From positions 124,001 through 188,000 of the forward strand of contig JAJZQX010000009.1 in NCBI GenBank assembly GCA_021806645.1: a stretch of DNA of 64,000 nucleotides, in the 5' to 3' direction. Source of the stretch: Myxococcales bacterium (GTDB taxonomy: Bacteria > Myxococcota > Myxococcia > Myxococcales > Anaeromyxobacteraceae). Position numbers and translations under genes: made by a program. The notes under the pieces are model-generated. The model worked only from the letters and a program-made list of their open reading frames with translations. It did no database searches and had not been told where the DNA came from. Positions 1 through 64,000 of this stretch are shown here, one piece after another. Positions within the stretch are counted from its first letter, which is position 1. Each line of letters begins with the position of its first letter.

Positions 1-1190
1 ACGTGAAGGAGATCGGCGCGGCGCTGGCGAAGGAATTCGGCGGGAGGTACCTGGACGCGCCGGAGGCCGCCTGGCTGGCGCTCTTCCGCGACCGGGCCGT
101 GGAGCACGTGCTCGCCATGATCCGCGGAGACCTCGGGGCCATCCGGATCCAGTTCGACCGCTGGTCCTCGGAGAAGGCGCTCTACGAGTCCGGGACGGTG
201 GAGCGGTTCGTCAAGGATCTCGAGGCGCGCGATCTGGTCTACGTCGGCCAGCTGCCGCCCCCCAAGTCGAAGAAGGGCGCGGGAGCGGCCCCGCCGCCGG
301 CGGAACCGGACGAGGAGGGCATCGCCGCCGCCGATCAGCTCACGCTCTTCCGCTCGTCGGCCTACGGCGACGAGGTGGATCGCCCGGTCAAGAAGGCCGA
401 CGGCACGCCCACCTACTTCTGTGCCGACATCGCCTACCACTGGGAGAAGAGGCAGCGGGCCGACCTGCTCGTGGACGTGCTGGGGGCCGACCACGGCGGC
501 TACGTGCCCCGGCTCAAGGCGGCCATGGAGGCCCTCGGCCACTCCCGCGACGACCTGCACGTGGTCCTCATCCAGATGGTCAACCTGACCCGCGGCGGCG
601 AGGCCGTGAAGATGGGCAAGCGGGCCGGCAACGTGGTCTGGCTCCGCGAGGTGGTCGACGAGGTGGGCTGCGACGCCACTCGCTACCTCTTCCTGACCCG
701 CCGCTCCGACGCGCCGCTCGACTTCGACCTCGAGCTGGCGAAGAAGCAGACGCTCGACAACCCGGTCTTCTACGTCCAGTACGGCCACGCCCGGCTCCAC
801 GCCATCTTCCGGAAGGCGGCGGAGAGCGGGGTGCCGGTCCCGGCCTTCGACCTCGCCGACGCCCGCACTCTCACCGCGCCCGAGGAGCTCGACCTGATCC
901 GGCGCATCGCCGCCTTCCCCGACATGCTGGCCGGCGCGGCGCAGGCCTTCGAGCCGCACCGGGTGGTCTTCTACCTGCAGGAGATCATCGCCGCCTTCCA
1001 CTCCTGGTACACGCAGGGGAAGCGGTCGGGCGGGCGGGTGCTGGGGACCGATCCGGCCACCACCCGGGCGCGCCTCTTCCTCTGCCGGGCGCTGGCGCAG
1101 GTGCTGGCCAACGGCCTCTCGGTGCTCGGGGTCTCGGCGCCCGAGCGAATGGCCCTGCCGGAAACTGGCGATATCGGCGCCGAGGCCTAG
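1..1190 (+). CDS. argS: Arginyl-tRNA synthetase, C-terminal part (5' end outside window)
   Basis: Class I aminoacyl-tRNA synthetase that charges tRNA-Arg; cytosolic. The visible 395 residues cover the second half of the catalytic domain and the C-terminal anticodon-binding DALR domain. The signature loop reads KMGKRAG, the usual KMSK-type loop of ArgS, preceded by the typical LGADHGGYVPR stretch; HARLHAIFRKA and FYLQEIIAAFHSWY belong to the DALR helical domain. The reading frame is open to the window edge, so the true start lies upstream and the GTG at position 3 is not the start. The SPOR-domain gene follows after 57 bases. Confidence 0.97.
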   Translation, partial: VKEIGAALAKEFGGRYLDAPEAAWLALFRDRAVEHVLAMIRGDLGAIRIQFDRWSSEKALYESGTVERFVKDLEARDLVYVGQLPPPKSKKGAGAAPPPAEPDEEGIAAADQLTLFRSSAYGDEVDRPVKKADGTPTYFCADIAYHWEKRQRADLLVDVLGADHGGYVPRLKAAMEALGHSRDDLHVVLIQMVNLTRGGEAVKMGKRAGNVVWLREVVDEVGCDATRYLFLTRRSDAPLDFDLELAKKQTLDNPVFYVQYGHARLHAIFRKAAESGVPVPAFDLADARTLTAPEELDLIRRIAAFPDMLAGAAQAFEPHRVVFYLQEIIAAFHSWYTQGKRSGGRVLGTDPATTRARLFLCRALAQVLANGLSVLGVSAPERMALPETGDIGAEA

Positions 1191-1247
1191 ACTCGCCGCC
1201 GCCGGTACCGTGGGAGAGAGGGCTCGCGATCGGCAGGCAGGTGGGTC

Positions 1248-1874
1248 ATGGACTACGAGAACGTGAAGGTGAAGGAGCGGGTCGAGCTGTCGCTCGACGG
1301 CCGCCAGATCGCGTCGATCGTGGTCGGGGCGCTGGTGCTGCTCGGCGTGGTCTTCGTGCTCGGGCTCAACCTGGGCCGGCAACTGGCGACCAGGGGGCTC
1401 GACGTGACGCGCGGCGACGCGCTGGCCGCGCTCGACCGGCCGCCGCCCATGCCGGCCGGCCCGATCTCCGACGACGCGCTCACCTTCCACGATCGGCTCA
1501 CCAAGGATCGCCCCCCGGTTCCCGAGGTCCCGCCGGCCAGGGCCGCTCCCACGCCCGCCGCACCGGTGGCCGCAGCGCCTCCGGCCTCCCCCGGCGCGCC
1601 CACGCCGGCGCGTGGCGCCGCGCCCTCGGCCCCCGCCACCACCTTCGCGGTGCAGCTGATCTCCACGACCAGCCGCGCCGAGGCCGACAGGCTGGCCGGC
1701 AAGCTGCAAGAGTTCGATCCTCGCGTCGAGGCGGCGGAGGTGACCGGCAAGGGGCGCGTCTACCGCGTCCGCGTCGGCGTCTTCGAGACCCGCGCCGAGG
1801 CCGACAGGATGCTCAAGACCCTCGCCCCCAGGACCAGGGCGAAGGGGATGGTCGTGTCCATCCGGGCCAGGTAG
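1248..1874 (+). CDS. SPOR-domain inner-membrane protein
   Basis: A 208-residue bitopic membrane protein. Residues about 20-43 form one transmembrane helix. Residues about 64-127 are a Pro/Ala-rich periplasmic linker, and residues about 130-206 are a SPOR domain (starts TTFAVQLISTTSRAEAD, ends with the repeated RVYRVRVGVFETRAEA pattern). SPOR domains bind denuded glycan strands of septal peptidoglycan, so a cell-division or envelope role is likely; the exact partner cannot be told. It follows argS by 57 bases and precedes the cupin gene by 11 bases, so the three may be co-transcribed. The ATG at 1248 is preceded by an AGGTGGG ribosome-binding site. Confidence 0.85.
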   Translation: MDYENVKVKERVELSLDGRQIASIVVGALVLLGVVFVLGLNLGRQLATRGLDVTRGDALAALDRPPPMPAGPISDDALTFHDRLTKDRPPVPEVPPARAAPTPAAPVAAAPPASPGAPTPARGAAPSAPATTFAVQLISTTSRAEADRLAGKLQEFDPRVEAAEVTGKGRVYRVRVGVFETRAEADRMLKTLAPRTRAKGMVVSIRAR

Positions 1875-1885
1875 AGTCCGGCCAG

Positions 1886-2239
1886 ATGAGCCTCTTCGAA
1901 CAGCCGAAGCGCGTGGAAAAGCCCTGGGGCCACGAGCTCTGGTGGGCGGTGAGCGAGAAGTACGTCGGGAAGCTGCTCCACGTGAAGGCCGGCTTCCAGC
2001 TCTCGCTGCAGTACCACGTGAAGAAGGACGAGACGATCCACCTCGCCTCCGGCCAGATGGTGCTGGTGCTGAAGGAGGGCGAGAAGCTGGTGGACCACGC
2101 CATGAAGGTCGGTGAGAGCTACCGGGTCCGGCCCGGCACGGTCCACCGGATGCGCGCCCTGAGCGACTGCGACGTCTGGGAGGTGTCCACGCCCGAGGTC
2201 GAGGACGTGATCCGCGTGCAGGACGACTACGGCCGCTGA
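1886..2239 (+). CDS. Phosphomannose-isomerase-type cupin protein
   Basis: A single-domain cupin of 117 residues resembling the C-terminal domain of type II mannose-6-phosphate isomerases and mannose-1-phosphate guanylyltransferases (opening EKPWGHELWWA, then YHVKKDETIHLASG and RPGTVHRM). The metal-binding set is present: His in QYH, Glu in DETIHL, His in TVHRM. A stand-alone cupin of this kind may be a small sugar-phosphate isomerase or a binding protein; substrate unknown. The ATG at 1886 lies 11 bases after the SPOR gene. It converges on the GYF gene at 2262-2531 with a 22-base gap. Confidence 0.85.
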   Translation: MSLFEQPKRVEKPWGHELWWAVSEKYVGKLLHVKAGFQLSLQYHVKKDETIHLASGQMVLVLKEGEKLVDHAMKVGESYRVRPGTVHRMRALSDCDVWEVSTPEVEDVIRVQDDYGR

Positions 2240-2261
2240 TCGCCCACCTCGCCGGGGCCGG

Positions 2262-2531
2262 TCACCGGCCTGCCATCATCAGCCCGAGCGCCGCCACCAG
2301 CGCCACCGCGGCGGCCAGCACCGCCAGGATCCAGCGCGGCCCGGTCCGGCGGTGGCGCGCCCCGGCCAGCGCCGGCATGGCGCCGGCCCGCACCCAGGGG
2401 CCGCCCCTCTCCTGGCGCACCAGGTCGTCCTCGCCGAGGAACCCCTGGTCGTAGAGCGCGTGGAGGTCGCCGAGCGACGGCACCGTCAGCGTGCGCCCCC
2501 CGGTGTCGCGGACCTGGTAGCGCGTGGTCAC
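2262..2531 (-). CDS. Small GYF-like (DUF4339-type) tail-anchored membrane protein
   Basis: An 89-residue protein starting at GTG 2531, which overlaps the stop of the upstream dehydrogenase gene (GTGA, last base 2528), a strong sign of translational coupling. Residues about 1-52 resemble GYF_2 domains (TLTVPSLGDLHALYDQGFL, then DDLVRQERGGPWVRAG). Residues about 66-86 are a C-terminal transmembrane helix ending in GLMMAGR. The N-terminal domain resembles that of the AgmX-like protein at 14686. Function unknown; it may recruit proline-rich partners to the inner membrane. Confidence 0.75.
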   Translation of the reverse strand: MTTRYQVRDTGGRTLTVPSLGDLHALYDQGFLGEDDLVRQERGGPWVRAGAMPALAGARHRRTGPRWILAVLAAAVALVAALGLMMAGR

Positions 2532-4126
2532 GGCGAGACTGGCCCCAGCTCGGCCGCAATGGCCCCGGCCACCTTGAGCCCGTCCACCGCCGACGAGACG
2601 ATGCCGCCGGCGTAGCCGGCCCCTTCGCCGCACGGGTAGACGCCGCGCAGGCCCGGGGAGTGGAAGTCGGCGCCGCGCACCAGCCGGCACGGCGCGCTGG
2701 TCCGCGTCTCCACGCCGATCAGCACCGCCTCGTCGGTGACGAAGCCGTGCATCCGCTTGTCGAAGGCGCGCAACCCGGCGCGCAGGGCCGCCTTCACCGG
2801 CGCCGGGTAGAGCGGATCGAGGTCCTGGTGCGTGAGGCCGGGCCGGTAGCTGGTACGCCCGGGCGCCGGGCCCGGCTTGCCGGCCAGGTAGGCGGCCAGC
2901 CGCTGGGCGGGCGCCTTGAAGCCGCCGCCGCCCAGGGCGAAGGCGGCCCGCTCCCACTTGCGCTGCCACTCGAGGCCGGCCAGGGGGCCGGTGAAGCCCT
3001 CGGCGGCGAAGTCGCCGGGAGAGACCGCCACCACGATCCCGGCGTTGGCCAGCGGCGAGGAGCGGTGCGAGTTGGACATCCCGTTGGTGCACTGCATGCC
3101 CGGCTCGGTGGGCGTCGGCACCACCACGCCGCCCGGGCACATGCAGAAGGAGAAGACCCCACGCGGCGCGCCCCCCAGCCGCGGGTTGTCGGCGAGCTTG
3201 TAGTCGGCGGGCGGCAGCCGGGGGTGGCGAGCGGCCGTGCCGTACTGGATCGAGTCGATGAGCCGCTGCGGGTGCTCGGCGCGGAAGCCGACCGCGAACG
3301 GCTTGGCCTCGATCGGCCAGCCGCGCTCGGCGAAGAGCTCGAAGAGCTCGCGGGCCGAGTTTCCGGGGGCGAGGATGAGCCGGTCCGAGTCGATGGTCCG
3401 GCCGTCGGCGAGGCGCAGCCCGGCGAAGCGCCCATCGCGCAGCTCGAGGTCGACGGCGCGGGCCCCCCAGAGGAATTCGCAGCCGCCGCGGGTCAGCTCC
3501 TCCACCATGGCCGAGATGGCGGAGGGGAGGACGTCGGAACCGACGTGCGGCTTCCCCTCGGTGAGGATCCGGGTCACGCCGCCGAAGCGGGCGAAGAGCT
3601 CCACCACGGTCCGGACGGCCGGGTGGTGGATGCCGGTGCCGAGCTTCCCGTCGGTGTAGGCGCCGGCGCCCCCTTCGCCGAAGTTCATGTTCGACTCCGG
3701 GTCGAGGGTCCCGTCGCGCATCAGCGCGGCCACGTCGCGGCGGCGCGGGCCGACGGTCCGGCCGCGGTCCACGACGATCGAGGGGACGCCGCGCTCCAGC
3801 AGGCCCCAGGCGCAGAAGAGGCCGGCCGGTCCGGCCCCGAGGATGACGGGGCGGGCGGCCGGTGGGCGGACGCGAACCGGAGGTGGCTGCGGGTCGGGGG
3901 CGGGGGCCACGTCGGCCGCCGTGGAGGCGAGCGGCCCGTCGAGCGACACCTCCAGGCTCACCAGCCAGCGCGCGTGTCCCTTCTTGCGGGCGTCGAGCGA
4001 ACGGCGCAGCACCACCACGTCGCGCAGCGCCGAGGGGGCGAGCGAGAGTCGCTCGGCGGCCCGGCGCAGGAGCGCGTCGTCGTCCTCGTCGAGCCAGTGC
4101 GGGAGGTTCTGGATCCGGTAGCGCAT
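2528..4126 (-). CDS. FAD-dependent dehydrogenase (COG2509 type)
   Basis: A 532-residue flavoprotein. After an N-terminal domain of about 90 residues (MRYRIQNLPHWLDEDDDALL) comes the Rossmann dinucleotide-binding motif GAGPAGLFCAWGL near residue 97, then the family pattern NMNFGEGGAGAYTDGKL and a C-terminal FAD-contacting GEGAGYAGGIVSSAVDG. This matches the uncharacterised FAD-dependent dehydrogenases of COG2509; the physiological substrate is unknown. It overlaps the small GYF gene downstream. The ATG at 4126 is preceded by GGGAGC. Upstream, 240 bases separate it from the divergent small gene at 4367. Confidence 0.85.
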   Translation of the reverse strand: MRYRIQNLPHWLDEDDDALLRRAAERLSLAPSALRDVVVLRRSLDARKKGHARWLVSLEVSLDGPLASTAADVAPAPDPQPPPVRVRPPAARPVILGAGPAGLFCAWGLLERGVPSIVVDRGRTVGPRRRDVAALMRDGTLDPESNMNFGEGGAGAYTDGKLGTGIHHPAVRTVVELFARFGGVTRILTEGKPHVGSDVLPSAISAMVEELTRGGCEFLWGARAVDLELRDGRFAGLRLADGRTIDSDRLILAPGNSARELFELFAERGWPIEAKPFAVGFRAEHPQRLIDSIQYGTAARHPRLPPADYKLADNPRLGGAPRGVFSFCMCPGGVVVPTPTEPGMQCTNGMSNSHRSSPLANAGIVVAVSPGDFAAEGFTGPLAGLEWQRKWERAAFALGGGGFKAPAQRLAAYLAGKPGPAPGRTSYRPGLTHQDLDPLYPAPVKAALRAGLRAFDKRMHGFVTDEAVLIGVETRTSAPCRLVRGADFHSPGLRGVYPCGEGAGYAGGIVSSAVDGLKVAGAIAAELGPVSP

Positions 4127-4366
4127 GCTCCCTTCACGGGCGTCTGGACGTCATCGAGGCGTGAAGCCCATTACGCACCATGAACACGGCACAGCCGGCT
4201 CATCGCGTACTGGCCTACGCACTCCGCAGCCCACAAGCCGATCCGCTTGAACGCCAAGTCTGCGATATCAGGGCAAGACACAACGCCCCCTTCGGGTTGG
4301 TCCGCGGCTTGCTTTGTCTTCTCGTGTCGCATCCACGCTGTCGCTCGCTCGCACGGGAGACCTCAC

Positions 4367-4579
4367 ATGGTACCAGCCAAGCTCGACGTCAGGGGAACAC
4401 AGATCCTCGCCAAGTCGCTCTTCAAGGAGCTTCGCGGCAGCGGCTACACGCCGAACCAGATCCTGGGCCTGTCCACGGAGCTGATCGACCTGGTCACCAA
4501 GGACCTGAAGGCGGTCCAGGAGCCTCACCTCGCGGCCGTGGACGAGCCGCCGAGCGAGGGCTGGCGCGCGGCGCTGTAG
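4367..4579 (+). CDS. Hypothetical 70-residue protein
   Basis: I do not recognise this small soluble protein. The frame stays open further upstream, but ATG 4367 is preferred because a GGGAGA ribosome-binding site lies just upstream and the sequence before it has no protein-like character. The product is helical and charged (ILAKSLFKELRGSGYTPNQI, then LSTELIDLVTKDLKAVQE), with a pattern compatible with a small helix-turn-helix or adaptor fold. A hairpin terminator (4629-4660) follows and separates it from the glycolytic operon. Confidence 0.65.
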   Translation: MVPAKLDVRGTQILAKSLFKELRGSGYTPNQILGLSTELIDLVTKDLKAVQEPHLAAVDEPPSEGWRAAL

Positions 4580-4628
4580 GGCCACCCCGCGGCGAGCTGA
4601 TCTCGCAGCGCGCAGCACCGAGAAGTGG

Positions 4629-4660
4629 ACGGCGCCCACCAGCGGCGCCGTTCCCTTTTC
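4629..4660 (+). terminator. Intrinsic terminator before the glycolytic operon
   Basis: An 8-bp perfect stem (ACGGCGCC at 4629-4636, GGCGCCGT at 4644-4651, 7-base loop) is followed by a T-rich run (TCCCTTTTC). It sits 50 bases after the 70-residue gene and 29 bases before the gap promoter. Confidence 0.75.
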
Positions 4661-4688
4661 TGGGACCTCGGATGCGGTGGAGCCGTCG

Positions 4689-4717
4689 TTGACACCCCCG
4701 GGCGCTGCAAGTAGCTT
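4689..4717 (+). promoter_or_regulatory. Sigma-70-type promoter of the gap-pgk-tpiA-secG operon
   Basis: TTGACA at 4689-4694, a 17-base spacer, then TAGCTT at 4712-4717; the ATG of gap is 43 bases further on. A perfect -35 hexamer and ideal spacing make this one of the best promoter matches in the window. Confidence 0.75.
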
Positions 4718-4759
4718 GGCCCCCCAATTCTTGACCCCTGCGGGGGGAGGACTCCCACC

Positions 4760-5767
4760 ATGGCGCGCATTGCTATCAATGGTTTCGGTCGGATCGGCCG
4801 CTGCATCCTGCGGGCCGCGATCGAGCGAGGCGAGAAGGACCTCGAGTTCGTCTCGATCAACGACCTGACCGACACCAGGACGCTGGCGCACCTGCTCAAG
4901 TACGACTCCGTGCACGGCGTCCTCGACGCCGAGGTGAAGGCCACCGCCACCGGCATCCTGGTGAACGGCAAGGAGATCCAGGTCACGGCGGTGAAGAACC
5001 CCGGCGAGCTGCCCCACGCCGCCAACAAGATCGACCTGGCCCTCGAGTGCACCGGCCTCTTCACGGCGCGCGAGAAGGCCGAGACCCACCTGGCCGCCGG
5101 CGCCCCCCGCGTCCTCATCTCGGCGCCCGCCACCAACCCGGACATCACCATCGCCTTCGGCATCAACCACACCGCCTACGACAAGGCGAAGCACAGGATC
5201 GTCTCCAACGCCTCCTGCACCACCAACTGCCTCACGCCGGTGGCCAAGGTGCTGCTGGAGAGCTTCGGCATCAAGCGCGGCCTGATGACCACCATCCACA
5301 GCTACACCAACGACCAGAACCTGCTCGACCTGCCGCACAAGGACCTGCGCCGGGCCCGCGCCGCCGCGCTCTCCATGATCCCCTCGACCACCGGCGCCGC
5401 CAAGGCGGTGGCCGAGGTGATCCCGAGCCTCAAGGGGAAGCTGCACGGGACCTCCATCCGAGTTCCCACGCCGAACGTCTCGCTGGTGGACCTGACCGTG
5501 GAGCTGGAGAAGGACGCCACCAAGGAGGAGATCAACGCCGCGTTCAAGGCGGCGGCGGCCGGTGCCCTCAAGGGCGTCCTCCAGTATTCCGAGGATCAGA
5601 CCGTCTCCATCGACTACAACGGCAACCCCCACAGCTCGATCTTCGACGCCACCAACACCTTCGTGCTCGGCGACAAGGGCAACTTCGCCAAGGTGTTCGC
5701 CTGGTACGACAACGAGTGGGGCTTCTCCAACCGCATGGTCGACATGGCCAGGCACCTGACGCGCTAG
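4760..5767 (+). CDS. gap: Type I glyceraldehyde-3-phosphate dehydrogenase
   Basis: A 335-residue glycolytic enzyme converting glyceraldehyde 3-phosphate, NAD+ and phosphate to 1,3-bisphosphoglycerate. The N-terminal Rossmann motif INGFGRIGR is intact, the catalytic cysteine is Cys153 in [12 protein letters not shown], and [13 protein letters not shown] is at the C-terminus. Asp35 after the second strand (SINDLTD) fits NAD preference. It is the first gene of a glycolytic operon with its own promoter; pgk follows after 24 bases. The ribosome-binding site GGGGGAGGA precedes the ATG. Confidence 0.97.
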
Positions 5768-5791
5768 GCGCCCAGGGACGAGGGGAGGGCC

Positions 5792-6982
5792 ATGGCGCTC
5801 AAGACCATCGACGCACTGCAGCTGGCCGGGAAGCGGGTGTTCATCCGCGTCGACTTCAACGTCCCGCTCGACGAGCAGGGCAAGGTCACCGACGACGCCC
5901 GGATCCGCGCGGCGCTGCCGACCATCACCTACGCCATCGCCCAGAAGGCCAAGGTGATCCTGGCCTCCCACCTCGGCCGCCCCAAGGGCAAGTCGGACGA
6001 CAAGGCAAGGTTCACGCTGGAGCCGGCCGCCGTCCGGCTCAGCGAGCTGCTCGGGCAGGACGTCATCCTCGCCGACGACTGCGCCGGCGACGGCGTGGTC
6101 AAGCTGGCGCGCGAGCTGCGCGAGGGGCAGGTGCTGCTGCTCGAGAACCTCCGCTTCCACCCCGAGGAGGAGGCCAACGACGAGGGCTTCGCCAAGGAGC
6201 TGGCGGCGCTCTGCGACGTCTGGGTGAACGACGCCTTCGGCACGGCGCACCGGGCCCACGCCTCCACGGCCGGCATGGCCCGCTTCGTCAAGGAGAAGGC
6301 GGCCGGCTTCCTCGTCAAGAAGGAGGTCGAATACCTCGGCAAGGCGCTCGGCAACCCGGCGCGCCCGTTCGTGGCGCTGGTGGGCGGGGCCAAGGTTTCC
6401 GACAAGATCAAGGTGCTGGAGAACCTGCTGGCCAGGGCCGACACCGTCTGCATCGGCGGCGCCATGGCCTACACCTTCCTGGCCGCGCAGGAGGTGCCGG
6501 TCGGCAAGAGCCTGGTGGAGAAGGACAAGCTCGAGCTGGCCAGGCAGATCATGGACAAAGCCAGGGCGCGCAAGGTGGACCTGCTGCTGCCGGTCGATCA
6601 CGTCTGCGGCGACGCGCCCAAGGAGACCGCCAGGCGGGTGGTGGTGGCCGATCGCGCCATCCCGGCGGACCTCATGGGGCTCGACATCGGCCCCAGGACG
6701 CTCGACGCCTACCGGCAGCGGATCCTCTCCGCCGGCACCGTCTTCTGGAACGGGCCCATGGGGCTGTTCGAGCAGAAGCCGTGGGCCGAGGGGACGTCCG
6801 GCGTGGCCAGGGCGATGGCGCAGGCCAAGGGCGTCACGGTGGTCGGCGGCGGCGACAGCGCGGCGGCCGTAGAACAGGCCGGCCTGGTGGACCAGATGAC
6901 CCACGTTTCCACCGGCGGTGGCGCCAGCCTCGAGTTCATCGAGGGGCGCGAACTCCCCGGCGTGAAGGCCTGCGAGGACTGA
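5792..6982 (+). CDS. pgk: Phosphoglycerate kinase
   Basis: Transfers phosphate from 1,3-bisphosphoglycerate to ADP. It is a normal-length two-domain protein (396 residues). The N-terminal signature [13 protein letters not shown] and the basic substrate-binding stretch SHLGRPKGK are present, along with [15 protein letters not shown], the ATP-side GGAKVSDKI, and the C-terminal [13 protein letters not shown] and [10 protein letters not shown]. It lies between gap (24 bases upstream) and tpiA (stop and start 2 bases apart), giving three consecutive glycolytic steps in one transcript. Confidence 0.97.
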
Positions 6983-6984
6983 CC

Positions 6985-7743
6985 ATGGCTCGCCAGAAGT
7001 TCGTCTGCGGCAACTGGAAGCTGCACAAGACGGTCGCCGAGGCCACCGCGCTGGTGAAGGAGCTGGCCGAGGGCCTGGCGGGGGACGCCCGCGTGCAGGT
7101 GGCGGTGGCGCCGGTCTTCACCTCGCTGCCGGCGGTGGCCCAGGCGCTGGCCGGCTCCCCCATCCAGCTGGCCGCGCAGGACGTCCACTGGGAGACCCAG
7201 GGCGCCTTCACCGGCGAGGTCTCCGCGCCGCTCCTCGCCGACGTGGGGGTCAAGCACGTCATCGTCGGCCACAGCGAGCGGCGCCAGTTCTTCGGCGAGA
7301 CCGACGAGACGGTCCGCAAGAAGGTTGGCGCGGTGCTGGCGGCGGGGCTGCGCCCCATCGTCTGCGTCGGCGAGCTGCTGGCGGAGCGCGAGGCCGGCCG
7401 GACGCTCGATGTGGTCGGCCGGCAGGTCCGCGGCGGGCTGGCCGGGCTGCCGTCCGCGACGCTGGCCGCGGTCACCCTGGCCTACGAGCCGGTCTGGGCC
7501 ATCGGCACCGGCAAGACCGCCACCACCGCGCAGGCGCAAGAGGTCCACGCCGCCATCCGGGCCATCCTCCGCGAGCTGGGCGGGGCGGTGGCCGACTCGA
7601 TCCGGATCCAGTACGGCGGCTCGGTGAAGCCCGAGAACGCCGCCGAGCTCATGTCCCAGGCCGACGTCGACGGTGCGCTCGTCGGCGGGGCCAGCCTAAA
7701 GGCGAAGGACTTCCTCGCCATAGTGAAAGGTGCACTCCGTTGA
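6985..7743 (+). CDS. tpiA: Triosephosphate isomerase
   Basis: Interconverts dihydroxyacetone phosphate and glyceraldehyde 3-phosphate. The 252-residue TIM barrel has all catalytic residues: Asn and Lys in CGNWKLHK, His in GHSERR, Glu in [12 protein letters not shown], and the phosphate-binding YGGSVKPEN and GALVGGASL. The ATG lies 2 bases after the pgk stop. Its stop codon overlaps the TTG start of secG. Confidence 0.97.
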
Positions 7744-8108
7744 TTACCCTCGTCACAGTCATCCACGTCCTCGTCTGCGTCTTCCTCATCCTCATCATCC
7801 TGCTCCAGGCGGGCAAGGGCGGAGGCATGGGGGCCGCCTTCGGCGGTGCCGGCGCGCAGACCGTCTTCGGCGGTCGCGGCGCCCAGACCTTCCTCGGCAA
7901 GGTGACCAGCGTCAGCGCCTTCATCTTCATGCTGACGTCGCTCACGCTGGCGTACAACTCGTCGAAGGCCAAGTCGGTGCTCGACGCCCACACCCCGCCG
8001 GCCTCGACCGCCCCGGCCCCCGAGGCGCCCGCCGCGCCGTTCGCTCCGGCTCCGGCTCCGGCTCCGGCCGCGCCGGCACCCGCTCCCGCTCCCGCTCCCG
8101 CCAAGTAG
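7740..8108 (+). CDS. secG: Preprotein translocase subunit SecG
   Basis: A small SecYEG channel subunit in the inner membrane (122 residues). Two transmembrane helices (about 2-22 and 54-74) flank the diagnostic cytosolic loop [20 protein letters not shown]. The tail is Ala/Pro-rich (repeats of APAPAP). The start is a TTG at 7740 that overlaps the tpiA stop (TTGA), with AAAGG ten bases upstream, so translation is probably coupled to tpiA. The tpiA-secG order is a widely conserved bacterial arrangement. Confidence 0.93.
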
Positions 8109-8137
8109 GCGGCCGGCGCCGGGTGGACCCGGAACGA

Positions 8138-8169
8138 GAAAGGGACCCGGCGGTGGCCGGGTCCCTTTC
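8138..8169. terminator. Hairpin terminator between secG and convergent tRNA-Leu
   Basis: A perfect 13-bp stem (8138-8150 and 8157-8169; GAAAGGGACCCGG) with a 6-base loop. It lacks a long T-run on either side but sits exactly between the 3' ends of secG and tRNA-Leu(GAG), so it can serve both strands. Confidence 0.7.
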
Positions 8170-8180
8170 GATCTACTCAG

Positions 8181-8262
8181 TGCCCAGGGCGGGATTCGAA
8201 CCCGCACGCCTCACGGCGCCACCCCCTCAAGATGGTGTGTCTACCAGTTCCACCACCTGGGC
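8181..8262 (-). tRNA. tRNA-Leu (anticodon GAG)
   Basis: A class II tRNA with a long variable arm. The 7-bp acceptor stem is GCCCAGG/CCTGGGC with discriminator A; the anticodon loop TTGAGGG is held by stem CCATC/GGTGG; the T-arm is GGGTTCGAATCCC. The 3' CCA is not encoded. It reads leucine codons CUC/CUU. Confidence 0.95.
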
Positions 8263-8277
8263 TCGAAGCGGGGTCGG

Positions 8278-8306
8278 TATGTAGCAGAGGCCCGGGGAGG
8301 CTGCAA
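8278..8306 (-). promoter_or_regulatory. Promoter of tRNA-Leu(GAG)
   Basis: On the minus strand TTGCAG (8306-8301), a 17-base spacer, then TACATA (8283-8278), 16 bases before the tRNA 5' end. Spacing and position fit a sigma-70-type stable-RNA promoter. Confidence 0.6.
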
Positions 8307-8383
8307 GCACGGGCGAACACCCTCGGGTTCGAAATGACGAAGGGGAATTCGGAGCTAGAATCGGCGCTCCAAGGAGCCTTCGC

Positions 8384-8758
8384 ATGACCCGGCCGCTCGT
8401 CATCTTCCTCTCCGGCAACGGCTGGCGGGAGCGCTACCAGGCGGTCATGCTCGGCGTCACCGCCGCGTCGCTGGGCGACGCGGTCACGGTGGTGCTGGCG
8501 TTCGAACCGCTGCGCGCCTTCATGAGCGGGCGCTTCGAGGAGGGGGCTCCCGCCACCGTCCACGAGGCGCGCGTCCCGCCGCTGGCGGTCACGCTGGAGG
8601 AGGCGCGGCGCGAGCTGGGCTTGCGGGTGGTGGCCTGCGAGACCTCGGTGCGCCTGGCCGGGCTCGACCCCGAGGTGGTCCGCGCGAAGCTCGACGGGCT
8701 GGAGCCGCTCCCGTCGCTCTGGCGGCTGGCGCAGCAGGGGCGGGCGCTGGCGTTTTGA
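8384..8758 (+). CDS. DsrE/DsrF-like family protein
   Basis: A 124-residue protein with the DsrE-like alpha/beta fold pattern: strand LVIFLSGNGWRERYQAVMLG, then AASLGDAVTVVLAFEPLRAF, and a C-terminal LRVVACETSVRLAGLDP. Members of this family relay persulfide sulfur (for example DsrE and TusD) or are poorly known. A cysteine (in VVACETS) sits where the active cysteine of many DsrE proteins lies. It heads the E1/TusA/Ubl/JAMM group, 52 bases before the E1 gene, which supports a sulfur-transfer role. Confidence 0.75.
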   Translation: MTRPLVIFLSGNGWRERYQAVMLGVTAASLGDAVTVVLAFEPLRAFMSGRFEEGAPATVHEARVPPLAVTLEEARRELGLRVVACETSVRLAGLDPEVVRAKLDGLEPLPSLWRLAQQGRALAF

Positions 8759-8810
8759 TGGTGCCGGGCGCCTTGCTGGGTGGCAGACCGCGGGCTATGA
8801 CCGGACCGCG

Positions 8811-9554
8811 ATGGACCTCTCGAAGAAGAGCGCGCTGGTGATCGGCGCGGGTGGCCTCGGCGGCCCGGCCCTGTTGACCTTGGCCGCGGGCGGCGTCGGC
8901 CGGCTGGTGGTGATCGACGACGACGTGGTCGAGACCTCCAACCTCAACCGGCAGCCGCTCTTCGGCGAGGCCGACCTCGGCCAGCCCAAGGCCGTGCTGG
9001 CGGCGGCGAGGCTCCAGCAGCTCTTCCCGGCGGTCCAGGTGACGGCGCTGAACCGCCGCTTCGACGCCGGCGAGGCGGTCGAGCTGGTCTCGGGGGCCGA
9101 CGTGCTGCTCGACGGCTCGGACAACTTCCCCACCAAGTTCCTCGCCAGCGACGCCGCGCTCAAGGCCGGCAAGCCGCTGGTCCACGGCGGGGTGCTGCGC
9201 ACCTCGCTCCAGATCCTCACCGTGGCTCCCGGCTTCTCCGGCTGCGTCCGCTGCCTCTTCGAGGCGCCGCCGCCGGCCGGGCAGGTCCCGACCTGCGCCG
9301 AGGCCGGGATCGTTGGCGCCCTCTCCGGCTTCGCCGGCGGGCTGATGGGCGCCGAGGCCCTCCGGTTGCTGGCGGGCGAGCGGGGCAGCTACGCCGGGCG
9401 GCTCTTCGTCTTCGAGGCCCGCACCGGTCGCGGCCGGCTGGTGCTGGTGCGCCGCCGCCCCGGCTGTCCAGCCTGCGCCGGAACGCAGCCGCTCGAGCCG
9501 AGCGGGCCGGCCGGGCCGGTCGCCTGCGCGACGCCGGCGGGGGCGCAGCCGTGA
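8811..9554 (+). CDS. MoeB/ThiF-family E1-like adenylyltransferase
   Basis: A 247-residue E1-like enzyme that should adenylate the C-terminal glycine of a ubiquitin-fold sulfur carrier using ATP. All core motifs are visible: nucleotide loop GAGGLGGP, acidic VIDDDVVETSNLNRQ with the arginine finger, GQPKA lysine, LDGSDNF aspartate, two zinc CxxC pairs (GCVRC and GCPAC), and the conserved cysteine in PTCAEAGIVG. It lacks the rhodanese domain found in some MoeB proteins. It overlaps the TusA-like gene by GTGA, so sulfur delivery by TusA is a natural guess. Confidence 0.92.
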   Translation: MDLSKKSALVIGAGGLGGPALLTLAAGGVGRLVVIDDDVVETSNLNRQPLFGEADLGQPKAVLAAARLQQLFPAVQVTALNRRFDAGEAVELVSGADVLLDGSDNFPTKFLASDAALKAGKPLVHGGVLRTSLQILTVAPGFSGCVRCLFEAPPPAGQVPTCAEAGIVGALSGFAGGLMGAEALRLLAGERGSYAGRLFVFEARTGRGRLVLVRRRPGCPACAGTQPLEPSGPAGPVACATPAGAQP

Positions 9555-9823
9555 GCGGCCAGCCGGCTCCGGCGGCGCGCGTGGACGTGCGAGCCTTCAC
9601 CTGCCCGATCACCTGGGTGAAGACGCGGATCGCGCTGGAGCGGCTCCAGCTCGGCGACGTGCTGGAGGTGCTGCTGCGCGAGGGTGAGCCGCTCCAGAAC
9701 CTGCCCGGCAGCGCCGCGGAGGACGGTCACCGCGTGGTGTTCATGGAGCCGCTGCGCGAAGACCGGGCCGGTTCGTGGCGGATCCTGCTGGAGAAGGGGG
9801 CCGCGCCCCCGGCGCTGCCATGA
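9551..9823 (+). CDS. TusA-family sulfur carrier
   Basis: A 90-residue protein with the TusA/SirA two-layer fold. The hallmark cysteine occurs in DVRAFTCPITWVKTRIALE, where TusA proteins have CPxP; here the fourth position is Thr, not Pro. TusA-type cysteines carry persulfide between sulfurtransferases. GTG 9551 overlaps the E1 stop. Its own stop overlaps an ATG at 9820 in frame with the next gene, so the whole block appears translationally coupled. Confidence 0.85.
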   Translation: MSGQPAPAARVDVRAFTCPITWVKTRIALERLQLGDVLEVLLREGEPLQNLPGSAAEDGHRVVFMEPLREDRAGSWRILLEKGAAPPALP

Positions 9824-9846
9824 GAGGACGCGATGGAGCAGAGGCC

Positions 9847-10815
9847 ATGACCGTGACCGTCTCCATCCCGGCGCCGCTGCGCGACCTGGCCGGCGGGAAG
9901 GCCGAGTTGGACGCCTCGGGTGCCACGGTCGGGGAGGTGCTCCGCCAGGTGGCGAGAGCCTATCCGCGCCTCGGCGAGCGGCTCCTCGACGACGCCGGGC
10001 AGGTGCGCCGCCACATCGGCGTCTTCCTGGGCGACGAGGAGGTGCGCGAAGTCGGTGGGCTGGGGGCCGCGCTGCGAGACGGCGACCGGCTCTGGCTGGT
10101 GCCGGCCATCGCCGGTGGCGCGCCCGAGCTCGACGCCGAGCGGATCGCCCGGTGGGCTCGCCACCTGCTGGTGCCCGGCTTCGGGGCGGCGGGGCAGGAA
10201 CGACTGATGGCCGCGCGGGTCCGGGCCGTCGGGGCCGACGGCATGGCCACGCCGGCGCTGGTGGCGCTGGCTCAGGCCGGCGTCGGGACCATCTGGATCG
10301 ACGATGCGGAGACCGTCGGCCCGGCCGACCTGGTCGGCTGGCTCTACCGGCCGCAGGAGGTCGGGCAGCCGAGGGCCACGGTGGCCGCGGCGGCCCTTTC
10401 GAGGCTCTCCCGCTTCACCTCCGTCCTCCCGTACCCGGTCGGAGGCGCGCCGTCGGCCGCGCTCATCTGCGCCTCGTCGCCGGCGCAGGGGCTGGCGGCG
10501 GCAGAGGTGGCGCGGCGAGCCGGGATCCCGCACGTGGTCCTGGAGCTGGACGGGGAGGCGGGACAGCTGGTCTCGGTCCCGCCGGGCGCTCCGTGCCTGG
10601 CCTGCGGACGCTTCACCGCGGCGGGCGGGCGTCCGCCGGTCCCGGGTGCGCTGGCGCTGGCCTCGCTGGCGGCGCAGGAGCTGCTCCGCTTGATGGTCGA
10701 GCCGGAGGTGAAGGAGGGCCGGCGCTTCGACGTGGTCCGCGGGGTCCCGAGCGTGCGCGTCACCCAGCGGCTCCCGGGCTGCGTCTGCGGCCGCGACGAG
10801 GCGAGTGAAGCCTGA
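9847..10815 (+). CDS. MoaD/ThiS ubiquitin-like domain fused to degenerate E1 domain
   Basis: A 322-residue fusion. Residues 1-91 are a MoaD/ThiS beta-grasp domain ending in LWLVPAIAGG, the Gly-Gly that free carriers use as C-terminus. Residues about 95-315 are homologous to MoeB/ThiF (ARWARHLLVPGFGAAGQERL). The nucleotide loop is altered (GADGMATP instead of GAGGLGSP), the NLNRQ arginine region is lost (DLVGWLY), the lysine is Arg (GQPRA), and the DxSD aspartate is replaced (ICASSP), so adenylation is unlikely. Cysteine pairs CLAC and CVC remain. ATG 9847 has GGAG at -12; ATG 9820, overlapping the upstream stop, is an alternative. The JAMM gene overlaps its 3' end by 11 bases. Confidence 0.85.
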   Translation: MTVTVSIPAPLRDLAGGKAELDASGATVGEVLRQVARAYPRLGERLLDDAGQVRRHIGVFLGDEEVREVGGLGAALRDGDRLWLVPAIAGGAPELDAERIARWARHLLVPGFGAAGQERLMAARVRAVGADGMATPALVALAQAGVGTIWIDDAETVGPADLVGWLYRPQEVGQPRATVAAAALSRLSRFTSVLPYPVGGAPSAALICASSPAQGLAAAEVARRAGIPHVVLELDGEAGQLVSVPPGAPCLACGRFTAAGGRPPVPGALALASLAAQELLRLMVEPEVKEGRRFDVVRGVPSVRVTQRLPGCVCGRDEASEA

Positions 10816-11233
10816 GCTGGGTGCGGGCGGCTGGCCGATCGCCCGGCTGGTGGCGCTGGCCGAGGCTTCGCCGGCCGAGGAGGTCTGCGGGTTGCTGGTG
10901 AGCGGCACCGGCGGCGAGGTCGAGCCGTGGCCGTTCACCAACGTCTCTGCGACGCCGGCCAGCGCGTTCGAGTTCGAGCCCCGGGAACTGCTCGGGGCCT
11001 TGCGGCGGCTCGACGAGGCGGGCGGCCGGCTGGTCGCCGTCTACCACTCCCACCTAGCCGGCGGGGCCGGCCTGTCGCCACGGGACGTGGCCGGCGCGCT
11101 GGTCGACGGCGCCCCGGTCCTGCCCGGTGCCGCGCAGGTGGTGGTGGCCCTGGAGGGTGGCCGGGCGAGGCGCATCCGGGCCCATCGCTGGACCGGCCAG
11201 GGCTTCGAGCCGTCCGACCTCTGGTGGCGCTGA
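10805..11233 (+). CDS. JAMM/MPN+ metallopeptidase (JAB domain)
   Basis: A 142-residue zinc isopeptidase-type enzyme. The JAMM signature is complete: Glu in PAEEVCGLLV (residue 25/26), His81 and His83 in YHSHLAGG, and Asp94 ten residues later (GLSPRD). Bacterial relatives (for example Mec+ with CysO) remove groups from, or mature, the Gly-Gly end of ubiquitin-like sulfur carriers. GTG 10805 overlaps the fusion gene, so the likely substrate is that fusion or a protein modified by it. Confidence 0.9.
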   Translation: MKPELGAGGWPIARLVALAEASPAEEVCGLLVSGTGGEVEPWPFTNVSATPASAFEFEPRELLGALRRLDEAGGRLVAVYHSHLAGGAGLSPRDVAGALVDGAPVLPGAAQVVVALEGGRARRIRAHRWTGQGFEPSDLWWR

Positions 11234-11313
11234 GTGAATTCCCATGTCGAGGTCGCATTTCTCTAACCTGCCGACAGAACGCGGGAAAACACGACCGGAC
11301 TTGCGAACTCCAC

Positions 11314-11342
11314 TTGGATCCGAGGGCGTGGCGCGATATACT
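11314..11342 (+). promoter_or_regulatory. Promoter of the APS-kinase-like gene
   Basis: TTGGAT at 11314-11319, a 17-base spacer, then TATACT at 11337-11342; the ATG is at 11370. The 136-base gap after the JAMM gene and this promoter suggest a separate transcript from the E1/JAMM operon. Confidence 0.65.
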
Positions 11343-11369
11343 TTGTGTTCACCCCGCACCGAGGTCTGC

Positions 11370-12053
11370 ATGAACTTTCAGCAGAGCACCGGGTTCGTCA
11401 TCTGGCTGACCGGAATGAAGAAGGCCGGGAAGACCACCCTCGCCACGCAGCTGGCGCAGCGGCTGACGCAGGCGGGGCGGGTGGTCCAGCTGCTCGACGA
11501 GGACGGCGAGGCGAAGTTCCTCCTCGAGGGGCTCGGGCCCTCCAAGGACGGCCAGGTCACGGCGGTGAAGCGGTTCGGATACACGGCCAAGGCGGTGGCC
11601 AGGTCGGGCGGGATCGCCGTCTGCGCGGCACTCTCCCCGTTCCGCGAGCCGCGCGAGCAGCTGCGGCGCGAGGCGCGCCGCTTCGTCGAGGTCTTCGTCG
11701 ACTGCACCATCGAGAAGCTGATGGATCGGGACGGCAAGGAGGCCTACTACAAGAAGGCGATGACCGGCGAGATCACGCAGGTGGCGGGTGTTGACCTTCC
11801 GTACGAGCCGCCGGTTCACCCCGAGCTGGTGCTCCACACCGAGCAGGAGCCGGTCGAGGCCTGCCTCACCCGCATCTTCCAGGCCCTGGTAGACGGCAAG
11901 TTCATCGGCCCGACCGAGTTCGGGCGGCTCACCGGCGGCCTCAAGCCGAAGCGGAAGTCGGGCAAGCCGGCCAGGGCGGGCCAGGGGGCCAAGCCACCGA
12001 AGGCGGCCAAGGCGAAGAAGGCGGCGGGCAAGGCGGGCAAGAAGAAGCGCTGA
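11370..12053 (+). CDS. APS-kinase-like (CysC family) protein with basic tail
   Basis: A 227-residue P-loop kinase. The Walker A motif is GMKKAGKTT (residues 15-23). SPFREPRE, VFVDCTIE, YYKKAMTGEI and VDLPYEPPVHPEL follow the order seen in adenylylsulfate kinases (APS + ATP to PAPS). Two usual substrate-site elements differ: the LDGDxxR strand is LDEDGEAKFLL, and the RxxNxxR segment is not evident. The last 35 residues are a Lys/Ala-rich tail. It may be a true CysC or a diverged kinase for another adenylated or sulfated substrate. It sits between the JAMM operon and larE. Confidence 0.75.
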   Translation: MNFQQSTGFVIWLTGMKKAGKTTLATQLAQRLTQAGRVVQLLDEDGEAKFLLEGLGPSKDGQVTAVKRFGYTAKAVARSGGIAVCAALSPFREPREQLRREARRFVEVFVDCTIEKLMDRDGKEAYYKKAMTGEITQVAGVDLPYEPPVHPELVLHTEQEPVEACLTRIFQALVDGKFIGPTEFGRLTGGLKPKRKSGKPARAGQGAKPPKAAKAKKAAGKAGKKKR

Positions 12054-12105
12054 CGCCCCGACCGCGATCCCGTTACCCGAAGTGCCGGGCGGTACGTTTC
12101 GAATC

Positions 12106-12957
12106 ATGCGCGCCGAAGTGGAACCGCTGCGACAGGCTTCACGCCCCGCGCTGGAGGGGCTGCGGCGCCAGCTGGCCGGCTACGGCCGCGTGCTGGTCGC
12201 CTTCTCCGGCGGTGTCGATTCGACCTTCCTGCTGGCGGTCGCCCGGGAGGTGCTCGGCGACGGGGCGCTGGCACTCACGACCCACTCGCCCAGTGTCCCC
12301 GAGTCGGAGCGGGCCGAGGCGCGTGCGCTGGCGGCCCGGCTGGGCGCCCGGCACGTCGAGGTGGTGAGCCGCGAGGGGGACGACCCTGCCTACACCGCCA
12401 ACACCGACCAGCGCTGCTACTTCTGCAAGCGGGAACTCTACCGGCTCTGCCTCGAGGTGGCGACGACGGAGGGGATTCCGGCCATCGCCGACGGCTACAA
12501 CGCCGACGATCGGCGCGACCATCGGCCGGGCCGTCGCGCGGCCGAGGAGGCGGGGGTCTTCTCCCCGCTGGCGGAGGCCGGGATGGGAAAGCCGGCCATC
12601 AGGGCCTGGAGCGAGGCGTTCGGCTTGCCGACCTGGGACAAGCCCCAGCTGGCCTGCCTCGCCTCGAGGATCCCTTACGGCACGGCGGTGACCCCGGAGC
12701 GGCTGGCGCAGGTGGAGCGCGCCGAGGCGGCGGTTCGGGCGCTCGGGCTGCGGAGCTTCCGGGTGCGTCACCACGGCGAGGTGGGGCGGCTGGAGGTGGC
12801 CGAGGAGGAGCTGGCCGGCGCCTTCGCGCGCCGCGAGGTGCTGGGGGCGGCGGTGAGGCAGGCAGGCTTCCGGAGCGCCGCGCTCGACCTCGAGCCGTTC
12901 CGCTCGGGGCGGATGAACGAGCTGGCGGGCATCCCGTTGCCGGTGGTGGCGTCGTGA
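12106..12957 (+). CDS. larE: ATP-dependent sacrificial sulfur transferase LarE
   Basis: PP-loop pyrophosphatase-type enzyme that, in lactate racemase cofactor synthesis, donates sulfur to the pyridinium biscarboxylate precursor of the nickel-pincer nucleotide. The PP-loop AFSGGVDSTFLLA is near the N-terminus; NTDQRCYFCKRELY, DGYNADDRRDHRPG and KPQLACLASRIPYG are typical. The cysteine in ACLASR matches the sulfur-donating position of the L. plantarum enzyme. The CYFC pair adds two more cysteines, as in cluster-type LarE. No larA/B/C is nearby, so this copy may serve another sulfur pathway. ATG 12106 is preferred; GTG 12082 is possible. Confidence 0.88.
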   Translation: MRAEVEPLRQASRPALEGLRRQLAGYGRVLVAFSGGVDSTFLLAVAREVLGDGALALTTHSPSVPESERAEARALAARLGARHVEVVSREGDDPAYTANTDQRCYFCKRELYRLCLEVATTEGIPAIADGYNADDRRDHRPGRRAAEEAGVFSPLAEAGMGKPAIRAWSEAFGLPTWDKPQLACLASRIPYGTAVTPERLAQVERAEAAVRALGLRSFRVRHHGEVGRLEVAEEELAGAFARREVLGAAVRQAGFRSAALDLEPFRSGRMNELAGIPLPVVAS

Positions 12958-13505
12958 GCCGCCTGGCGTTCCCCCGGGCCGGCGCCTGGGGGCTGATGGC
13001 CCTCGCCGCGGCCTGCATGAGCGCGCCCGCCCTGGCGGCTGCCCTGGAGCCGCGCTTCGACCACCGCGACCAGCAGGGGCTGCTGGCCGAGCTGGGTGTC
13101 GCCCGCGACTCGGTGGTGGTGGGCGGGCTGACCAACGCGAGCTACCGGCCGTCGCTCCGGGTGGCCTGGGGCTTCGACTTGAGCGGGGAGGGGGACGAGC
13201 TGCAGCTGGGCGGCACGGTGCGGCTTGGGAGCTGGTCCGATCCGCGGAAGGTGAAGCGGCTCTACGGCATCGACGCCATGTACCGCGCCTACTTCGGGTC
13301 GGAGGAGCTGAAGACCTTCGTCGAGATCGGCGTCTGGGCGAACCTCGCCTCGCGGCTGGCGGCCGGAGGGCTGGCAGGGATCGGACTCGCCTACGATCCG
13401 TCAAGGGCGTGGGGGTTCTACGCCGCGGCCCGATTCGGTGGAGGCTACGGCGAGGCGCGCATCACCAGCGTGGAGGTCGTGTCCGGACTGCAACTCCGCT
13501 GGTAG
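12954..13505 (+). CDS. Exported outer-membrane-barrel-like protein
   Basis: A 183-residue protein with a signal peptide (MALAAACMSAPALAAA, cleavage about residue 29). It then has alternating hydrophobic/polar beta-strands (YRPSLRVAWGFDL, LQLGGTVRLGSW, WGFYAAARFGGGYGEARI) and ends in LQLRW; a terminal aromatic residue is usual for outer-membrane barrels. No catalytic motif is seen. GTG 12954 overlaps the larE stop, which couples the two genes although no functional link is apparent. Confidence 0.7.
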   Translation: MSRLAFPRAGAWGLMALAAACMSAPALAAALEPRFDHRDQQGLLAELGVARDSVVVGGLTNASYRPSLRVAWGFDLSGEGDELQLGGTVRLGSWSDPRKVKRLYGIDAMYRAYFGSEELKTFVEIGVWANLASRLAAGGLAGIGLAYDPSRAWGFYAAARFGGGYGEARITSVEVVSGLQLRW

Positions 13506-13577
13506 GCCCGCCTGCCGTGGTGGCCCCAGATGGGTGCCATAGCCAATTTCTTGCGACACTGGTATCAGGTGGTAGCG

Positions 13578-13615
13578 TGTAGGCAAACGTAGTCAATTCA
13601 CTCCAGGAGCCTACA
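13578..13615 (+). promoter_or_regulatory. Inverted repeat over the ribosome-binding site of the RHH gene
   Basis: TGTAGGC at 13578-13584 and GCCTACA at 13609-13615 form a perfect 7-bp inverted repeat. The right arm lies directly between the AGGAG ribosome-binding site (13605-13609) and the ATG at 13617. It could be an operator for the encoded ribbon-helix-helix protein or an mRNA hairpin masking the start. Confidence 0.5.
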
Positions 13616-13616
13616 T

Positions 13617-13829
13617 ATGACCACAGATTTCGAGACTCTCTCTTCAGAGCCTGCCAATCGACTGGAACCGATGCTGGTGCGCCTCCCGCCCGCCTTCGCG
13701 ACCGAACTTCGGAACCTGGCGAAGCGAACCCGCGTCCGCCAGTCCGACTATCTCCGCGAGGCGGTCGGCGACTTGCTGCTCAAGTACGGCCAGCACCCGG
13801 TCGCCGGCGAGGTCGATGCGTCCCATTGA
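13617..13829 (+). CDS. Ribbon-helix-helix (CopG-type) regulator
   Basis: A 70-residue protein. Residues about 19-58 match the RHH fold: beta-strand MLVRLPPAF, helix ATELRNLAKRT, turn and helix RQSDYLREAVGDLLLKYG. Such dimers bind operator DNA, often as antitoxins. No toxin-like gene adjoins (truA is convergent and the upstream gene is an exported barrel), so a stand-alone regulator is more likely. ATG 13617 has a strong AGGAG upstream. Confidence 0.8.
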   Translation: MTTDFETLSSEPANRLEPMLVRLPPAFATELRNLAKRTRVRQSDYLREAVGDLLLKYGQHPVAGEVDASH

Positions 13830-13838
13830 CGCCGTGCG

Positions 13839-14624
13839 TCAGCGCCAGTCCAGGGTGCCCGGGGGATAGCTCACGCTCGTCAGCGTGAGCCCCCAGCCGG
13901 GTGCCCGGACGCCCCGGTAACGTTCGCGCCGCGCCAGCAGGTCCCGGATCACCGTCGTGGGCGCCAGTCCAAGTCCGGCAGCGACCGCGGTGCCGACCAG
14001 GTTGCGGACCATGGCGCGCAAGAACCCGTGCCCTTCCAGCACCACGGCGAGCAGGGGCACGTGGGTGGCCGCGATCACCTCGGCGCCGGTGAGGGTCCGG
14101 ATCGAGCCGCGCTGGTCGCCGGGCCGCGCGAAGCCGAAGAAGTCATGCTCGCCGACGGCATGGGCGAGCGCCTCGCGCATCAGCGAGGCGTCCGGTAGCC
14201 CGCAGGCCAGCCCCGGAAAGGCCCGCTCGTCGGGCAGGGTCCAGCACCAGGGAGCCACCTCCGCCGGCGGCGGCACTCCGATCAGGTAGGCGTAGCGGCG
14301 GCTCACCGCCGAGGCCCGGGCGTGGAAATGGGCGGGGGCGAGCGCGGCGGCCAGGCAGACCAGGGAGTCGGGCGTGGCCCCGTTGACGGCCGTCCGCAGT
14401 TCCTCCGGATCGAGGCCGCGCCGGGCCGTGAAGCCGACCACCTGGTCGAGCGCCGAGACGCCGGCGTCGGTCCGCGCCGCCACCTGCAGCGGGCCGGTGA
14501 TCCCGAGCGAGCGCAAGGCGGTCTCGAGGCTCTCCTGCACCGTCGGCAGGCCGGGCTGGCGCTGGAAGCCGCGATAGGCGCGCCCGTCGTATGCCAGTCG
14601 GAGTGCGTAGCGGCGCCGTTCCAC
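13839..14624 (-). CDS. truA: tRNA pseudouridine(38-40) synthase TruA
   Basis: Isomerises uridines 38-40 in the tRNA anticodon arm. The 261-residue protein has the catalytic aspartate in AARTDAGVSALDQV, the N-terminal RLAYDGRAYRGFQRQPG, RRYAYLI, and the C-terminal GHGFLRAMVRNLVGT. GTG 14624 is chosen because the RRRYALRLAYDG start of the fold follows at once; the open frame upstream reads through the AgmX-like promoter region and lacks homology. The stop is 9 bases from the convergent RHH gene. Confidence 0.93.
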   Translation of the reverse strand: MERRRYALRLAYDGRAYRGFQRQPGLPTVQESLETALRSLGITGPLQVAARTDAGVSALDQVVGFTARRGLDPEELRTAVNGATPDSLVCLAAALAPAHFHARASAVSRRYAYLIGVPPPAEVAPWCWTLPDERAFPGLACGLPDASLMREALAHAVGEHDFFGFARPGDQRGSIRTLTGAEVIAATHVPLLAVVLEGHGFLRAMVRNLVGTAVAAGLGLAPTTVIRDLLARRERYRGVRAPGWGLTLTSVSYPPGTLDWR

Positions 14625-14685
14625 GTCGTGGTAATTTGAGCACGCCTCTCCGCGCGGCGCGAGCCTCCCGGGAGCGCGCCGCCGA

Positions 14686-15558
14686 ATGCCCGAGACCACC
14701 CCCACCTTCCAGGTTGACGACCCGGCCCTCGACGGCGCCGACTGGCTCTTCCAGCGCGATGGCAAGGTCTACGGTCCGGTGGAGGGGCGGCGCCTGGCCG
14801 AGCTGCTCTATCGCGGCGAGCTGGTCGCGGCGACGCTGGTCTCCAGCGGCGACGGCGGCTGGCAGCCCGTCGCCCACGTTCCCCAGTTCCTGCTTCACGT
14901 GAAGAAGGCCGAGGCGGCCCTGCGCGTGGAGCAGGAGGTGACCGGGGCCCGGGCGCTCCGCGTGCGCCGGGCACGGACCAGGACCGCCGGCCTCCTGATC
15001 GGCGCGCTGGCGCTGGTGGGCGGCGCCGGAGTGCTGGCGCTCTGGCTCGGCCGCGGCGGCGACCACAGCCCGCTGCTCGACGACTTCGGCGCCGGCATCT
15101 CCATCTCGGTTCCGGCGCGGGTCGGCGTGGCCGGCCGGGCCGGCGGCGGCGAGGTCGAGGTGGCGGTGACACCCGACGAGCGGGCGCAGCGCCCCGTCAA
15201 CGGCTCCCGCCCGGCGCGCTCTGCGCCGGCCACCACCGCGGCCCAGCCGGAGGGCGGGGAGCTGGTGGCCACGCAGTTCGACGCGGGGAAGATCCAGGAG
15301 GTCGTGAACCGGCAGCAGCGGACGCTGGCTCCGTGCCTTCGCGCCGAGGCCGAGCGGGCCCCCGACTTCGCCGGCGAGGTGCCGCTCGAGTTCACCATCG
15401 GCAACGAGGGCAAGGTGGTGCGGGTGGTCATCCCGGACCCCCGGATGCGCCAGGGGGCGCTGCGCGACTGCTTCGAGCGGGTCCTCCAGGGCTGGACCTT
15501 CGACACCTTCCCGGGCCAGCGCCCCAGCGTCGCCCTGGTCTTCAAGGTGGGCAGGTGA
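14686..15558 (+). CDS. GYF-domain / AgmX-PglI C-terminal-domain membrane protein
   Basis: A 290-residue bitopic protein. An N-terminal GYF_2-like domain (WLFQRDGKVYGPVEGRRLAE, residues about 20-75) is followed by a transmembrane helix at about 104-124 (LLIGALALVGGAGVLALWLG). After a linker comes a C-terminal AgmX/PglI-type domain (about 200-290: two cysteines in APCLRAEAE and LRDCFERVLQGW, plus IGNEGKVVRVVIPD). This domain is TonB-C-like and typical of myxobacterial envelope or gliding-machinery proteins. A trans-envelope scaffolding role is inferred. It is divergent from truA. Confidence 0.8.
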   Translation: MPETTPTFQVDDPALDGADWLFQRDGKVYGPVEGRRLAELLYRGELVAATLVSSGDGGWQPVAHVPQFLLHVKKAEAALRVEQEVTGARALRVRRARTRTAGLLIGALALVGGAGVLALWLGRGGDHSPLLDDFGAGISISVPARVGVAGRAGGGEVEVAVTPDERAQRPVNGSRPARSAPATTAAQPEGGELVATQFDAGKIQEVVNRQQRTLAPCLRAEAERAPDFAGEVPLEFTIGNEGKVVRVVIPDPRMRQGALRDCFERVLQGWTFDTFPGQRPSVALVFKVGR

Positions 15559-15580
15559 TCCGGTCCGGGCGGAGCGCGCC

Positions 15581-16195
15581 ATGAGCGGCAGCGCGTCGCT
15601 GGCGAACCGGGCCGAGGCGCTGCCGCCGGGCTCGACCCGCCGGCTGGTGATCGAGGGGGCCCGCCGCTTCAAGGCGGCCTGGGTCGAGTTCGCCCGCCTG
15701 CTCTCGGAGGTGCGGCGCGGCGAACTCTGGCGCGAGTGGGGCTACCCGAGCTTCGATCGCTACTGTTCGTCAGAGCTCTTCATCCGCAAGGCGACGGCCG
15801 AGAAGCTGACCGCCAGCTTCGGCTTCCTGGAGCGTCACGAGCCGCGGCTGGCCCAGGGGCTGGGCGACGAGAAGGCGCCCCCGTTCGAGGTGATCGAGGT
15901 GCTGTCGCGCGCCGAGGCGGCCGGGCGGCTCTCGGCCGACGGCTGGCGCGAGCTGCGCGACGAGGTGATCGATCGGCCGCCGACTCCGGCGGCCATGACC
16001 AGGGCGCTGGCCGAGAAGTTCGGCCCGGAGCCCCGGGCGCCGCGCCCGCCCCGGGGGGAGCGCATGGCCAAGCTGGCCTCCGCCGCCCGGCGCGTGGCCG
16101 AGGCGTGCGCCGCGGAAGGGGCGATTTCCAAGGCGCTGACCGCCCGCGCCGAGGCGCTGGCCGAGGAACTGGAGCGGTTCGCCCGTGACGCTTGA
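15581..16195 (+). CDS. Hypothetical helical protein
   Basis: A soluble, highly helical 204-residue protein that I cannot assign. Features: RRFKAAWVEFARLLSEVRR, then GYPSFDRYCSSELFIRKATA, a pattern seen in myxobacterial hypotheticals with a DNA-binding-like N-terminal half. The C-terminal half is Ala/Glu/Arg-rich and coiled-coil-like (AEALAEELERFARDA). It follows the AgmX-like gene by 22 bases, probably co-transcribed, and precedes clpX by 126 bases. Confidence 0.6.
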   Translation: MSGSASLANRAEALPPGSTRRLVIEGARRFKAAWVEFARLLSEVRRGELWREWGYPSFDRYCSSELFIRKATAEKLTASFGFLERHEPRLAQGLGDEKAPPFEVIEVLSRAEAAGRLSADGWRELRDEVIDRPPTPAAMTRALAEKFGPEPRAPRPPRGERMAKLASAARRVAEACAAEGAISKALTARAEALAEELERFARDA

Positions 16196-16321
16196 CTTCC
16201 ACCCCGGGCGGGTCCGGCCAGAGAACAGGCGGAGCGGTCCGGTCCGGGTTAAGAACGTGATGCGTCCCGGGTTATTCGGGACGGCCTCGATTCTGGTACC
16301 ATCGCCTGGGAGAGGGGACGA

Positions 16322-17608
<1,287 letters not shown>

Positions 17609-17615
17609 GCGGCGA

Positions 17616-17664
17616 GGGCCCGTCCGGGCCCCGGCTGGAGCGGCACCGGTTCACACCGTGCCGC
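17616..17664 (+). terminator. Hairpins downstream of clpX
   Basis: Two GC-rich hairpins lie just after the clpX stop: GGGCCC/GGGCCC at 17616-17631, and a longer one at 17640-17664 (GCGGCA, bulged C, CGGT, loop TCAC, ACCG, TGCCGC). Neither has a T-run, so termination is likely but not certain. Confidence 0.45.
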
Positions 17665-17794
17665 GCTCGCACCCGGGCCGGTGGTGCAACGTCCCCATTT
17701 TCCTGGCGGTCCTCGACGGCACTCCGCTTGCTATCCACCGGAGCGTGGCCATGCGAGTTCGCCGAGTCCCGGCGGACCAGCGGCCGGAGGAACC

Positions 17795-18997
17795 ATGTTC
17801 GCCCGCGCTCCCGTTCACCTGCTCCTCGCCGCCGCCGCCCTCTCGCTCGCCACCTCTGCCCGTGCCCAGGACGGGGAATGGGACGACAGCTACGAGCGAG
17901 GGACGCAGGGCGGTTACGACGTGCAGGTCGACGTCGACGGAGGCGGCGCGGTCACGCTGGAGAGCTTCCAGTACGGGCTCTCACCCTACGGCGACTGGGT
18001 CCGGACCGGCGCCTACGGCACGGCCTGGCGCCCTCGCGTGGCCTCGGGCTGGCGGCCCTACTACTACGGCCGCTGGGAATGGACCAACGAAGGCTGGTAC
18101 TGGGTCTCCGAGGAGCCGTTCGGCTGGGCGACCTATCACTACGGCCGCTGGGCCTGGGACGGCGGCCAGGGGTGGGTCTGGGTCCCCGGCTATCAGTGGG
18201 CTCCGGCCTGGGTGTCGTGGCGGTTCGGGGATGACGTGGTCGGCTGGGCGCCGCTGGCGCCGGGGCTGTCGCTCTACGTGACCAACTACGCCTTCGTGGA
18301 TTTCTGGTGGACCTTCGTCCCCTCGGCCCGGTTCTGTGGGGCGCCGGTCTGGGGTATGGCCTACTCGCCATCGCGCGCCTACCAGTTCTACGGGGCGACC
18401 AGGCCGGCTCCTCCGCGCCCTCGGACGCAGGACCTGGGGCGTCAGCCCGGGGGCGGTGGTTCGGCGCGGCCACCGCCAGCCTCGCGGTCTACGCCCGGGT
18501 GGGGCGGCCCGCCGCCCCGTTACATCGAGGAGAGGACCGGGAGGCCCATCCAGGCCAGCAGGATCGTGGTCGAGCCCTATCCCGGCGCGGCGCGTGGGCG
18601 TGCAGGCGAGATCGGCGTCTACCGGCCCGGGAGCGCCCCGCGCCCGGGCGGCGCCAGGAGCCCCGTCCCGGCGGCGCGGCCGGGGGAGCCAATGGGGCCG
18701 ATGGCTCCGGCGGGACGGCCCGCGATGCCGGCCTCGCCCGGCGGGCGAACCTGGCCCTCAGGGCCCGGCTCGCCACGCCCCGGAAGCGGATGGCAGCGGA
18801 GCGCGCCGCGCGCTCCGATCGCGCCCCGCTTCGAGGGCCGGCCGGGCCCCGCGCCGCGCGGGAGCGTGACGCCGTACGGGGGCGGCCAGTGGAACCAGGG
18901 CGCCACGCCTCGCGGCGGCGCATGGCCTCGCGGTGGGGCGTCGGCGCCGTGGGGCGGCGTCAACGCCCGTCCGCCCGGCTCCGGGCGCCACCGCTGA
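17795..18997 (+). CDS. Exported Trp/Tyr-rich DUF6600-type protein with Pro/Gly-rich tail
   Basis: A 400-residue secreted protein. A signal peptide (LLLAAAALSLATSARAQ, cleavage about residue 23) is followed by a domain with repeated aromatic motifs at about 60-170 (YGDWVRTG, YYYGRWEWTNEGWYW, FGWATYHYGRWAW, GWVWVPGYQWAP), a signature of the DUF6600 family. The last 200 residues are low-complexity Pro/Gly/Arg/Ser and probably disordered. Function is unknown; an envelope or extracellular structural role is likely. ATG 17795 has GGAGG upstream; the frame open before it is not needed. Confidence 0.75.
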   Translation: MFARAPVHLLLAAAALSLATSARAQDGEWDDSYERGTQGGYDVQVDVDGGGAVTLESFQYGLSPYGDWVRTGAYGTAWRPRVASGWRPYYYGRWEWTNEGWYWVSEEPFGWATYHYGRWAWDGGQGWVWVPGYQWAPAWVSWRFGDDVVGWAPLAPGLSLYVTNYAFVDFWWTFVPSARFCGAPVWGMAYSPSRAYQFYGATRPAPPRPRTQDLGRQPGGGGSARPPPASRSTPGWGGPPPRYIEERTGRPIQASRIVVEPYPGAARGRAGEIGVYRPGSAPRPGGARSPVPAARPGEPMGPMAPAGRPAMPASPGGRTWPSGPGSPRPGSGWQRSAPRAPIAPRFEGRPGPAPRGSVTPYGGGQWNQGATPRGGAWPRGGASAPWGGVNARPPGSGRHR

Positions 18998-19016
18998 GAG
19001 GCAGGCGGGCCGGCGC

Positions 19017-20546
<1,530 letters not shown>

Positions 20547-20656
20547 TCTACCGGCAGCGTACTACGCGGGACGCGCCGCAGGCAGAAACAGGTCGAAGCG
20601 CCGGCGTCGGGGCACCGAGGTACATTGGCCGCTCACGGTCCGCCGCCGGAGGAATC

Positions 20657-21166
20657 ATGGACAGCCGCGTCAGCTGGGACGAGTACTTCATGAACATCGC
20701 CAGGGTGGTCGCCACCCGGGCGACCTGCGACCGGAAGCACGTCGGGGCGGTGCTGGTACGCGACAAGACCATCCTCTCCACGGGGTACAACGGGTCGATC
20801 CGCGGGCTCCCGCACTGCTCTGAGGCCGGGCACATGATGGAGGAGGGCCACTGCGTCCGGACGGTGCACGCCGAGGCCAACGCCATCATCCAGGCGGCCA
20901 AGAACGGGGTCTCCATCGACGGGAGCACGGTCTACACCACGGCGTCCCCGTGCTGGCCCTGCTTCAAGCTCATCGCCAACTCGGGGGCGAAGCGGATCGT
21001 CTTCGGCGAGTTCTACCGGGACAACCGGATCTTCGAGTACGCGCAGCAGATCGGCATCGAGCTGGTCTCCCTGCAGGTGCCGGCCCGCCCGGACCTGCAG
21101 CCGGGCGATACCGGCTCGCCCAGGCCGGTCTCCGGGACCGGGGCGCCCCCGGGCGGCCAGGGTTGA
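20657..21166 (+). CDS. Deoxycytidylate (dCMP) deaminase
   Basis: Zinc enzyme converting dCMP to dUMP for thymidylate synthesis. The 169-residue protein has the cytidine-deaminase zinc motifs HAEANAI (His and catalytic Glu) and SPCWPCFKLI (two Cys), plus a second metal-type histidine/cysteine set near CSEAGHMMEEGHC, as in ComEB-type enzymes. ATG 20657 has GGAGG upstream. It starts 110 bases from the divergent Hsp70 gene. Confidence 0.92.
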   Translation: MDSRVSWDEYFMNIARVVATRATCDRKHVGAVLVRDKTILSTGYNGSIRGLPHCSEAGHMMEEGHCVRTVHAEANAIIQAAKNGVSIDGSTVYTTASPCWPCFKLIANSGAKRIVFGEFYRDNRIFEYAQQIGIELVSLQVPARPDLQPGDTGSPRPVSGTGAPPGGQG

Positions 21167-21174
21167 AGAGGGGG

Positions 21175-21927
21175 TCAGTGCTTGCGGAACATCTGGCGCC
21201 GGCTTCGGACCGCGGCCGGGTCCATCTCCATCCGCGGCGGCTCGAGCCGGAACTGGTACCACTGCTCGCCGTAGAGCTTCCAGAGCTTGAGCTTCTTGCC
21301 GTTCTGGAGCGCCTGCAGCGACTCCTTGAGCTTCTCGTCGTTCGGGGAGGCCGAGTTGCCGCGCCCCAGCACGCGGAGGGCGTCGTCGTGCCGCCCTTCC
21401 TTCTCCAGGAGCCAGGCGTATACGGACCAGGCAAGCCCCTCCTTGGGCGCCACCTTGACGGCCTCCTCCAGCAGCGCCCAGGCGCCGGCCAGATCCTTCT
21501 TCCGGTAACGGGCGGCGGCGAGGATGCCGCGGGAGAGCCAGTCGCGATTGACGAGCTTGGCCAGCCAGCCGCTGGGCTGCCCGGCCTCCAGCTCGGGGAG
21601 GGCGGTGTCGAGGTCGTCGGTCACGTACCGGAGCATTCCAATGGAGGCGTGGAGCTGCGCCGCGGCCAGGAACTGCCACGGGCCGAGCGAGTAGCCGGAC
21701 TGGAGCGCGGCCACCGCCTTCTCGACGTGACGGGCCATCAGCTCCTTCTGGACGGTGGTGTTGATCGTCTCCAGCCGCTTGCGGACCCGGAAGGCGATGA
21801 AGACGTAGCTGGCCGAGGCGACCACCAGGCCCGGGAAGAAGGCGGCCACCCAGCCGAAGCTGGTGCCCGTGGAGATGGCGAGGGCGACGAGGGCGCCAAC
21901 AGCGGCGCTGATGAGGAGGTTGTACAT
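21175..21927 (-). CDS. Membrane-anchored TPR-like protein
   Basis: A 250-residue protein. Two N-terminal hydrophobic segments (about 2-20 and 23-44; LISAAVGALVALAIST, AAFFPGLVVASASYVFIAF) are followed by a helical-repeat domain (ILAAARYRKKDLAGAWALLE, GLAWSVYAWLLEKEGRHDDA) of the TPR type. A basic tail ends in RRQMFRKH. No enzyme motif is seen; a scaffold role is likely. ATG 21927 begins the first membrane helix; an extension to 21963 would precede it with a non-signal-like stretch. It converges on the dCMP deaminase gene. Confidence 0.7.
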   Translation of the reverse strand: MYNLLISAAVGALVALAISTGTSFGWVAAFFPGLVVASASYVFIAFRVRKRLETINTTVQKELMARHVEKAVAALQSGYSLGPWQFLAAAQLHASIGMLRYVTDDLDTALPELEAGQPSGWLAKLVNRDWLSRGILAAARYRKKDLAGAWALLEEAVKVAPKEGLAWSVYAWLLEKEGRHDDALRVLGRGNSASPNDEKLKESLQALQNGKKLKLWKLYGEQWYQFRLEPPRMEMDPAAVRSRRQMFRKH

Positions 21928-21993
21928 GGCGGCTCCAGACGGGCGAAAGGCGGACCAATACACGCCCGTTCACCCTCGCCGCAAGGGGAAACG

Positions 21994-22011
21994 GGCCACG
22001 GCGGCGTGGCC
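21994..22011 (-). terminator. Hairpin downstream of tRNA-Leu(CAA)
   Basis: A perfect 7-bp stem (GGCCACG/CGTGGCC) with loop GCGG, starting 5 bases after the tRNA 3' end on the minus strand and followed by GTTTCCCCTT; a plausible terminator. Confidence 0.55.
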
Positions 22012-22015
22012 GAGA

Positions 22016-22099
22016 TGGCCCTCCCCGGACTCGAACCGGGAAGGGGGGTTGCCCCACTCGATTTTGAGTCGAGCGCGTTTACCATTTCGCCAGAGGGCC
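22016..22099 (-). tRNA. tRNA-Leu (anticodon CAA)
   Basis: Class II tRNA: acceptor GGCCCTC/GAGGGCC with discriminator A, anticodon stem CTCGA/TCGAG around loop CTCAAAA, long variable arm (TGGGGCAACCCC), and T-arm CCCGGTTCGAGTCCGGG. CCA is not encoded. It reads UUG. Confidence 0.95.
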
Positions 22100-22142
22100 G
22101 AGCACCACGCCAACGGTCGCCGACATTAACAGAGAATGGGAA

Positions 22143-22170
22143 TTGCTGCCGGTGAGATTGTCGTTATACT
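22143..22170 (+). promoter_or_regulatory. Promoter of the small basic protein gene
   Basis: TTGCTG at 22143-22148, a 16-base spacer, then TATACT at 22165-22170; the ATG is 71 bases downstream. Confidence 0.6.
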
Positions 22171-22240
22171 GCCCAAATCTGATTTGAGCGGACGTTGACC
22201 CACCGTGTCAATCGCGGCTCAATCCAATCGGGAGTACACC

Positions 22241-22585
22241 ATGGCTCGCCACGCCGACATCTCGCTCGACGACATCGTGAAACAGGGCATCGAAGGGGTG
22301 GTGGAGCGAGTCGCCGCCGCCATCGCCCGCTCCATCGCCGACACGGTGGCGCGGCGGCTGGAGGCCGAGCTGAGGAAGACGGTGGGGAAGGGCGGCCGGG
22401 GCCGCCGCGCGAGCGCGACACGCCCACGCGCCGAGATCACCAGGTGGGCCGCCGATCGCCGGGCGCGCCGCGTGCCGACCTTCGTGATCGAGCAGACCGG
22501 CCTGAAGACCAAGAAGGCCATCGTGACGAAGTACGGTGACGGCGTGGTCTTCGAGAAGGGCAAGCCGGCGCCCAAGGCCAGGTAG
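22241..22585 (+). CDS. Small basic hypothetical protein
   Basis: A 114-residue, strongly basic protein that I do not recognise. An N-terminal amphipathic helix region (LDDIVKQGIEGVVERVAAAI, then SIADTVARRLEAELRK) is followed by an Arg-rich linker (GKGGRGRRASATRPR) and a compact C-terminal piece (VPTFVIEQTGLKTKKAIVTK, YGDGVVFEKG). The charge suggests nucleic-acid binding, possibly nucleoid-associated. ATG 22241 has GGGAG upstream; the frame before it is not protein-like. It has its own promoter and converges on the FmdB gene. Confidence 0.65.
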   Translation: MARHADISLDDIVKQGIEGVVERVAAAIARSIADTVARRLEAELRKTVGKGGRGRRASATRPRAEITRWAADRRARRVPTFVIEQTGLKTKKAIVTKYGDGVVFEKGKPAPKAR

Positions 22586-22589
22586 TCGA

Positions 22590-22970
22590 TCACCGCCGCT
22601 TTCGCGGCGGCGAGGGGCGACGCCGGGTCGGGCTGGTGGCCTCCTTGGCCGCCGCTTCTGGCTTTGCGCCCGGCGTGCCGGCGGTCGGGGCGGCCGGCTT
22701 CTCGGTCCCATCCGTCCTGGTGGCCGGGGCCGGCTTCTCCTCGGGCGACCTGGCCGGTTCGGCCCCTTCGGTCTTGCCGGGCCCGGGGCGCGGTGTCGCG
22801 TACAGATCGGCGTACCAGCCACCACCCTTGAGGTGGAAGCTGGTCCTCGATACGGCCCGGGTCATCTTCTTGCTGCCACAGTGAGGGCAGGTGGGAGGGC
22901 GCTCGCTGACGCGCTGCACCACCTCGGTGAGCTTCCCGCACTTGGCGCAGTTGAATTCGTAGATTGGCAT
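22590..22970 (-). CDS. FmdB-family zinc-ribbon protein
   Basis: A 126-residue protein. Residues 1-42 are the FmdB/CxxC_CxxC_SSSS zinc ribbon (MPIYEFNCAKCGK, then PTCPHCGSKKM). The remainder is a Pro/Ala/Lys-rich low-complexity tail ending in [11 protein letters not shown]. The family was named for a putative formamidase regulatory gene; its general role is uncertain. It lies downstream of the SGGRP-tail gene on the same strand, 37 bases after it, probably one operon. Confidence 0.85.
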   Translation of the reverse strand: MPIYEFNCAKCGKLTEVVQRVSERPPTCPHCGSKKMTRAVSRTSFHLKGGGWYADLYATPRPGPGKTEGAEPARSPEEKPAPATRTDGTEKPAAPTAGTPGAKPEAAAKEATSPTRRRPSPPRKRR

Positions 22971-23007
22971 GTCGCCTCCACGGGGCCCTTCACAGGCCGG
23001 AATCGGG

Positions 23008-24309
23008 TCAGCGGGGTGGTCCGCGACGGCCGCCGGAAGGACGCCCGCCGGAAGGACGGCTGCCGGAAGGACGGCCGCCGGAAGGACGGCCGCCGGAAGG
23101 ACGGCCGCCGGAAGGACGGCCGCCGGAAGGACGGCCGCCGGAAGGACGGCCGCCGGAAGGACGGCCGCCGGAAGGACGGCCGCCGGAAGCGGGACGCTTC
23201 GGCGGGCGCGCGGCGCCTCGAGCGGCTGGGGCCAGCGGGCTCGGGCGGGGGCTCCTGGGCGCCGGCGTGCGCACAGGGGCCCGGGGTGCGGCCGCTGCGG
23301 GTACGCGGAGTGCGACGCCGAGGCGGGCCAGCAGCAGCCGCACCGAGGCCGCCGGGAGCGCCAGCGTCCGGGCCAGCCCCAGCTCCAGCGGTTCGCCGGT
23401 GGTGGAGAGGGCCCGGAGGTGTTCTGGGAGCCGTTCGGCGAGGTCACGCTCGAACTCCTCGAGCAGCTCGAGGTCGGCCAGCTCGTCGGCGTGGCCGACC
23501 AGCAGCAAGGCGCGCTCCGAGAGCGTGGCCCGCGAGCGCAGGGCTCTTCGGCGCGTTTCGCGCAGCCGCGTCACCTCGGCGTCGATCGCCAACCGGGTGA
23601 TGGCGGCGCCGAGGCTGGCCAGGTCGTGGCCGAGCGCGGCAGCGGCCTGCGCGAGGACGGCGCCGGCCGCGCGGACGGCGTGCACCAGTTCGTCCCGCTC
23701 GCGGCGGCCGAAGGCGCGGTCGAGGCCGTGGTGCTCGAGCGCCGAGTCGAGGTCGGCGTCGCCGGGCGGCGCTCCATCGGCCCGCCGGTACGCCGCGCCG
23801 ATGGCCGCGACCAGTCGCGGGCGGCGACCGCCGTGGGCGCGGATGAGCCGTTCCAGCTCGCCCCGGCCGGCGGGGAGGAGCAGTTCCTCGATGAGCGGCA
23901 GGCGGGTTGGCACGAGGGCCGGGCCAGGCGCCGGGGCCCCCGCCCTTCGCACCACGACCTGGGCGCGGCGCGAGCGCTTCACCGCCTTCTTTCTCGCGGC
24001 GGCGACCGGGGGCGGCGGGGGCGACGCGTCCTGGCGAGGCCGCGGCTCCTCGCCAGGGCGCGGGTAGCGCTCCTCGCGCTCCCGCTCGGCAGCCACGTCG
24101 GGGGGCACGCCGCGCGCCAGGTCGGCCAGGGCGTGGGGACCGAGGGGGCGCGTCGGGGGCGGGTCGGCCAGGAGCCCCCGGGCAGCCAGCAACTGATCCC
24201 AGCCCAGGGTCTCCAGGGCTGCTCGCACCTCACGCGGCGTGGTCTGCCGCCCGGCCTCGGCGCACCAGCGCACCGCCCGCTCGATGGTCTCCAGCTCCAG
24301 CTCCGCCAT
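23008..24309 (-). CDS. Helical hypothetical protein with SGGRP repeat tail
   Basis: A 433-residue, Ala/Arg/Leu-rich protein that I do not recognise. The N-terminal 60 residues (LETIERAVRWCAEAGRQTTP) look like a small helical module. The middle is helical and charged (VTRLRETRRRALRSRATLSE). The end is about 11 copies of the pentapeptide SGGRP (one variant SGSRP) followed by RRGPPR, encoded by a 15-bp tandem repeat. The arginine/glycine-rich tail resembles RNA- or phase-separation-prone tails. FmdB follows on the same strand. Confidence 0.65.
   Translation of the reverse strand: MAELELETIERAVRWCAEAGRQTTPREVRAALETLGWDQLLAARGLLADPPPTRPLGPHALADLARGVPPDVAAEREREERYPRPGEEPRPRQDASPPPPPVAAARKKAVKRSRRAQVVVRRAGAPAPGPALVPTRLPLIEELLLPAGRGELERLIRAHGGRRPRLVAAIGAAYRRADGAPPGDADLDSALEHHGLDRAFGRRERDELVHAVRAAGAVLAQAAAALGHDLASLGAAITRLAIDAEVTRLRETRRRALRSRATLSERALLLVGHADELADLELLEEFERDLAERLPEHLRALSTTGEPLELGLARTLALPAASVRLLLARLGVALRVPAAAAPRAPVRTPAPRSPRPSPLAPAARGAARPPKRPASGGRPSGGRPSGGRPSGGRPSGGRPSGGRPSGGRPSGGRPSGSRPSGGRPSGGRRGPPR
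23025..23189. repeat. Minisatellite, 11 x 15 bp
   Basis: Eleven head-to-tail 15-bp units (consensus GACGGCCGCCGGAAG) with a few substitutions in the first three copies and perfect copies afterwards. The length is a multiple of three, so copy-number change keeps frame; on the minus strand it encodes the SGGRP repeats. There are no unique spacers, so it is not CRISPR. Confidence 0.95.
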
Positions 24310-24461
24310 GGGGGCGCACCCTGCGACGCCGGCCGCGTCCAGTCAAGGCGGGGGTCGGACCCCGGGCCCGGCCCCGGCGAGGTGACGATCGCGAGCGCCC
24401 GGGGCGGGCCATCCGACCCGCGTGGTTGCCCGTCGGTGCCTCGCGTGGTTGACTCCTCGCC

Positions 24462-25064
24462 ATGTCGAACGAGCCGAATGCCCGGAGCGATGGCGTCCCT
24501 GGCGCCATCCCGTACCTGCGCTGGGGCCTCTTCGCGATCCTGCTGGTGGCGGCCTCGGCCGCTCTCATCGGGCTTCCGAGGGCCGAAGCGGGCGGCTGGT
24601 CCATCTGGCTGCGGCTGGTCCCGGTGCTGCTGCTGGTCTTCTTCATCGGAGGCTACGCCACCTACCGCTTCACCTTGGTCCGGGCGGGACGTTACCCGGC
24701 GGGCAAGGCGCTGGTGCGGGTGGCGATGCTGGTGCTCCTCACGGTGGCCATCGCCGGCATCGCGCTCGACCGGCCCGTTTCGAGGAGACCCTCGCCAGGA
24801 CTCGATCTGGCCGCGCCGCTCGCCAGCGCCGAGCCGCTGCTCCGGGCCGTCGCCAGCGAGGTGGTCCGTCACCGGCCCCGCCCCGAGGCGCTCGGGCATG
24901 TCCCGCGGCTCATCGCGCTGCTCCACGATGAGTCGCCGCTGGTGCGACGCGAGGCTCACGCCACGCTGGTGGCGCTGGCAGGCCTCGACGTGGGCGAAGG
25001 TCCCGGCGCCGCCGAGCGGTGGCGCGCCTACTGGACCGCCAGCGGCGTCAAGGCCGGCCCTTAG
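24462..25064 (+). CDS. Membrane protein with HEAT-like C-terminal segment
   Basis: A 200-residue protein. Three hydrophobic helices (about 20-38, 48-66, 82-100; WGLFAILLVAASAALIGL, LVPVLLLVFFIGGYATY, ALVRVAMLVLLTVAIAGIAL) are followed by a cytosolic or periplasmic segment (about 125-190; LLRAVASEVV, RLIALLHDESPLVRREAHAT) resembling a HEAT repeat pair. Function unknown. The start ATG 24462 lies in the region divergent from the SGGRP gene. The Fur-like gene begins 74 bases downstream. Confidence 0.65.
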   Translation: MSNEPNARSDGVPGAIPYLRWGLFAILLVAASAALIGLPRAEAGGWSIWLRLVPVLLLVFFIGGYATYRFTLVRAGRYPAGKALVRVAMLVLLTVAIAGIALDRPVSRRPSPGLDLAAPLASAEPLLRAVASEVVRHRPRPEALGHVPRLIALLHDESPLVRREAHATLVALAGLDVGEGPGAAERWRAYWTASGVKAGP

Positions 25065-25095
25065 GCCGATGTCGGAGGAACGCCACCCGAGGGGG

Positions 25096-25144
25096 TTGCC
25101 GGCCGGCCGGTCTCATGATAATGAGAACCGTTCTCACCATGAGA
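25096..25144 (+). promoter_or_regulatory. Fur-like operator array over the promoter and start of the iron operon
   Basis: Alternating half-sites run from 25111 to 25144: TCTCAT, GATA, ATGAGAA, CCG, TTCTCA, CCA, TGAGA. They contain the perfect dyads TGAGAACCGTTCTCA (25122-25136) and TCTCATGATAATGAGA (25111-25126). A possible promoter is TTGCCG (25096-25101), a 15-base spacer, then GATAAT (25117-25122) inside the array. This resembles an iron-box region for autoregulation. Confidence 0.7.
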
Positions 25145-25723
25145 TCGACCAGCCCGCCCGGACGCAAGCGTCCGACCCTCCTCCAGGCCCCGACCCGTGG
25201 CCGGGGTGATTCCGGCCCGCTCCGGGCCGCTCGTCGCGCCGACCGGGGCTCCGGCGCGGCCGGGCGTGCCGACCACGGCGGCCGGGCCGCGCTGGCGGCC
25301 GAGATCGTCCGGCTCGGGCTGAAGCACTCGCGGCAGCGCGACCTCGTCGCCGACACCTTCTTCGGGATGGGGGGCCATGTCTCGGTGGAGCAGCTGGTGG
25401 CCGCCGCGCGCCGGAACGACCCGCGCGTCAGCGTCGCCACCGTCTACCGGACCATGAAGCTGCTGGTCGGCTGTGGGCTCGCCTTCCCGCGCCAGTTCGA
25501 CGGCACGCAGACCCGCTACGAGCCGGCCGGCGGCCGCCCCCACCACGACCACATCATCTGCACCCGCTGCGGGAGCATCGAGGAGTTCGCCGAGGAGCGC
25601 ATCGAGACGCTCCAGTCGAGCGTCGCGCAGCGCCATGGCTTCGAGGTCGAGACGCACAAGCTGGAGCTCTACGGTCGCTGCGCCGCCTGCCGGCGAGCCC
25701 CGGGACGGGAAGCGAGGCCATGA
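25139..25723 (+). CDS. Fur-family transcriptional regulator
   Basis: A Fur-type metal-dependent repressor of about 194 residues. The winged-helix part begins at AEIVRLGLKHSRQRDLVADTF and continues through SVATVYRTMKLLVGCGLA (recognition helix). HHDHIICTRCGSIEEF carries sensing histidines and the first CxxC; CAACRR is the second structural zinc pair. The 60 residues before the fold are Arg/Pro/Gly-rich and atypical. ATGs at 25115, 25121 and 25139 are all in frame and all lie in the operator array; 25139 is chosen. Its stop overlaps the ATG of feoB, so it heads an iron operon. Confidence 0.85.
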   Translation: MRSTSPPGRKRPTLLQAPTRGRGDSGPLRAARRADRGSGAAGRADHGGRAALAAEIVRLGLKHSRQRDLVADTFFGMGGHVSVEQLVAAARRNDPRVSVATVYRTMKLLVGCGLAFPRQFDGTQTRYEPAGGRPHHDHIICTRCGSIEEFAEERIETLQSSVAQRHGFEVETHKLELYGRCAACRRAPGREARP

Positions 25724-27774
25724 CCCCTCCGCCGCCCTCCAGCGCGCAGGCCCTCGAGGCCAAGCGACTCGTGGCGCCGACCCGGACGGTGATCCTGGTC
25801 GGCAACCCCAACGTGGGCAAGAGCGTCCTCTTCGGCGCGCTCACCGGCCACTACGTCACGGTCTCCAACTACCCGGGGACCACCGTGGAGGTGACCCGCG
25901 GCACCGCCACCATCGGCGGCGCCGCGTGGCACGTCATGGACACGCCGGGGACCAACAACCTGCTGCCGATGTCGGAGGACGAGCAGGTCACCCGCGACAT
26001 CCTGCAGTCCGAGTCCGGCGCCGTCTGCCTCCAGGTCTGCGACGCCAAGAACCTGCGGCGCGGCCTGCTGCTCACCTCGCAGCTGGCCGAGGCCGGCGTG
26101 CCGTTCCTGCTGGCCCTCAACATGTCCGACGAGGCCGCCGGCCGCGGCTTCCAGGTGGACGAGGTCCGGCTGGCCGCCGCCCTTGGCGTCGACGTGGTGC
26201 CGACCGTGGCGGTGCAGCGACACGGGCTGGCCGCGCTCCAGGCGCGCCTCGGGGCGGCGCGGGCCTCCCGCTTCCTGCCCCGCTACGACGAGCGGATCGA
26301 GGCGGCGCTGGCCGAGGTCGCGCCGCTCATGCCGAAGGGCGGGCTGGGGGGGCGAGCGCTCGGGCTCATGGCGCTGGTGGGCGACGACTCGCTGCGGGCG
26401 CTCCTGTCGGCGCGGCTCACCCCGGAGGCGCTGGCCCGGGTGGAGGAGGTGGGGCGCGGGCTGGCCGCCCACTACCCGGAGTCGCTCCGGTTCGTGGTGG
26501 CGAAGCAGCGGCTGGCGGCCGTCGACAGGCTCCACGACGCGGTGGTCACCCGCGGGGCGCGCTCGGCGGGGAGCGACTTCGCCCGCCGCCTGGGGGCCTG
26601 GTCCACCCACCCGATCTACGGGATCCCCATCCTGCTGCTGGTGCTCTTCATCGCCTGGCTCTTCGTCGGGCTCTTCGGGGCGGGCACCGCCGTCGACTTC
26701 CTCGAGCGCACGGTCTTCCAGCGGCACCTGGTGCCGTGGACCGAGGCGGGGCTCCGGGCGATCCTGCCGGGCGGCGCCGTGCGCGAGTTCCTCATCGGCC
26801 CGGCCGGCGTCCCCTACCAGCAGCACGGGGGCTTCATCATCGGCCGGTACGGCCTGATCTCGATGGGGCTCTCCTACGCCGTGGCCATCGTGCTGCCCAT
26901 CGTCGCCACCTTCTTCGTGGCCTTCTCGATCCTCGAGGACTCCGGATACCTGCCGCGGCTGGCGGTGATGGTGAACCAGCTCTTCAAGCGGATGGGGCTC
27001 AACGGCAAGGCGGTGCTGCCCATGGTGCTCGGTCTCGGCTGCGACACCATGGCCACCATGACGGCGCGCATCATGGAGACGCGAAAGGAGCGGGTCATCG
27101 TCACGCTGCTGCTGGCGCTGGCCGTCCCATGCAGCGCCCAGCTGGCGGTGATCCTCGCCATGACCGCGGGGCTGCCGCTGGCGGCGCTGGCCTGGTTTGG
27201 CGGCACGCTGCTGGCGGTGATCTTCCTCATCGGCTGGCTGGCCGCGAAGGTGATCCCGGGGCGCGGCTCGGACTTCATGCTCGAGCTGCCGCCGCTGCGC
27301 CTGCCGCAGGCCGGCAACGTCGCCGTCAAGACCCTGGCCCGCATCGAGTGGTACCTGCGCGAGGCCATGCCGCTCTTCCTGCTCGGCACGCTCATCCTCT
27401 GGGGGCTCGACCGCTTCCACCTCCTGGCGGCGCTGGAGCGGGGCGCCGAGCCGGTCATGTCCGGACTGCTCGGGCTCCCCAAGGAGGCGGCCGGCGCCTT
27501 CATCCTCGGCTTCCTGCGGCGCGACTACGCCGCGGCCGGGCTCTTCGCCCACTACCAGCCGTACATCGCGGCCGGCACCATGACGAGGTCGATGGAGATC
27601 GAGGTGGTGGTGGCGCTGGTCACCATCACGCTCTTCATCCCCTGCATCGCCAACTTCTTCATGATCCTGAAGGAGCGGGGGCTGAAGACCGGGCTGGCCA
27701 TGATGGCCTTCATCCTGCCGTTCTCGCTGGGCGTGGGCGCGCTGGTGAACCTGCTGATGCGGCGGGTATACTGA
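25720..27774 (+). CDS. feoB: Ferrous iron transporter FeoB
   Basis: Inner-membrane Fe(II) uptake protein (684 residues). The N-terminal G-domain has G1 GNPNVGKSVLF, G2-like SNYPGTTVEV, G3 DTPGTNNL and G4 LNMSDEA; G1 and G3 differ from the usual GNPNSGKTTLF and DLPGTYSL. The membrane part carries two gates with conserved segments (LEDSGYLPRLAVMV and GLGCDTMATMTARIMETR). Translation is coupled on both sides: ATGA overlap with the Fur-like gene and ATGA-type overlap with the Cys-rich gene. Confidence 0.93.
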   Translation: MTPPPPSSAQALEAKRLVAPTRTVILVGNPNVGKSVLFGALTGHYVTVSNYPGTTVEVTRGTATIGGAAWHVMDTPGTNNLLPMSEDEQVTRDILQSESGAVCLQVCDAKNLRRGLLLTSQLAEAGVPFLLALNMSDEAAGRGFQVDEVRLAAALGVDVVPTVAVQRHGLAALQARLGAARASRFLPRYDERIEAALAEVAPLMPKGGLGGRALGLMALVGDDSLRALLSARLTPEALARVEEVGRGLAAHYPESLRFVVAKQRLAAVDRLHDAVVTRGARSAGSDFARRLGAWSTHPIYGIPILLLVLFIAWLFVGLFGAGTAVDFLERTVFQRHLVPWTEAGLRAILPGGAVREFLIGPAGVPYQQHGGFIIGRYGLISMGLSYAVAIVLPIVATFFVAFSILEDSGYLPRLAVMVNQLFKRMGLNGKAVLPMVLGLGCDTMATMTARIMETRKERVIVTLLLALAVPCSAQLAVILAMTAGLPLAALAWFGGTLLAVIFLIGWLAAKVIPGRGSDFMLELPPLRLPQAGNVAVKTLARIEWYLREAMPLFLLGTLILWGLDRFHLLAALERGAEPVMSGLLGLPKEAAGAFILGFLRRDYAAAGLFAHYQPYIAAGTMTRSMEIEVVVALVTITLFIPCIANFFMILKERGLKTGLAMMAFILPFSLGVGALVNLLMRRVY

Positions 27775-28007
27775 TGGCCGCACCTTCCCCGCTGGGCTTC
27801 GAGCACTGCCCGCTCTGCGGCATCGACTTCGACGCCTCGGGGCTGGGGTGCCGCCCCAGCTGTCCCATGGCCACCGGCTGCCACGTGGTCTGCTGCCCTG
27901 GCTGCGGCTACAGCTTTCCGCAGGAGAGCGCCGGCCTGGCCGGCCGGCTGAAGCGGTTCCTCGAGGAGCGCCGCCGCGCCGCGGCGGAGAAGGGGAGCAC
28001 CACCTGA
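27774..28007 (+). CDS. Cysteine-rich mini-protein of the feo operon
   Basis: A 77-residue protein. Eight cysteines are packed in residues about 12-43 (CPLCGIDFDASGLGCRPSC, ATGCHVVCCPGCGY), followed by a basic helix (GRLKRFLEERRRAAAEK). The CxxC...CxxC arrangement suggests a zinc- or iron-sulfur-binding knuckle; the position between feoB and a feoA-containing gene suggests a FeoC-like or metal-sensing role. ATG 27774 overlaps the feoB stop. Confidence 0.75.
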   Translation: MAAPSPLGFEHCPLCGIDFDASGLGCRPSCPMATGCHVVCCPGCGYSFPQESAGLAGRLKRFLEERRRAAAEKGSTT

Positions 28008-28012
28008 GCACC

Positions 28013-28681
28013 ATGCCGTCACGCCGGATCGAGGAGCTGCTCGAGACCGTCTTCACCGAGCGCGAAGAGGGGCGCGACCAGGCGGCGTCGGTCCTCCGGC
28101 ACGCCGGGGTGGCCCACGCCCCGGACGCCGGCCGCGCCGACCTCGAGGCGCTGGCCGCCGACGGGCTGCTCCGGCTCGATGGCGCGGGCGTGGCCCTGAC
28201 CCCGTCCGGCGAGTCGAGGGCGCGCGACGTGGTGCGGCGCCACCGGCTCACCGAGCGGCTCTTCAAGGACCTGCTGGCGGTCTCCGAGTCGACCATGGAG
28301 GACCAGGCCTGCGAGCTGGAGCACATCCTCTCGCCGGAGGCGACCGAGTCGGTCTGCACGCTGCTGGGCCACCCACCCACCTGCCCGCATGGCCGCCCCA
28401 TCCCGCCGGGCGCCTGCTGCGCCGCCTTCCAGAACACGGTGCGGCCGCTGGTCACCGGGCTGCGCCACTTCGAGCTGGGGGCGACGGGCCGGATCGTCTT
28501 CATCGCCCCCAAGTTCCACGACCGGATGGACCGGCTGGCGGCGCTCGGCGTCATCCCCGGCAGCGAGCTGCGGCTCCACCAGCGCTCGCCCTCCTACGTC
28601 ATCGAGATCGGCGAGACCACCATCGCGCTCGACCCGGAGATCGCCGGCGAGATCTTCGTCAAGCCGGTCGAGCGGCGCTAG
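28013..28681 (+). CDS. DtxR-family regulator fused to FeoA domain
   Basis: A 222-residue metalloregulator. An N-terminal winged helix (about 1-65) is followed by the DtxR dimerisation/metal domain (about 70-145; VVRRHRLTERLFKDLL, ACELEHILSPEATESV and the family signature CPHGRPIPPG). A C-terminal SH3-like FeoA domain (about 150-222; RIVFIAPKFHDRMDRLAALG, VIEIGETTIALDPEIAGEIF) replaces a separate feoA gene. It probably senses Fe(II) or Mn(II) and controls, and may also assist, FeoB. It lies 5 bases after the Cys-rich gene. Confidence 0.87.
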   Translation: MPSRRIEELLETVFTEREEGRDQAASVLRHAGVAHAPDAGRADLEALAADGLLRLDGAGVALTPSGESRARDVVRRHRLTERLFKDLLAVSESTMEDQACELEHILSPEATESVCTLLGHPPTCPHGRPIPPGACCAAFQNTVRPLVTGLRHFELGATGRIVFIAPKFHDRMDRLAALGVIPGSELRLHQRSPSYVIEIGETTIALDPEIAGEIFVKPVERR

Positions 28682-28834
28682 GCGCTCGCGGAGGAGCCGG
28701 CGCGGCGTCGCGGCCGCGCGAATCGATCGCCTGTCCCGTGACTCCCCGACGCGGAGTCGGCGGTGATGGCGCAGCTATCGGGAGATTTCTGGACGAGGCG
28801 GACCTCGCTGGTACGTTCGCCGCCGGGTCGAGTG

Positions 28835-29137
28835 ATGTCCTGGCACGGTAGGCGCAAAGCGTCGCTGTTCTTGCTCGGTGCCGCCATCATCCTGGCGGTC
28901 GCCGGTGTCCTCGATCCGTCGGGGCTCGGCAAGAGCTTCCGCCTCCAGGAGGAGTGCGTCCGGCTGGCCGGCGAGAACAACCGGCTCCAGCTCGAGAACC
29001 ACCGGCTGGCCCGCGAGGCGCGGGCGTTGCTCACGGATCCCAAGGCGCGGGAGCGCGCGGCGCGCGAGGAGCTACGCTTCATCCGGGCCGGCGAGCTGAT
29101 CTACCGGCTCGACGGCCGGGCCGGGGGGGCGCCGTGA
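28835..29137 (+). CDS. FtsB/DivIC-like septum-formation protein
   Basis: A 100-residue bitopic divisome protein. A short cytosolic N-terminus leads to one transmembrane helix (about 9-27; LFLLGAAIILAVAGVLD), then a leucine-zipper-like coiled coil (CVRLAGENNRLQLENHRLAR), and a conserved end RAAREELRFIRAGELIYRL that fits the FtsB signature. It joins FtsQ and FtsL at the septum. ATG 28835 is preferred; the earlier in-frame ATG would add a tail without homology. It overlaps the next gene by GTGA. Confidence 0.85.
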   Translation: MSWHGRRKASLFLLGAAIILAVAGVLDPSGLGKSFRLQEECVRLAGENNRLQLENHRLAREARALLTDPKARERAAREELRFIRAGELIYRLDGRAGGAP

Positions 29138-31440
29138 GCCCCGCCCGCGTGCCGCCGCCACCGGCGGCGCGGGCTCCCATCGGCTCGACCGCGACGCTCC
29201 AGGCCCGGCTGGCCGGGCAGCGGAGGCGTCCGGCGGTGGTGAGGCTCTACGCGGCCATCCTCGGCGACGCCGGGCCGCTCGGGGCCCCGGCCCGTCGCCG
29301 GCTGCTCGGGTTCCTGCTCCGCTCCATCCCGGCCGCCGGGGTGGTGGCCGGCGCCGGGCTGGTGACGCTGCGGGTCTTCGAGCCGGAACTCCAGGGGTAC
29401 CCGCAGCTCCTGTCGCTGGCGACCCTGGCCGTCCTGCTGGTCTCGGTGGTCTGGCGGCGGGCCCTCCGCGCCATCCGTGGCGTGCGCGCCGGGTACCGGG
29501 AGCAGCTGGAGCTGGGCGGGCTCTTCGTGGTGACGTCGGCGGCGCTGGTGCAGGCCACCGGCGCCGGGGCTCTCGAGCCGCCGCTCCAGCCCGTCATCTA
29601 CCTGGTGATGGCCTTCCTGGTCGCCTTCCTGGCCAGGCCGGTGGGCCTCGCCATGGTGCTCCTGGCCATGGGGCTCGAGGCCGGCCCCTGGTGGCAGCGC
29701 GGCGCCGAGCCCTCGGCGCTGGCCGTGCCGCTCACCCACGCCGGCTTCCTGGCCCTCTTCGCGCTGCTCTACCACGGGGTGCTGGCGGCCCAGTTGAAGG
29801 CCACGCGGCGCGCCGAGCGGGACGCCGTGGCCCTGCGGCTGCGCGAGATCGGCGAGCGGGCCCAGGAGTTCCGGCTCATGGCGCCCCGGGGCGAGGCCGG
29901 CGGAGGGCCGGACGAGGGCGGTCGCCGCTGGATCGACGGCGCCGTCCACGAGGTGGAGGCGGCCGTCCGCGGCGCGGTCGAGGTGGCGGCGGCGGCGCTC
30001 CACGCCGACACCTGCGCCGTCTTCCTCCTCTCCACCGACGACCAGCGGCTGCTACGGCGCGAGTGCCGCGCCTCCACCGACACCATCGCCGCCGAGGTGC
30101 CGGCCGGGGAGGGGGCCCTGGGCGGCGCGGTGCGCCGGGCGTCCCCCGTGCGGCTCCACGGAGAGGTGAAGGCCGCCAGCTACCACCTCGACGGGCGAAG
30201 GCCGGGGGCGCTGCTGGCGGTGCCGCTCCTCGACCGGCGCGGGGGCCACGTCCGGGGCGTGCTGGTCGCCGACCGGTTCGAGCCCCTCCCCTTCACCGAC
30301 GAGGACGAGCGGCTGCTGGTGACCCAGGCCAGCGAGATCCTGCGCACCATCGCCTCCGAACGGCTCATGGAGGACCTGAAGCAGACGCGTGACGAGAAGG
30401 AGCGGTTCTTCCAGGCCATCGAGCGGCTCAACCGGGCCACCAAGCTGGACGAGGTGACCGAGGTCTCGATCGAGGTGGCCCGCGCCATGATGGACGGGAT
30501 CGACTTCGGCGCGGTCACCCTGGTCGAGGCCGACGACGGCCCCGCCCGCCACCGGGTGGCGAGGACCTGGAGCGCGGCGGCCGGGAAGGCCCCGGCGCTC
30601 GACGGGCTCACCTTCGGGGACGAGGCCGGGAGCCTGGTGGTCTCGGCCGTCCGGATCTCCGCAAGCCTGCCCGTGGCCGGGCGGGATGCCGGCAAGGCGG
30701 CGGTCTTCGACGCCGACACCCGGCTCAAGGGGCTGGCCTCGATCAAGGTGATCCCGCTGCGCGCCCAGCCGCTGCGGGCCGAGGATCCGCCGGTGCTGGG
30801 GACGCTGGTGCTCGGCTCCCGCCGTCCCGACGCCTTCGGCGCCGACCGGGTTCGCCAGCTCGAGGTGCTGGCCTTGCAGGCGGCCGAGACCATCCAGCGG
30901 GCCCGCCTCTTCGACGCCACCGAGCGGCTGGCCACCACCGACGGGCTGACCGGCCTGCTCAACCACCGGACCTTCCAGGGCCGGCTCGACGAGCAGCTGC
31001 TGGCGGCGCAGCGGTACGGCCGCAAGCTCTCGGTCATCCTCTGCGACATCGACCACTTCAAGACGGTCAACGACACCTACGGCCACCCGGTGGGCGACCA
31101 GGTGCTGCGGGGCGTGGCCCGCGTCCTCTCCCGCGAGGCGCGCACCACCGACATCGTGGCGCGCTACGGCGGCGAGGAGTTCGCGGTGGTGATGCCGGAG
31201 ACCGACGCCGCCGGCGCGCTGGTGATCGCCGAGCGTATCCGGGAGCGGATCGCCCAGCTCGTCACCGAGACGTCGATGGGGCCCCTGAAGGTCACCATGT
31301 CGCTCGGGGTCGCCACCTTCCCGGACCACGGCCAGGAGAAGGCCAAGCTGGTCGAGAAGGCGGATGGCTGCCTCTACCACGCCAAGCGCCACGGCCGGAA
31401 CCAGTGCGTGGCGGCGGGCGCTTCCAGGGCCTCGACCTGA
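29134..31440 (+). CDS. Membrane-bound GAF-GGDEF diguanylate cyclase
   Basis: A 768-residue protein that should make cyclic di-GMP from two GTP. About five hydrophobic segments (residues about 55-225) form a membrane sensor. Two GAF-like domains follow (about 270-420 with GALLAVPLLDRRGGHVRGVL, and about 430-590). The C-terminal GGDEF domain (about 600-765) has an active GGEEF signature in ARYGGEEFAVVM and an intact inhibitory RxxD site (RTTD) five residues upstream, so product inhibition is expected. GTG 29134 overlaps the ftsB stop. Confidence 0.9.
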   Translation: MSPARVPPPPAARAPIGSTATLQARLAGQRRRPAVVRLYAAILGDAGPLGAPARRRLLGFLLRSIPAAGVVAGAGLVTLRVFEPELQGYPQLLSLATLAVLLVSVVWRRALRAIRGVRAGYREQLELGGLFVVTSAALVQATGAGALEPPLQPVIYLVMAFLVAFLARPVGLAMVLLAMGLEAGPWWQRGAEPSALAVPLTHAGFLALFALLYHGVLAAQLKATRRAERDAVALRLREIGERAQEFRLMAPRGEAGGGPDEGGRRWIDGAVHEVEAAVRGAVEVAAAALHADTCAVFLLSTDDQRLLRRECRASTDTIAAEVPAGEGALGGAVRRASPVRLHGEVKAASYHLDGRRPGALLAVPLLDRRGGHVRGVLVADRFEPLPFTDEDERLLVTQASEILRTIASERLMEDLKQTRDEKERFFQAIERLNRATKLDEVTEVSIEVARAMMDGIDFGAVTLVEADDGPARHRVARTWSAAAGKAPALDGLTFGDEAGSLVVSAVRISASLPVAGRDAGKAAVFDADTRLKGLASIKVIPLRAQPLRAEDPPVLGTLVLGSRRPDAFGADRVRQLEVLALQAAETIQRARLFDATERLATTDGLTGLLNHRTFQGRLDEQLLAAQRYGRKLSVILCDIDHFKTVNDTYGHPVGDQVLRGVARVLSREARTTDIVARYGGEEFAVVMPETDAAGALVIAERIRERIAQLVTETSMGPLKVTMSLGVATFPDHGQEKAKLVEKADGCLYHAKRHGRNQCVAAGASRAST

Positions 31441-31536
31441 ATCGCCCGGGATCGACCTCACCGGTGGCCGACCGGAGTCCCCGCCTGCTAGACTCGTGTC
31501 ACCGCCACCCCGGCGGTCGCGAGGAGCCGCTCCGGC

Positions 31537-32859
31537 GTGAAAAAGAACTTCGTCCTCGACACCAACGTCCTGCTGCACGATCCCAGGAGCATGTTCGGGT
31601 TCGACGACAACGACGTCGTCATCCCCATTCACGTCATCGAGGAGATCGACAACTTCAAGCGGGATCTCTCCTCGCTGGGGCGCAACGCCCGCCAGGTCTC
31701 CCGCTCCCTCGACGAGTTCCGCCGCGCCGGCAAGCTGCGCGAGGGCGTCTCCATCGGACCGGGCAAGGGCAAGCTGCGGGTGCTCTTCGCCGACCGGAAG
31801 CTGCCGCCCGAGGTGGGCGACGGCCACGCGGTCGACGACAAGATCCTGGCGGTGGCGTTCGACCTGGCCACCAAGGAGAAGGGGACGCCCTGCGTCTTCG
31901 TCTCCAAGGACACCAACCTCCGCATCCGCGCCGACGCGCTCGGCCTCCACGCGGAGGACTACGACGTCGAGGGGGTGGAGATCGACGAGCTCTGGAGCGG
32001 CGTGGCCGAGCTGGACGTCGCCCCGGAGGTGGTGAACGAGTTCTACGCCGCGGGCGCGGTGGCCTGCCCGCCCGGGCTGGCGCCCCCTCCGCCCAATGCC
32101 TTCGTCGTCCTGCGCGACAGGCTGGCGCCGCAGCACAGCGCCGTGGGGAAGTACAGCGCGGCGCGGGGCGCCTTCGTCCAGCTCATCAAGACGCCCAAGG
32201 AAGGGGTCTGGGGGATCAGGCCGCGCAACAAGGAGCAGTCCTTCGCGCTCGACGTGCTGCTCAACGACGAGATCCGGCTGGTCACCATGGTCGGCAAGGC
32301 CGGCACGGGCAAGACGTTGCTGGCCATCGCCGCCGGCCTGCAGAAGACCATGGAGGAGTCGGTCTACCAGAAGCTGCTGGTGTCGCGGCCCATCTTCCCG
32401 CTGGGGCGCGACATCGGCTACCTGCCGGGCTCGATCGAGGAGAAGCTCAATCCCTGGATGCAGCCCATCTTCGACAACGTCGAGTACCTGATGAACCTCT
32501 CGCGCTCGGAGAAGAAGGCCGGGCGTGGCTGGCACGAGCTGATGGACCTGGGCATCCTCGAGATCGAGCCGCTCACCTACATCCGCGGCCGCTCCATCCC
32601 CAACCAGTTCATCATCGTGGACGAGGCCCAGAACCTGACGCCGCACGAGGTGAAGACCATCATCACCCGCGTCGGCGACGGCACCAAGATCGTCCTGACC
32701 GGCGACCCGTACCAGATCGACAACCCCTACGTGGACCAGACCAACAACGGCCTGGTCCACGTGGTGAACCGGTTCAAGGACGAGCGGCTGGCCGGCCACA
32801 TCACCCTCTCCAAGGGCGAGCGGTCGCCGCTGGCCGAACTGGCCGCCAACCTCCTGTAA
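31537..32859 (+). CDS. PIN-PhoH fusion ATPase (PhoH2 type)
   Basis: A 440-residue protein: an N-terminal PIN nuclease domain (about 1-150, acidic residues in FVLDTNVLLHD, IEEIDNF, AVDDKILAVA and SKDTNLRI) fused to a PhoH-like P-loop ATPase (about 200-440; Walker A GKAGTGKTLLA, Walker B FIIVDEAQNLTPHE, LTGDPYQID). PhoH2 proteins of this layout act as RNA helicase/nucleases in other bacteria. GTG 31537 has GAGGAG upstream. It is a monocistron between the cyclase and a convergent lipid-kinase-like gene. Confidence 0.92.
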   Translation: MKKNFVLDTNVLLHDPRSMFGFDDNDVVIPIHVIEEIDNFKRDLSSLGRNARQVSRSLDEFRRAGKLREGVSIGPGKGKLRVLFADRKLPPEVGDGHAVDDKILAVAFDLATKEKGTPCVFVSKDTNLRIRADALGLHAEDYDVEGVEIDELWSGVAELDVAPEVVNEFYAAGAVACPPGLAPPPPNAFVVLRDRLAPQHSAVGKYSAARGAFVQLIKTPKEGVWGIRPRNKEQSFALDVLLNDEIRLVTMVGKAGTGKTLLAIAAGLQKTMEESVYQKLLVSRPIFPLGRDIGYLPGSIEEKLNPWMQPIFDNVEYLMNLSRSEKKAGRGWHELMDLGILEIEPLTYIRGRSIPNQFIIVDEAQNLTPHEVKTIITRVGDGTKIVLTGDPYQIDNPYVDQTNNGLVHVVNRFKDERLAGHITLSKGERSPLAELAANLL

Positions 32860-32896
32860 GGGGGGGCAGGGGCGTCCCGCGAGGCGGGGCGCCCGG

Positions 32897-33967
32897 CTAC
32901 CCGGTGGCGACGCGGAAGTCGACCAGCTCGATCGGCGCCGGTGCCATGCCGAAGGTCACGGCGTCGCGCCAGCCCTCGGCGTCGCCACCGATCTGCAACG
33001 GCGTGGGGCGTTCGAAGCGGAGGGAGACCTGGTCGGCGTGGAAGTCGAGGACCTTCTCGTGGGCGAAGTCGCCCGACCAGATCCGGTGGATGTTCATCAG
33101 CAGCGTGGAGACCGCCGGGTCCGAGACCACGCGGAGCTGCATCAGCCCCCGCTCCTTGGCGGCGTGCGGGAAGATCCGCATCCGCATGCCGTAGAAGGGG
33201 ACGGTGCTGGCGCCGGCCATCATGCACGGGCCGGCGTAGAGCAGCTCGCCCGGGCCGATGGCGGGGCCGACGCGCCTCCCCTGGCCGTCGAGCCGCCAGG
33301 CCTCGTGGCCGGTGTTGACGATCTCGCAGTAGGTGGGGCTGCGCTCCAGCAGCTTGCGAGGCGCGGAGCGGAGCGCCACGGCGAGGCCGTAGCCGGTCAA
33401 CCCGAGCCCGAGCGCCTGCAGCGGCGTGCCGGCCAGCTGGTCCTTCACCCAGTTGTAGTCGTTGAGGATGGCGGCGTCGATGCCGACGCCCGCGAACGGC
33501 GTGCGGCGCCCCTCGCAGGTGACGAGGTCGACACGGCGGGTGCCACCGAACTCGCCGGCTAGGTAACGGGTGAGGTCCCGGGCGTGGCGGCGCGGTGAGG
33601 CGCCCACCAGCTCGGCCACGGCGTTGCCCGTGCCCAGCGCCAGGACGCCGAAGCGCGGGGTCCGCTGGTGGCGCCGCTCGGCGGCGTCGATGATCCGGTT
33701 GATCCAGGAGACGAAGGTGCCGTCACCGCCGCCGGTGAAGACGGTGCGGTAGCGGCGCGCCACCACCCAGTCGGCGATCTCGGTCGCCTCCTCGTCGCTG
33801 TGGGAGAGGTAGAGGTCCTCGCGGGGCACGATCAGGGAGAGCGTCCGCACCATCCGTTCGGTGACGGCCTTGGCCCGGGCGTTGAGCAGCACGGCGACCC
33901 GGAGCGGAGCAGCGACGGGAAGGGCGGGTGCTTCGAGCCTTTCGGCACTGGCGACCAGTTGGAACAT
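32897..33967 (-). CDS. Diacylglycerol/lipid kinase family protein
   Basis: A 356-residue protein. The DAGK catalytic domain has the nucleotide motif FTGGGDGTFVSWI near residue 80 and the LALGTGNAVAELVG motif. A C-terminal beta-rich domain follows (ELLYAGPCMMAGASTVPFYG). It probably phosphorylates a lipid (diacylglycerol or a sphingoid-like substrate); the true lipid is unknown. ATG 33967 is preferred because GGGGAT lies at the right distance; a GTG at 34027 would add 20 residues. It is divergent from dnaK. Confidence 0.82.
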   Translation of the reverse strand: MFQLVASAERLEAPALPVAAPLRVAVLLNARAKAVTERMVRTLSLIVPREDLYLSHSDEEATEIADWVVARRYRTVFTGGGDGTFVSWINRIIDAAERRHQRTPRFGVLALGTGNAVAELVGASPRRHARDLTRYLAGEFGGTRRVDLVTCEGRRTPFAGVGIDAAILNDYNWVKDQLAGTPLQALGLGLTGYGLAVALRSAPRKLLERSPTYCEIVNTGHEAWRLDGQGRRVGPAIGPGELLYAGPCMMAGASTVPFYGMRMRIFPHAAKERGLMQLRVVSDPAVSTLLMNIHRIWSGDFAHEKVLDFHADQVSLRFERPTPLQIGGDAEGWRDAVTFGMAPAPIELVDFRVATG

Positions 33968-34172
33968 TAGATCCCCGGGAAGCGACCTGACGCGGTTGTC
34001 CTGTACCAGGAGCAAGTGATATGCCACGCCGCGTCACAATGGAACGTCCGGGAAACCAGGATGTTGCAACTTGGTGCCGGGACCTGCGTCCCGGCCGAGG
34101 CGTCACGCGAGGGTGGCGACCGCGAAGAGGGCTACGCACCCGCCGGCCCCTCCGAAAGTGGCTAGCCGACGT

Positions 34173-34200
34173 TTGACACGTTGGGGCGGGTGCTTAGGTT
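34173..34200 (+). promoter_or_regulatory. Promoter of dnaK
   Basis: TTGACA at 34173-34178, a 16-base spacer, then TAGGTT at 34195-34200; the dnaK ATG is at 34228. No CIRCE inverted repeat is seen in the gap. Confidence 0.65.
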
Positions 34201-34227
34201 GGCATGGACCAGGAGGGTCACGGACAC

Positions 34228-36123
<1,896 letters not shown>

Positions 36124-36132
36124 CGCCGGCTC

Positions 36133-37014
36133 GTGCGCTTCGTCGTCCTCTCCCGCTCGGCCCGCATACACAGCACCGCCCGGCTGGTGGCGGCGGCCCG
36201 CGCCGCCGGCCACTCGGCCCGGGTGGTCGATCCGCTCGACGTCGAGCTCGGGCTGGCCGCGCCCGGGCCGTCGCTGCGCTGGAAGGGTGGCCCGTTCCCG
36301 CGCGCCGACGTGGTGATCCCACGCATCGGCGTCTCCATCCACCAGTACGGGCTCTCGGTGGTGAAGCAGCTGGAGCTGGCGGGGGTACCGGTGCTCAACG
36401 GGGCCGCCGCCATCGAGGCCAGCCGCCACAAGATGCGCAGCCTGCAGTTGCTGGCCGCCGCCGGGCTCCCGGTGCCGCGCACGGTGATGGCTAGCGGCCC
36501 ACGAGGCCTGGCCGGGCTGGTCGAGCGGGTGGGCGGCGTGCCGGTGCTGCTCAAGGTGCTCTCCACCGACGGCAAGGGAGGCGTCATGGTCTGCGAGAGC
36601 CTCCAGTCGCTGGAGGCGGCGCTGGAGGCGGTGCATGGCCTGGGCAAGGACTTGATGGTCCAGCAGTACCTGCGCGGCGGGCGCGGGCGGGACCTCCGGG
36701 CGCTGGTGGTGGGCGGACAGGTGGTGGCGGCCCTTCGCCGCCGGGCCGCGGCCGGCCGCTTCGCCCTGACGTTGCGCCCCGGCGCCCGCTTCGACGCCGT
36801 CAGGCTCCCCGCGCGACACGCCCGGATCGCCGCCGAGGCGGCCCGCGTGCTCGACCTGCGCTTCTGCGCCGTGGACCTGCTAGACGAGAGGGACGGCCCG
36901 CTGGTCTTCGAGGTTAACGCCTCGCCGTCGATCCGCGAGGCCGAGACCGCCTGCGTCGTGGACGTGGCGGGGCTGGTGGTGACCTGCGCCGAAGGGCTGG
37001 TGCGCACGAAGTGA
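36133..37014 (+). CDS. RimK-like ATP-grasp ligase
   Basis: A 293-residue ATP-grasp enzyme. The pre-ATP-grasp part (VVLSRSARIHSTARLVAAAR, ADVVIPRIGVSIHQYG) and ATP-binding core (NGAAAIEASRHKMRSLQLL, VLLKVLSTDGKGGVMV, LVFEVNASPSIREAE with metal-binding Glu and Asn) match RimK/alpha-L-glutamate ligases, which add glutamate to proteins or cofactors. The acceptor is unknown; RimK in E. coli modifies ribosomal protein S6. GTG 36133 lies 9 bases after dnaK, so it may share its transcript. Confidence 0.85.
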   Translation: MRFVVLSRSARIHSTARLVAAARAAGHSARVVDPLDVELGLAAPGPSLRWKGGPFPRADVVIPRIGVSIHQYGLSVVKQLELAGVPVLNGAAAIEASRHKMRSLQLLAAAGLPVPRTVMASGPRGLAGLVERVGGVPVLLKVLSTDGKGGVMVCESLQSLEAALEAVHGLGKDLMVQQYLRGGRGRDLRALVVGGQVVAALRRRAAAGRFALTLRPGARFDAVRLPARHARIAAEAARVLDLRFCAVDLLDERDGPLVFEVNASPSIREAETACVVDVAGLVVTCAEGLVRTK

Positions 37015-37073
37015 AGCCGTGGTCACCCCCGTCCGTCCCTGCTATGGAGGGGTCTTCCCAGGAGGTCCACCGC

Positions 37074-37502
37074 ATGCGTTTCGTCGTCACCATCGCCGCC
37101 GCCTGCTTCGCGTTCACCGCCACCGCCGCCGCCGCCGATGATGTCGCCGCCGAGGCGACCCGGAGCGTGACGGTGCGCGCCAGGGCCGAGCCGGCCGCTC
37201 TCAAGGCCGGCGCCGCGGGCAAGCTCCACATCGTCATCGAGCCGTCCGGCGCCTTCCACGTCGATCCGAAGACACCGCTCAAGGTGACGCTCGAGCCGAC
37301 CGTGGGCCTCACGCTGGCGAAGGCCCAGCTCGGCAAGGGGGACGCCAGCCCGGTCGGGAAGGGGATGGCGCTGGAGGGCGGCTTCACTGCGGCCAGCGCG
37401 GGGCCGCAGGAGGTGAAGGCCAAGGTGGACTTCTTCGTCTGCAGCGACCAGGCGTGCATCAAGCAGGTCCGCGAGCTCACCGTGGCGATCAAGGTCTTGT
37501 GA
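37074..37502 (+). CDS. Exported DsbD N-terminal-domain-like protein
   Basis: A 142-residue protein with a signal peptide (MRFVVTIAAACFAFTATAAA, cleavage about residue 21). The mature domain is an immunoglobulin-like beta sandwich (KLHIVIEPSGAFHVDPKTPL) with the redox-type segment VDFFVCSDQACIKQ, a CxxxxC pair as in the N-terminal domain of DsbD. A free-standing domain without the DsbD membrane part may pass electrons in the periplasm. ATG 37074 follows AGGAGGT. It is coupled to rlmB by GTGA overlap. Confidence 0.75.
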   Translation: MRFVVTIAAACFAFTATAAAADDVAAEATRSVTVRARAEPAALKAGAAGKLHIVIEPSGAFHVDPKTPLKVTLEPTVGLTLAKAQLGKGDASPVGKGMALEGGFTAASAGPQEVKAKVDFFVCSDQACIKQVRELTVAIKVL

Positions 37503-38257
37503 AGCGCGGCGACGCCCCGACGCGGGTCATCTACGGCGTCAACCCGGTCAAGGAGCTGCTGCGAGGCGGCGGCGAGGAGCTGGCGGAGCTCTGGCTGGCC
37601 GAGGGGGCGCGCTCCCCGCCGGTCCTGGAGCTGGAGCGCCAGGCCCGCGAGGTGGGGGCGAAGGTCAAGCACGCGCCGCGCCAGAAGCTCGACCGGCTGG
37701 CCGGGAGCGACCGGCACCAGGGCGTGGTGGCCGTCCTGGAAGGGACCTTCCGCTATGCCGAGGTCAGCGAGCTGCTCGAGGCGGCGCGCGCTGCGGGTGA
37801 GCCCCCCCTCCTGGTCATCCTCGACGGGGTGGAGGACCCCCAGCATCTCGGAGCCATCATCCGTTCTGCGGTGGCGTTCGGGGCGCACGGCGTGGTGATT
37901 CCCAGGGACCGGGCGGTCGGGGTGACCTCGGGCGCTGTCAAGGCCTCCGCCGGCGTGGTGGCCCGGTGCCGAGTGGCTCGCGTGACGAACATATCGAGAA
38001 CGATTGAGGAAATGAAGAGCGCCGGGGTCTGGTCGGTGGCGCTGGCCGCCGATGGGGACCGGGAACTCGGCCAGCTCGACCTGAAGGGACCGACGGCCCT
38101 CGTCATGGGGAGCGAGGGAGAGGGTATACGCCCCCTCGTTAGAAGGAGCTGCGACCACGGCGCGCGCATAGGCATGACCGGCCAGGTCGAGAGCCTGAGC
38201 GTCTCCGCCGCGGCCTCGGTGGCCCTCTACGAGGTGGCGCGCCAACGCCGGAAATAG
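37499..38257 (+). CDS. rlmB: 23S rRNA (guanosine-2'-O-)-methyltransferase RlmB-like
   Basis: A SPOUT-class methyltransferase of 252 residues. An N-terminal substrate-binding domain (IYGVNPVKELLRGGGEE) is followed by the knotted SAM-binding domain with motif 1 LDGVEDPQHLGAIIRSAVAFG, motif 2 LVMGSEGEGIRPLV and motif 3 ESLSVSAAASVALYE. TrmH/RlmB enzymes methylate ribose 2'-OH in rRNA or tRNA; the layout fits RlmB (G2251 of 23S rRNA). GTG 37499 overlaps the upstream stop. The tRNA/tuf operon promoter lies just downstream. Confidence 0.9.
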   Translation: MKRGDAPTRVIYGVNPVKELLRGGGEELAELWLAEGARSPPVLELERQAREVGAKVKHAPRQKLDRLAGSDRHQGVVAVLEGTFRYAEVSELLEAARAAGEPPLLVILDGVEDPQHLGAIIRSAVAFGAHGVVIPRDRAVGVTSGAVKASAGVVARCRVARVTNISRTIEEMKSAGVWSVALAADGDRELGQLDLKGPTALVMGSEGEGIRPLVRRSCDHGARIGMTGQVESLSVSAAASVALYEVARQRRK

Positions 38258-38286
38258 AGGGGTGATTCCAAGGTCACGCGCGTCGC

Positions 38287-38315
38287 TTGACACCGGATCC
38301 CCCATCGTCTAAAAG
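38287..38315 (+). promoter_or_regulatory. Promoter of the tRNA-tuf operon
   Basis: TTGACA at 38287-38292, a 17-base spacer, then TAAAAG at 38310-38315; the first tRNA begins 80 bases downstream. The perfect -35 box fits a strong stable-RNA promoter. Confidence 0.75.
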
Positions 38316-38394
38316 ACGCGGCTCCACTCGGGACGGGTGGAGTCTGTCGCGCGGAGCACGGCAGGGTCGTTTTCGAAGACTTCCAAAGGGTTGG

Positions 38395-38470
38395 GCTGGC
38401 GTAGCTCAGTTGGCAGAGCAGCTGCCTTGTAAGCAGCAGGTCGCGGGTTCGACTCCCACCGCCAGCTCCA
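38395..38470 (+). tRNA. tRNA-Thr (anticodon TGT)
   Basis: Cloverleaf with acceptor GCTGGCG/CGCCAGC, discriminator T, anticodon stem GCTGC/GCAGC around loop CTTGTAA, T-arm GCGGGTTCGACTCCC, and encoded CCA at 38468-38470. First tRNA of the tuf cluster. Confidence 0.95.
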
Positions 38471-38506
38471 GGTCGTGGGACGAGAGACGTCGAGCGAGAG
38501 AAATCC

Positions 38507-38592
38507 GGAGGGGTTCCCGAGCGGCCAAAGGGAGCAGACTGTAAATCTGCCGGTTCACGCCTTCGGTGGTTCAAATCCACCCCCCTCCACCA
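38507..38592 (+). tRNA. tRNA-Tyr (anticodon GTA)
   Basis: Class II tRNA: acceptor GGAGGGG/CCCCTCC with discriminator A, anticodon stem GCAGA/TCTGC around loop CTGTAAA, variable arm GGTTCACGCCTTC, T-arm GGTGGTTCAAATCCACC, and encoded CCA at 38590-38592. Confidence 0.95.
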
Positions 38593-38658
38593 CACTTTTC
38601 GTCAACACCGAAACCACGGAGAACAAGCCACGCTGGGCCGGCAGTCGCAGCGAATTGT

Positions 38659-38734
<76 letters not shown>

Positions 38735-38761
38735 GTGAGGTCGAACGAATCGGCAGCGGAA

Positions 38762-38837
38762 GCTCTCGTAGCTCAGTTGGCAGAGCGCGTCCTTGGTAAG
38801 GACGAGGTCTCCAGTTCAATCCTGGACGAGAGCTCCA
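38762..38837 (+). tRNA. tRNA-Thr (anticodon GGT)
   Basis: Acceptor GCTCTCG/CGAGAGC, anticodon stem CGTCC/GGACG around loop TTGGTAA, T-arm CCAGTTCAATCCTGG, and encoded CCA at 38835-38837; 58 bases upstream of tuf. Confidence 0.95.
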
Positions 38838-38895
38838 ACATCTTGAAGCAGCGACGCAGCACACCGCACCGCAGCGCCGTCATCGGGAGCGCACC

Positions 38896-40086
<1,191 letters not shown>

Positions 40087-40116
40087 CTCAGTCGCCGGAC
40101 GGCGACGGGAGCGGTC

Positions 40117-40275
40117 ATGGCCGGAAATCGAAGCATCATCACGATGGAGTGCTCCAAGTGCAGGGAGCGGAACTACTCCACCACCAAGAACAAGAAGAAG
40201 ACGCAGGACAAGCTCAACCTCTCCAAGTTCTGCCCGCGCTGCCGCAAGCACGAACTCCACAAGGAGACGAAGTAG
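40117..40275 (+). CDS. rpmG: 50S ribosomal protein L33
   Basis: A 52-residue ribosomal protein. The zinc-type form has both cysteine pairs ([19 protein letters not shown] and [11 protein letters not shown]). It starts at ATG 40117, 30 bases after tuf, and ends 15 bases before tRNA-Trp. Zinc-containing L33 copies are often linked to zinc supply; no Zur-like site is seen here. Confidence 0.93.
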
Positions 40276-40290
40276 TCCGGCTTGGAAGTT

Positions 40291-40367
40291 AGGCGAGTAG
40301 CTCCAACGGCTAGAGCAGCGGTCTCCAAAACCGCGGGTTGTGGGTTCGAATCCCTCCTCGCCTGCCA
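40291..40367 (+). tRNA. tRNA-Trp (anticodon CCA)
   Basis: Acceptor AGGCGAG/CTCGCCT with discriminator G, anticodon stem GCGGT/ACCGC around loop CTCCAAA, T-arm GTGGGTTCGAATCCCTC, and encoded CCA at 40365-40367. It sits between rpmG and secE, a common bacterial order. Confidence 0.95.
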
Positions 40368-40429
40368 CCTCACATGGGGAGACCAGCCCGCCTGGACGGC
40401 GGCGTCACCCCGAGAAGGCCCGAAGCGCC

Positions 40430-40825
40430 ATGGAAAACGCAGGCGGCGTCGAACAGCCCAAGCGCTACGTCGCGATCTTCTACGTCCTCGCGGCGATCGT
40501 GCTGGCCAAGTTCTTCGAGAAGATCGGCGCGCTGATCTTCTCGTATGCCCGTTTCAACGACGCGACCGTGCTGGTCGAGGGCTGGACGCTCTCGACCCTC
40601 TTCGGCTTCGCGGTCGCCGCGGTGCTGGCCATCGTGGTGTGGCGGATTCCGAAGACGCAGGCGGTCTCCCTGGAGATCGCGCTGGAGCTGAAACGGGTCA
40701 CCTGGCCGAGCCTGCGCGAGACGCGGGCCTCGACGGTGGCGGTGGTGGTGGCCAGCTTCATCGCGGCCATCGTGCTGGGGATCTTCGACTTCATCTGGGG
40801 CCGGCTCAGCGCCATGCTGTACTAG
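40430..40825 (+). CDS. secE: Preprotein translocase subunit SecE
   Basis: SecYEG clamp subunit (131 residues), with three hydrophobic helices: two N-terminal (AIFYVLAAIVLAKFFE, LSTLFGFAVAAVLAIVVW), then the conserved amphipathic helix and motif ELKRVTWPSLRETRASTVAV and the final helix (VVASFIAAIVLGIFDFIW). The longer, E. coli-like three-helix form. ATG 40430 is chosen; upstream in-frame sequence would read through tRNA-Trp. nusG follows. Confidence 0.93.
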   Translation: MENAGGVEQPKRYVAIFYVLAAIVLAKFFEKIGALIFSYARFNDATVLVEGWTLSTLFGFAVAAVLAIVVWRIPKTQAVSLEIALELKRVTWPSLRETRASTVAVVVASFIAAIVLGIFDFIWGRLSAMLY

Positions 40826-40914
40826 GGCGCTGGGGCGGATTGCGGGGGGTCGTCGGGCGCAGGGCGCAGGGCGTCAGCCAGGAGGCGCGGCGCATCGACG
40901 GAACGGAGAGCGGC

Positions 40915-41454
40915 ATGGCCAAGAAGTGGTACGTGGTCCACACCTACTCGGGTTTCGAGAACAAGGTGAAGAAGTCACTGGAGGAGCGCGTCAAGCAGGA
41001 GGCGCTCCAGGACTTCTTCGGCGAGGTTCTCATCCCGATGGAGGTGGTCCAGGAGATGGTCAAGGGAGAGAAGAAGACTTCCAAGCGGAAGTTCTTCCCC
41101 GGTTACATCCTGGTCAACATGGAGATGACCGACTCCACCTGGCACCTCGTCAAGGGGACCGCCAAGGTGACCGGCTTCGTCGGCTCCGCCAAGAACCCGA
41201 AGGACGTGCCGTCCATCACCGACGCCGAGGTCTCCCGCCTGACGGCGCAGATCTCGGAGGGCTCGCTCAAGCCCAAGCCCAAGGTCCAGTTCGAGGAGGG
41301 CGACCAGGTCCGTGTCATCGACGGCCCATTCTCCAACTTCAACGGCTCGGTCGAGGAAGTGAAGCCCGAGAAGGGCAAGGTCCGGGTGCTGGTCTCCATC
41401 TTCGGCCGGGCCACGCCGGTCGAGCTCGACTTCATGCAGGTGGAGAAGACTTAA
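40915..41454 (+). CDS. nusG: Transcription termination/antitermination factor NusG
   Basis: A 179-residue elongation factor. The N-terminal NGN domain (WYVVHTYSGFENKVKKSLEE, FFPGYILVNMEMTD) binds RNA polymerase and the C-terminal KOW domain (FEEGDQVRVIDGPFSNFNGS) contacts Rho or S10. It lies after secE and before rplK, the conserved order, and ATG 40915 has GGAGAG upstream. The 187 bases to rplK show no gene. Confidence 0.96.
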   Translation: MAKKWYVVHTYSGFENKVKKSLEERVKQEALQDFFGEVLIPMEVVQEMVKGEKKTSKRKFFPGYILVNMEMTDSTWHLVKGTAKVTGFVGSAKNPKDVPSITDAEVSRLTAQISEGSLKPKPKVQFEEGDQVRVIDGPFSNFNGSVEEVKPEKGKVRVLVSIFGRATPVELDFMQVEKT

Positions 41455-41641
41455 CCCCGCCGGTCAAATCGCGCGGCCTTCAGGCCGCGCAAGGCTTCGA
41501 GTAGTGGCAGCAACTGGGCAGGGCAGTGAAGGTGCAGTGACGCAGTCGTAGTCGTAGTTGCCGCACACCACGCGTGGAAGGGTCTTCGGGCTCGACAGAC
41601 CACGCAGGGCCTTTGGCAATGGCCCGGAAGGAAGGCACGAC

Positions 41642-42088
41642 GTGAAGAAGATCACAGGGCAGATCAAGCTGCAGCTCCCGGCCGGCAAGGCCAACCCGGC
41701 GCCCCCGGTGGGCCCGGCGCTCGGCCAGCACGGCGTCAACATCATGGAGTTCTGCAAGCAGTTCAACGCCGCCACCCAGCCGCAGGCGAAGGAAGGCCTG
41801 ATCATCCCGGTGATCATCACCGTGTACCAGGACCGCTCCTTCACGTTCCTGCTCAAGACGCCGCCGGCGGCCGTCCTCCTCAAGAAGGCGGCCGGGCTTC
41901 ACACCGAGAAGAAGAAGGGCTCGGGCGCGCACAAGCCCGGCAAGGAGAAGGTAGGGCAGGTGTCCAGGAAGAAGGTCGAGGAGATCGCCAAGCTGAAGAT
42001 GCAGGACATGACCGCGGGCAGCCTCGAGGCCGCGATGCGGACCATCGAGGGCACCGCCCGCTCCATGGGCATCGACATCGTCGGCTGA
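41642..42088 (+). CDS. rplK: 50S ribosomal protein L11
   Basis: A 148-residue protein of the GTPase-associated centre. The N-terminal domain ([40 protein letters not shown]) and C-terminal rRNA-binding domain ([20 protein letters not shown]) are complete. The start is GTG 41642, with GGAAGG upstream. rplA follows after 26 bases. Confidence 0.97.
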
Positions 42089-42114
42089 CGCCGCCTTCAG
42101 CGAGGAACGACCAC

Positions 42115-42819
<705 letters not shown>

Positions 42820-43119
42820 CCTTCGAGTTCCACCCGCCGGCATGTCGCCGGGCGGGAACGATGTGCCCGGCGGCATGACGCCGCCGGGGTATCTGGTCCA
42901 AGACAGCGGGCCCGCCCGACCCCGAGTGCGAGTGGTCAAAGGGGGAGGGAGGCCAAGCGGAGCCGAGAGGCCCCGACCCGCCGAGACGGAACCTGCGGTG
43001 TCGTACGCAGCGTCCCCTGCTTGGCCAGGGGGTTTTGGTACCGGCCTTCGGCCGTCCCAAGCCCACGAGCGAAGCCGTCGCCCTCAACGGGTCGGCGGCC
43101 AGGAAGGTGGTGAGTACAT
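42820..43119 (+). promoter_or_regulatory. rplJL leader region (L10-type autoregulatory leader)
   Basis: A 300-base stretch without a gene between rplA and rplJ. It holds several GC-rich hairpins, including a perfect 9-bp one (CCCGGCGGC 42866-42874, loop ATGAC, GCCGCCGGG 42880-42888), and CGGCC-TTC-GGCCG near 43042-43054. Long structured leaders here normally bind the L10-L12 complex to repress rplJ translation. The assignment rests on position and structure only. Confidence 0.6.
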
Positions 43120-43644
43120 TTGAACCGGACGGAAAAGGAAACGGTCATCGCGGAGCTGCACGCCAAGATGGCCAAGGCCCGGGCCGCCATCGTGGCGGAG
43201 CCCAGGGGTCTCGACGTGGAGACGGTCACCGCGCTGCGCAAGAAGCTGCGCGCCGCCAAGGTGGAGTACCGCGTCGTGAAGAACACCCTCGCCGCGCGCG
43301 CCGCCAAGGGCACGCCGGTCGAGGCTGTTGCCGACAAGTTCGTGGGGCCCACCGCGCTCGTCATGTCGTACGACGACGTGGTCGCTCCCGCGAAGCTGCT
43401 CGCGGAGTTCATGAAGGACCGTGAGAACTTCGCGATTCGCGGCGGGGTGGTGGAGGGAGCGCTGGTGGACGCCAAGGGCGTCGCGGCGCTCGCGAAGCTC
43501 CCCGGCCTCAACGAGCTGCGCGCGCAGATCCTGGGCATGCTGGCCCAGCCTGCGACGAAGCTCGCGCGGATCATCGGCACCCCGGCCCAGCAGCTCGCCC
43601 GCGTGCTAGGCGCGCGGAAGGAGCAGCTGGAGAAGCAGTCGTAG
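43120..43644 (+). CDS. rplJ: 50S ribosomal protein L10
   Basis: A 174-residue protein that anchors L7/L12 dimers to the ribosome stalk base. The conserved N-terminal half (VETVTALRKKLRAAKVEYRV, VKNTLAARAAKGTPVE) and C-terminal helix that binds L12 (AQQLARVLGARKEQLEK) are present. The start is TTG 43120, supported by AGGAAGG ten bases upstream and by the typical NRTEKETVIAEL beginning; a weak start fits the translational control expected from the leader. Confidence 0.95.
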   Translation: MNRTEKETVIAELHAKMAKARAAIVAEPRGLDVETVTALRKKLRAAKVEYRVVKNTLAARAAKGTPVEAVADKFVGPTALVMSYDDVVAPAKLLAEFMKDRENFAIRGGVVEGALVDAKGVAALAKLPGLNELRAQILGMLAQPATKLARIIGTPAQQLARVLGARKEQLEKQS

Positions 43645-43742
43645 ACGGTACCTGAACCCGGGGTGCGCGGAGCGCGCCCCACTGCACGCTGCGGGGCCGA
43701 GCCCGGAAGGCCGTCCCGCGAAGAGAAAAGGAAGAGGAAATC

Positions 43743-44120
43743 ATGGCCGATCTGAATGCCATCGTGGAGCAGCTGTCCGGTCTCACCGTCATCCAGGCTG
43801 CCGAGCTGGTGAAGCAGCTCGAGCAGAAGTGGGGCGTTTCCGCCGCGGCCGCCGTCGCCGTGGCCGCGGGCCCGGCCGCAGCCGGCCCCGCCGCCGCCGC
43901 CGAGGAGAAGACCGAGTTCTCGGTCGTCCTCACCGAGGCCGGCGCGAACAAGATCAACGTCATCAAGGAGGTCCGCGTGGTGACCGGCCTGGGCCTGAAG
44001 GAGGCCAAGGACCTGGTCGAGGGAGCGCCCAAGGAGGTCAAGGGTGGCGTTCCCAAGGCGGAGGCCGACGAGATCAAGAAGAAGCTCGAGGCCGCCGGCG
44101 CCAAGGTCGAGATCAAGTAA
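43743..44120 (+). CDS. rplL: 50S ribosomal protein L7/L12
   Basis: The 125-residue stalk protein that recruits translation factors. An N-terminal dimerisation helix ([20 protein letters not shown]), an Ala/Gly/Pro hinge ([20 protein letters not shown]) and the C-terminal factor-binding domain ([37 protein letters not shown]) are present. ATG 43743 is preceded by GGAAGAGG. It is separated from rpoB by 214 bases with attenuator-like hairpins. Confidence 0.97.
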
Positions 44121-44133
44121 CGCCGTTGGGGGG

Positions 44134-44288
44134 CACGGGATGGATCGAGAGGTCCATCCCGTGTCGCCACGCTTCCGGTTCTTTGACGCAGGGGTTCGAG
44201 CCCGTTAAGAGCTGTCCTCCTGTCCAGTGAATCCGGAGAGCGCGGCCTGATGGTCGGATGATGTGGGGGAGCCGGCCGCGAGGCCGGC
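44134..44288 (+). promoter_or_regulatory. Attenuator-like hairpins between rplL and rpoB
   Basis: Two perfect hairpins: an 11-bp stem CACGGGATGGA/TCCATCCCGTG (44134-44163, 8-base loop) and a 7-bp stem GCCGGCC/GGCCGGC (44271-44288, loop GCGA) followed by TAGACGCTTTTC. Partial termination here would lower rpoBC relative to ribosomal protein genes, as in the E. coli rplL-rpoB gap. Confidence 0.65.
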
Positions 44289-44334
44289 TAGACGCTTTTC
44301 AGCAGCCTGAGTCAGCGAAAGAGGTCCGTTCTCG

Positions 44335-48588
<4,254 letters not shown>

Positions 48589-48627
48589 TCAGCGTTCCAA
48601 CGGAATTCGAGAAGCGAGGGAGTCGAC

Positions 48628-52815
<4,188 letters not shown>

Positions 52816-52853
52816 CCGGAAAGATCCGGGGCGCGGCGCGCCCTCCTGGAACC

Positions 52854-52894
52854 GAGAGGTCCAGTCCCTGATGGGGCTGGGCCTCTCCGTTTTT
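52854..52894 (+). terminator. Intrinsic terminator of the rpoBC operon
   Basis: An 11-bp stem with one G-T pair (GAGAGGTCCAG 52854-52864, CTGGGCCTCTC 52877-52887) followed by CGTTTTT. Ends the large translation/transcription operon 38 bases after rpoC. Confidence 0.85.
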
Positions 52895-53226
52895 GCGAGG
52901 AGGGGGCCAATCTGGACACGCAAGCTCTTGATTTAACACAAGTGTCGGATGCGACCGCGTCGCAGCAAGCTGAGTTATCTATTGACCGGCGTCAAAGCGC
53001 TGGACTAGTTCGGTGCAGTCATGGCAAAGGCTATTTACCAGTGGGCGGTGAGTCCTGGGTTGGTGGGATTACGGGGGGCTCGATACGAGTTTCACCTGGA
53101 TCGAGAGGCAGTCGCAACAGGCTAGTTGACTGACTAAGTCCAGATTGCTAACTTGCCGAAACCCAGGGCCAACAGGAAGCGCGACGACCTGCTGCCGGAC
53201 GACACCAAGGAAGAAAGGCGCACACG
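52895..53226 (+). other. AT-richer intergenic stretch upstream of the sigma factor gene
   Basis: About 330 bases with visibly lower GC and no recognisable protein. It holds a possible 34-codon open frame (ATG 53021 to TAG 53125, beginning MAKAIYQWAVSP) preceded by TTGACC at 52982-52987, and the sigma-gene promoter at 53126-53154. The short frame has no obvious ribosome-binding site, so I do not call it a gene; a small RNA or a decayed remnant is also possible. Confidence 0.5.
53126..53154 (+). promoter_or_regulatory. Promoter of the sigma factor gene
   Basis: TTGACT at 53126-53131, a 17-base spacer, then TAACTT at 53149-53154; the ATG is 73 bases downstream at 53227. Confidence 0.65.
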
Positions 53227-53952
53227 ATGAGGACCGGGACCACGCAGCGCGGCAGCAGGGAGTTCGACGAACTGGCGCCCTACCTGAAGGCGGTCCGGGA
53301 CTTCCCGCCGCTCTCCCGCGAGGAGGAGCACACGGCGGCGTTGCGGGCGCGCCGGGGCGAGGTCTCGGCCAAGCAGAAGCTGGTGCGCCACAACCTGGCC
53401 TTCGTGGTCGCGGTGGCGCGGAAGCAGCGGCGGGGGACCGTCCGGCTCGATGACCTCATCCAGGAGGGGAACGTGGGCCTGATGCGCGCGGTCGAGAAGT
53501 TCGACCCGGGTGCCGGCACCCGCTTCTCGACCTACGCCGTCTGGTGGATTCGCGCCTACGTGGGCAAGTACCTCAAGGAGGCGCGCAGCACGGTCCGGCC
53601 GCAGAGCGGCACCGTGGCCCAGCCCGACATGTCGCTCGACAGCGCCGTGGACGAGGACGGCGAGACCACCCACCTCGAGCGGATCGAGGACGGCGCCCCG
53701 GGCCCGGAAGACCTCTACCTGCAGACGGAAGGCGACCGCGACGTCCGCGACGCGCTCGGGAAGGTCCGCAAGCGGATTGGCGAACTGGGCTGGGACATCG
53801 TGCACAACCGGCTAGAGCAGGACCAGCCTCGGACGCTGGAGGAGATCGGCAAGCGCTGGGGGGTGTCGCGCGAGCGGGTCCGGCAGGTGGAACTCAGGAC
53901 CAAGCAGTTCCTGGAGCGTTACCTGACCCCCGAGGAGCGAGACGCGGCGTAG
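53227..53952 (+). CDS. Sigma-70-family RNA polymerase sigma factor (RpoH/SigB-like)
   Basis: A 241-residue alternative sigma factor. Region 1.2-like LAPYLKAVRDFPPLSREEE, region 2 (LVRHNLAFVVAVARKQ, DLIQEGNVGLMRAVEKFDPG, RFSTYAVWWIRAYVGKYL) and region 4 (TLEEIGKRWGVSRERVRQVE) are clear. It lacks the long N-terminal region 1.1, so it is not the housekeeping factor. Size and region-2 sequence resemble the RpoH-related SigB/SigC group of myxobacteria, used in stress or development. AAGAAAGG precedes ATG 53227; a strong hairpin follows. Confidence 0.88.
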   Translation: MRTGTTQRGSREFDELAPYLKAVRDFPPLSREEEHTAALRARRGEVSAKQKLVRHNLAFVVAVARKQRRGTVRLDDLIQEGNVGLMRAVEKFDPGAGTRFSTYAVWWIRAYVGKYLKEARSTVRPQSGTVAQPDMSLDSAVDEDGETTHLERIEDGAPGPEDLYLQTEGDRDVRDALGKVRKRIGELGWDIVHNRLEQDQPRTLEEIGKRWGVSRERVRQVELRTKQFLERYLTPEERDAA

Positions 53953-53977
53953 TAGTTTCCCCAGTTACCGAAGGTAC

Positions 53978-54008
53978 CCGCCCGCCCCGGTTCGCCGGAG
54001 GCGGGCGG
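53978..54008 (+). terminator. Terminator of the sigma factor gene
   Basis: A very stable hairpin: CCGCCCGCC (53978-53986) and CCGG, loop TTCG, then CCGG, a bulged A, and GGCGGGCGG (54000-54008). Followed only by CTGCTTTCG, so the T-run is weak. Confidence 0.65.
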
Positions 54009-54115
54009 CCTGCTTTCGGGCCCTGCCGGTGGCATCGGCGGTGCAATCCAGGCCTCGTCTCGCCGCTCGCGGAGCCGCCGCTCCGCACGACAGCCGGCGA
54101 GCGTGGAGGAGGCAC

Positions 54116-54733
54116 ATGGACGGCAGCCGGGTGCTGAAGGCGGGCAAGGGTGCGGAATCATGGCCGAGGCGGCGCATCTCCGCGGCCGAGTGGATGGGGG
54201 CGGAGCGGGCCCAGTCGCTCATCGCCAGCGCCGAGGCCGAGGCGGAGGTGGTCCGCCGCTCGTCCGTCGAGGCCCGCGCCGCGGCCCGCGAAGAGGGGTG
54301 GGCCGAGGGGCGGAGGGAAGCCGGCGCCGAGCTGGCGGTCCACCTGGCGACGCTGGCCGAGGCCCAGGCTCGCTGGCGGGCTCGCGCCGAGGTGGAGGCG
54401 CTCGACCTGGCCGTGGAGATGGCGAGGCGGATCATCGGCCGGGAGCTCCACTGCGATCCGGCCGCCGTGGGCGAGGGCGCGGTGGCGGCCCTCCGGGCGG
54501 CCGGCCGCCGGCGGGCCCTGCGCGTGCGGCTCCACCCCGACGGCGTGGCCAACCTCCGCGAGCAGGCCGCGTCACTTGCCGAGGCGACGGCCGGCGCGGC
54601 GCTGGAGCTGGTGGCCGATCCGGCGCTGGCGCCCGGGGACGTGGTGGTGGAGACCGAGGCCGGGCTCGTCGATGGACGGATCGCCAGCCGGCTGGAGGGC
54701 TTCCGTGCCGCCATCGAGCAGGAAGCGGCCTGA
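54116..54733 (+). CDS. FliH/SctL-like export-apparatus stator protein
   Basis: A 205-residue protein. An N-terminal coiled-coil region rich in Ala/Glu/Arg (SLIASAEAEAEVVRRSSVEA, REEGWAEGRREAGAEL) is followed by a C-terminal domain (LDLAVEMARRIIGRELH, LELVADPALAPGDVVVETEA, GLVDGRIASRLE) characteristic of FliH/YscL/V-ATPase E-subunit relatives. It should tether and restrain the export ATPase. ATG 54116 follows GGAGGAGG. It is first in a three-gene set with the ATPase and a FliJ-like protein. Confidence 0.8.
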   Translation: MDGSRVLKAGKGAESWPRRRISAAEWMGAERAQSLIASAEAEAEVVRRSSVEARAAAREEGWAEGRREAGAELAVHLATLAEAQARWRARAEVEALDLAVEMARRIIGRELHCDPAAVGEGAVAALRAAGRRRALRVRLHPDGVANLREQAASLAEATAGAALELVADPALAPGDVVVETEAGLVDGRIASRLEGFRAAIEQEAA

Positions 54734-54740
54734 CAGCACC

Positions 54741-56039
54741 ATGCGTCTCGCCCACCACGTCGCGGCTCTCGACCGGGCGCCGCCGCTCCGGCTCACCGGC
54801 CGGCTCACGCAGGTCTCGGGGCTGGCCCTGGAAGCGGCCATGGCAGGGGTGAAGCTCGGCGACCTGGTCGAGGTGGAACGCCCGGGGCCGGCCCTGCTGG
54901 CCGAGGTGGTGGGGCTGCGGGAGGAGCGGGCCGTGCTCTTGCCGCTCGGCGATCCCACCGGCGTCGGGATCGACGCCGAGGTGCGGCCGCGCGGGGCGCC
55001 GCTCTCCGTGGGCGTCGGAGAGCGGCTGCTCGGCAGGGTCCTGGACGGCCTGGGCCGGCCCATCGACGGTGGCCCGCCGCCGGCCGGACTGGAGGCCTGG
55101 CCCGTCGATCGGCCGCCGCCGCACCCGCTCACCCGACGCCGCGTCCGCGAACCGTTGGCCCTCGGCGTGCGCGCGCTCGACGGCCTGCTCACGGCCGGAC
55201 GGGGCCAGCGGATCGGCCTCTTCGCCGGGGCTGGCGTCGGCAAGTCCACCTTGCTGGGCCAGGTGGCGCGTGGAGCCCGGGCCGACCTCTCGGTGGTCTG
55301 CCTGGTCGGCGAGCGCGGACGCGAGGTGCGGGAGTTCGTCGAGGAGGCCCTGGGCGGGGAAGGGCTGGCGCGCAGCGTGGTGGTGGTGGCGACCAGCGAC
55401 GCACCGGCGCTGGTCCGGCTCCGGGCCGCCCACGTGGCCACCTCGATCGCCGAGTGGTTCGCCGAGCGGGGCGCCGACGTGCTCTTCCTGCTCGACTCGG
55501 TCACCCGCTTCGCCCGGGCGCAGCGCGAGGTCGGCCTGGCGGCCGGAGAACCACCGGCCCGCCAGGGCTACCCGGCCTCGGTCTTCCAGGCCCTGCCTCG
55601 CCTGCTGGAGCGGACCGGCAACCGGGAGCGGGGGGGCATCACCGCCATCTACACGGTGCTGGTGGCGGGCGGGGACCTGGAGGAACCGATCGCCGACGAG
55701 GTTCGCGGCATTCTCGACGGTCACGTCGTGCTCGACCGGCGGCTGGCCGAGCGGGGCCATTACCCGGCCATCGACGTGCTGGCGAGCGTCTCACGCGTCA
55801 TGCCGCAGGTGACGAGCGGTGCCCACCGGGCGGCCGCGGCCCGGACCCGCTCCCTGCTGGCGGCGCTGGACCGGAGCCGGGACCTGGTGCAGCTGGGGGC
55901 CTACCAGCCGGGGAGCGACCCCGAGACCGATCGGGCGCTGGTTCGGCGCGAGGCGCTGGAGTCCTTCTTGCGCCAGGGGGCGGGGGAGGTGGCGTCCTTC
56001 GATACGACGCTGGCCCGGCTCGAGGAGGTGGCGACATGA
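54741..56039 (+). CDS. fliI: FliI/SctN-type export ATPase
   Basis: A 432-residue ATPase of the flagellar/type III secretion family. Walker A GLFAGAGVGKSTLLG, catalytic Glu in GERGREVREFVEE, Walker B DVLFLLDSVTRFARAQREV, the IGAY-type substrate segment LVQLGAYQPGSDPETD and ISAVxxPQVTS-like SVSRVMPQVTSGAH are present. It forms a hexamer that unfolds export substrates. The flagellar versus non-flagellar choice cannot be made from sequence alone. It starts 7 bases after the fliH-like gene and overlaps the next by ATGA. Confidence 0.92.
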   Translation: MRLAHHVAALDRAPPLRLTGRLTQVSGLALEAAMAGVKLGDLVEVERPGPALLAEVVGLREERAVLLPLGDPTGVGIDAEVRPRGAPLSVGVGERLLGRVLDGLGRPIDGGPPPAGLEAWPVDRPPPHPLTRRRVREPLALGVRALDGLLTAGRGQRIGLFAGAGVGKSTLLGQVARGARADLSVVCLVGERGREVREFVEEALGGEGLARSVVVVATSDAPALVRLRAAHVATSIAEWFAERGADVLFLLDSVTRFARAQREVGLAAGEPPARQGYPASVFQALPRLLERTGNRERGGITAIYTVLVAGGDLEEPIADEVRGILDGHVVLDRRLAERGHYPAIDVLASVSRVMPQVTSGAHRAAAARTRSLLAALDRSRDLVQLGAYQPGSDPETDRALVRREALESFLRQGAGEVASFDTTLARLEEVAT

Positions 56040-56494
56040 GGTGGGCGCTCCAACCGCTGCTCGACCTGCGCCGGCAGGAGGAGCACGATGCGACCGGCGC
56101 GCTGGGCCGGGCGGCGGCGCGGTCCCAGGCGGCCGGGGCCGAAGCGCTCGCGTTCCGCCGAGGGGCGTCGTCGGCCGCGTCGCGGGCCCTCATGTCCGGG
56201 GCTGGCGTGGAGGAGGCGCGATGGGCGGCACGCCTGCGCCTGGAGGCGGAGCGACTCCACCTGCTGGCGGACGAGGCCGAGGCGAAGGCCCAGGCCAGGG
56301 CTGCGGCCGTGGAGACCTGCCGTGTCGCCCTGCGCCAGGCGGCGCTCCGGCGCGACGTGGTGGAGCGACTCGAGATGGCGTGGCGACGGGCGAGGGCGGT
56401 GAGGGTGGCCCGCCGGGCCGAGGCCGCGCTCGACGACCGGCCCTGGCCTCAGCGCCGCTGCTTCTCGACCAGTCGGAACGAGACGCGACCCTGA
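56036..56494 (+). CDS. FliJ/SctO-like export stalk protein
   Basis: A 152-residue, Ala/Arg/Glu-rich helical protein that fits the FliJ antiparallel coiled coil (WALQPLLDLRRQEEHDATGA, RLRLEAERLHLLADEAEAKA, LRRDVVERLEMAWRRARA). FliJ inserts into the ATPase hexamer like the gamma stalk of F-ATPase. The call rests on size, composition and position directly after fliI. Its 3' end overlaps the convergent gene by 46 bases, so the last residues may not be conserved. Confidence 0.65.
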   Translation: MRWALQPLLDLRRQEEHDATGALGRAAARSQAAGAEALAFRRGASSAASRALMSGAGVEEARWAARLRLEAERLHLLADEAEAKAQARAAAVETCRVALRQAALRRDVVERLEMAWRRARAVRVARRAEAALDDRPWPQRRCFSTSRNETRP

Positions 56495-56949
56495 TCGCAC
56501 TGGATGGAGAGCTTCCCGGGCCTGTAACCGGCGGGGGGCGGCAGGCCGTCCTTGCGGAAGTCCTCGACCCTGGGCGTGATGGTGTCGCCGGCCCGGATGG
56601 TCCGTCGCTTCTCGTAGCGCCAGGTGTCGTCGAGCACCAGCGTCACCTCGGTCCAGATGCTGCTCTCGGTGTCGTTCCGAACCGAGATCACCTGGCCGAC
56701 GCTGGTCGCCTGGAGCCGGGCCACGGCACCGAGCGAGTTGGTCGGGCCTGACGATGGGCAGGCGGCCCAGAGGGTGACGACCGAGAGCAGGATCCAGGCG
56801 CCCACCACCGCCGACTTGCGCCGGAAGGCAGGGCTCGACTTCTTGAACCCGTCGACCACGTCGGTGGCCAGGTCGGTCGCCAGTTCCATGGCGGCGTTGC
56901 CGGCGCGGGCGGCGGCGGCGATGGAGGCGGGAGCGGGCGGTTTCGGCAT
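56449..56949 (-). CDS. Single-pass membrane protein, hypothetical
   Basis: A 166-residue protein that I do not recognise. An Ala-rich cytosolic N-terminus (ASIAAAARAGNAAMELATDL) leads to one transmembrane helix (about 45-64; VVGAWILLSVVTLWAA), then a beta-rich periplasmic domain (QVISVRNDTESSIWTEVTLV, LDDTWRYEKRRTI, GYRPGKLSIQCDQGRVSFRL) that resembles a small immunoglobulin-like or carbohydrate-binding sandwich. ATG 56949 is chosen; an earlier frame extension is Pro/Ser low complexity. Confidence 0.6.
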   Translation of the reverse strand: MPKPPAPASIAAAARAGNAAMELATDLATDVVDGFKKSSPAFRRKSAVVGAWILLSVVTLWAACPSSGPTNSLGAVARLQATSVGQVISVRNDTESSIWTEVTLVLDDTWRYEKRRTIRAGDTITPRVEDFRKDGLPPPAGYRPGKLSIQCDQGRVSFRLVEKQRR

Positions 56950-57109
56950 CGGAGAGGAGGGTAGTCCCGCCAGCGGGGGCGGGACAAGCGTCGATCGGCT
57001 CGAACTCCCGGGGGCGCTCCCGGCAGGCAAGCCTGGCGCTGCCGCGCGAAGCGCCGCCGTGGCCGCGGATATGGCGGTGGCGCCGGAGCGCCCGGGTTAG
57101 AATGCCCAG

Positions 57110-58138
57110 GTGTCGAACCCCGCCCGCCCCACGCCGATCCACGTCGCCGATCCCGCCTCGCTTCAGTCCCTCATCGAGGCGCTCCGACCCGAGCCGGTGC
57201 TGGCCATCGACACCGAGTCCAACAGCTTCCACGTCTACCGGGAGCGGGTCTGCCTGCTGCAGCTCTCGACCCGCTCGGCCGACTACATCGTCGATCCGAT
57301 CGCCGTGGACGTCCGCCCACTGGGTGAAGTCCTCTGCGATGGTCGCGAGACGGTGCTGCACGGCGCCGACTACGACGTCCGCTGCTTGCACCGGGAGTAC
57401 GGCTGGCGCTTGCCGCGCCTCTTCGACACCATGGTTGCGGCCCGACGGCTCGGGCGCCCAGGGCTCGGGCTGGCGGCGCTGGTGGAGGCCAAGTTCGGGG
57501 TCCGCATGTCGAAGGCCCATCAGCGGTCGGACTGGGGGCGGAGGCCGCTCAGCCGGGAGCAACTGCGGTACGCCTCGCTCGACACCCAGTTCCTCCTGCC
57601 CATCGCCGAGGAGTTCAAGGCCGAGCTGGCGGCGCGCGGTCTCACCGATCAGGCCGAGCAGGAGTTCCAGCGGATCTCCGCCGTGGTGCCGAAGGAGCGG
57701 GTCTTCGACACGGAGGGCTGGCGGCGGCTCAAGGGAGCGCGGGAACTCGACCCGGCCGGGAAGAAGCTGCTCCGTGCGCTCTGGCTGGCCCGGGAGGCCC
57801 GCGCTGACCAGGAGGACCGTCCGCCATTCAAGGTGCTCGGCGAGCCGACCATGGTGGAGATCGCCTCGCGCCGGCCCACCACTCGCGAGGCGCTGGAGAA
57901 GATCCCCGGGATCTCCCCGCAGGTGCTTCGCCGGCTGGGCGACGCCATCGACGCGGCCCTGCGCGACGCCGGATCCGACCAGGGCACGTCGCATGATCCC
58001 CAGCCCGCGCCGGAGAACGACGCCGGCGTTCGCGGCCCGGGGTCACGGGATGCTCCTCAGAACGCCACCCCCTCGACGGGCGCCGGGACGGGCGCCGCCG
58101 GATCGAGCAGGGCTGGCAACCCGGCCAACCGCCGGTAG
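57110..58138 (+). CDS. rnd: Ribonuclease D-like 3'-5' exonuclease
   Basis: A 342-residue exoribonuclease that trims stable RNA 3' ends. The DEDDy catalytic set is visible: Asp and Glu in VLAIDTESNSF, Asp in HGADYDVRCL, and Tyr/Asp in RYASLDTQFL. An HRDC helical domain follows (about 200-285; LLRALWLAREARADQEDRPP, REALEKIPGISPQVLRRL). The last 50 residues are low complexity and are read antisense to the lytic transglycosylase 3' end (82-base overlap), so they may be a read-through extension. GTG 57110. Confidence 0.9.
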   Translation: MSNPARPTPIHVADPASLQSLIEALRPEPVLAIDTESNSFHVYRERVCLLQLSTRSADYIVDPIAVDVRPLGEVLCDGRETVLHGADYDVRCLHREYGWRLPRLFDTMVAARRLGRPGLGLAALVEAKFGVRMSKAHQRSDWGRRPLSREQLRYASLDTQFLLPIAEEFKAELAARGLTDQAEQEFQRISAVVPKERVFDTEGWRRLKGARELDPAGKKLLRALWLAREARADQEDRPPFKVLGEPTMVEIASRRPTTREALEKIPGISPQVLRRLGDAIDAALRDAGSDQGTSHDPQPAPENDAGVRGPGSRDAPQNATPSTGAGTGAAGSSRAGNPANRR

Positions 58139-60222
58139 ACCTCGCGCGACGCGAGGACCACCTTCACGTAGAGCCGCGTCTCCCGGTACGGGATGTCCTC
58201 CACCCACTCGTCGAGGGGCTGACCGGCAGGCGGCGTGCTCCAGCCGGCCGGCGGCGCGGGGCCGGCGTTGTAGGCGGCGAGCGCACCGGCGTCGCTTCCG
58301 AAGCGATCCCGGAGCAGACCGAGGTAGAGCGCCGCCAGCGGGAGATTGGTGGCGGGGGTGGTGAGCAGCGAGGCGGGGTTCCCGGACAGCCCGGCCAGCA
58401 GGCCAAGTCGCTCCGCCGTCCTGGGAAGCAGCTGGCCGAGCCCGATGGCGCCGGACCGGCTCCGGGACCCTTCGCGGAAGCCCGACTCGCGCCGCACCAG
58501 GGCCAGGAGGAGCGCTTCGTCGAGGCCGGTGGCGCGGGAGGCCGGCGTCACCACCTCCCCGAACGCCGCCGGGTAGAGCCAGCGATCGGTTCCAGGGGCA
58601 TGGCCGAGCAGGTCACGCGCCACGCGGAGGGCGAGGGCCGGTTCGCCCGCGAAGGTGGCGAGGCGGCAGACCTCCACTGCGGTGGCCCGGGCCGCGCCGC
58701 GGCGGGCCAGCCGCTCGAGGGCCTGCACCGCCGCGTCGCGGCCGCCGAGTGCGAACATCGCGGCGGCGGCGCGCAGCCGCTCCAGGCTGGCGTCATCGGG
58801 CCGGCCGGAGACCGGGAGCATGAGGGAAGGCCACGGGGGCGGCGTGGCACCGAGCTGCTCCAGCCGCCGCCGCGCCAGCCAGCCGTACCAGCCGTCGCCA
58901 CCCGCCAGCGCCGCCCGGCGCAGCCGTTCGCGAGCACGCGCAGGGGAGCCGTCCAGCCTCCCTTCCCAGTAGAGGGCCGCGTCGGCCAGGGGGCCCGTCT
59001 CCAGCCGCGCCAGCCGGGCCCGCGTCCCGCGCCGGTCCCCGCCACGGAAGCTCGACCAGGCGGCGAACCATCGGGCCTCGTCAGCGCGCGGCGACGCGGG
59101 GCGGGCGCGGAGGAAGGCGTCGAGCCTTGCCGTGGCCTTCTTGAAGTCGCCGGCGTCGTACCAGAGCCAGGCTGCGAGGTAGGCCGACTCGTCGGTCACC
59201 TCGCGGCTCCGCTGGTCGCCGAGCCCAGGGATGACCGCCTGGCTCCCGGCCACGGCGCGGTACCGCGTGATCGCCTCACCGGTCCGGCCGGCCCGCGAGG
59301 CGTCCCGCGCCAGCAGCCACTGGGTGCCGCGCCGGACACCAGGGTCGCTCGACCCGGCCAGCGGCCGCGCCAGCTCGACGGCCTCCTCGAAGCGGCCGAG
59401 GCTGGCCAGCGCCATCGCCTGGGCCAGGGCCGCTGGAGCGGCTGCGGCGGACGGCATGGCCCCCGCGTCCAGCTCCGCCTCGGCCAGCGCCTCGGCGGCG
59501 CGCCCCCGCTGGAGCAGGCGCTCCGCGCGCCTGAGCCGGTCGCCGCCCGAGAGCCGGGCCCCGGCGCCACCCGCCGCTGTCCACCTCTGGAGCACGGCCG
59601 CCGCCTCGACCCCTTCCGGCTGATCGGCCTCCTCGATGGCCAGGGCCCGGTAGCCGGCGAGCGCCTCGGCGTCAAGCCCCGCGAGCCGCCTGGCCGCTGC
59701 GAGCAGGAGCCTCCCGCGCCGCGCGGAGGGGTCATCGCGGCCGCCGCTCAGCAGGGCTTCGAGGCGCTGGATGGCCGGCTCGACCTGGCCCGCGGCGAGC
59801 AGCGCTTCGGCCTCGAGCCAGCGAGCGCTCCGGGGAGCGAGCGCCTGGCCCAGCTTCGCCGCCTGGGCCAGCGGCACGAGCGCCTCCCTGGGACGGCCGA
59901 CCTCGAGGAAGGCCCGGGCGAGGGCCAGCCGAAGCAGCCCCTCCAGGCCGGCGCCAGGGTCGGCGAGGGCGGCCTGGAGCGGCTCGAGGGCCTCGGCCGG
60001 GCGGCCGGCCCGAAGCAGGGCCAGTCCAAGGGTCGCGGCCAGCTGGGCTCCCATCGGCCCCCCGGGTAGCGCCGTCCAGGCGGTCCGGGCGGCCGGGATG
60101 CCGGCCGCGGTGTCGCCGCGACGGAGGGCCTCGGCGGCGATCCCCAGGCCGGACAGGGCGTTGCACAGGGGTTCGGAGGCGAAGGCCGGAGGGGCACCCA
60201 GCATGGCCATCAGGATCGGCAC
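58057..60222 (-). CDS. Soluble lytic murein transglycosylase (Slt-like)
   Basis: A 721-residue periplasmic enzyme that cleaves peptidoglycan glycan strands, leaving 1,6-anhydro ends. A hydrophobic signal (PILMAMLGAPPAFAS) is followed by a long Ala-rich helical superhelix (residues about 30-560, TPR-like units such as AGRPAEALEPLQAALADPGA), then the lysozyme-like SLT domain: catalytic Glu in LVRRESGFREGSRSRSGAI, GLGQLLPRTA, LAAYNAGP, and PYRETRLYVKVVL. GTG 60222 is chosen; ATG 60210 would give an even shorter signal. Neither has a basic N-terminus, so the start may lie further upstream. Confidence 0.87.
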   Translation of the reverse strand: MPILMAMLGAPPAFASEPLCNALSGLGIAAEALRRGDTAAGIPAARTAWTALPGGPMGAQLAATLGLALLRAGRPAEALEPLQAALADPGAGLEGLLRLALARAFLEVGRPREALVPLAQAAKLGQALAPRSARWLEAEALLAAGQVEPAIQRLEALLSGGRDDPSARRGRLLLAAARRLAGLDAEALAGYRALAIEEADQPEGVEAAAVLQRWTAAGGAGARLSGGDRLRRAERLLQRGRAAEALAEAELDAGAMPSAAAAPAALAQAMALASLGRFEEAVELARPLAGSSDPGVRRGTQWLLARDASRAGRTGEAITRYRAVAGSQAVIPGLGDQRSREVTDESAYLAAWLWYDAGDFKKATARLDAFLRARPASPRADEARWFAAWSSFRGGDRRGTRARLARLETGPLADAALYWEGRLDGSPARARERLRRAALAGGDGWYGWLARRRLEQLGATPPPWPSLMLPVSGRPDDASLERLRAAAAMFALGGRDAAVQALERLARRGAARATAVEVCRLATFAGEPALALRVARDLLGHAPGTDRWLYPAAFGEVVTPASRATGLDEALLLALVRRESGFREGSRSRSGAIGLGQLLPRTAERLGLLAGLSGNPASLLTTPATNLPLAALYLGLLRDRFGSDAGALAAYNAGPAPPAGWSTPPAGQPLDEWVEDIPYRETRLYVKVVLASREVYRRLAGLPALLDPAAPVPAPVEGVAF

Positions 60223-60372
60223 CCACCGCCAGCCGGGTCGGGATCCAGGGGGGCTTGCAACACCAGATCGCGACGCGCTATGGACGATGGGTGCCCCGAT
60301 CTGGCCTCCCCGCCCGAGGCGGCCAGGGCAGTTCGACGACGAGGTGGCTGCGTCGGCCACCAGGAGGCGATC

Positions 60373-60597
60373 TTGCTCGCCAAGCCTTGCCCCACGGAAC
60401 TGGTCAACTTGATCAGCCCGGACCGCGGCCTCGACGACCAGCGGAACCTGTTCTGCACGCATTACGACGACTGCCTCGACGAGGCCATCCGGCAGGGGTG
60501 GAATAGCTGGTGCTGTACGCGCTGCGGCCTGAGCGCGATCGGGCCTGGCGAAGCCGACAGCATAGACACCTTCGCCACGCAGCGCCGGTTGGCCTAG
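60373..60597 (+). CDS. Cysteine-containing 74-residue hypothetical protein
   Basis: I do not recognise this small soluble protein. It starts at TTG 60373, supported by a perfect AGGAGG five bases upstream (60362-60367); a longer frame reads poorly. Residues: PCPTELVNLISPDRGLDD, NLFCTHYDDCLDEAIRQGWN, SWCCTRCGLS. The paired cysteines (CTHYDDC and CCTRC) suggest a metal-binding knuckle. It lies between two minus-strand genes, divergent from the transglycosylase. Confidence 0.65.
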   Translation: MLAKPCPTELVNLISPDRGLDDQRNLFCTHYDDCLDEAIRQGWNSWCCTRCGLSAIGPGEADSIDTFATQRRLA

Positions 60598-60617
60598 CCG
60601 GGCTGGCGGCCGGGCGC

Positions 60618-61949
60618 TCATCGATCCTCCGCCCGTCGAGCCCGCCACTCCGGCGGCGTCGGGGACGCGGCCGTTCCGTGGGGCGGCTCCACGAACACCT
60701 CCGTCAGGTAGACCACCGGTCCACCTCCGGGGAGCATGGCGCGGGCGATGCCGACCCCGACCCGGGTTGGGCCGGTGGTCAACAGGTTGTCTCGGTGAGC
60801 CGGGCTCTCCTCGGTCGCCTCGTGTGCGGCGAGGGCCGTCTGCCCCTTGGCGAGGTTCTCCATCACCTTGCGGAACGGGATGTGGGCACGGCGCAGCCGC
60901 TCGCCGATGGTGCCCGAGCCGGGGAGGATGTGGGCCAGCAGCCCCTGGCGCAGCATCTCGGCGCTGTGCGCTCGGGCCACCGCCTGCAGGGCCGGCGAGG
61001 CCTCGAGCGGCGGTAGTCCGTAACGCCCCCTGGTGGCGTTGATGGCCTCGAGGACCCGCGCCTCGGCCGCGGCGGGATCGGCGGGATCGGGTCCGGCGGG
61101 AGGGCCTGTCGCGGCGGCCGGGGACTCCTCGCCGGCGCCGACGGCGAGCAGCGCCAGCACCTCGGGCCCGTTCAGGCCACGCCCCACCACCTCCACGAGC
61201 CACCGCCCCCGCTTGTCGAAGTGCAGGGCGGCCCTGAAGCGGCGCTCCCCCGAGACCGACCGCTCCAGCACGGTGCCATCCGGCGCCGTGACGAAGAGGC
61301 GTGGCTCGGCGAGGCCGGTGACCAGCTCACCTTCGAGGACCGCGGTGTCACCGACCGCCACGGCACGGGGGAAGGGGCGGAGCGGGGCCCGCCGGGGGGA
61401 GGCCAGCAGTACGAGCCACGCCGTGCCGTCCCGTTCCACCACGCCGGCACCGAGGTGGCCCGCGAACGAGCGGGCGGAGATGACCGGCGAGAGGGCCTCG
61501 GCCACCCGGGCGGGTGGACCGGAGATCAAGTAGGCGAGAGGTGCAGGATCGGAGGCGGCGGCGTTCCAGAGGGCGTCCCGGACGTGCTCCCGGGACAGGG
61601 GCGCCGGGTCGCCCGAGGCGGCCAGGGCGGCCAGCTCTCGGGCGGCGAGCGCCAGCACGGGGGAGCGAGCGGGGGATGGATCTCCGGGACGATGGAGGCG
61701 GGGCGAGGCCAGTTCCATGGCGCGACGCTCGATGGGCGCGAACTCCAGCCGGGGCTCGACGCCGTACCGGAGCATCGCCAGGGCCGGGGCGGGTCGGTTC
61801 GATCCGACCACCGCGGTGCGGGGCGGGGTGGGCGAAGCGGCTCGGCCCTGGCCAGCGGCGCAGGCAGCCAGCGCGGCGGCCGCGGCCAGCGCAGCCAGTG
61901 GTTGGTGCGAGGGGCGGCGACCGTATGCGCTCCTCCCCCGGCTTGTCAG
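60618..61949 (-). CDS. CAP-domain (SCP/PR-1-like) lipoprotein
   Basis: A 443-residue exported protein. The N-terminal region has a lipobox-like signal (LAALAAAAALAACAAG), so it is probably lipid-anchored. The middle is beta-rich (SVSGERRFRAALHFDKRGRW), and the C-terminal CAP domain (about 300-430) has AINATRGRYGLPPLEASPAL, ARAHSAEMLRQGLLAHI, and PAHRDNLLTTGPTRVGVGIA. No ATG/GTG/TTG lies before the signal. The best start is CTG 61949, which overlaps the DUF721 stop and has GGGAGGAG just upstream. Confidence 0.75.
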   Translation of the reverse strand: MTSRGRSAYGRRPSHQPLAALAAAAALAACAAGQGRAASPTPPRTAVVGSNRPAPALAMLRYGVEPRLEFAPIERRAMELASPRLHRPGDPSPARSPVLALAARELAALAASGDPAPLSREHVRDALWNAAASDPAPLAYLISGPPARVAEALSPVISARSFAGHLGAGVVERDGTAWLVLLASPRRAPLRPFPRAVAVGDTAVLEGELVTGLAEPRLFVTAPDGTVLERSVSGERRFRAALHFDKRGRWLVEVVGRGLNGPEVLALLAVGAGEESPAAATGPPAGPDPADPAAAEARVLEAINATRGRYGLPPLEASPALQAVARAHSAEMLRQGLLAHILPGSGTIGERLRRAHIPFRKVMENLAKGQTALAAHEATEESPAHRDNLLTTGPTRVGVGIARAMLPGGGPVVYLTEVFVEPPHGTAASPTPPEWRARRAEDR

Positions 61950-62254
61950 GGGCTCCTCCCGATCGGGCCGACGCGGATGTCGAGGCCGCGCGCCGCGGGG
62001 CGGCCGAGCCGGGCGTTCACCCGGGCGCAGATCTCGTCGGCGAGCGCTTCGACCTGGGCCGCCCACTCCTGACCGGAGACCAGCACCAGCAGCCGTCCGT
62101 CCCGCATGACGCCCCGAAAGGAGGCCGAACGGGAGAGCCGCTGGCCGCACGCCTCGACGAAGGCCGCCGCGATGGCCGCTTCCCCGGTCTCGCGGTGGCG
62201 TCCGAGCACCTCCGCGAGGGCCGAGGCCACCGATTGTCGCCGTCCTCGCATCAT
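61946..62254 (-). CDS. DUF721/DciA-like protein
   Basis: A 102-residue protein of the DUF721 group, related to DciA, which helps load the replicative helicase in many bacteria. Pattern: SVASALAEVLGRHRETGEAA, FVEACGQRLSRSASFRGVMR, DGRLLVLVSGQEWAAQVEAL. It lacks the long C-terminal part of some DciA proteins. The start is one of two adjacent ATGs (62254 or 62251). The CAP lipoprotein follows on the same strand. Confidence 0.75.
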   Translation of the reverse strand: MMRGRRQSVASALAEVLGRHRETGEAAIAAAFVEACGQRLSRSASFRGVMRDGRLLVLVSGQEWAAQVEALADEICARVNARLGRPAARGLDIRVGPIGRSP

Positions 62255-62401
62255 CTTGCGAAGCTAGGGGCCGAAGGGCCCGAGCGTCAAGGAGCCCTCC
62301 CCGGGCGCCAAGGGCGGCTGGTGAAGCTGGTGCGGCAAGGGGCCGCGCCAGGCGGCTGGAAGTGTTCGATGTGCTACCTTCGGGTGCGGTCCTCGCCAGC
62401 G

Positions 62402-63775
62402 ATGACGTCCAGCCCACCCAAGCCAGCCGCGGTGCCAAGCACGCCATCCGTGACTCCAGCCGGCATGGCTGGCGACCAGGGCGACGCGCTGGCCCGGGGT
62501 GGGCGGCTCAAGCTCTCCTGGCTGGTGCAACTCCACTGGTGGGCGATACTCGGCCAGGTGCTGATGGTCGGGCTCGCCGAGCTCTGGACCGAGTTCGACC
62601 TGCCCATCCCGAACATCATGGCGCTGCTCACCGCCGAGGTGATCGGCAACCTGGTGCTCCGCTCCTGGGCCCACACCGCCCATGTGACCGAGTCGATGAT
62701 GGCTACGGTGATGGTGCTGGACGCCGCGTTCCTCACGCTGCTGCTCGACCTCACCGGAGGCGCCTCCAACCCGTACTCCACGCTCTACCTGGTGAACGTG
62801 GCGCTGGCGGCCGTGCTGTTGCCGGGGCGCTGGTCCTGGGTCCTGATGGCGGTGACGCTGCTCGGGTTCGCGGCGCTCTTCGTCCACGAGTGGCTGGGCG
62901 GCCCGGCCCAGCACGTCCGCTTCGGGATGTCGCCGGAGCAGCTCCTCGTCGCCCACGTCAGGGCCTCGTGGGTGGCGTTGGCCCTGGCGGCCGTCTTCAT
63001 CGTCTACTTCGTGCGGCGGGTGGCGCTGGCCCTGGCCGACCGCGAGCGGGAGCTGCAGCAGACCCGGGCCCAGGCGGATCGGCGGGAGAAGCTGGCCTCG
63101 CTGGCGACGCTGGCGGCCGGGGCGGCTCACGAGCTCTCCACCCCGCTCTCGACCATCACCGTGGTCGCCAGGGAGCTGCAGCGGAACCTGGCCGCGACGG
63201 CCAGCGAGGGCGTGGCGCGAGACCTGAAGCTGATCCGGGATCAGGTGGGGCGCTGCCGGGAGATCCTCGATCGGATGGCGGGGCACGCGGGGGAGCAGGT
63301 GGGTGAGCCGCTCCGGAGCCAGACGGTGGCCGAGTGGGTGGCGGCGGCCCTCGACGGGCTGCAGGGCAAGGAGCGGGTCGTGCAGGAAGGCGCGCCGGGG
63401 ATCGAAGCCGTCCCGCTGGTCGGTCCGCCGCGTGCGCTGGCCGACGCGCTGCGCGGCCTACTCAAGAACGCGCTGCACGCCTCGGGCCCGGAAGGCACCG
63501 TGACCATGCGGCTGGAGTCCACGGCGGCGGGCCTGGTCCGGGTATCGGTCATCGACCGTGGGTGCGGGATGTCGCCGGAGGTGCTGGCCCGGGTGGGCGA
63601 GCCCTTCTTCACGACCAAGGGGCCGGGCGAGGGGATGGGGCTCGGCCTCTTCCTCACGCGGGCACTCGCCGAGCAGCTGTGCGGCCAGTTCCACATCACC
63701 TCGAGCCCCGAGCAGGGGACCGAGGCACGTCTCGAGCTGCCGGCCGCCAGGGCCGACGAGAGGAGCAACGCATGA
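62402..63775 (+). CDS. RegB/PrrB-type redox sensor histidine kinase
   Basis: A 457-residue membrane kinase. Six hydrophobic segments (residues about 38-205) contain the quinone-site motif LTGGASNPYSTLY (residues 117-129) typical of RegB/PrrB. The H-box has phosphoacceptor His243 in AAGAAHELSTPLS. The catalytic domain has N-box LLKNALHAS, G1 VIDRGCGM, F-box FFTTK, and G2 GEGMGLGL. The redox cysteine near the H-box of RegB is missing. ATGA overlap with the response regulator shows they are a pair. Confidence 0.9.
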   Translation: MTSSPPKPAAVPSTPSVTPAGMAGDQGDALARGGRLKLSWLVQLHWWAILGQVLMVGLAELWTEFDLPIPNIMALLTAEVIGNLVLRSWAHTAHVTESMMATVMVLDAAFLTLLLDLTGGASNPYSTLYLVNVALAAVLLPGRWSWVLMAVTLLGFAALFVHEWLGGPAQHVRFGMSPEQLLVAHVRASWVALALAAVFIVYFVRRVALALADRERELQQTRAQADRREKLASLATLAAGAAHELSTPLSTITVVARELQRNLAATASEGVARDLKLIRDQVGRCREILDRMAGHAGEQVGEPLRSQTVAEWVAAALDGLQGKERVVQEGAPGIEAVPLVGPPRALADALRGLLKNALHASGPEGTVTMRLESTAAGLVRVSVIDRGCGMSPEVLARVGEPFFTTKGPGEGMGLGLFLTRALAEQLCGQFHITSSPEQGTEARLELPAARADERSNA

Positions 63776-64000
63776 CCGAGAACGTCGAAGAGGGGCGCGA
63801 CACCCTGCCCAGCCTGCTGCTGGTGGACGACGACGAGGTGCTGCGTGAGCGGCTGGCGCAAGCCATCCGGGCGCGCGGCTACGAGGTCAAGACCGCCGGC
63901 AACGCCGCCGAGGCGCTCAAGGAGGTCGCCCTAGACTCGCCGGAGATGGCGGTGCTCGACCTCAAGATGCCTGGGATGTCCGGGCTGGAGCTGCTGCGCG
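63772..64000 (+). CDS. RegA/PrrA-type response regulator, N-terminal part (cut by window end)
   Basis: The visible 76 residues are a receiver domain: acidic pair Asp20/Asp21 in LLLVDDDEVL, phosphoacceptor Asp63 in MAVLDLKMPGMSG. ATG 63772 overlaps the kinase stop, so this is the cognate regulator. RegA-type proteins have a short linker and a Fis-like DNA-binding domain, which would lie beyond the window. Confidence 0.88.
   Translation, partial: MTENVEEGRDTLPSLLLVDDDEVLRERLAQAIRARGYEVKTAGNAAEALKEVALDSPEMAVLDLKMPGMSGLELLR

Follow-up and report, generated by a model that had tools for sequence, protein, structure and literature searches.

Why should an operon that encodes a ubiquitin-type activating enzyme (E1) also encode a second E1-like protein whose adenylation residues are gone? 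The question is raised by a gene cluster in the window analysed here, a 64,000-nucleotide stretch of DNA from a member of the Myxococcales. Judging from its sequence, this sulfur-handling cluster of soil bacteria seems to have divided the E1 between two chains, one working and one dead, the latter still lending the former one key arginine. Our main reading, to which we give a probability of roughly 0.7, is that of a sulfur-carrier operon with an obligate heterodimeric E1, in which a ubiquitin-like protein (Ubl) forms the front part of a pro-protein whose tail is the pseudo-subunit (E1psi), is cut free by a JAMM peptidase and passes on sulfur as a thiocarboxylate to LarE or to a cysteine synthase.

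The original prediction described a compact five-gene operon, and all five open reading frames (ORFs) are present where it had placed them, on the forward strand. They encode a DsrE-like protein (8384..8758, 124 aa, conserved cysteine codon 8636-8638), the active E1 subunit (8811..9554, 247 aa, 209 bits to Pfam ThiF), a TusA-like sulfur carrier (9551..9823, 90 aa, 53.5 bits to Pfam TusA, with a CPxT motif and its cysteine codon at 9602-9604), a Ubl-E1psi fusion that starts at 9820 or 9847 and ends at 10815 (331 or 322 aa), and a JAMM peptidase (10805..11233, 142 aa, 43.7 bits to Pfam Prok-JAB, HxH-x7-S-x2-D motif at 11045-11086). Four of the five genes were said to overlap, and this is correct: the DsrE stop lies 52 bases 5' of the E1 gene, and the others overlap by 4 bases (E1/TusA), 4 bases (TusA/Ubl-E1psi, with the start at 9820) and 11 bases (Ubl-E1psi/JAMM). 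In the fusion, a MoaD/ThiS-like and SAMP1-like Ubl domain (9847..10119, 40.3 bits to Pfam ThiS) ends in PAIAGG, with the GG codons at 10114-10119, and is followed directly by E1psi (10120..10815, 55.3 bits to ThiF). A consensus scan, which is weak evidence, gave one promoter-like site in 8100-13600 (0.1 expected), located 5' of the first gene at 8334..8361 on the forward strand.

The conserved unit is larger than the five genes first proposed, as it also takes in an APS-kinase-like P-loop protein (11370..12053) and a LarE-type PP-loop sulfur transferase (12082..12957, with SGGVDS, CxxC and a third cysteine). We annotated with profiles 70 loci of this kind from the phylum of the window, chosen by matches to the fusion protein, by an E1 match or by LarE; the loci picked by their E1 match bias the E1 frequencies upward. 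Where the loci extend far enough, the APS-kinase-like gene is present in 63/63 and larE in 60/63. The arrangement recurs in related genomes, many with the same gap/pgk/secG and truA/clpX neighbours, and is thus not due to chance. The neighbourhood comparison suggested with the original prediction bears it out in so far as the persulfide-relay set, the E1, the Ubl and the JAMM are conserved as one unit (Ubl and JAMM co-occur with a Fisher p of 3e-7, not corrected for kinship); DsrE was found in the family of the window only (18/63 loci), with a profile made from that family that may miss diverged forms in others. The TusA, Ubl, JAMM, kinase and LarE profiles, built like that of DsrE from the first set of loci, may also miss diverged members. 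The DsrE label is the weakest of the set: the protein scores 18.3 bits against a Pfam cut-off of 25, its best PDB profile match is 2qs7 (E = 0.021, with the cysteine aligned), and among the 13 members of its family 5 match DsrE (best 3.9e-5) and 6 match DrsE_2 at E values up to 1. Its cysteine is conserved in 19/19 sequences, the Cys-Pro of TusA in 56/56 matches and the HxH-x7-S-x2-D motif in 52/53 JAMM matches.

A thiamine or molybdopterin operon, the match that the original prediction had set against itself, was rejected because the eight ORFs scanned with Pfam and NCBIfam (8384-13505) contain no such genes. A precedent does exist for the gene set, which had been called unrecognised. Operon class 4e of Iyer et al. 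2006 (PMC1779556) is described as containing a ThiS/MoaD-like protein, a JAB peptidase, a rhodanese-free E1, SirA (TusA) and an adenylylsulfate kinase among sulfate-assimilation genes. These components are shared with the window, whereas the description of the class gives no pseudo-E1, DsrE or LarE, and the eight scanned ORFs include no sulfate transport or reduction genes besides the APS-kinase-like one.

The two E1-like proteins have lost different parts of the enzyme. In E1s, an N-terminal arginine reaches the ATP across the dimer interface (PMC9378703, PMC7527816); MoeB and ThiF are homodimers, and reviews assign the pairing of one active with one inactive E1 to eukaryotes and to BilD, where both are on a single chain. 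The 8811-9554 protein has the ThiF fold, the glycine-rich loop, R47, K60 and D104 (aligned with R73, K86 and D130 of MoeB) and zinc-type cysteines at 145/148/219/222, but it lacks the same-chain N-terminal arginine of homodimeric MoeB/ThiF-type E1s. It begins six residues before the Rossmann strand, and the profile alignment of the E1 starts at MoeB residue 33, without the arginine helix. Among operonic E1s, N70, R73, K86 and D130 (MoeB numbering) are each kept in 66/67 rows. The Arg-finger motif is missing upstream of 70/78 E1s, the eight others being seven rhodanese-fused E1s and that of locus L104, and in 22/78 an in-frame stop less than 25 codons upstream leaves no room to encode the helix there. 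One relative outside the order has a similar operon with a single-chain E1.

E1psi is the reciprocal case. Its ThiF match covers only profile positions 2-95 of 238, its alignment begins at MoeB residue 8, and its invariant arginines (codons 10150-10152 and 10159-10161) lie within the segment RIARWARH. R11 and R14 (MoeB numbering) are present in all 41 full-length E1psi rows, which represent two families only, and N70, R73 and D130 in none of them, with gaps accounting for 23 rows at R73 and 18 at D130; the E1psi of the window retains the zinc-type cysteines. The motif is matched by 66/68 Arg-finger ORFs, and the remaining two keep the second arginine. With dN/dS of 0.25 (0.22 for the E1), E1psi is under purifying selection. 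The protein labelled a pseudo-E1 reads as the missing half of the E1, bearing its arginine. On this evidence, E1psi would supply the arginine that is absent from the 8811-9554 protein, and because of this division adenylation by the latter alone, as the original prediction had pictured it, is expected to fail. The 8811-9554 protein would provide the ATP site, the N-terminal helix of E1psi would insert its arginine into that site, as in the inactive half of eukaryotic E1s, and the pair would adenylate the C-terminal glycine of the Ubl.

The distribution of the two genes allows this to be weighed against a quite unlikely alternative, in which the E1 works alone as a homodimer, with E1psi as a structural or regulatory remnant. 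Both the E1 and an Arg-finger ORF are present in 64/70 loci, and six loci have lost the two jointly. In L110 and L148, the E1 has lost its active-site residues and the Arg-finger segment is absent. In total, the arginine segment is absent from 8/8 loci where the E1 is dead (two) or missing (six), a co-loss that argues against a homodimer. A remnant might be expected from the seven loci in which E1psi has shrunk to 88-123 aa from motif to stop; yet these reduced forms retain precisely the helix that the operonic E1 rows lack. The second-copy pairs of L046, L051 and L052 run against the pattern and favour the remnant: their apparently dead E1 has lost N70 and D130 (3/3) and R73 (2/3), and the adjacent E1psi keeps R14. 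The N-terminal helix of E1psi could also be kept for packing instead of for its arginine.

Other observations count against the heterodimer or leave it without support. Locus L108 has an E1 without the Arg motif and yet no E1psi within the stretch examined. Genome-wide searches at E values up to 1e-8 gave no Ubl in 12 genomes that carry the pair (15/60 genomes overall), and a search of the Ubl-less loci for a replacement, i.e., an ORF ending in GG, gave nothing convincing, the ORFs listed looking like spurious frames or glycine-rich E1 tails. AlphaFold2 predictions of the single chains from two-row alignments were poor (pLDDT 42.2 and 41.0) and give no support to the heterodimer. In an E1 tree with 76 rows, which left out 13 near-duplicate E1 rows, 31/41 E1psi rows and the three second-copy E1psi, the split E1s fall on one side of a branch (support 47/78), which is compatible with a single origin.

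The proposed division of labour is the one known from the human E1s for SUMO and NEDD8. SAE1-UBA2 and NAE1-UBA3 also have active and inactive adenylation subunits on separate chains, with the arginine in the inactive one, and with PDB profiles the E1 aligns with SAE2 and UBA3, as well as with UBA1 over its active half, while E1psi scores SAE1 and NAE1 (1e-10, 4e-8) better than SAE2 and UBA3 (about 1e-5 to 3e-5). Unlike them, the pair in the window stands in a sulfur-carrier context and has neither Cys domain nor ubiquitin-fold domain; apart from ThiF, the 247-aa E1 has a single Pfam match, to a Rossmann profile and below threshold. BilD of the Bil antiphage operons is a bacterial protein that likewise pairs an inactive with an active adenylation domain (PMC11354881), but it is described as one chain with a Cys domain, whereas the window has two genes and no Cys domain or E2. 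We assume that the bacterial split E1 arose independently of the eukaryotic heterodimers. If the heterodimer is real, bacteria would have repeated independently, with two genes and in a sulfur pathway, the step behind the SUMO and NEDD8 E1s, and the loci, which range from a single chain through full and eroded pseudo-subunits to joint loss, would make the reason for the asymmetry of E1s testable.

The fusion of E1psi behind the GG of the Ubl is found in 3/4 genomes of the window's genus. There the Ubl would be a pro-protein with an E1psi tail, and the JAMM plausibly frees it by cleaving after GG. MoaX offers a parallel, being a MoaD-MoaE fusion with an internal GG before the partner that is cut between Gly82 and Ser83 (PMC4326299); it differs in that its partner is MoaE and its protease, in that account, unidentified, whereas the window has an E1 pseudo-subunit as partner and a JAMM gene adjacent. 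The JAMM could instead be a deconjugase in a SAMP-like system that attaches the Ubl to proteins, as the NCBIfam matches to SAMP1 (Ubl) and archaeal desampylase (JAMM) would have it; we consider this very improbable, as both matches are below cut-off (55.8 bits against 60 and 53.5 against 130), E2 and E3 are absent from the scanned ORFs, and TusA, LarE and the cysteine-synthase-like (PALP) genes of some loci indicate sulfur chemistry instead. The PADLOC matches are confined to the E1 part of E1-E2 fusion models, which also counts against conjugation; with no E2 domain present, a Bil or E1-E2 antiphage defence system was rejected.

The sulfur-carrier operon probably yields a Ubl thiocarboxylate, with persulfide sulfur that would come from DsrE and TusA, and this would supply a product enzyme. 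Two candidates can be tentatively named. One is LarE, whose [4Fe-4S] cluster the thiocarboxylate would refill for the nickel-pincer cofactor. This resembles tRNA thiolation, where the thiocarboxylate of TtuB feeds TtuA, a PP-loop enzyme with a tri-Cys [4Fe-4S] cluster to which Thermotoga maritima LarE has been compared (PMC9283937); in the window, LarE takes the place of TtuA and its link to the Ubl is putative. The LarE of the window scores 304.7 bits to TIGR00268, above the equivalog cut-off of 150, and the 59 LarE matches keep CxxC (59), the third cysteine (55) and SGGxDS (50). Besides the retention of larE noted above, LarC is found in 56/60 genomes, the operonic LarE is the sole one above cut-off in 37/60, and in the six loci that lost E1, E1psi and TusA, the Ubl, JAMM, kinase and LarE are still together. 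The operon would thus give a candidate and testable source of sulfur for LarE. However, LarE was not seen in L107 and L108, it occurs without the module in four f3 genomes, the second LarE of the window's genome adjoins a LarC match on another contig, and gene neighbourhood is no proof that LarE and the Ubl act jointly.

Cysteine is a possible product to the same degree, made by a PLP-dependent cysteine synthase from the thiocarboxylate, with the JAMM freeing the adduct. Such is the mycobacterial CysO-CysM-Mec+ system with MoeZ (PMC3227635), which shares with these loci the Ubl-GG, E1 and JAMM and, in some relatives, a CysM-like gene; it differs from the window, where there is TusA instead of a rhodanese domain, a split E1, LarE and a kinase, and no CysM in the scanned ORFs. 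In 11/63 loci, two of which (L104 and L108) are outside the order, Ubl/E1psi and JAMM have a PALP gene between them, and PALP also occurs in L065, L107 and L152. Both L104 and L108 go on to an ATP sulfurylase-APS kinase fusion (327 and 215 bits in L108) and another PALP, and a gene for an Rrf2 regulator is close by. Against this, PALP is absent from the window's locus and from 52/63 loci, compared with LarE in 60/63, and in some relatives a Ubl-MoeZ-PALP-JAMM locus stands apart (L055-L057).

A more elaborate scenario that joins these elements is rather unlikely to hold in full: a bacterial heterodimeric E1 would have arisen by duplication and complementary loss, its pseudo-subunit would have eroded in some families to an arginine-finger protein of roughly 90-120 residues and, in the window's genus, would carry the Ubl as its N-terminal part, to be cut by the JAMM and deliver its thiocarboxylate to [4Fe-4S] LarE for the nickel-pincer cofactor.

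The APS-kinase-like protein has a P-loop and scores 142.4 bits to TIGR00455 (cut-off 138.7). The APS-binding motif of APS kinases is DGDN(I/V)R, with an arginine. The window's protein reads DEDGEAKF at this position, and the arginine is absent in 29 aligned rows, while the outgroup L108 retains it. That these proteins are true APS kinases is doubtful: among the 43 genomes with completeness of 90% or more and contamination of 5% or less, ATP sulfurylase (PF01747) and CysD are both absent from 15, and an APS-kinase match, which may be other than the operonic gene, is present in 43/43. Overall, PF01747 is matched in 10/60 genomes and CysD in 29/60. The genome of the window does have CysD, though, and no APS-kinase match other than the operonic gene.

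The five genes of the original prediction (8384-11233) are present as described, with Pfam matches to ThiF, TusA, ThiS plus a partial ThiF, and Prok-JAB; the DsrE-like match is weak. On the same strand, 3' of the JAMM gene, Pfam and NCBIfam profiles match an APS-kinase-like gene and then larE. A tRNA-Leu (gag) lies just 5' of the operon on the minus strand (8180-8262). In a consensus scan of 8100-13600, the single promoter-like site was immediately 5' of the first gene, and terminator-like sites numbered 0 (1.7 expected by chance).

We propose that the two ThiF-related chains form a heterodimeric E1, in which an adenylation-dead half (E1psi, 10120-10815) would lend an arginine to the active half (E1, 8811-9554). 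The window E1psi carries the N-terminal segment RIARWARHLLVPGF and has lost the adenylation residues. We aligned with MoeB (whose numbering we use) the 41 E1psi rows above 150 bits, of which 20 belong to the window's family and 21 do not: R11 and R14 are kept in all, Q15 in 40 and K86 in one, while N70, R73 and D130 are found in none (23 rows have a gap at R73, and 18 at D130). The segment's R-x-x-R-[QHN]-type motif fits 66 of the 68 Arg-finger ORFs above 23 bits, and the remaining two (loci L064 and L109) retain the second arginine. Mean pairwise identity in E1psi is 0.57 in this segment and 0.43 in the remainder, compared with 0.75 and 0.74 in 8 single-chain E1s. The dN/dS of E1psi (0.25) indicates purifying selection, and in 7 loci the protein is down to 88-123 residues from motif to stop.

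The other half shows the complementary pattern. The window E1 begins six residues ahead of its Rossmann strand. The motif is absent from the 48 in-frame upstream residues of 70 of the 78 E1 matches above 150 bits (a stop codon lies less than 25 codons upstream in 22 of the 78); the 8 that have it are 7 rhodanese-fused E1s and L104. In the joint alignment with MoeB, the Gly-rich loop is kept in 67/67 operonic E1 rows and N70, R73, K86 and D130 each in 66, L110 being the sole miss at all four. Profile searches against PDB sequences separate the two proteins. MoeB is the top match of E1psi, from residue 8 onward, and E1psi scores better with SAE1 (1e-10) and NAE1 (4e-8) than with SAE2 and UBA3 (about 1e-5 to 3e-5). 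For E1, the alignment begins at MoeB residue 33, and SAE2, UBA3 and the UBA1 second half are matched as well; neither SAE1 nor NAE1 appears in its 41 matches at 1e-20. The invariant second arginine of E1psi aligns with MoeB R14, and with human UBA1 R57 and yeast Uba1 R21 (counted along the listed ranges). According to PMC9378703, one near-N-terminal arginine of MoeB touches the triphosphate, and in canonical E1s the arginine sits in the inactive domain; PMC12355090 describes how Arg57 and Arg515 of UBA1 bind a sulfate that occupies the gamma-phosphate site.

We profile-scored the window and 80 stretches, 40 of them added after an E1 alignment had been run against 146 genomes of the phylum. Once 11 side loci (second copies, MoeZ-type loci, L071) were excluded, 70 loci remained, of which 63 extend to the kinase or LarE; L033 and L034 were treated as one, and L034 alone was counted. 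Among these 63, the kinase is present in 63, E1 in 61, LarE in 60, E1psi in 60, the Arg-finger segment in 59, TusA in 53, JAMM in 45, Ubl in 35, DsrE in 18 and PALP (a CysM-like cysteine synthase gene) in 11. Many loci share secG, truA and clpX as neighbours. The module was not seen beside LarE in four f3 genomes (L144, L145, L153, L156). The fusion protein as a query matched in 60/60 genomes, including the window's own, many matches being ordinary E1s.

When the E1 is dead or gone, the arginine segment is gone too (8/8, three genera of one family, thus perhaps two or three events). In L110 (genome G128) and L148 (G122), E1 lacks catalytic residues and E1psi the arginine segment; in L073, L146, L147, L149, L150 and L151, Ubl, JAMM, kinase and LarE are retained and E1, E1psi and TusA were not found. 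Both halves are kept in three more divergent loci (L152, L154, L157). The exceptions are L108 (truncated E1, partner not found in the stretch), L138 (the contig ends) and second E1-E1psi pairs located elsewhere in the genomes of three members of the window's family (L046:7067-8418, L051:6200-7574, L052:7556-8901), in which E1 has lost active-site residues and E1psi keeps R14. Neighbours of these pairs include a multicopper oxidase (L051) and a TIG-domain gene (L052).

In L104, from the same class but another order, the E1 is a single chain that carries the arginine itself, and the rest of the operon is similar (TusA, Ubl, PALP, JAMM, kinase, LarE); this is likely the ancestral state. Split E1s also occur elsewhere in the phylum (L106, L107); a single origin fits the E1 tree, which does not establish one. 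L108 encodes Ubl, PALP, JAMM and a fused ATP sulfurylase-APS kinase, and this gene set, with an Rrf2 regulator gene near both L104 and L108, points to an ancestry in sulfate assimilation. The natural history of E1s is reportedly the subject of Burroughs et al. 2009. The open-licence PMC literature, insofar as its text was accessible, yielded no two-gene bacterial E1; prior mention elsewhere is possible.

A single open frame encodes both Ubl and E1psi in three of the four available genomes of the genus (the window, L034 and L035); in the fourth (L036) no Ubl was seen and the contig ends there. APELD directly follows the GG of the fusion, and GG is the domain end in all 24 Ubl rows, four of them with one extra residue. 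MoaX, a fusion with internal GG that needs cleavage (PMC4326299), is a precedent. Ubl and JAMM are both present in 34 of the 63 loci and both absent from 17, with JAMM alone in 11 and Ubl alone in 1. In another family, Ubl instead follows the active E1 as a C-terminal fusion (L065:6876-7775). Counting against the proposal, Ubl at E <=1e-8 is absent from 15/60 genomes, 12 of which have the E1-E1psi pair (G003, G004, G007, G008, G010, G012, G016, G018, G028, G030, G034, G042; G003, G010 and G018 are <85% complete); in these genomes MoaD, ThiS or another more distant Ubl could be the substrate. The window genome (G000) also has a MoaD-like Ubl with a C-terminal GG at C1:92782-93036, in a frame overlapping an ORF with BNR-repeat matches.

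Cysteine is one candidate product, with PALP in 11 of the 63 loci, two of them outgroups. A route via LarE is another: LarE is present in 60 of the 63, its motifs are largely kept (of 59 matches, all have CxxC, 55 the third Cys and 50 SGGxDS), LarC was found in 56/60 genomes, and a T. maritima paper (PMC9283937) likens LarE to TtuA, an enzyme supplied with sulfur by a Ubl. The operonic kinase has lost the DGDNxR arginine, which L108 keeps, and an APS-kinase match persists in genomes where no APS-making enzyme was found; the substrate of the operonic kinase may therefore have changed. Besides the operonic LarE, G000 encodes a second one directly adjoining a partial LarC match (C1:112709-114285). 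At L063:2815-3626 the LarE match is broken across two frames, by a frameshift or a sequencing error.

Follow-up and report, generated by a model that had tools for sequence, protein, structure and literature searches.

The genes at 8811-9554 and 9847-10815 of the window (the whole 64,000-nucleotide stretch of DNA that was analysed) are best read as encoding a split, asymmetric heterodimeric E1. The catalytic E1 subunit (aE1) carries the ATP site and the pseudo-E1 (pE1) carries the arginine-finger helix, and together they make up one complete active site between two proteins. This split E1 is the central and more interesting feature of the region and is widespread in the order, whereas the fusion of a ubiquitin-like (Ubl) domain to pE1 is a recent change found in one genus. 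The sequence-only reading had singled out the fusion as an unusual design; it is real and occurs in three genomes, but it takes second place to the split. Relatives were identified in 195 Myxococcota genomes, and the comparison set consisted of 26 loci from the family of the window and 28 from four further families (the outgroup), which together represent 51 genomes and five families. The features of the region are listed in Table 1.

Table 1. Features of the split-E1 region (positions in the window)
Feature	Position	Strand	Remarks
DsrE-like small protein, probable sulfur-relay protein	8384..8758	+	weak Pfam DrsE_2 match
Catalytic E1 subunit (aE1)	8811..9554	+	247 aa; all ATP-site residues, without N-terminal arginine-finger helix
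TusA-like sulfurtransferase, CPxx cysteine	9551..9823	+	Pfam TusA 2.3e-14
Ubl::pseudo-E1 fusion protein	9847..10815	+	322 aa, open ORF
CysO/SAMP1-like beta-grasp sulfur carrier domain	9847..10119	+	residues 1-91; Pfam ThiS, PDB 3dwg, beta-grasp model
Internal Gly90-Gly91, presumed cleavage point ahead of Ala92	10114..10119	+	within flexible segment 89-95
Pseudo-E1 (pE1) domain	10120..10815	+	residues 92-322, 231 aa; arginine-finger helix, decayed ATP site, zinc cysteines kept
R105 codon, equivalent of MoeB Arg14 (arginine finger)	10159..10161	+	E. coli MoeB alignment
JAB/JAMM metallopeptidase (desampylase/Mec-like)	10805..11233	+	Pfam Prok-JAB 2.8e-11; overlaps end of fusion ORF
APS kinase	11370..12053	+	Pfam 2.7e-38; conserved in relatives
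LarE-like ATP-dependent sulfur transferase	12082..12957	+	TIGR00268 4.2e-91; conserved in relatives

The active subunit lacks an arginine finger

When aE1 was compared with the ThiF family in Pfam, a match of 7.8e-62 was obtained that opened at profile position 17, and in the alignment with MoeB the protein, whose sequence opens with MDLSKKSALVIGAGGLGG, was found to start 6 aa ahead of the first strand. The finger helix is missing ahead of the first strand in every active partner examined (54 of 54; 26 family and 28 outgroup loci). A wrong start codon for aE1 was rejected because no in-frame RYxRQ motif was found upstream, either in the open frame ahead of aE1 in the window or in the relatives. 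Among the aligned active copies, G41, G43 and G46 were present in 34/34, R73 in 32/34, and K86 and D130 in 31/34 each. The protein described earlier as a complete E1 is therefore complete in its ATP site but not in its N-terminus, and it does not have the finger helix of its own that a self-sufficient homodimer possesses.

The active copies that deviate in the alignment belong to the paralogous pairs L034, L036 and L072, which lie outside the operon and without any other operon gene. These are second, stand-alone aE1-pE1 pairs of genomes G033, G048 and G042, respectively, and their 'active' partner has also lost at least one catalytic residue, for example by change of NLNRQ to DLAAQ or of Lys86.

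The pseudo-E1 keeps the finger helix that the active subunit lacks

In MoeB, the helix RYNRQ bears Arg14, which reaches into the ATP site of the partner subunit, and the subunits of MoeB and ThiF swap their arginine-finger helices within the homodimer. When pE1 was aligned with E. coli MoeB, the equivalents of GxGGLG, R73, K86 and D130 were all gone, and among the aligned pseudo-E1s R73, K86 and D130 were present in 0/34, 1/34 and 0/34, respectively. In contrast, the N-terminal helix ERIARWARHL is retained and corresponds to the finger-bearing RYxRQ helix of MoeB, with R105 at the position of R14. Arg14 of MoeB and Arg11 of ThiF have both been named as arginine fingers (PMC13139853). This arginine was found in 55/55 pseudo-E1s, namely 34/34 aligned copies and those of all 28 outgroup loci, with 7 copies in both sets. 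The sequence-only reading had reported the ATP loop, arginine, lysine and aspartate as changed, and this agrees with the alignment for the loop, R73, K86 and D130, but the Arg14 finger is kept. Judged by its sequence, pE1 is not simply dead, as had been proposed, since it retains the arginine-finger helix.

Decay of pE1 into a protein without function would fit with the loss of every ATP-site residue tested, with its evolution being faster than that of aE1 and with its very short length in some lineages. This is, however, highly improbable, given that pE1 accompanies an aE1 without finger helix in each of the 51 genomes, that the finger arginine is invariant (as are the zinc cysteines within the window's family) and that dN is lower than dS in the fused genomes. 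Some outgroup pE1s of only 107-125 residues still begin with the finger helix. These shrunken copies occur at L039, L042, L044, L051 and L103, and several of them retain a C-terminal helix-like segment.

Evidence for a probable aE1-pE1 heterodimer

In the phylogenetic tree, the active subunits formed one clade (98/93) and the pseudo subunits another (100/99), both apart from canonical MoeB. By sequence, separate active and inactive adenylation subunits of the NAE/SAE kind are present and, in the loci compared, the aE1-pE1 pair is co-inherited, also where no further operon gene accompanies it (L034, L036 and L072).

A tandem model was built from L055, in which aE1, Ubl and pE1 are in one frame except for one TGA. 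The TGA was read as tryptophan, as a modelling device only, to give a 556-residue read-through chain, and the alignment rows comprised same-frame read-through and single active-subunit rows only. AlphaFold gave a pTM of 0.78 for this chain, with residues 229-340 scoring mostly below 50 and the Ubl part poorly modelled. By our own estimate, pTM would reach approximately 0.4 at most if one half were placed and approximately 0.8 if both were. The value of 0.78, obtained despite a largely disordered segment 229-340, thus indicates that the two halves were placed relative to each other. Compared to two-domain E1s, the tandem model aligned over more than 600 columns with a TMq of up to 0.55 (single ThiF chains reached 0.37), though with a large r.m.s.d., and this alignment is supportive only.

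These findings indicate that aE1 and pE1 very probably form a heterodimer. In such a complex, aE1 would bind ATP and adenylate the C-terminal glycine of the carrier, and pE1 would pair with aE1 and lend the arginine finger in trans, a role played by NAE1 towards UBA3 and by Tcd1 towards Tcd2. A less probable reading, but one that deserves weight, is that pE1 pairs with aE1 as a structural chaperone only, the arginine being unneeded and aE1 active alone. The solubility of Tcd2 requires Tcd1, and in MoeB, ThiF and Tcd1 the finger arginine has been reported not to be essential (PMC13139853); finger transfer therefore need not matter for catalysis, and the pseudo-subunit may be chiefly stabilising. 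Against a purely structural role, the finger arginine has remained invariant while the catalytic residues drifted freely, and even the smallest pseudo-E1s retain the finger helix.

A CysO-like carrier is fused to the pseudo-E1

Residues 1-91 of the fusion protein matched the ThiS/MoaD family (Pfam ThiS, E=4.6e-10) and M. tuberculosis CysO (PDB 3dwg, 1.5e-17), the latter in an alignment that reached the C-terminal GG of CysO. The Ubl part ends in PAIAGG and the frame runs on into a MoeB/ThiF-like domain, with a Pfam ThiF match (6.4e-15) at residues 104-196. The AlphaFold model of the fusion had a mean pLDDT of 88.6. A confident beta-grasp was predicted at residues 1-88 and a ThiF/MoeB-like fold from residue 97, mostly with pLDDT above 90, while the Gly-Gly linker at 89-95 was flexible (pLDDT below 50). 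When this model was used in Foldseek, ThiF and MoeB were matched with TM-scores of 0.77-0.78 (target length), and human SAE1 was also matched at a lower rank. The Pfam match, the CysO match and the predicted fold all agree that the fusion has the beta-grasp typical of ThiS/MoaD/CysO carriers, and they confirm the earlier proposal of a MoaD/ThiS-like domain ahead of an E1-like domain with an internal Gly-Gly.

The same in-frame fusion was found in two more genomes from this genus (L033/L054 and L055), with 77-78% and 64-65% identity, respectively, and the sequence PAIAGGAPELD is identical across the three fused proteins. Of the four genomes in this genus, three have lost the stop codon that separates Ubl from pE1, and the remaining one (G052, incomplete) encodes pE1 unfused. 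At each of the 28 outgroup loci, the carrier is encoded as a free protein and ends in AGG, sometimes followed by one or two more residues, with the pE1 ORF close behind. From this comparison of reading frames, the fusion is a lost stop codon. One scan of a genome collection gave the sister genome as the sole match.

When the window was compared with L033, differences amounted to 35% at third codon positions, 17% at first and 12% at second positions, and dN/dS was approximately 0.41 in the Ubl part and 0.24 in the E1 part. In comparisons with L055, the constraint on the Ubl looks weaker. As far as substitution patterns tell, the fused frame is under constraint. A sequencing or assembly artefact was rejected, as the fusion is common to three genomes and substitutions are concentrated at third codon positions. 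Nor is the degenerate pE1 a sequencing variant of an intact E1, a possibility that the sequence-only reading had left for checking, because close homologues share its degenerate residues.

The fused Ubl showed 49-53% identity (43% in one case) to the outgroup operon carriers, compared to 37-43% to carriers that adjoin canonical MoeB. In most genera of the family (g2-g6), the split E1 is kept without an adjoining carrier; in genus g2, a CysO-like Ubl and a JAB adjoin canonical MoeB instead. No CysO-like carrier was found in genomes G040, G041, G045, G046 and G048.

The surrounding operon

The DsrE-like gene holds its position upstream of aE1 in the relatives, and the cysteine of its ACxTxxRLxG motif was invariant in 20/20 family copies. 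The CPxx motif of TusA was present in 41/41 copies of the relatives. The JAB protein matched the NCBIfam desampylase model (2.2e-14, under that model's cut-off) and contains E..CG and HSH-x7-SxxD, so that the catalytic Glu, HxH, Ser and Asp are intact. JAB and the fusion are not strictly coupled: the g3 and g5 loci contain a JAB but no Ubl, and the contig of L055 stops before any JAB. The APS kinase and LarE genes (11370-12957) consistently accompany the split E1 from family to family, which suggests a link with sulfur assimilation.

The outgroup operon is mostly arranged as aE1, (TusA), Ubl, pE1, (cysteine synthase), JAB, APS kinase and LarE, with the cysteine synthase (CysM) present at 11 of 28 loci. 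Cysteine synthase is absent from the operon in the window; several PALP genes occur elsewhere in the genome. The genome of the window also encodes a canonical MoeB-rhodanese close to a cysteine synthase (L081, G000:C25:12500-20500). Neither a carrier nor a JAB was found next to this MoeB-rhodanese, in contrast to the arrangement in the sister genus g2. A second CysO-like Ubl (L082, G000:C1:92785-93036; 40% identity) was found in this genome with no E1 adjoining it among the genes searched for, and there were two further ThiS-family matches.

Probable release of the carrier from the fusion

A Gly-Gly followed by a peptide bond cannot be adenylated. The carrier is translated fused to pE1 and its Gly-Gly is consequently blocked; the two glycines are present but internal, with no free carboxylate unless the chain is cut. 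It had been proposed that the Gly-Gly could be exposed by proteolysis or act in place. Proteolysis is probable, based on the flexible Gly-Gly linker, on outgroup carriers that stop there, on unfused pE1 homologues that start just after the corresponding point, on the intact JAMM that adjoins and on the precedents of DRJAMM, HvJAMM1 and MoaX, and the in-place alternative is disfavoured. The adjoining JAMM is the favoured protease, with somewhat less assurance than the cut itself, as DRJAMM and HvJAMM1 act in this way on other carrier fusions. HvJAMM1 cuts a linear SAMP1-MoaE fusion after the last Gly (PMC4443979), DRJAMM cuts DRMoaD-MoaE after the last Gly (PMC8832034), and a cut after Gly82 is required for mycobacterial MoaX, for which the study in question did not identify the protease (PMC4326299).

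If the fusion acted uncut, the tethered Ubl would serve in docking or regulation, and another protein, such as a free Ubl encoded elsewhere, would be the carrier that is thiocarboxylated. Ubl-ThiF fusions together with a separate free ThiS have been described in Campylobacter and relatives (PMC1779556), and the second Ubl on contig C1 and the two further ThiS-family matches could supply such a carrier. This is nevertheless unlikely, as the PAIAGG tail is kept in all three fused proteins, the fused Ubl is nearer to the free outgroup operon carriers than to carriers beside canonical MoeB, and a JAMM adjoins. Far less likely still is an internal translation start that would give fused and free pE1 with no proteolysis: all three fused genes have GTG as the in-frame Val codon right ahead of PAIAGG, but it lacks a preceding ribosome-binding-like sequence, Val is often encoded by GTG at such G+C content, and initiation at this codon would leave the Ubl unfreed.

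With proteolysis as the preferred reading, the adjoining JAMM would cut after Gly91 and yield an activatable carrier and a mature pE1 in equal amounts. Translation would be followed by this cut, by assembly of aE1 with the freed pE1, by adenylation of the carrier and by sulfur transfer. The TusA and DsrE-like proteins would provide the sulfur for a thiocarboxylate, used for cysteine or another sulfur product. A sulfur-carrier role is probable, while cysteine as the product is a tentative assignment.

Taken at the level of genes and alignments, the complementary loss and retention in the two subunits, their conservation, the operon and the origin of the fusion are demonstrated. The explanation as a whole, in which a split E1 activates a sulfur carrier that is cut from its fusion by JAMM, is one we consider likely.

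Discussion

The Ubl fusion is in itself only modestly new, since precedents exist for carrier fusions with a cut at Gly-Gly. Homodimers with two equivalent active sites are the described form of MoeB, ThiF and non-canonical E1s, and a recent review likewise gives MoeB and ThiF as homodimers (PMC12355090). No description of a two-gene bacterial heterodimeric E1 was found in the parts of the open-access literature available to us. Plasmid records gave partial matches only and, among the matches listed, most were annotated as MoeB/ThiF-family proteins. The balance is even on the broader proposal that an obligate asymmetric E1 made from two genes, with a finger-lending pseudo-subunit and, in one genus, a JAMM-matured carrier-E1 precursor, arose in bacteria independently of eukaryotes. 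If true, this precursor would be a bacterial counterpart of the ubiquitin-ribosomal-protein fusions and a natural test case for JAMM maturation. Living relatives with full-size, reduced and approximately 110-residue pseudo-subunits would represent intermediate stages, which permit direct experiments on why E1s turn asymmetric and on what the arginine finger does.

Comparison with known systems

The likeness to NAE1-UBA3 and SAE1-SAE2 lies in two polypeptides with one active and one inactive adenylation domain, and SAE1 was among both the fold and the sequence matches of the pseudo-E1. The finger is missing from UBA3 and SAE2 and is provided by NAE1 and SAE1. In contrast to these enzymes, the myxobacterial pair has no catalytic-cysteine half-domain or ubiquitin-fold domain (the 247 + 231 aa match the ThiF family only), and its genes sit in a sulfur-carrier operon. 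As aE1 branches next to canonical MoeB of Myxococcota, an independent parallel to the eukaryotic E1s is likely. The nearest mechanistic parallel is yeast Tcd1-Tcd2, in which one subunit without the catalytic arginine provides an arginine finger to the other (PMC13139853); this system is, however, eukaryotic and its substrate is tRNA t6A and not a ubiquitin-like protein.

In bacteria, the E1 BilD has an inactive and an active adenylation domain, with BilC, its JAB peptidase partner, trimming the precursor of the Ubl (PMC11354881). BilD differs in that both domains are in one chain with a Cys domain, its partner is an E2 and the system is one of ubiquitination-like conjugation. MoaX and DRMoaD-MoaE resemble the fusion in that a carrier is joined through Gly-Gly to a partner and activated by a cut after the last Gly, made by a JAMM in Deinococcus, but the partner is MoaE, an acceptor enzyme and not an E1 subunit.

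CysO-CysM-Mec and the operons of Iyer et al. 2006 share with the window the CysO-like carrier, E1, JAB, TusA/SirA and APS kinase, and the outgroup operons resemble CysO-CysM-Mec further through the added cysteine synthase. The known cases of this type have a single E1-like protein, often fused to rhodanese, and a split E1 was not found described for them in the accessible parts of the open-access literature. Finally, in the Campylobacter-type fusions a Ubl is likewise N-terminal to a ThiF domain, but that Ubl belongs to a family distinct from ThiS and occurs beside a standalone ThiS (PMC1779556), whereas the fusion in the window places a CysO-type Ubl with an intact GG on a pseudo-E1.
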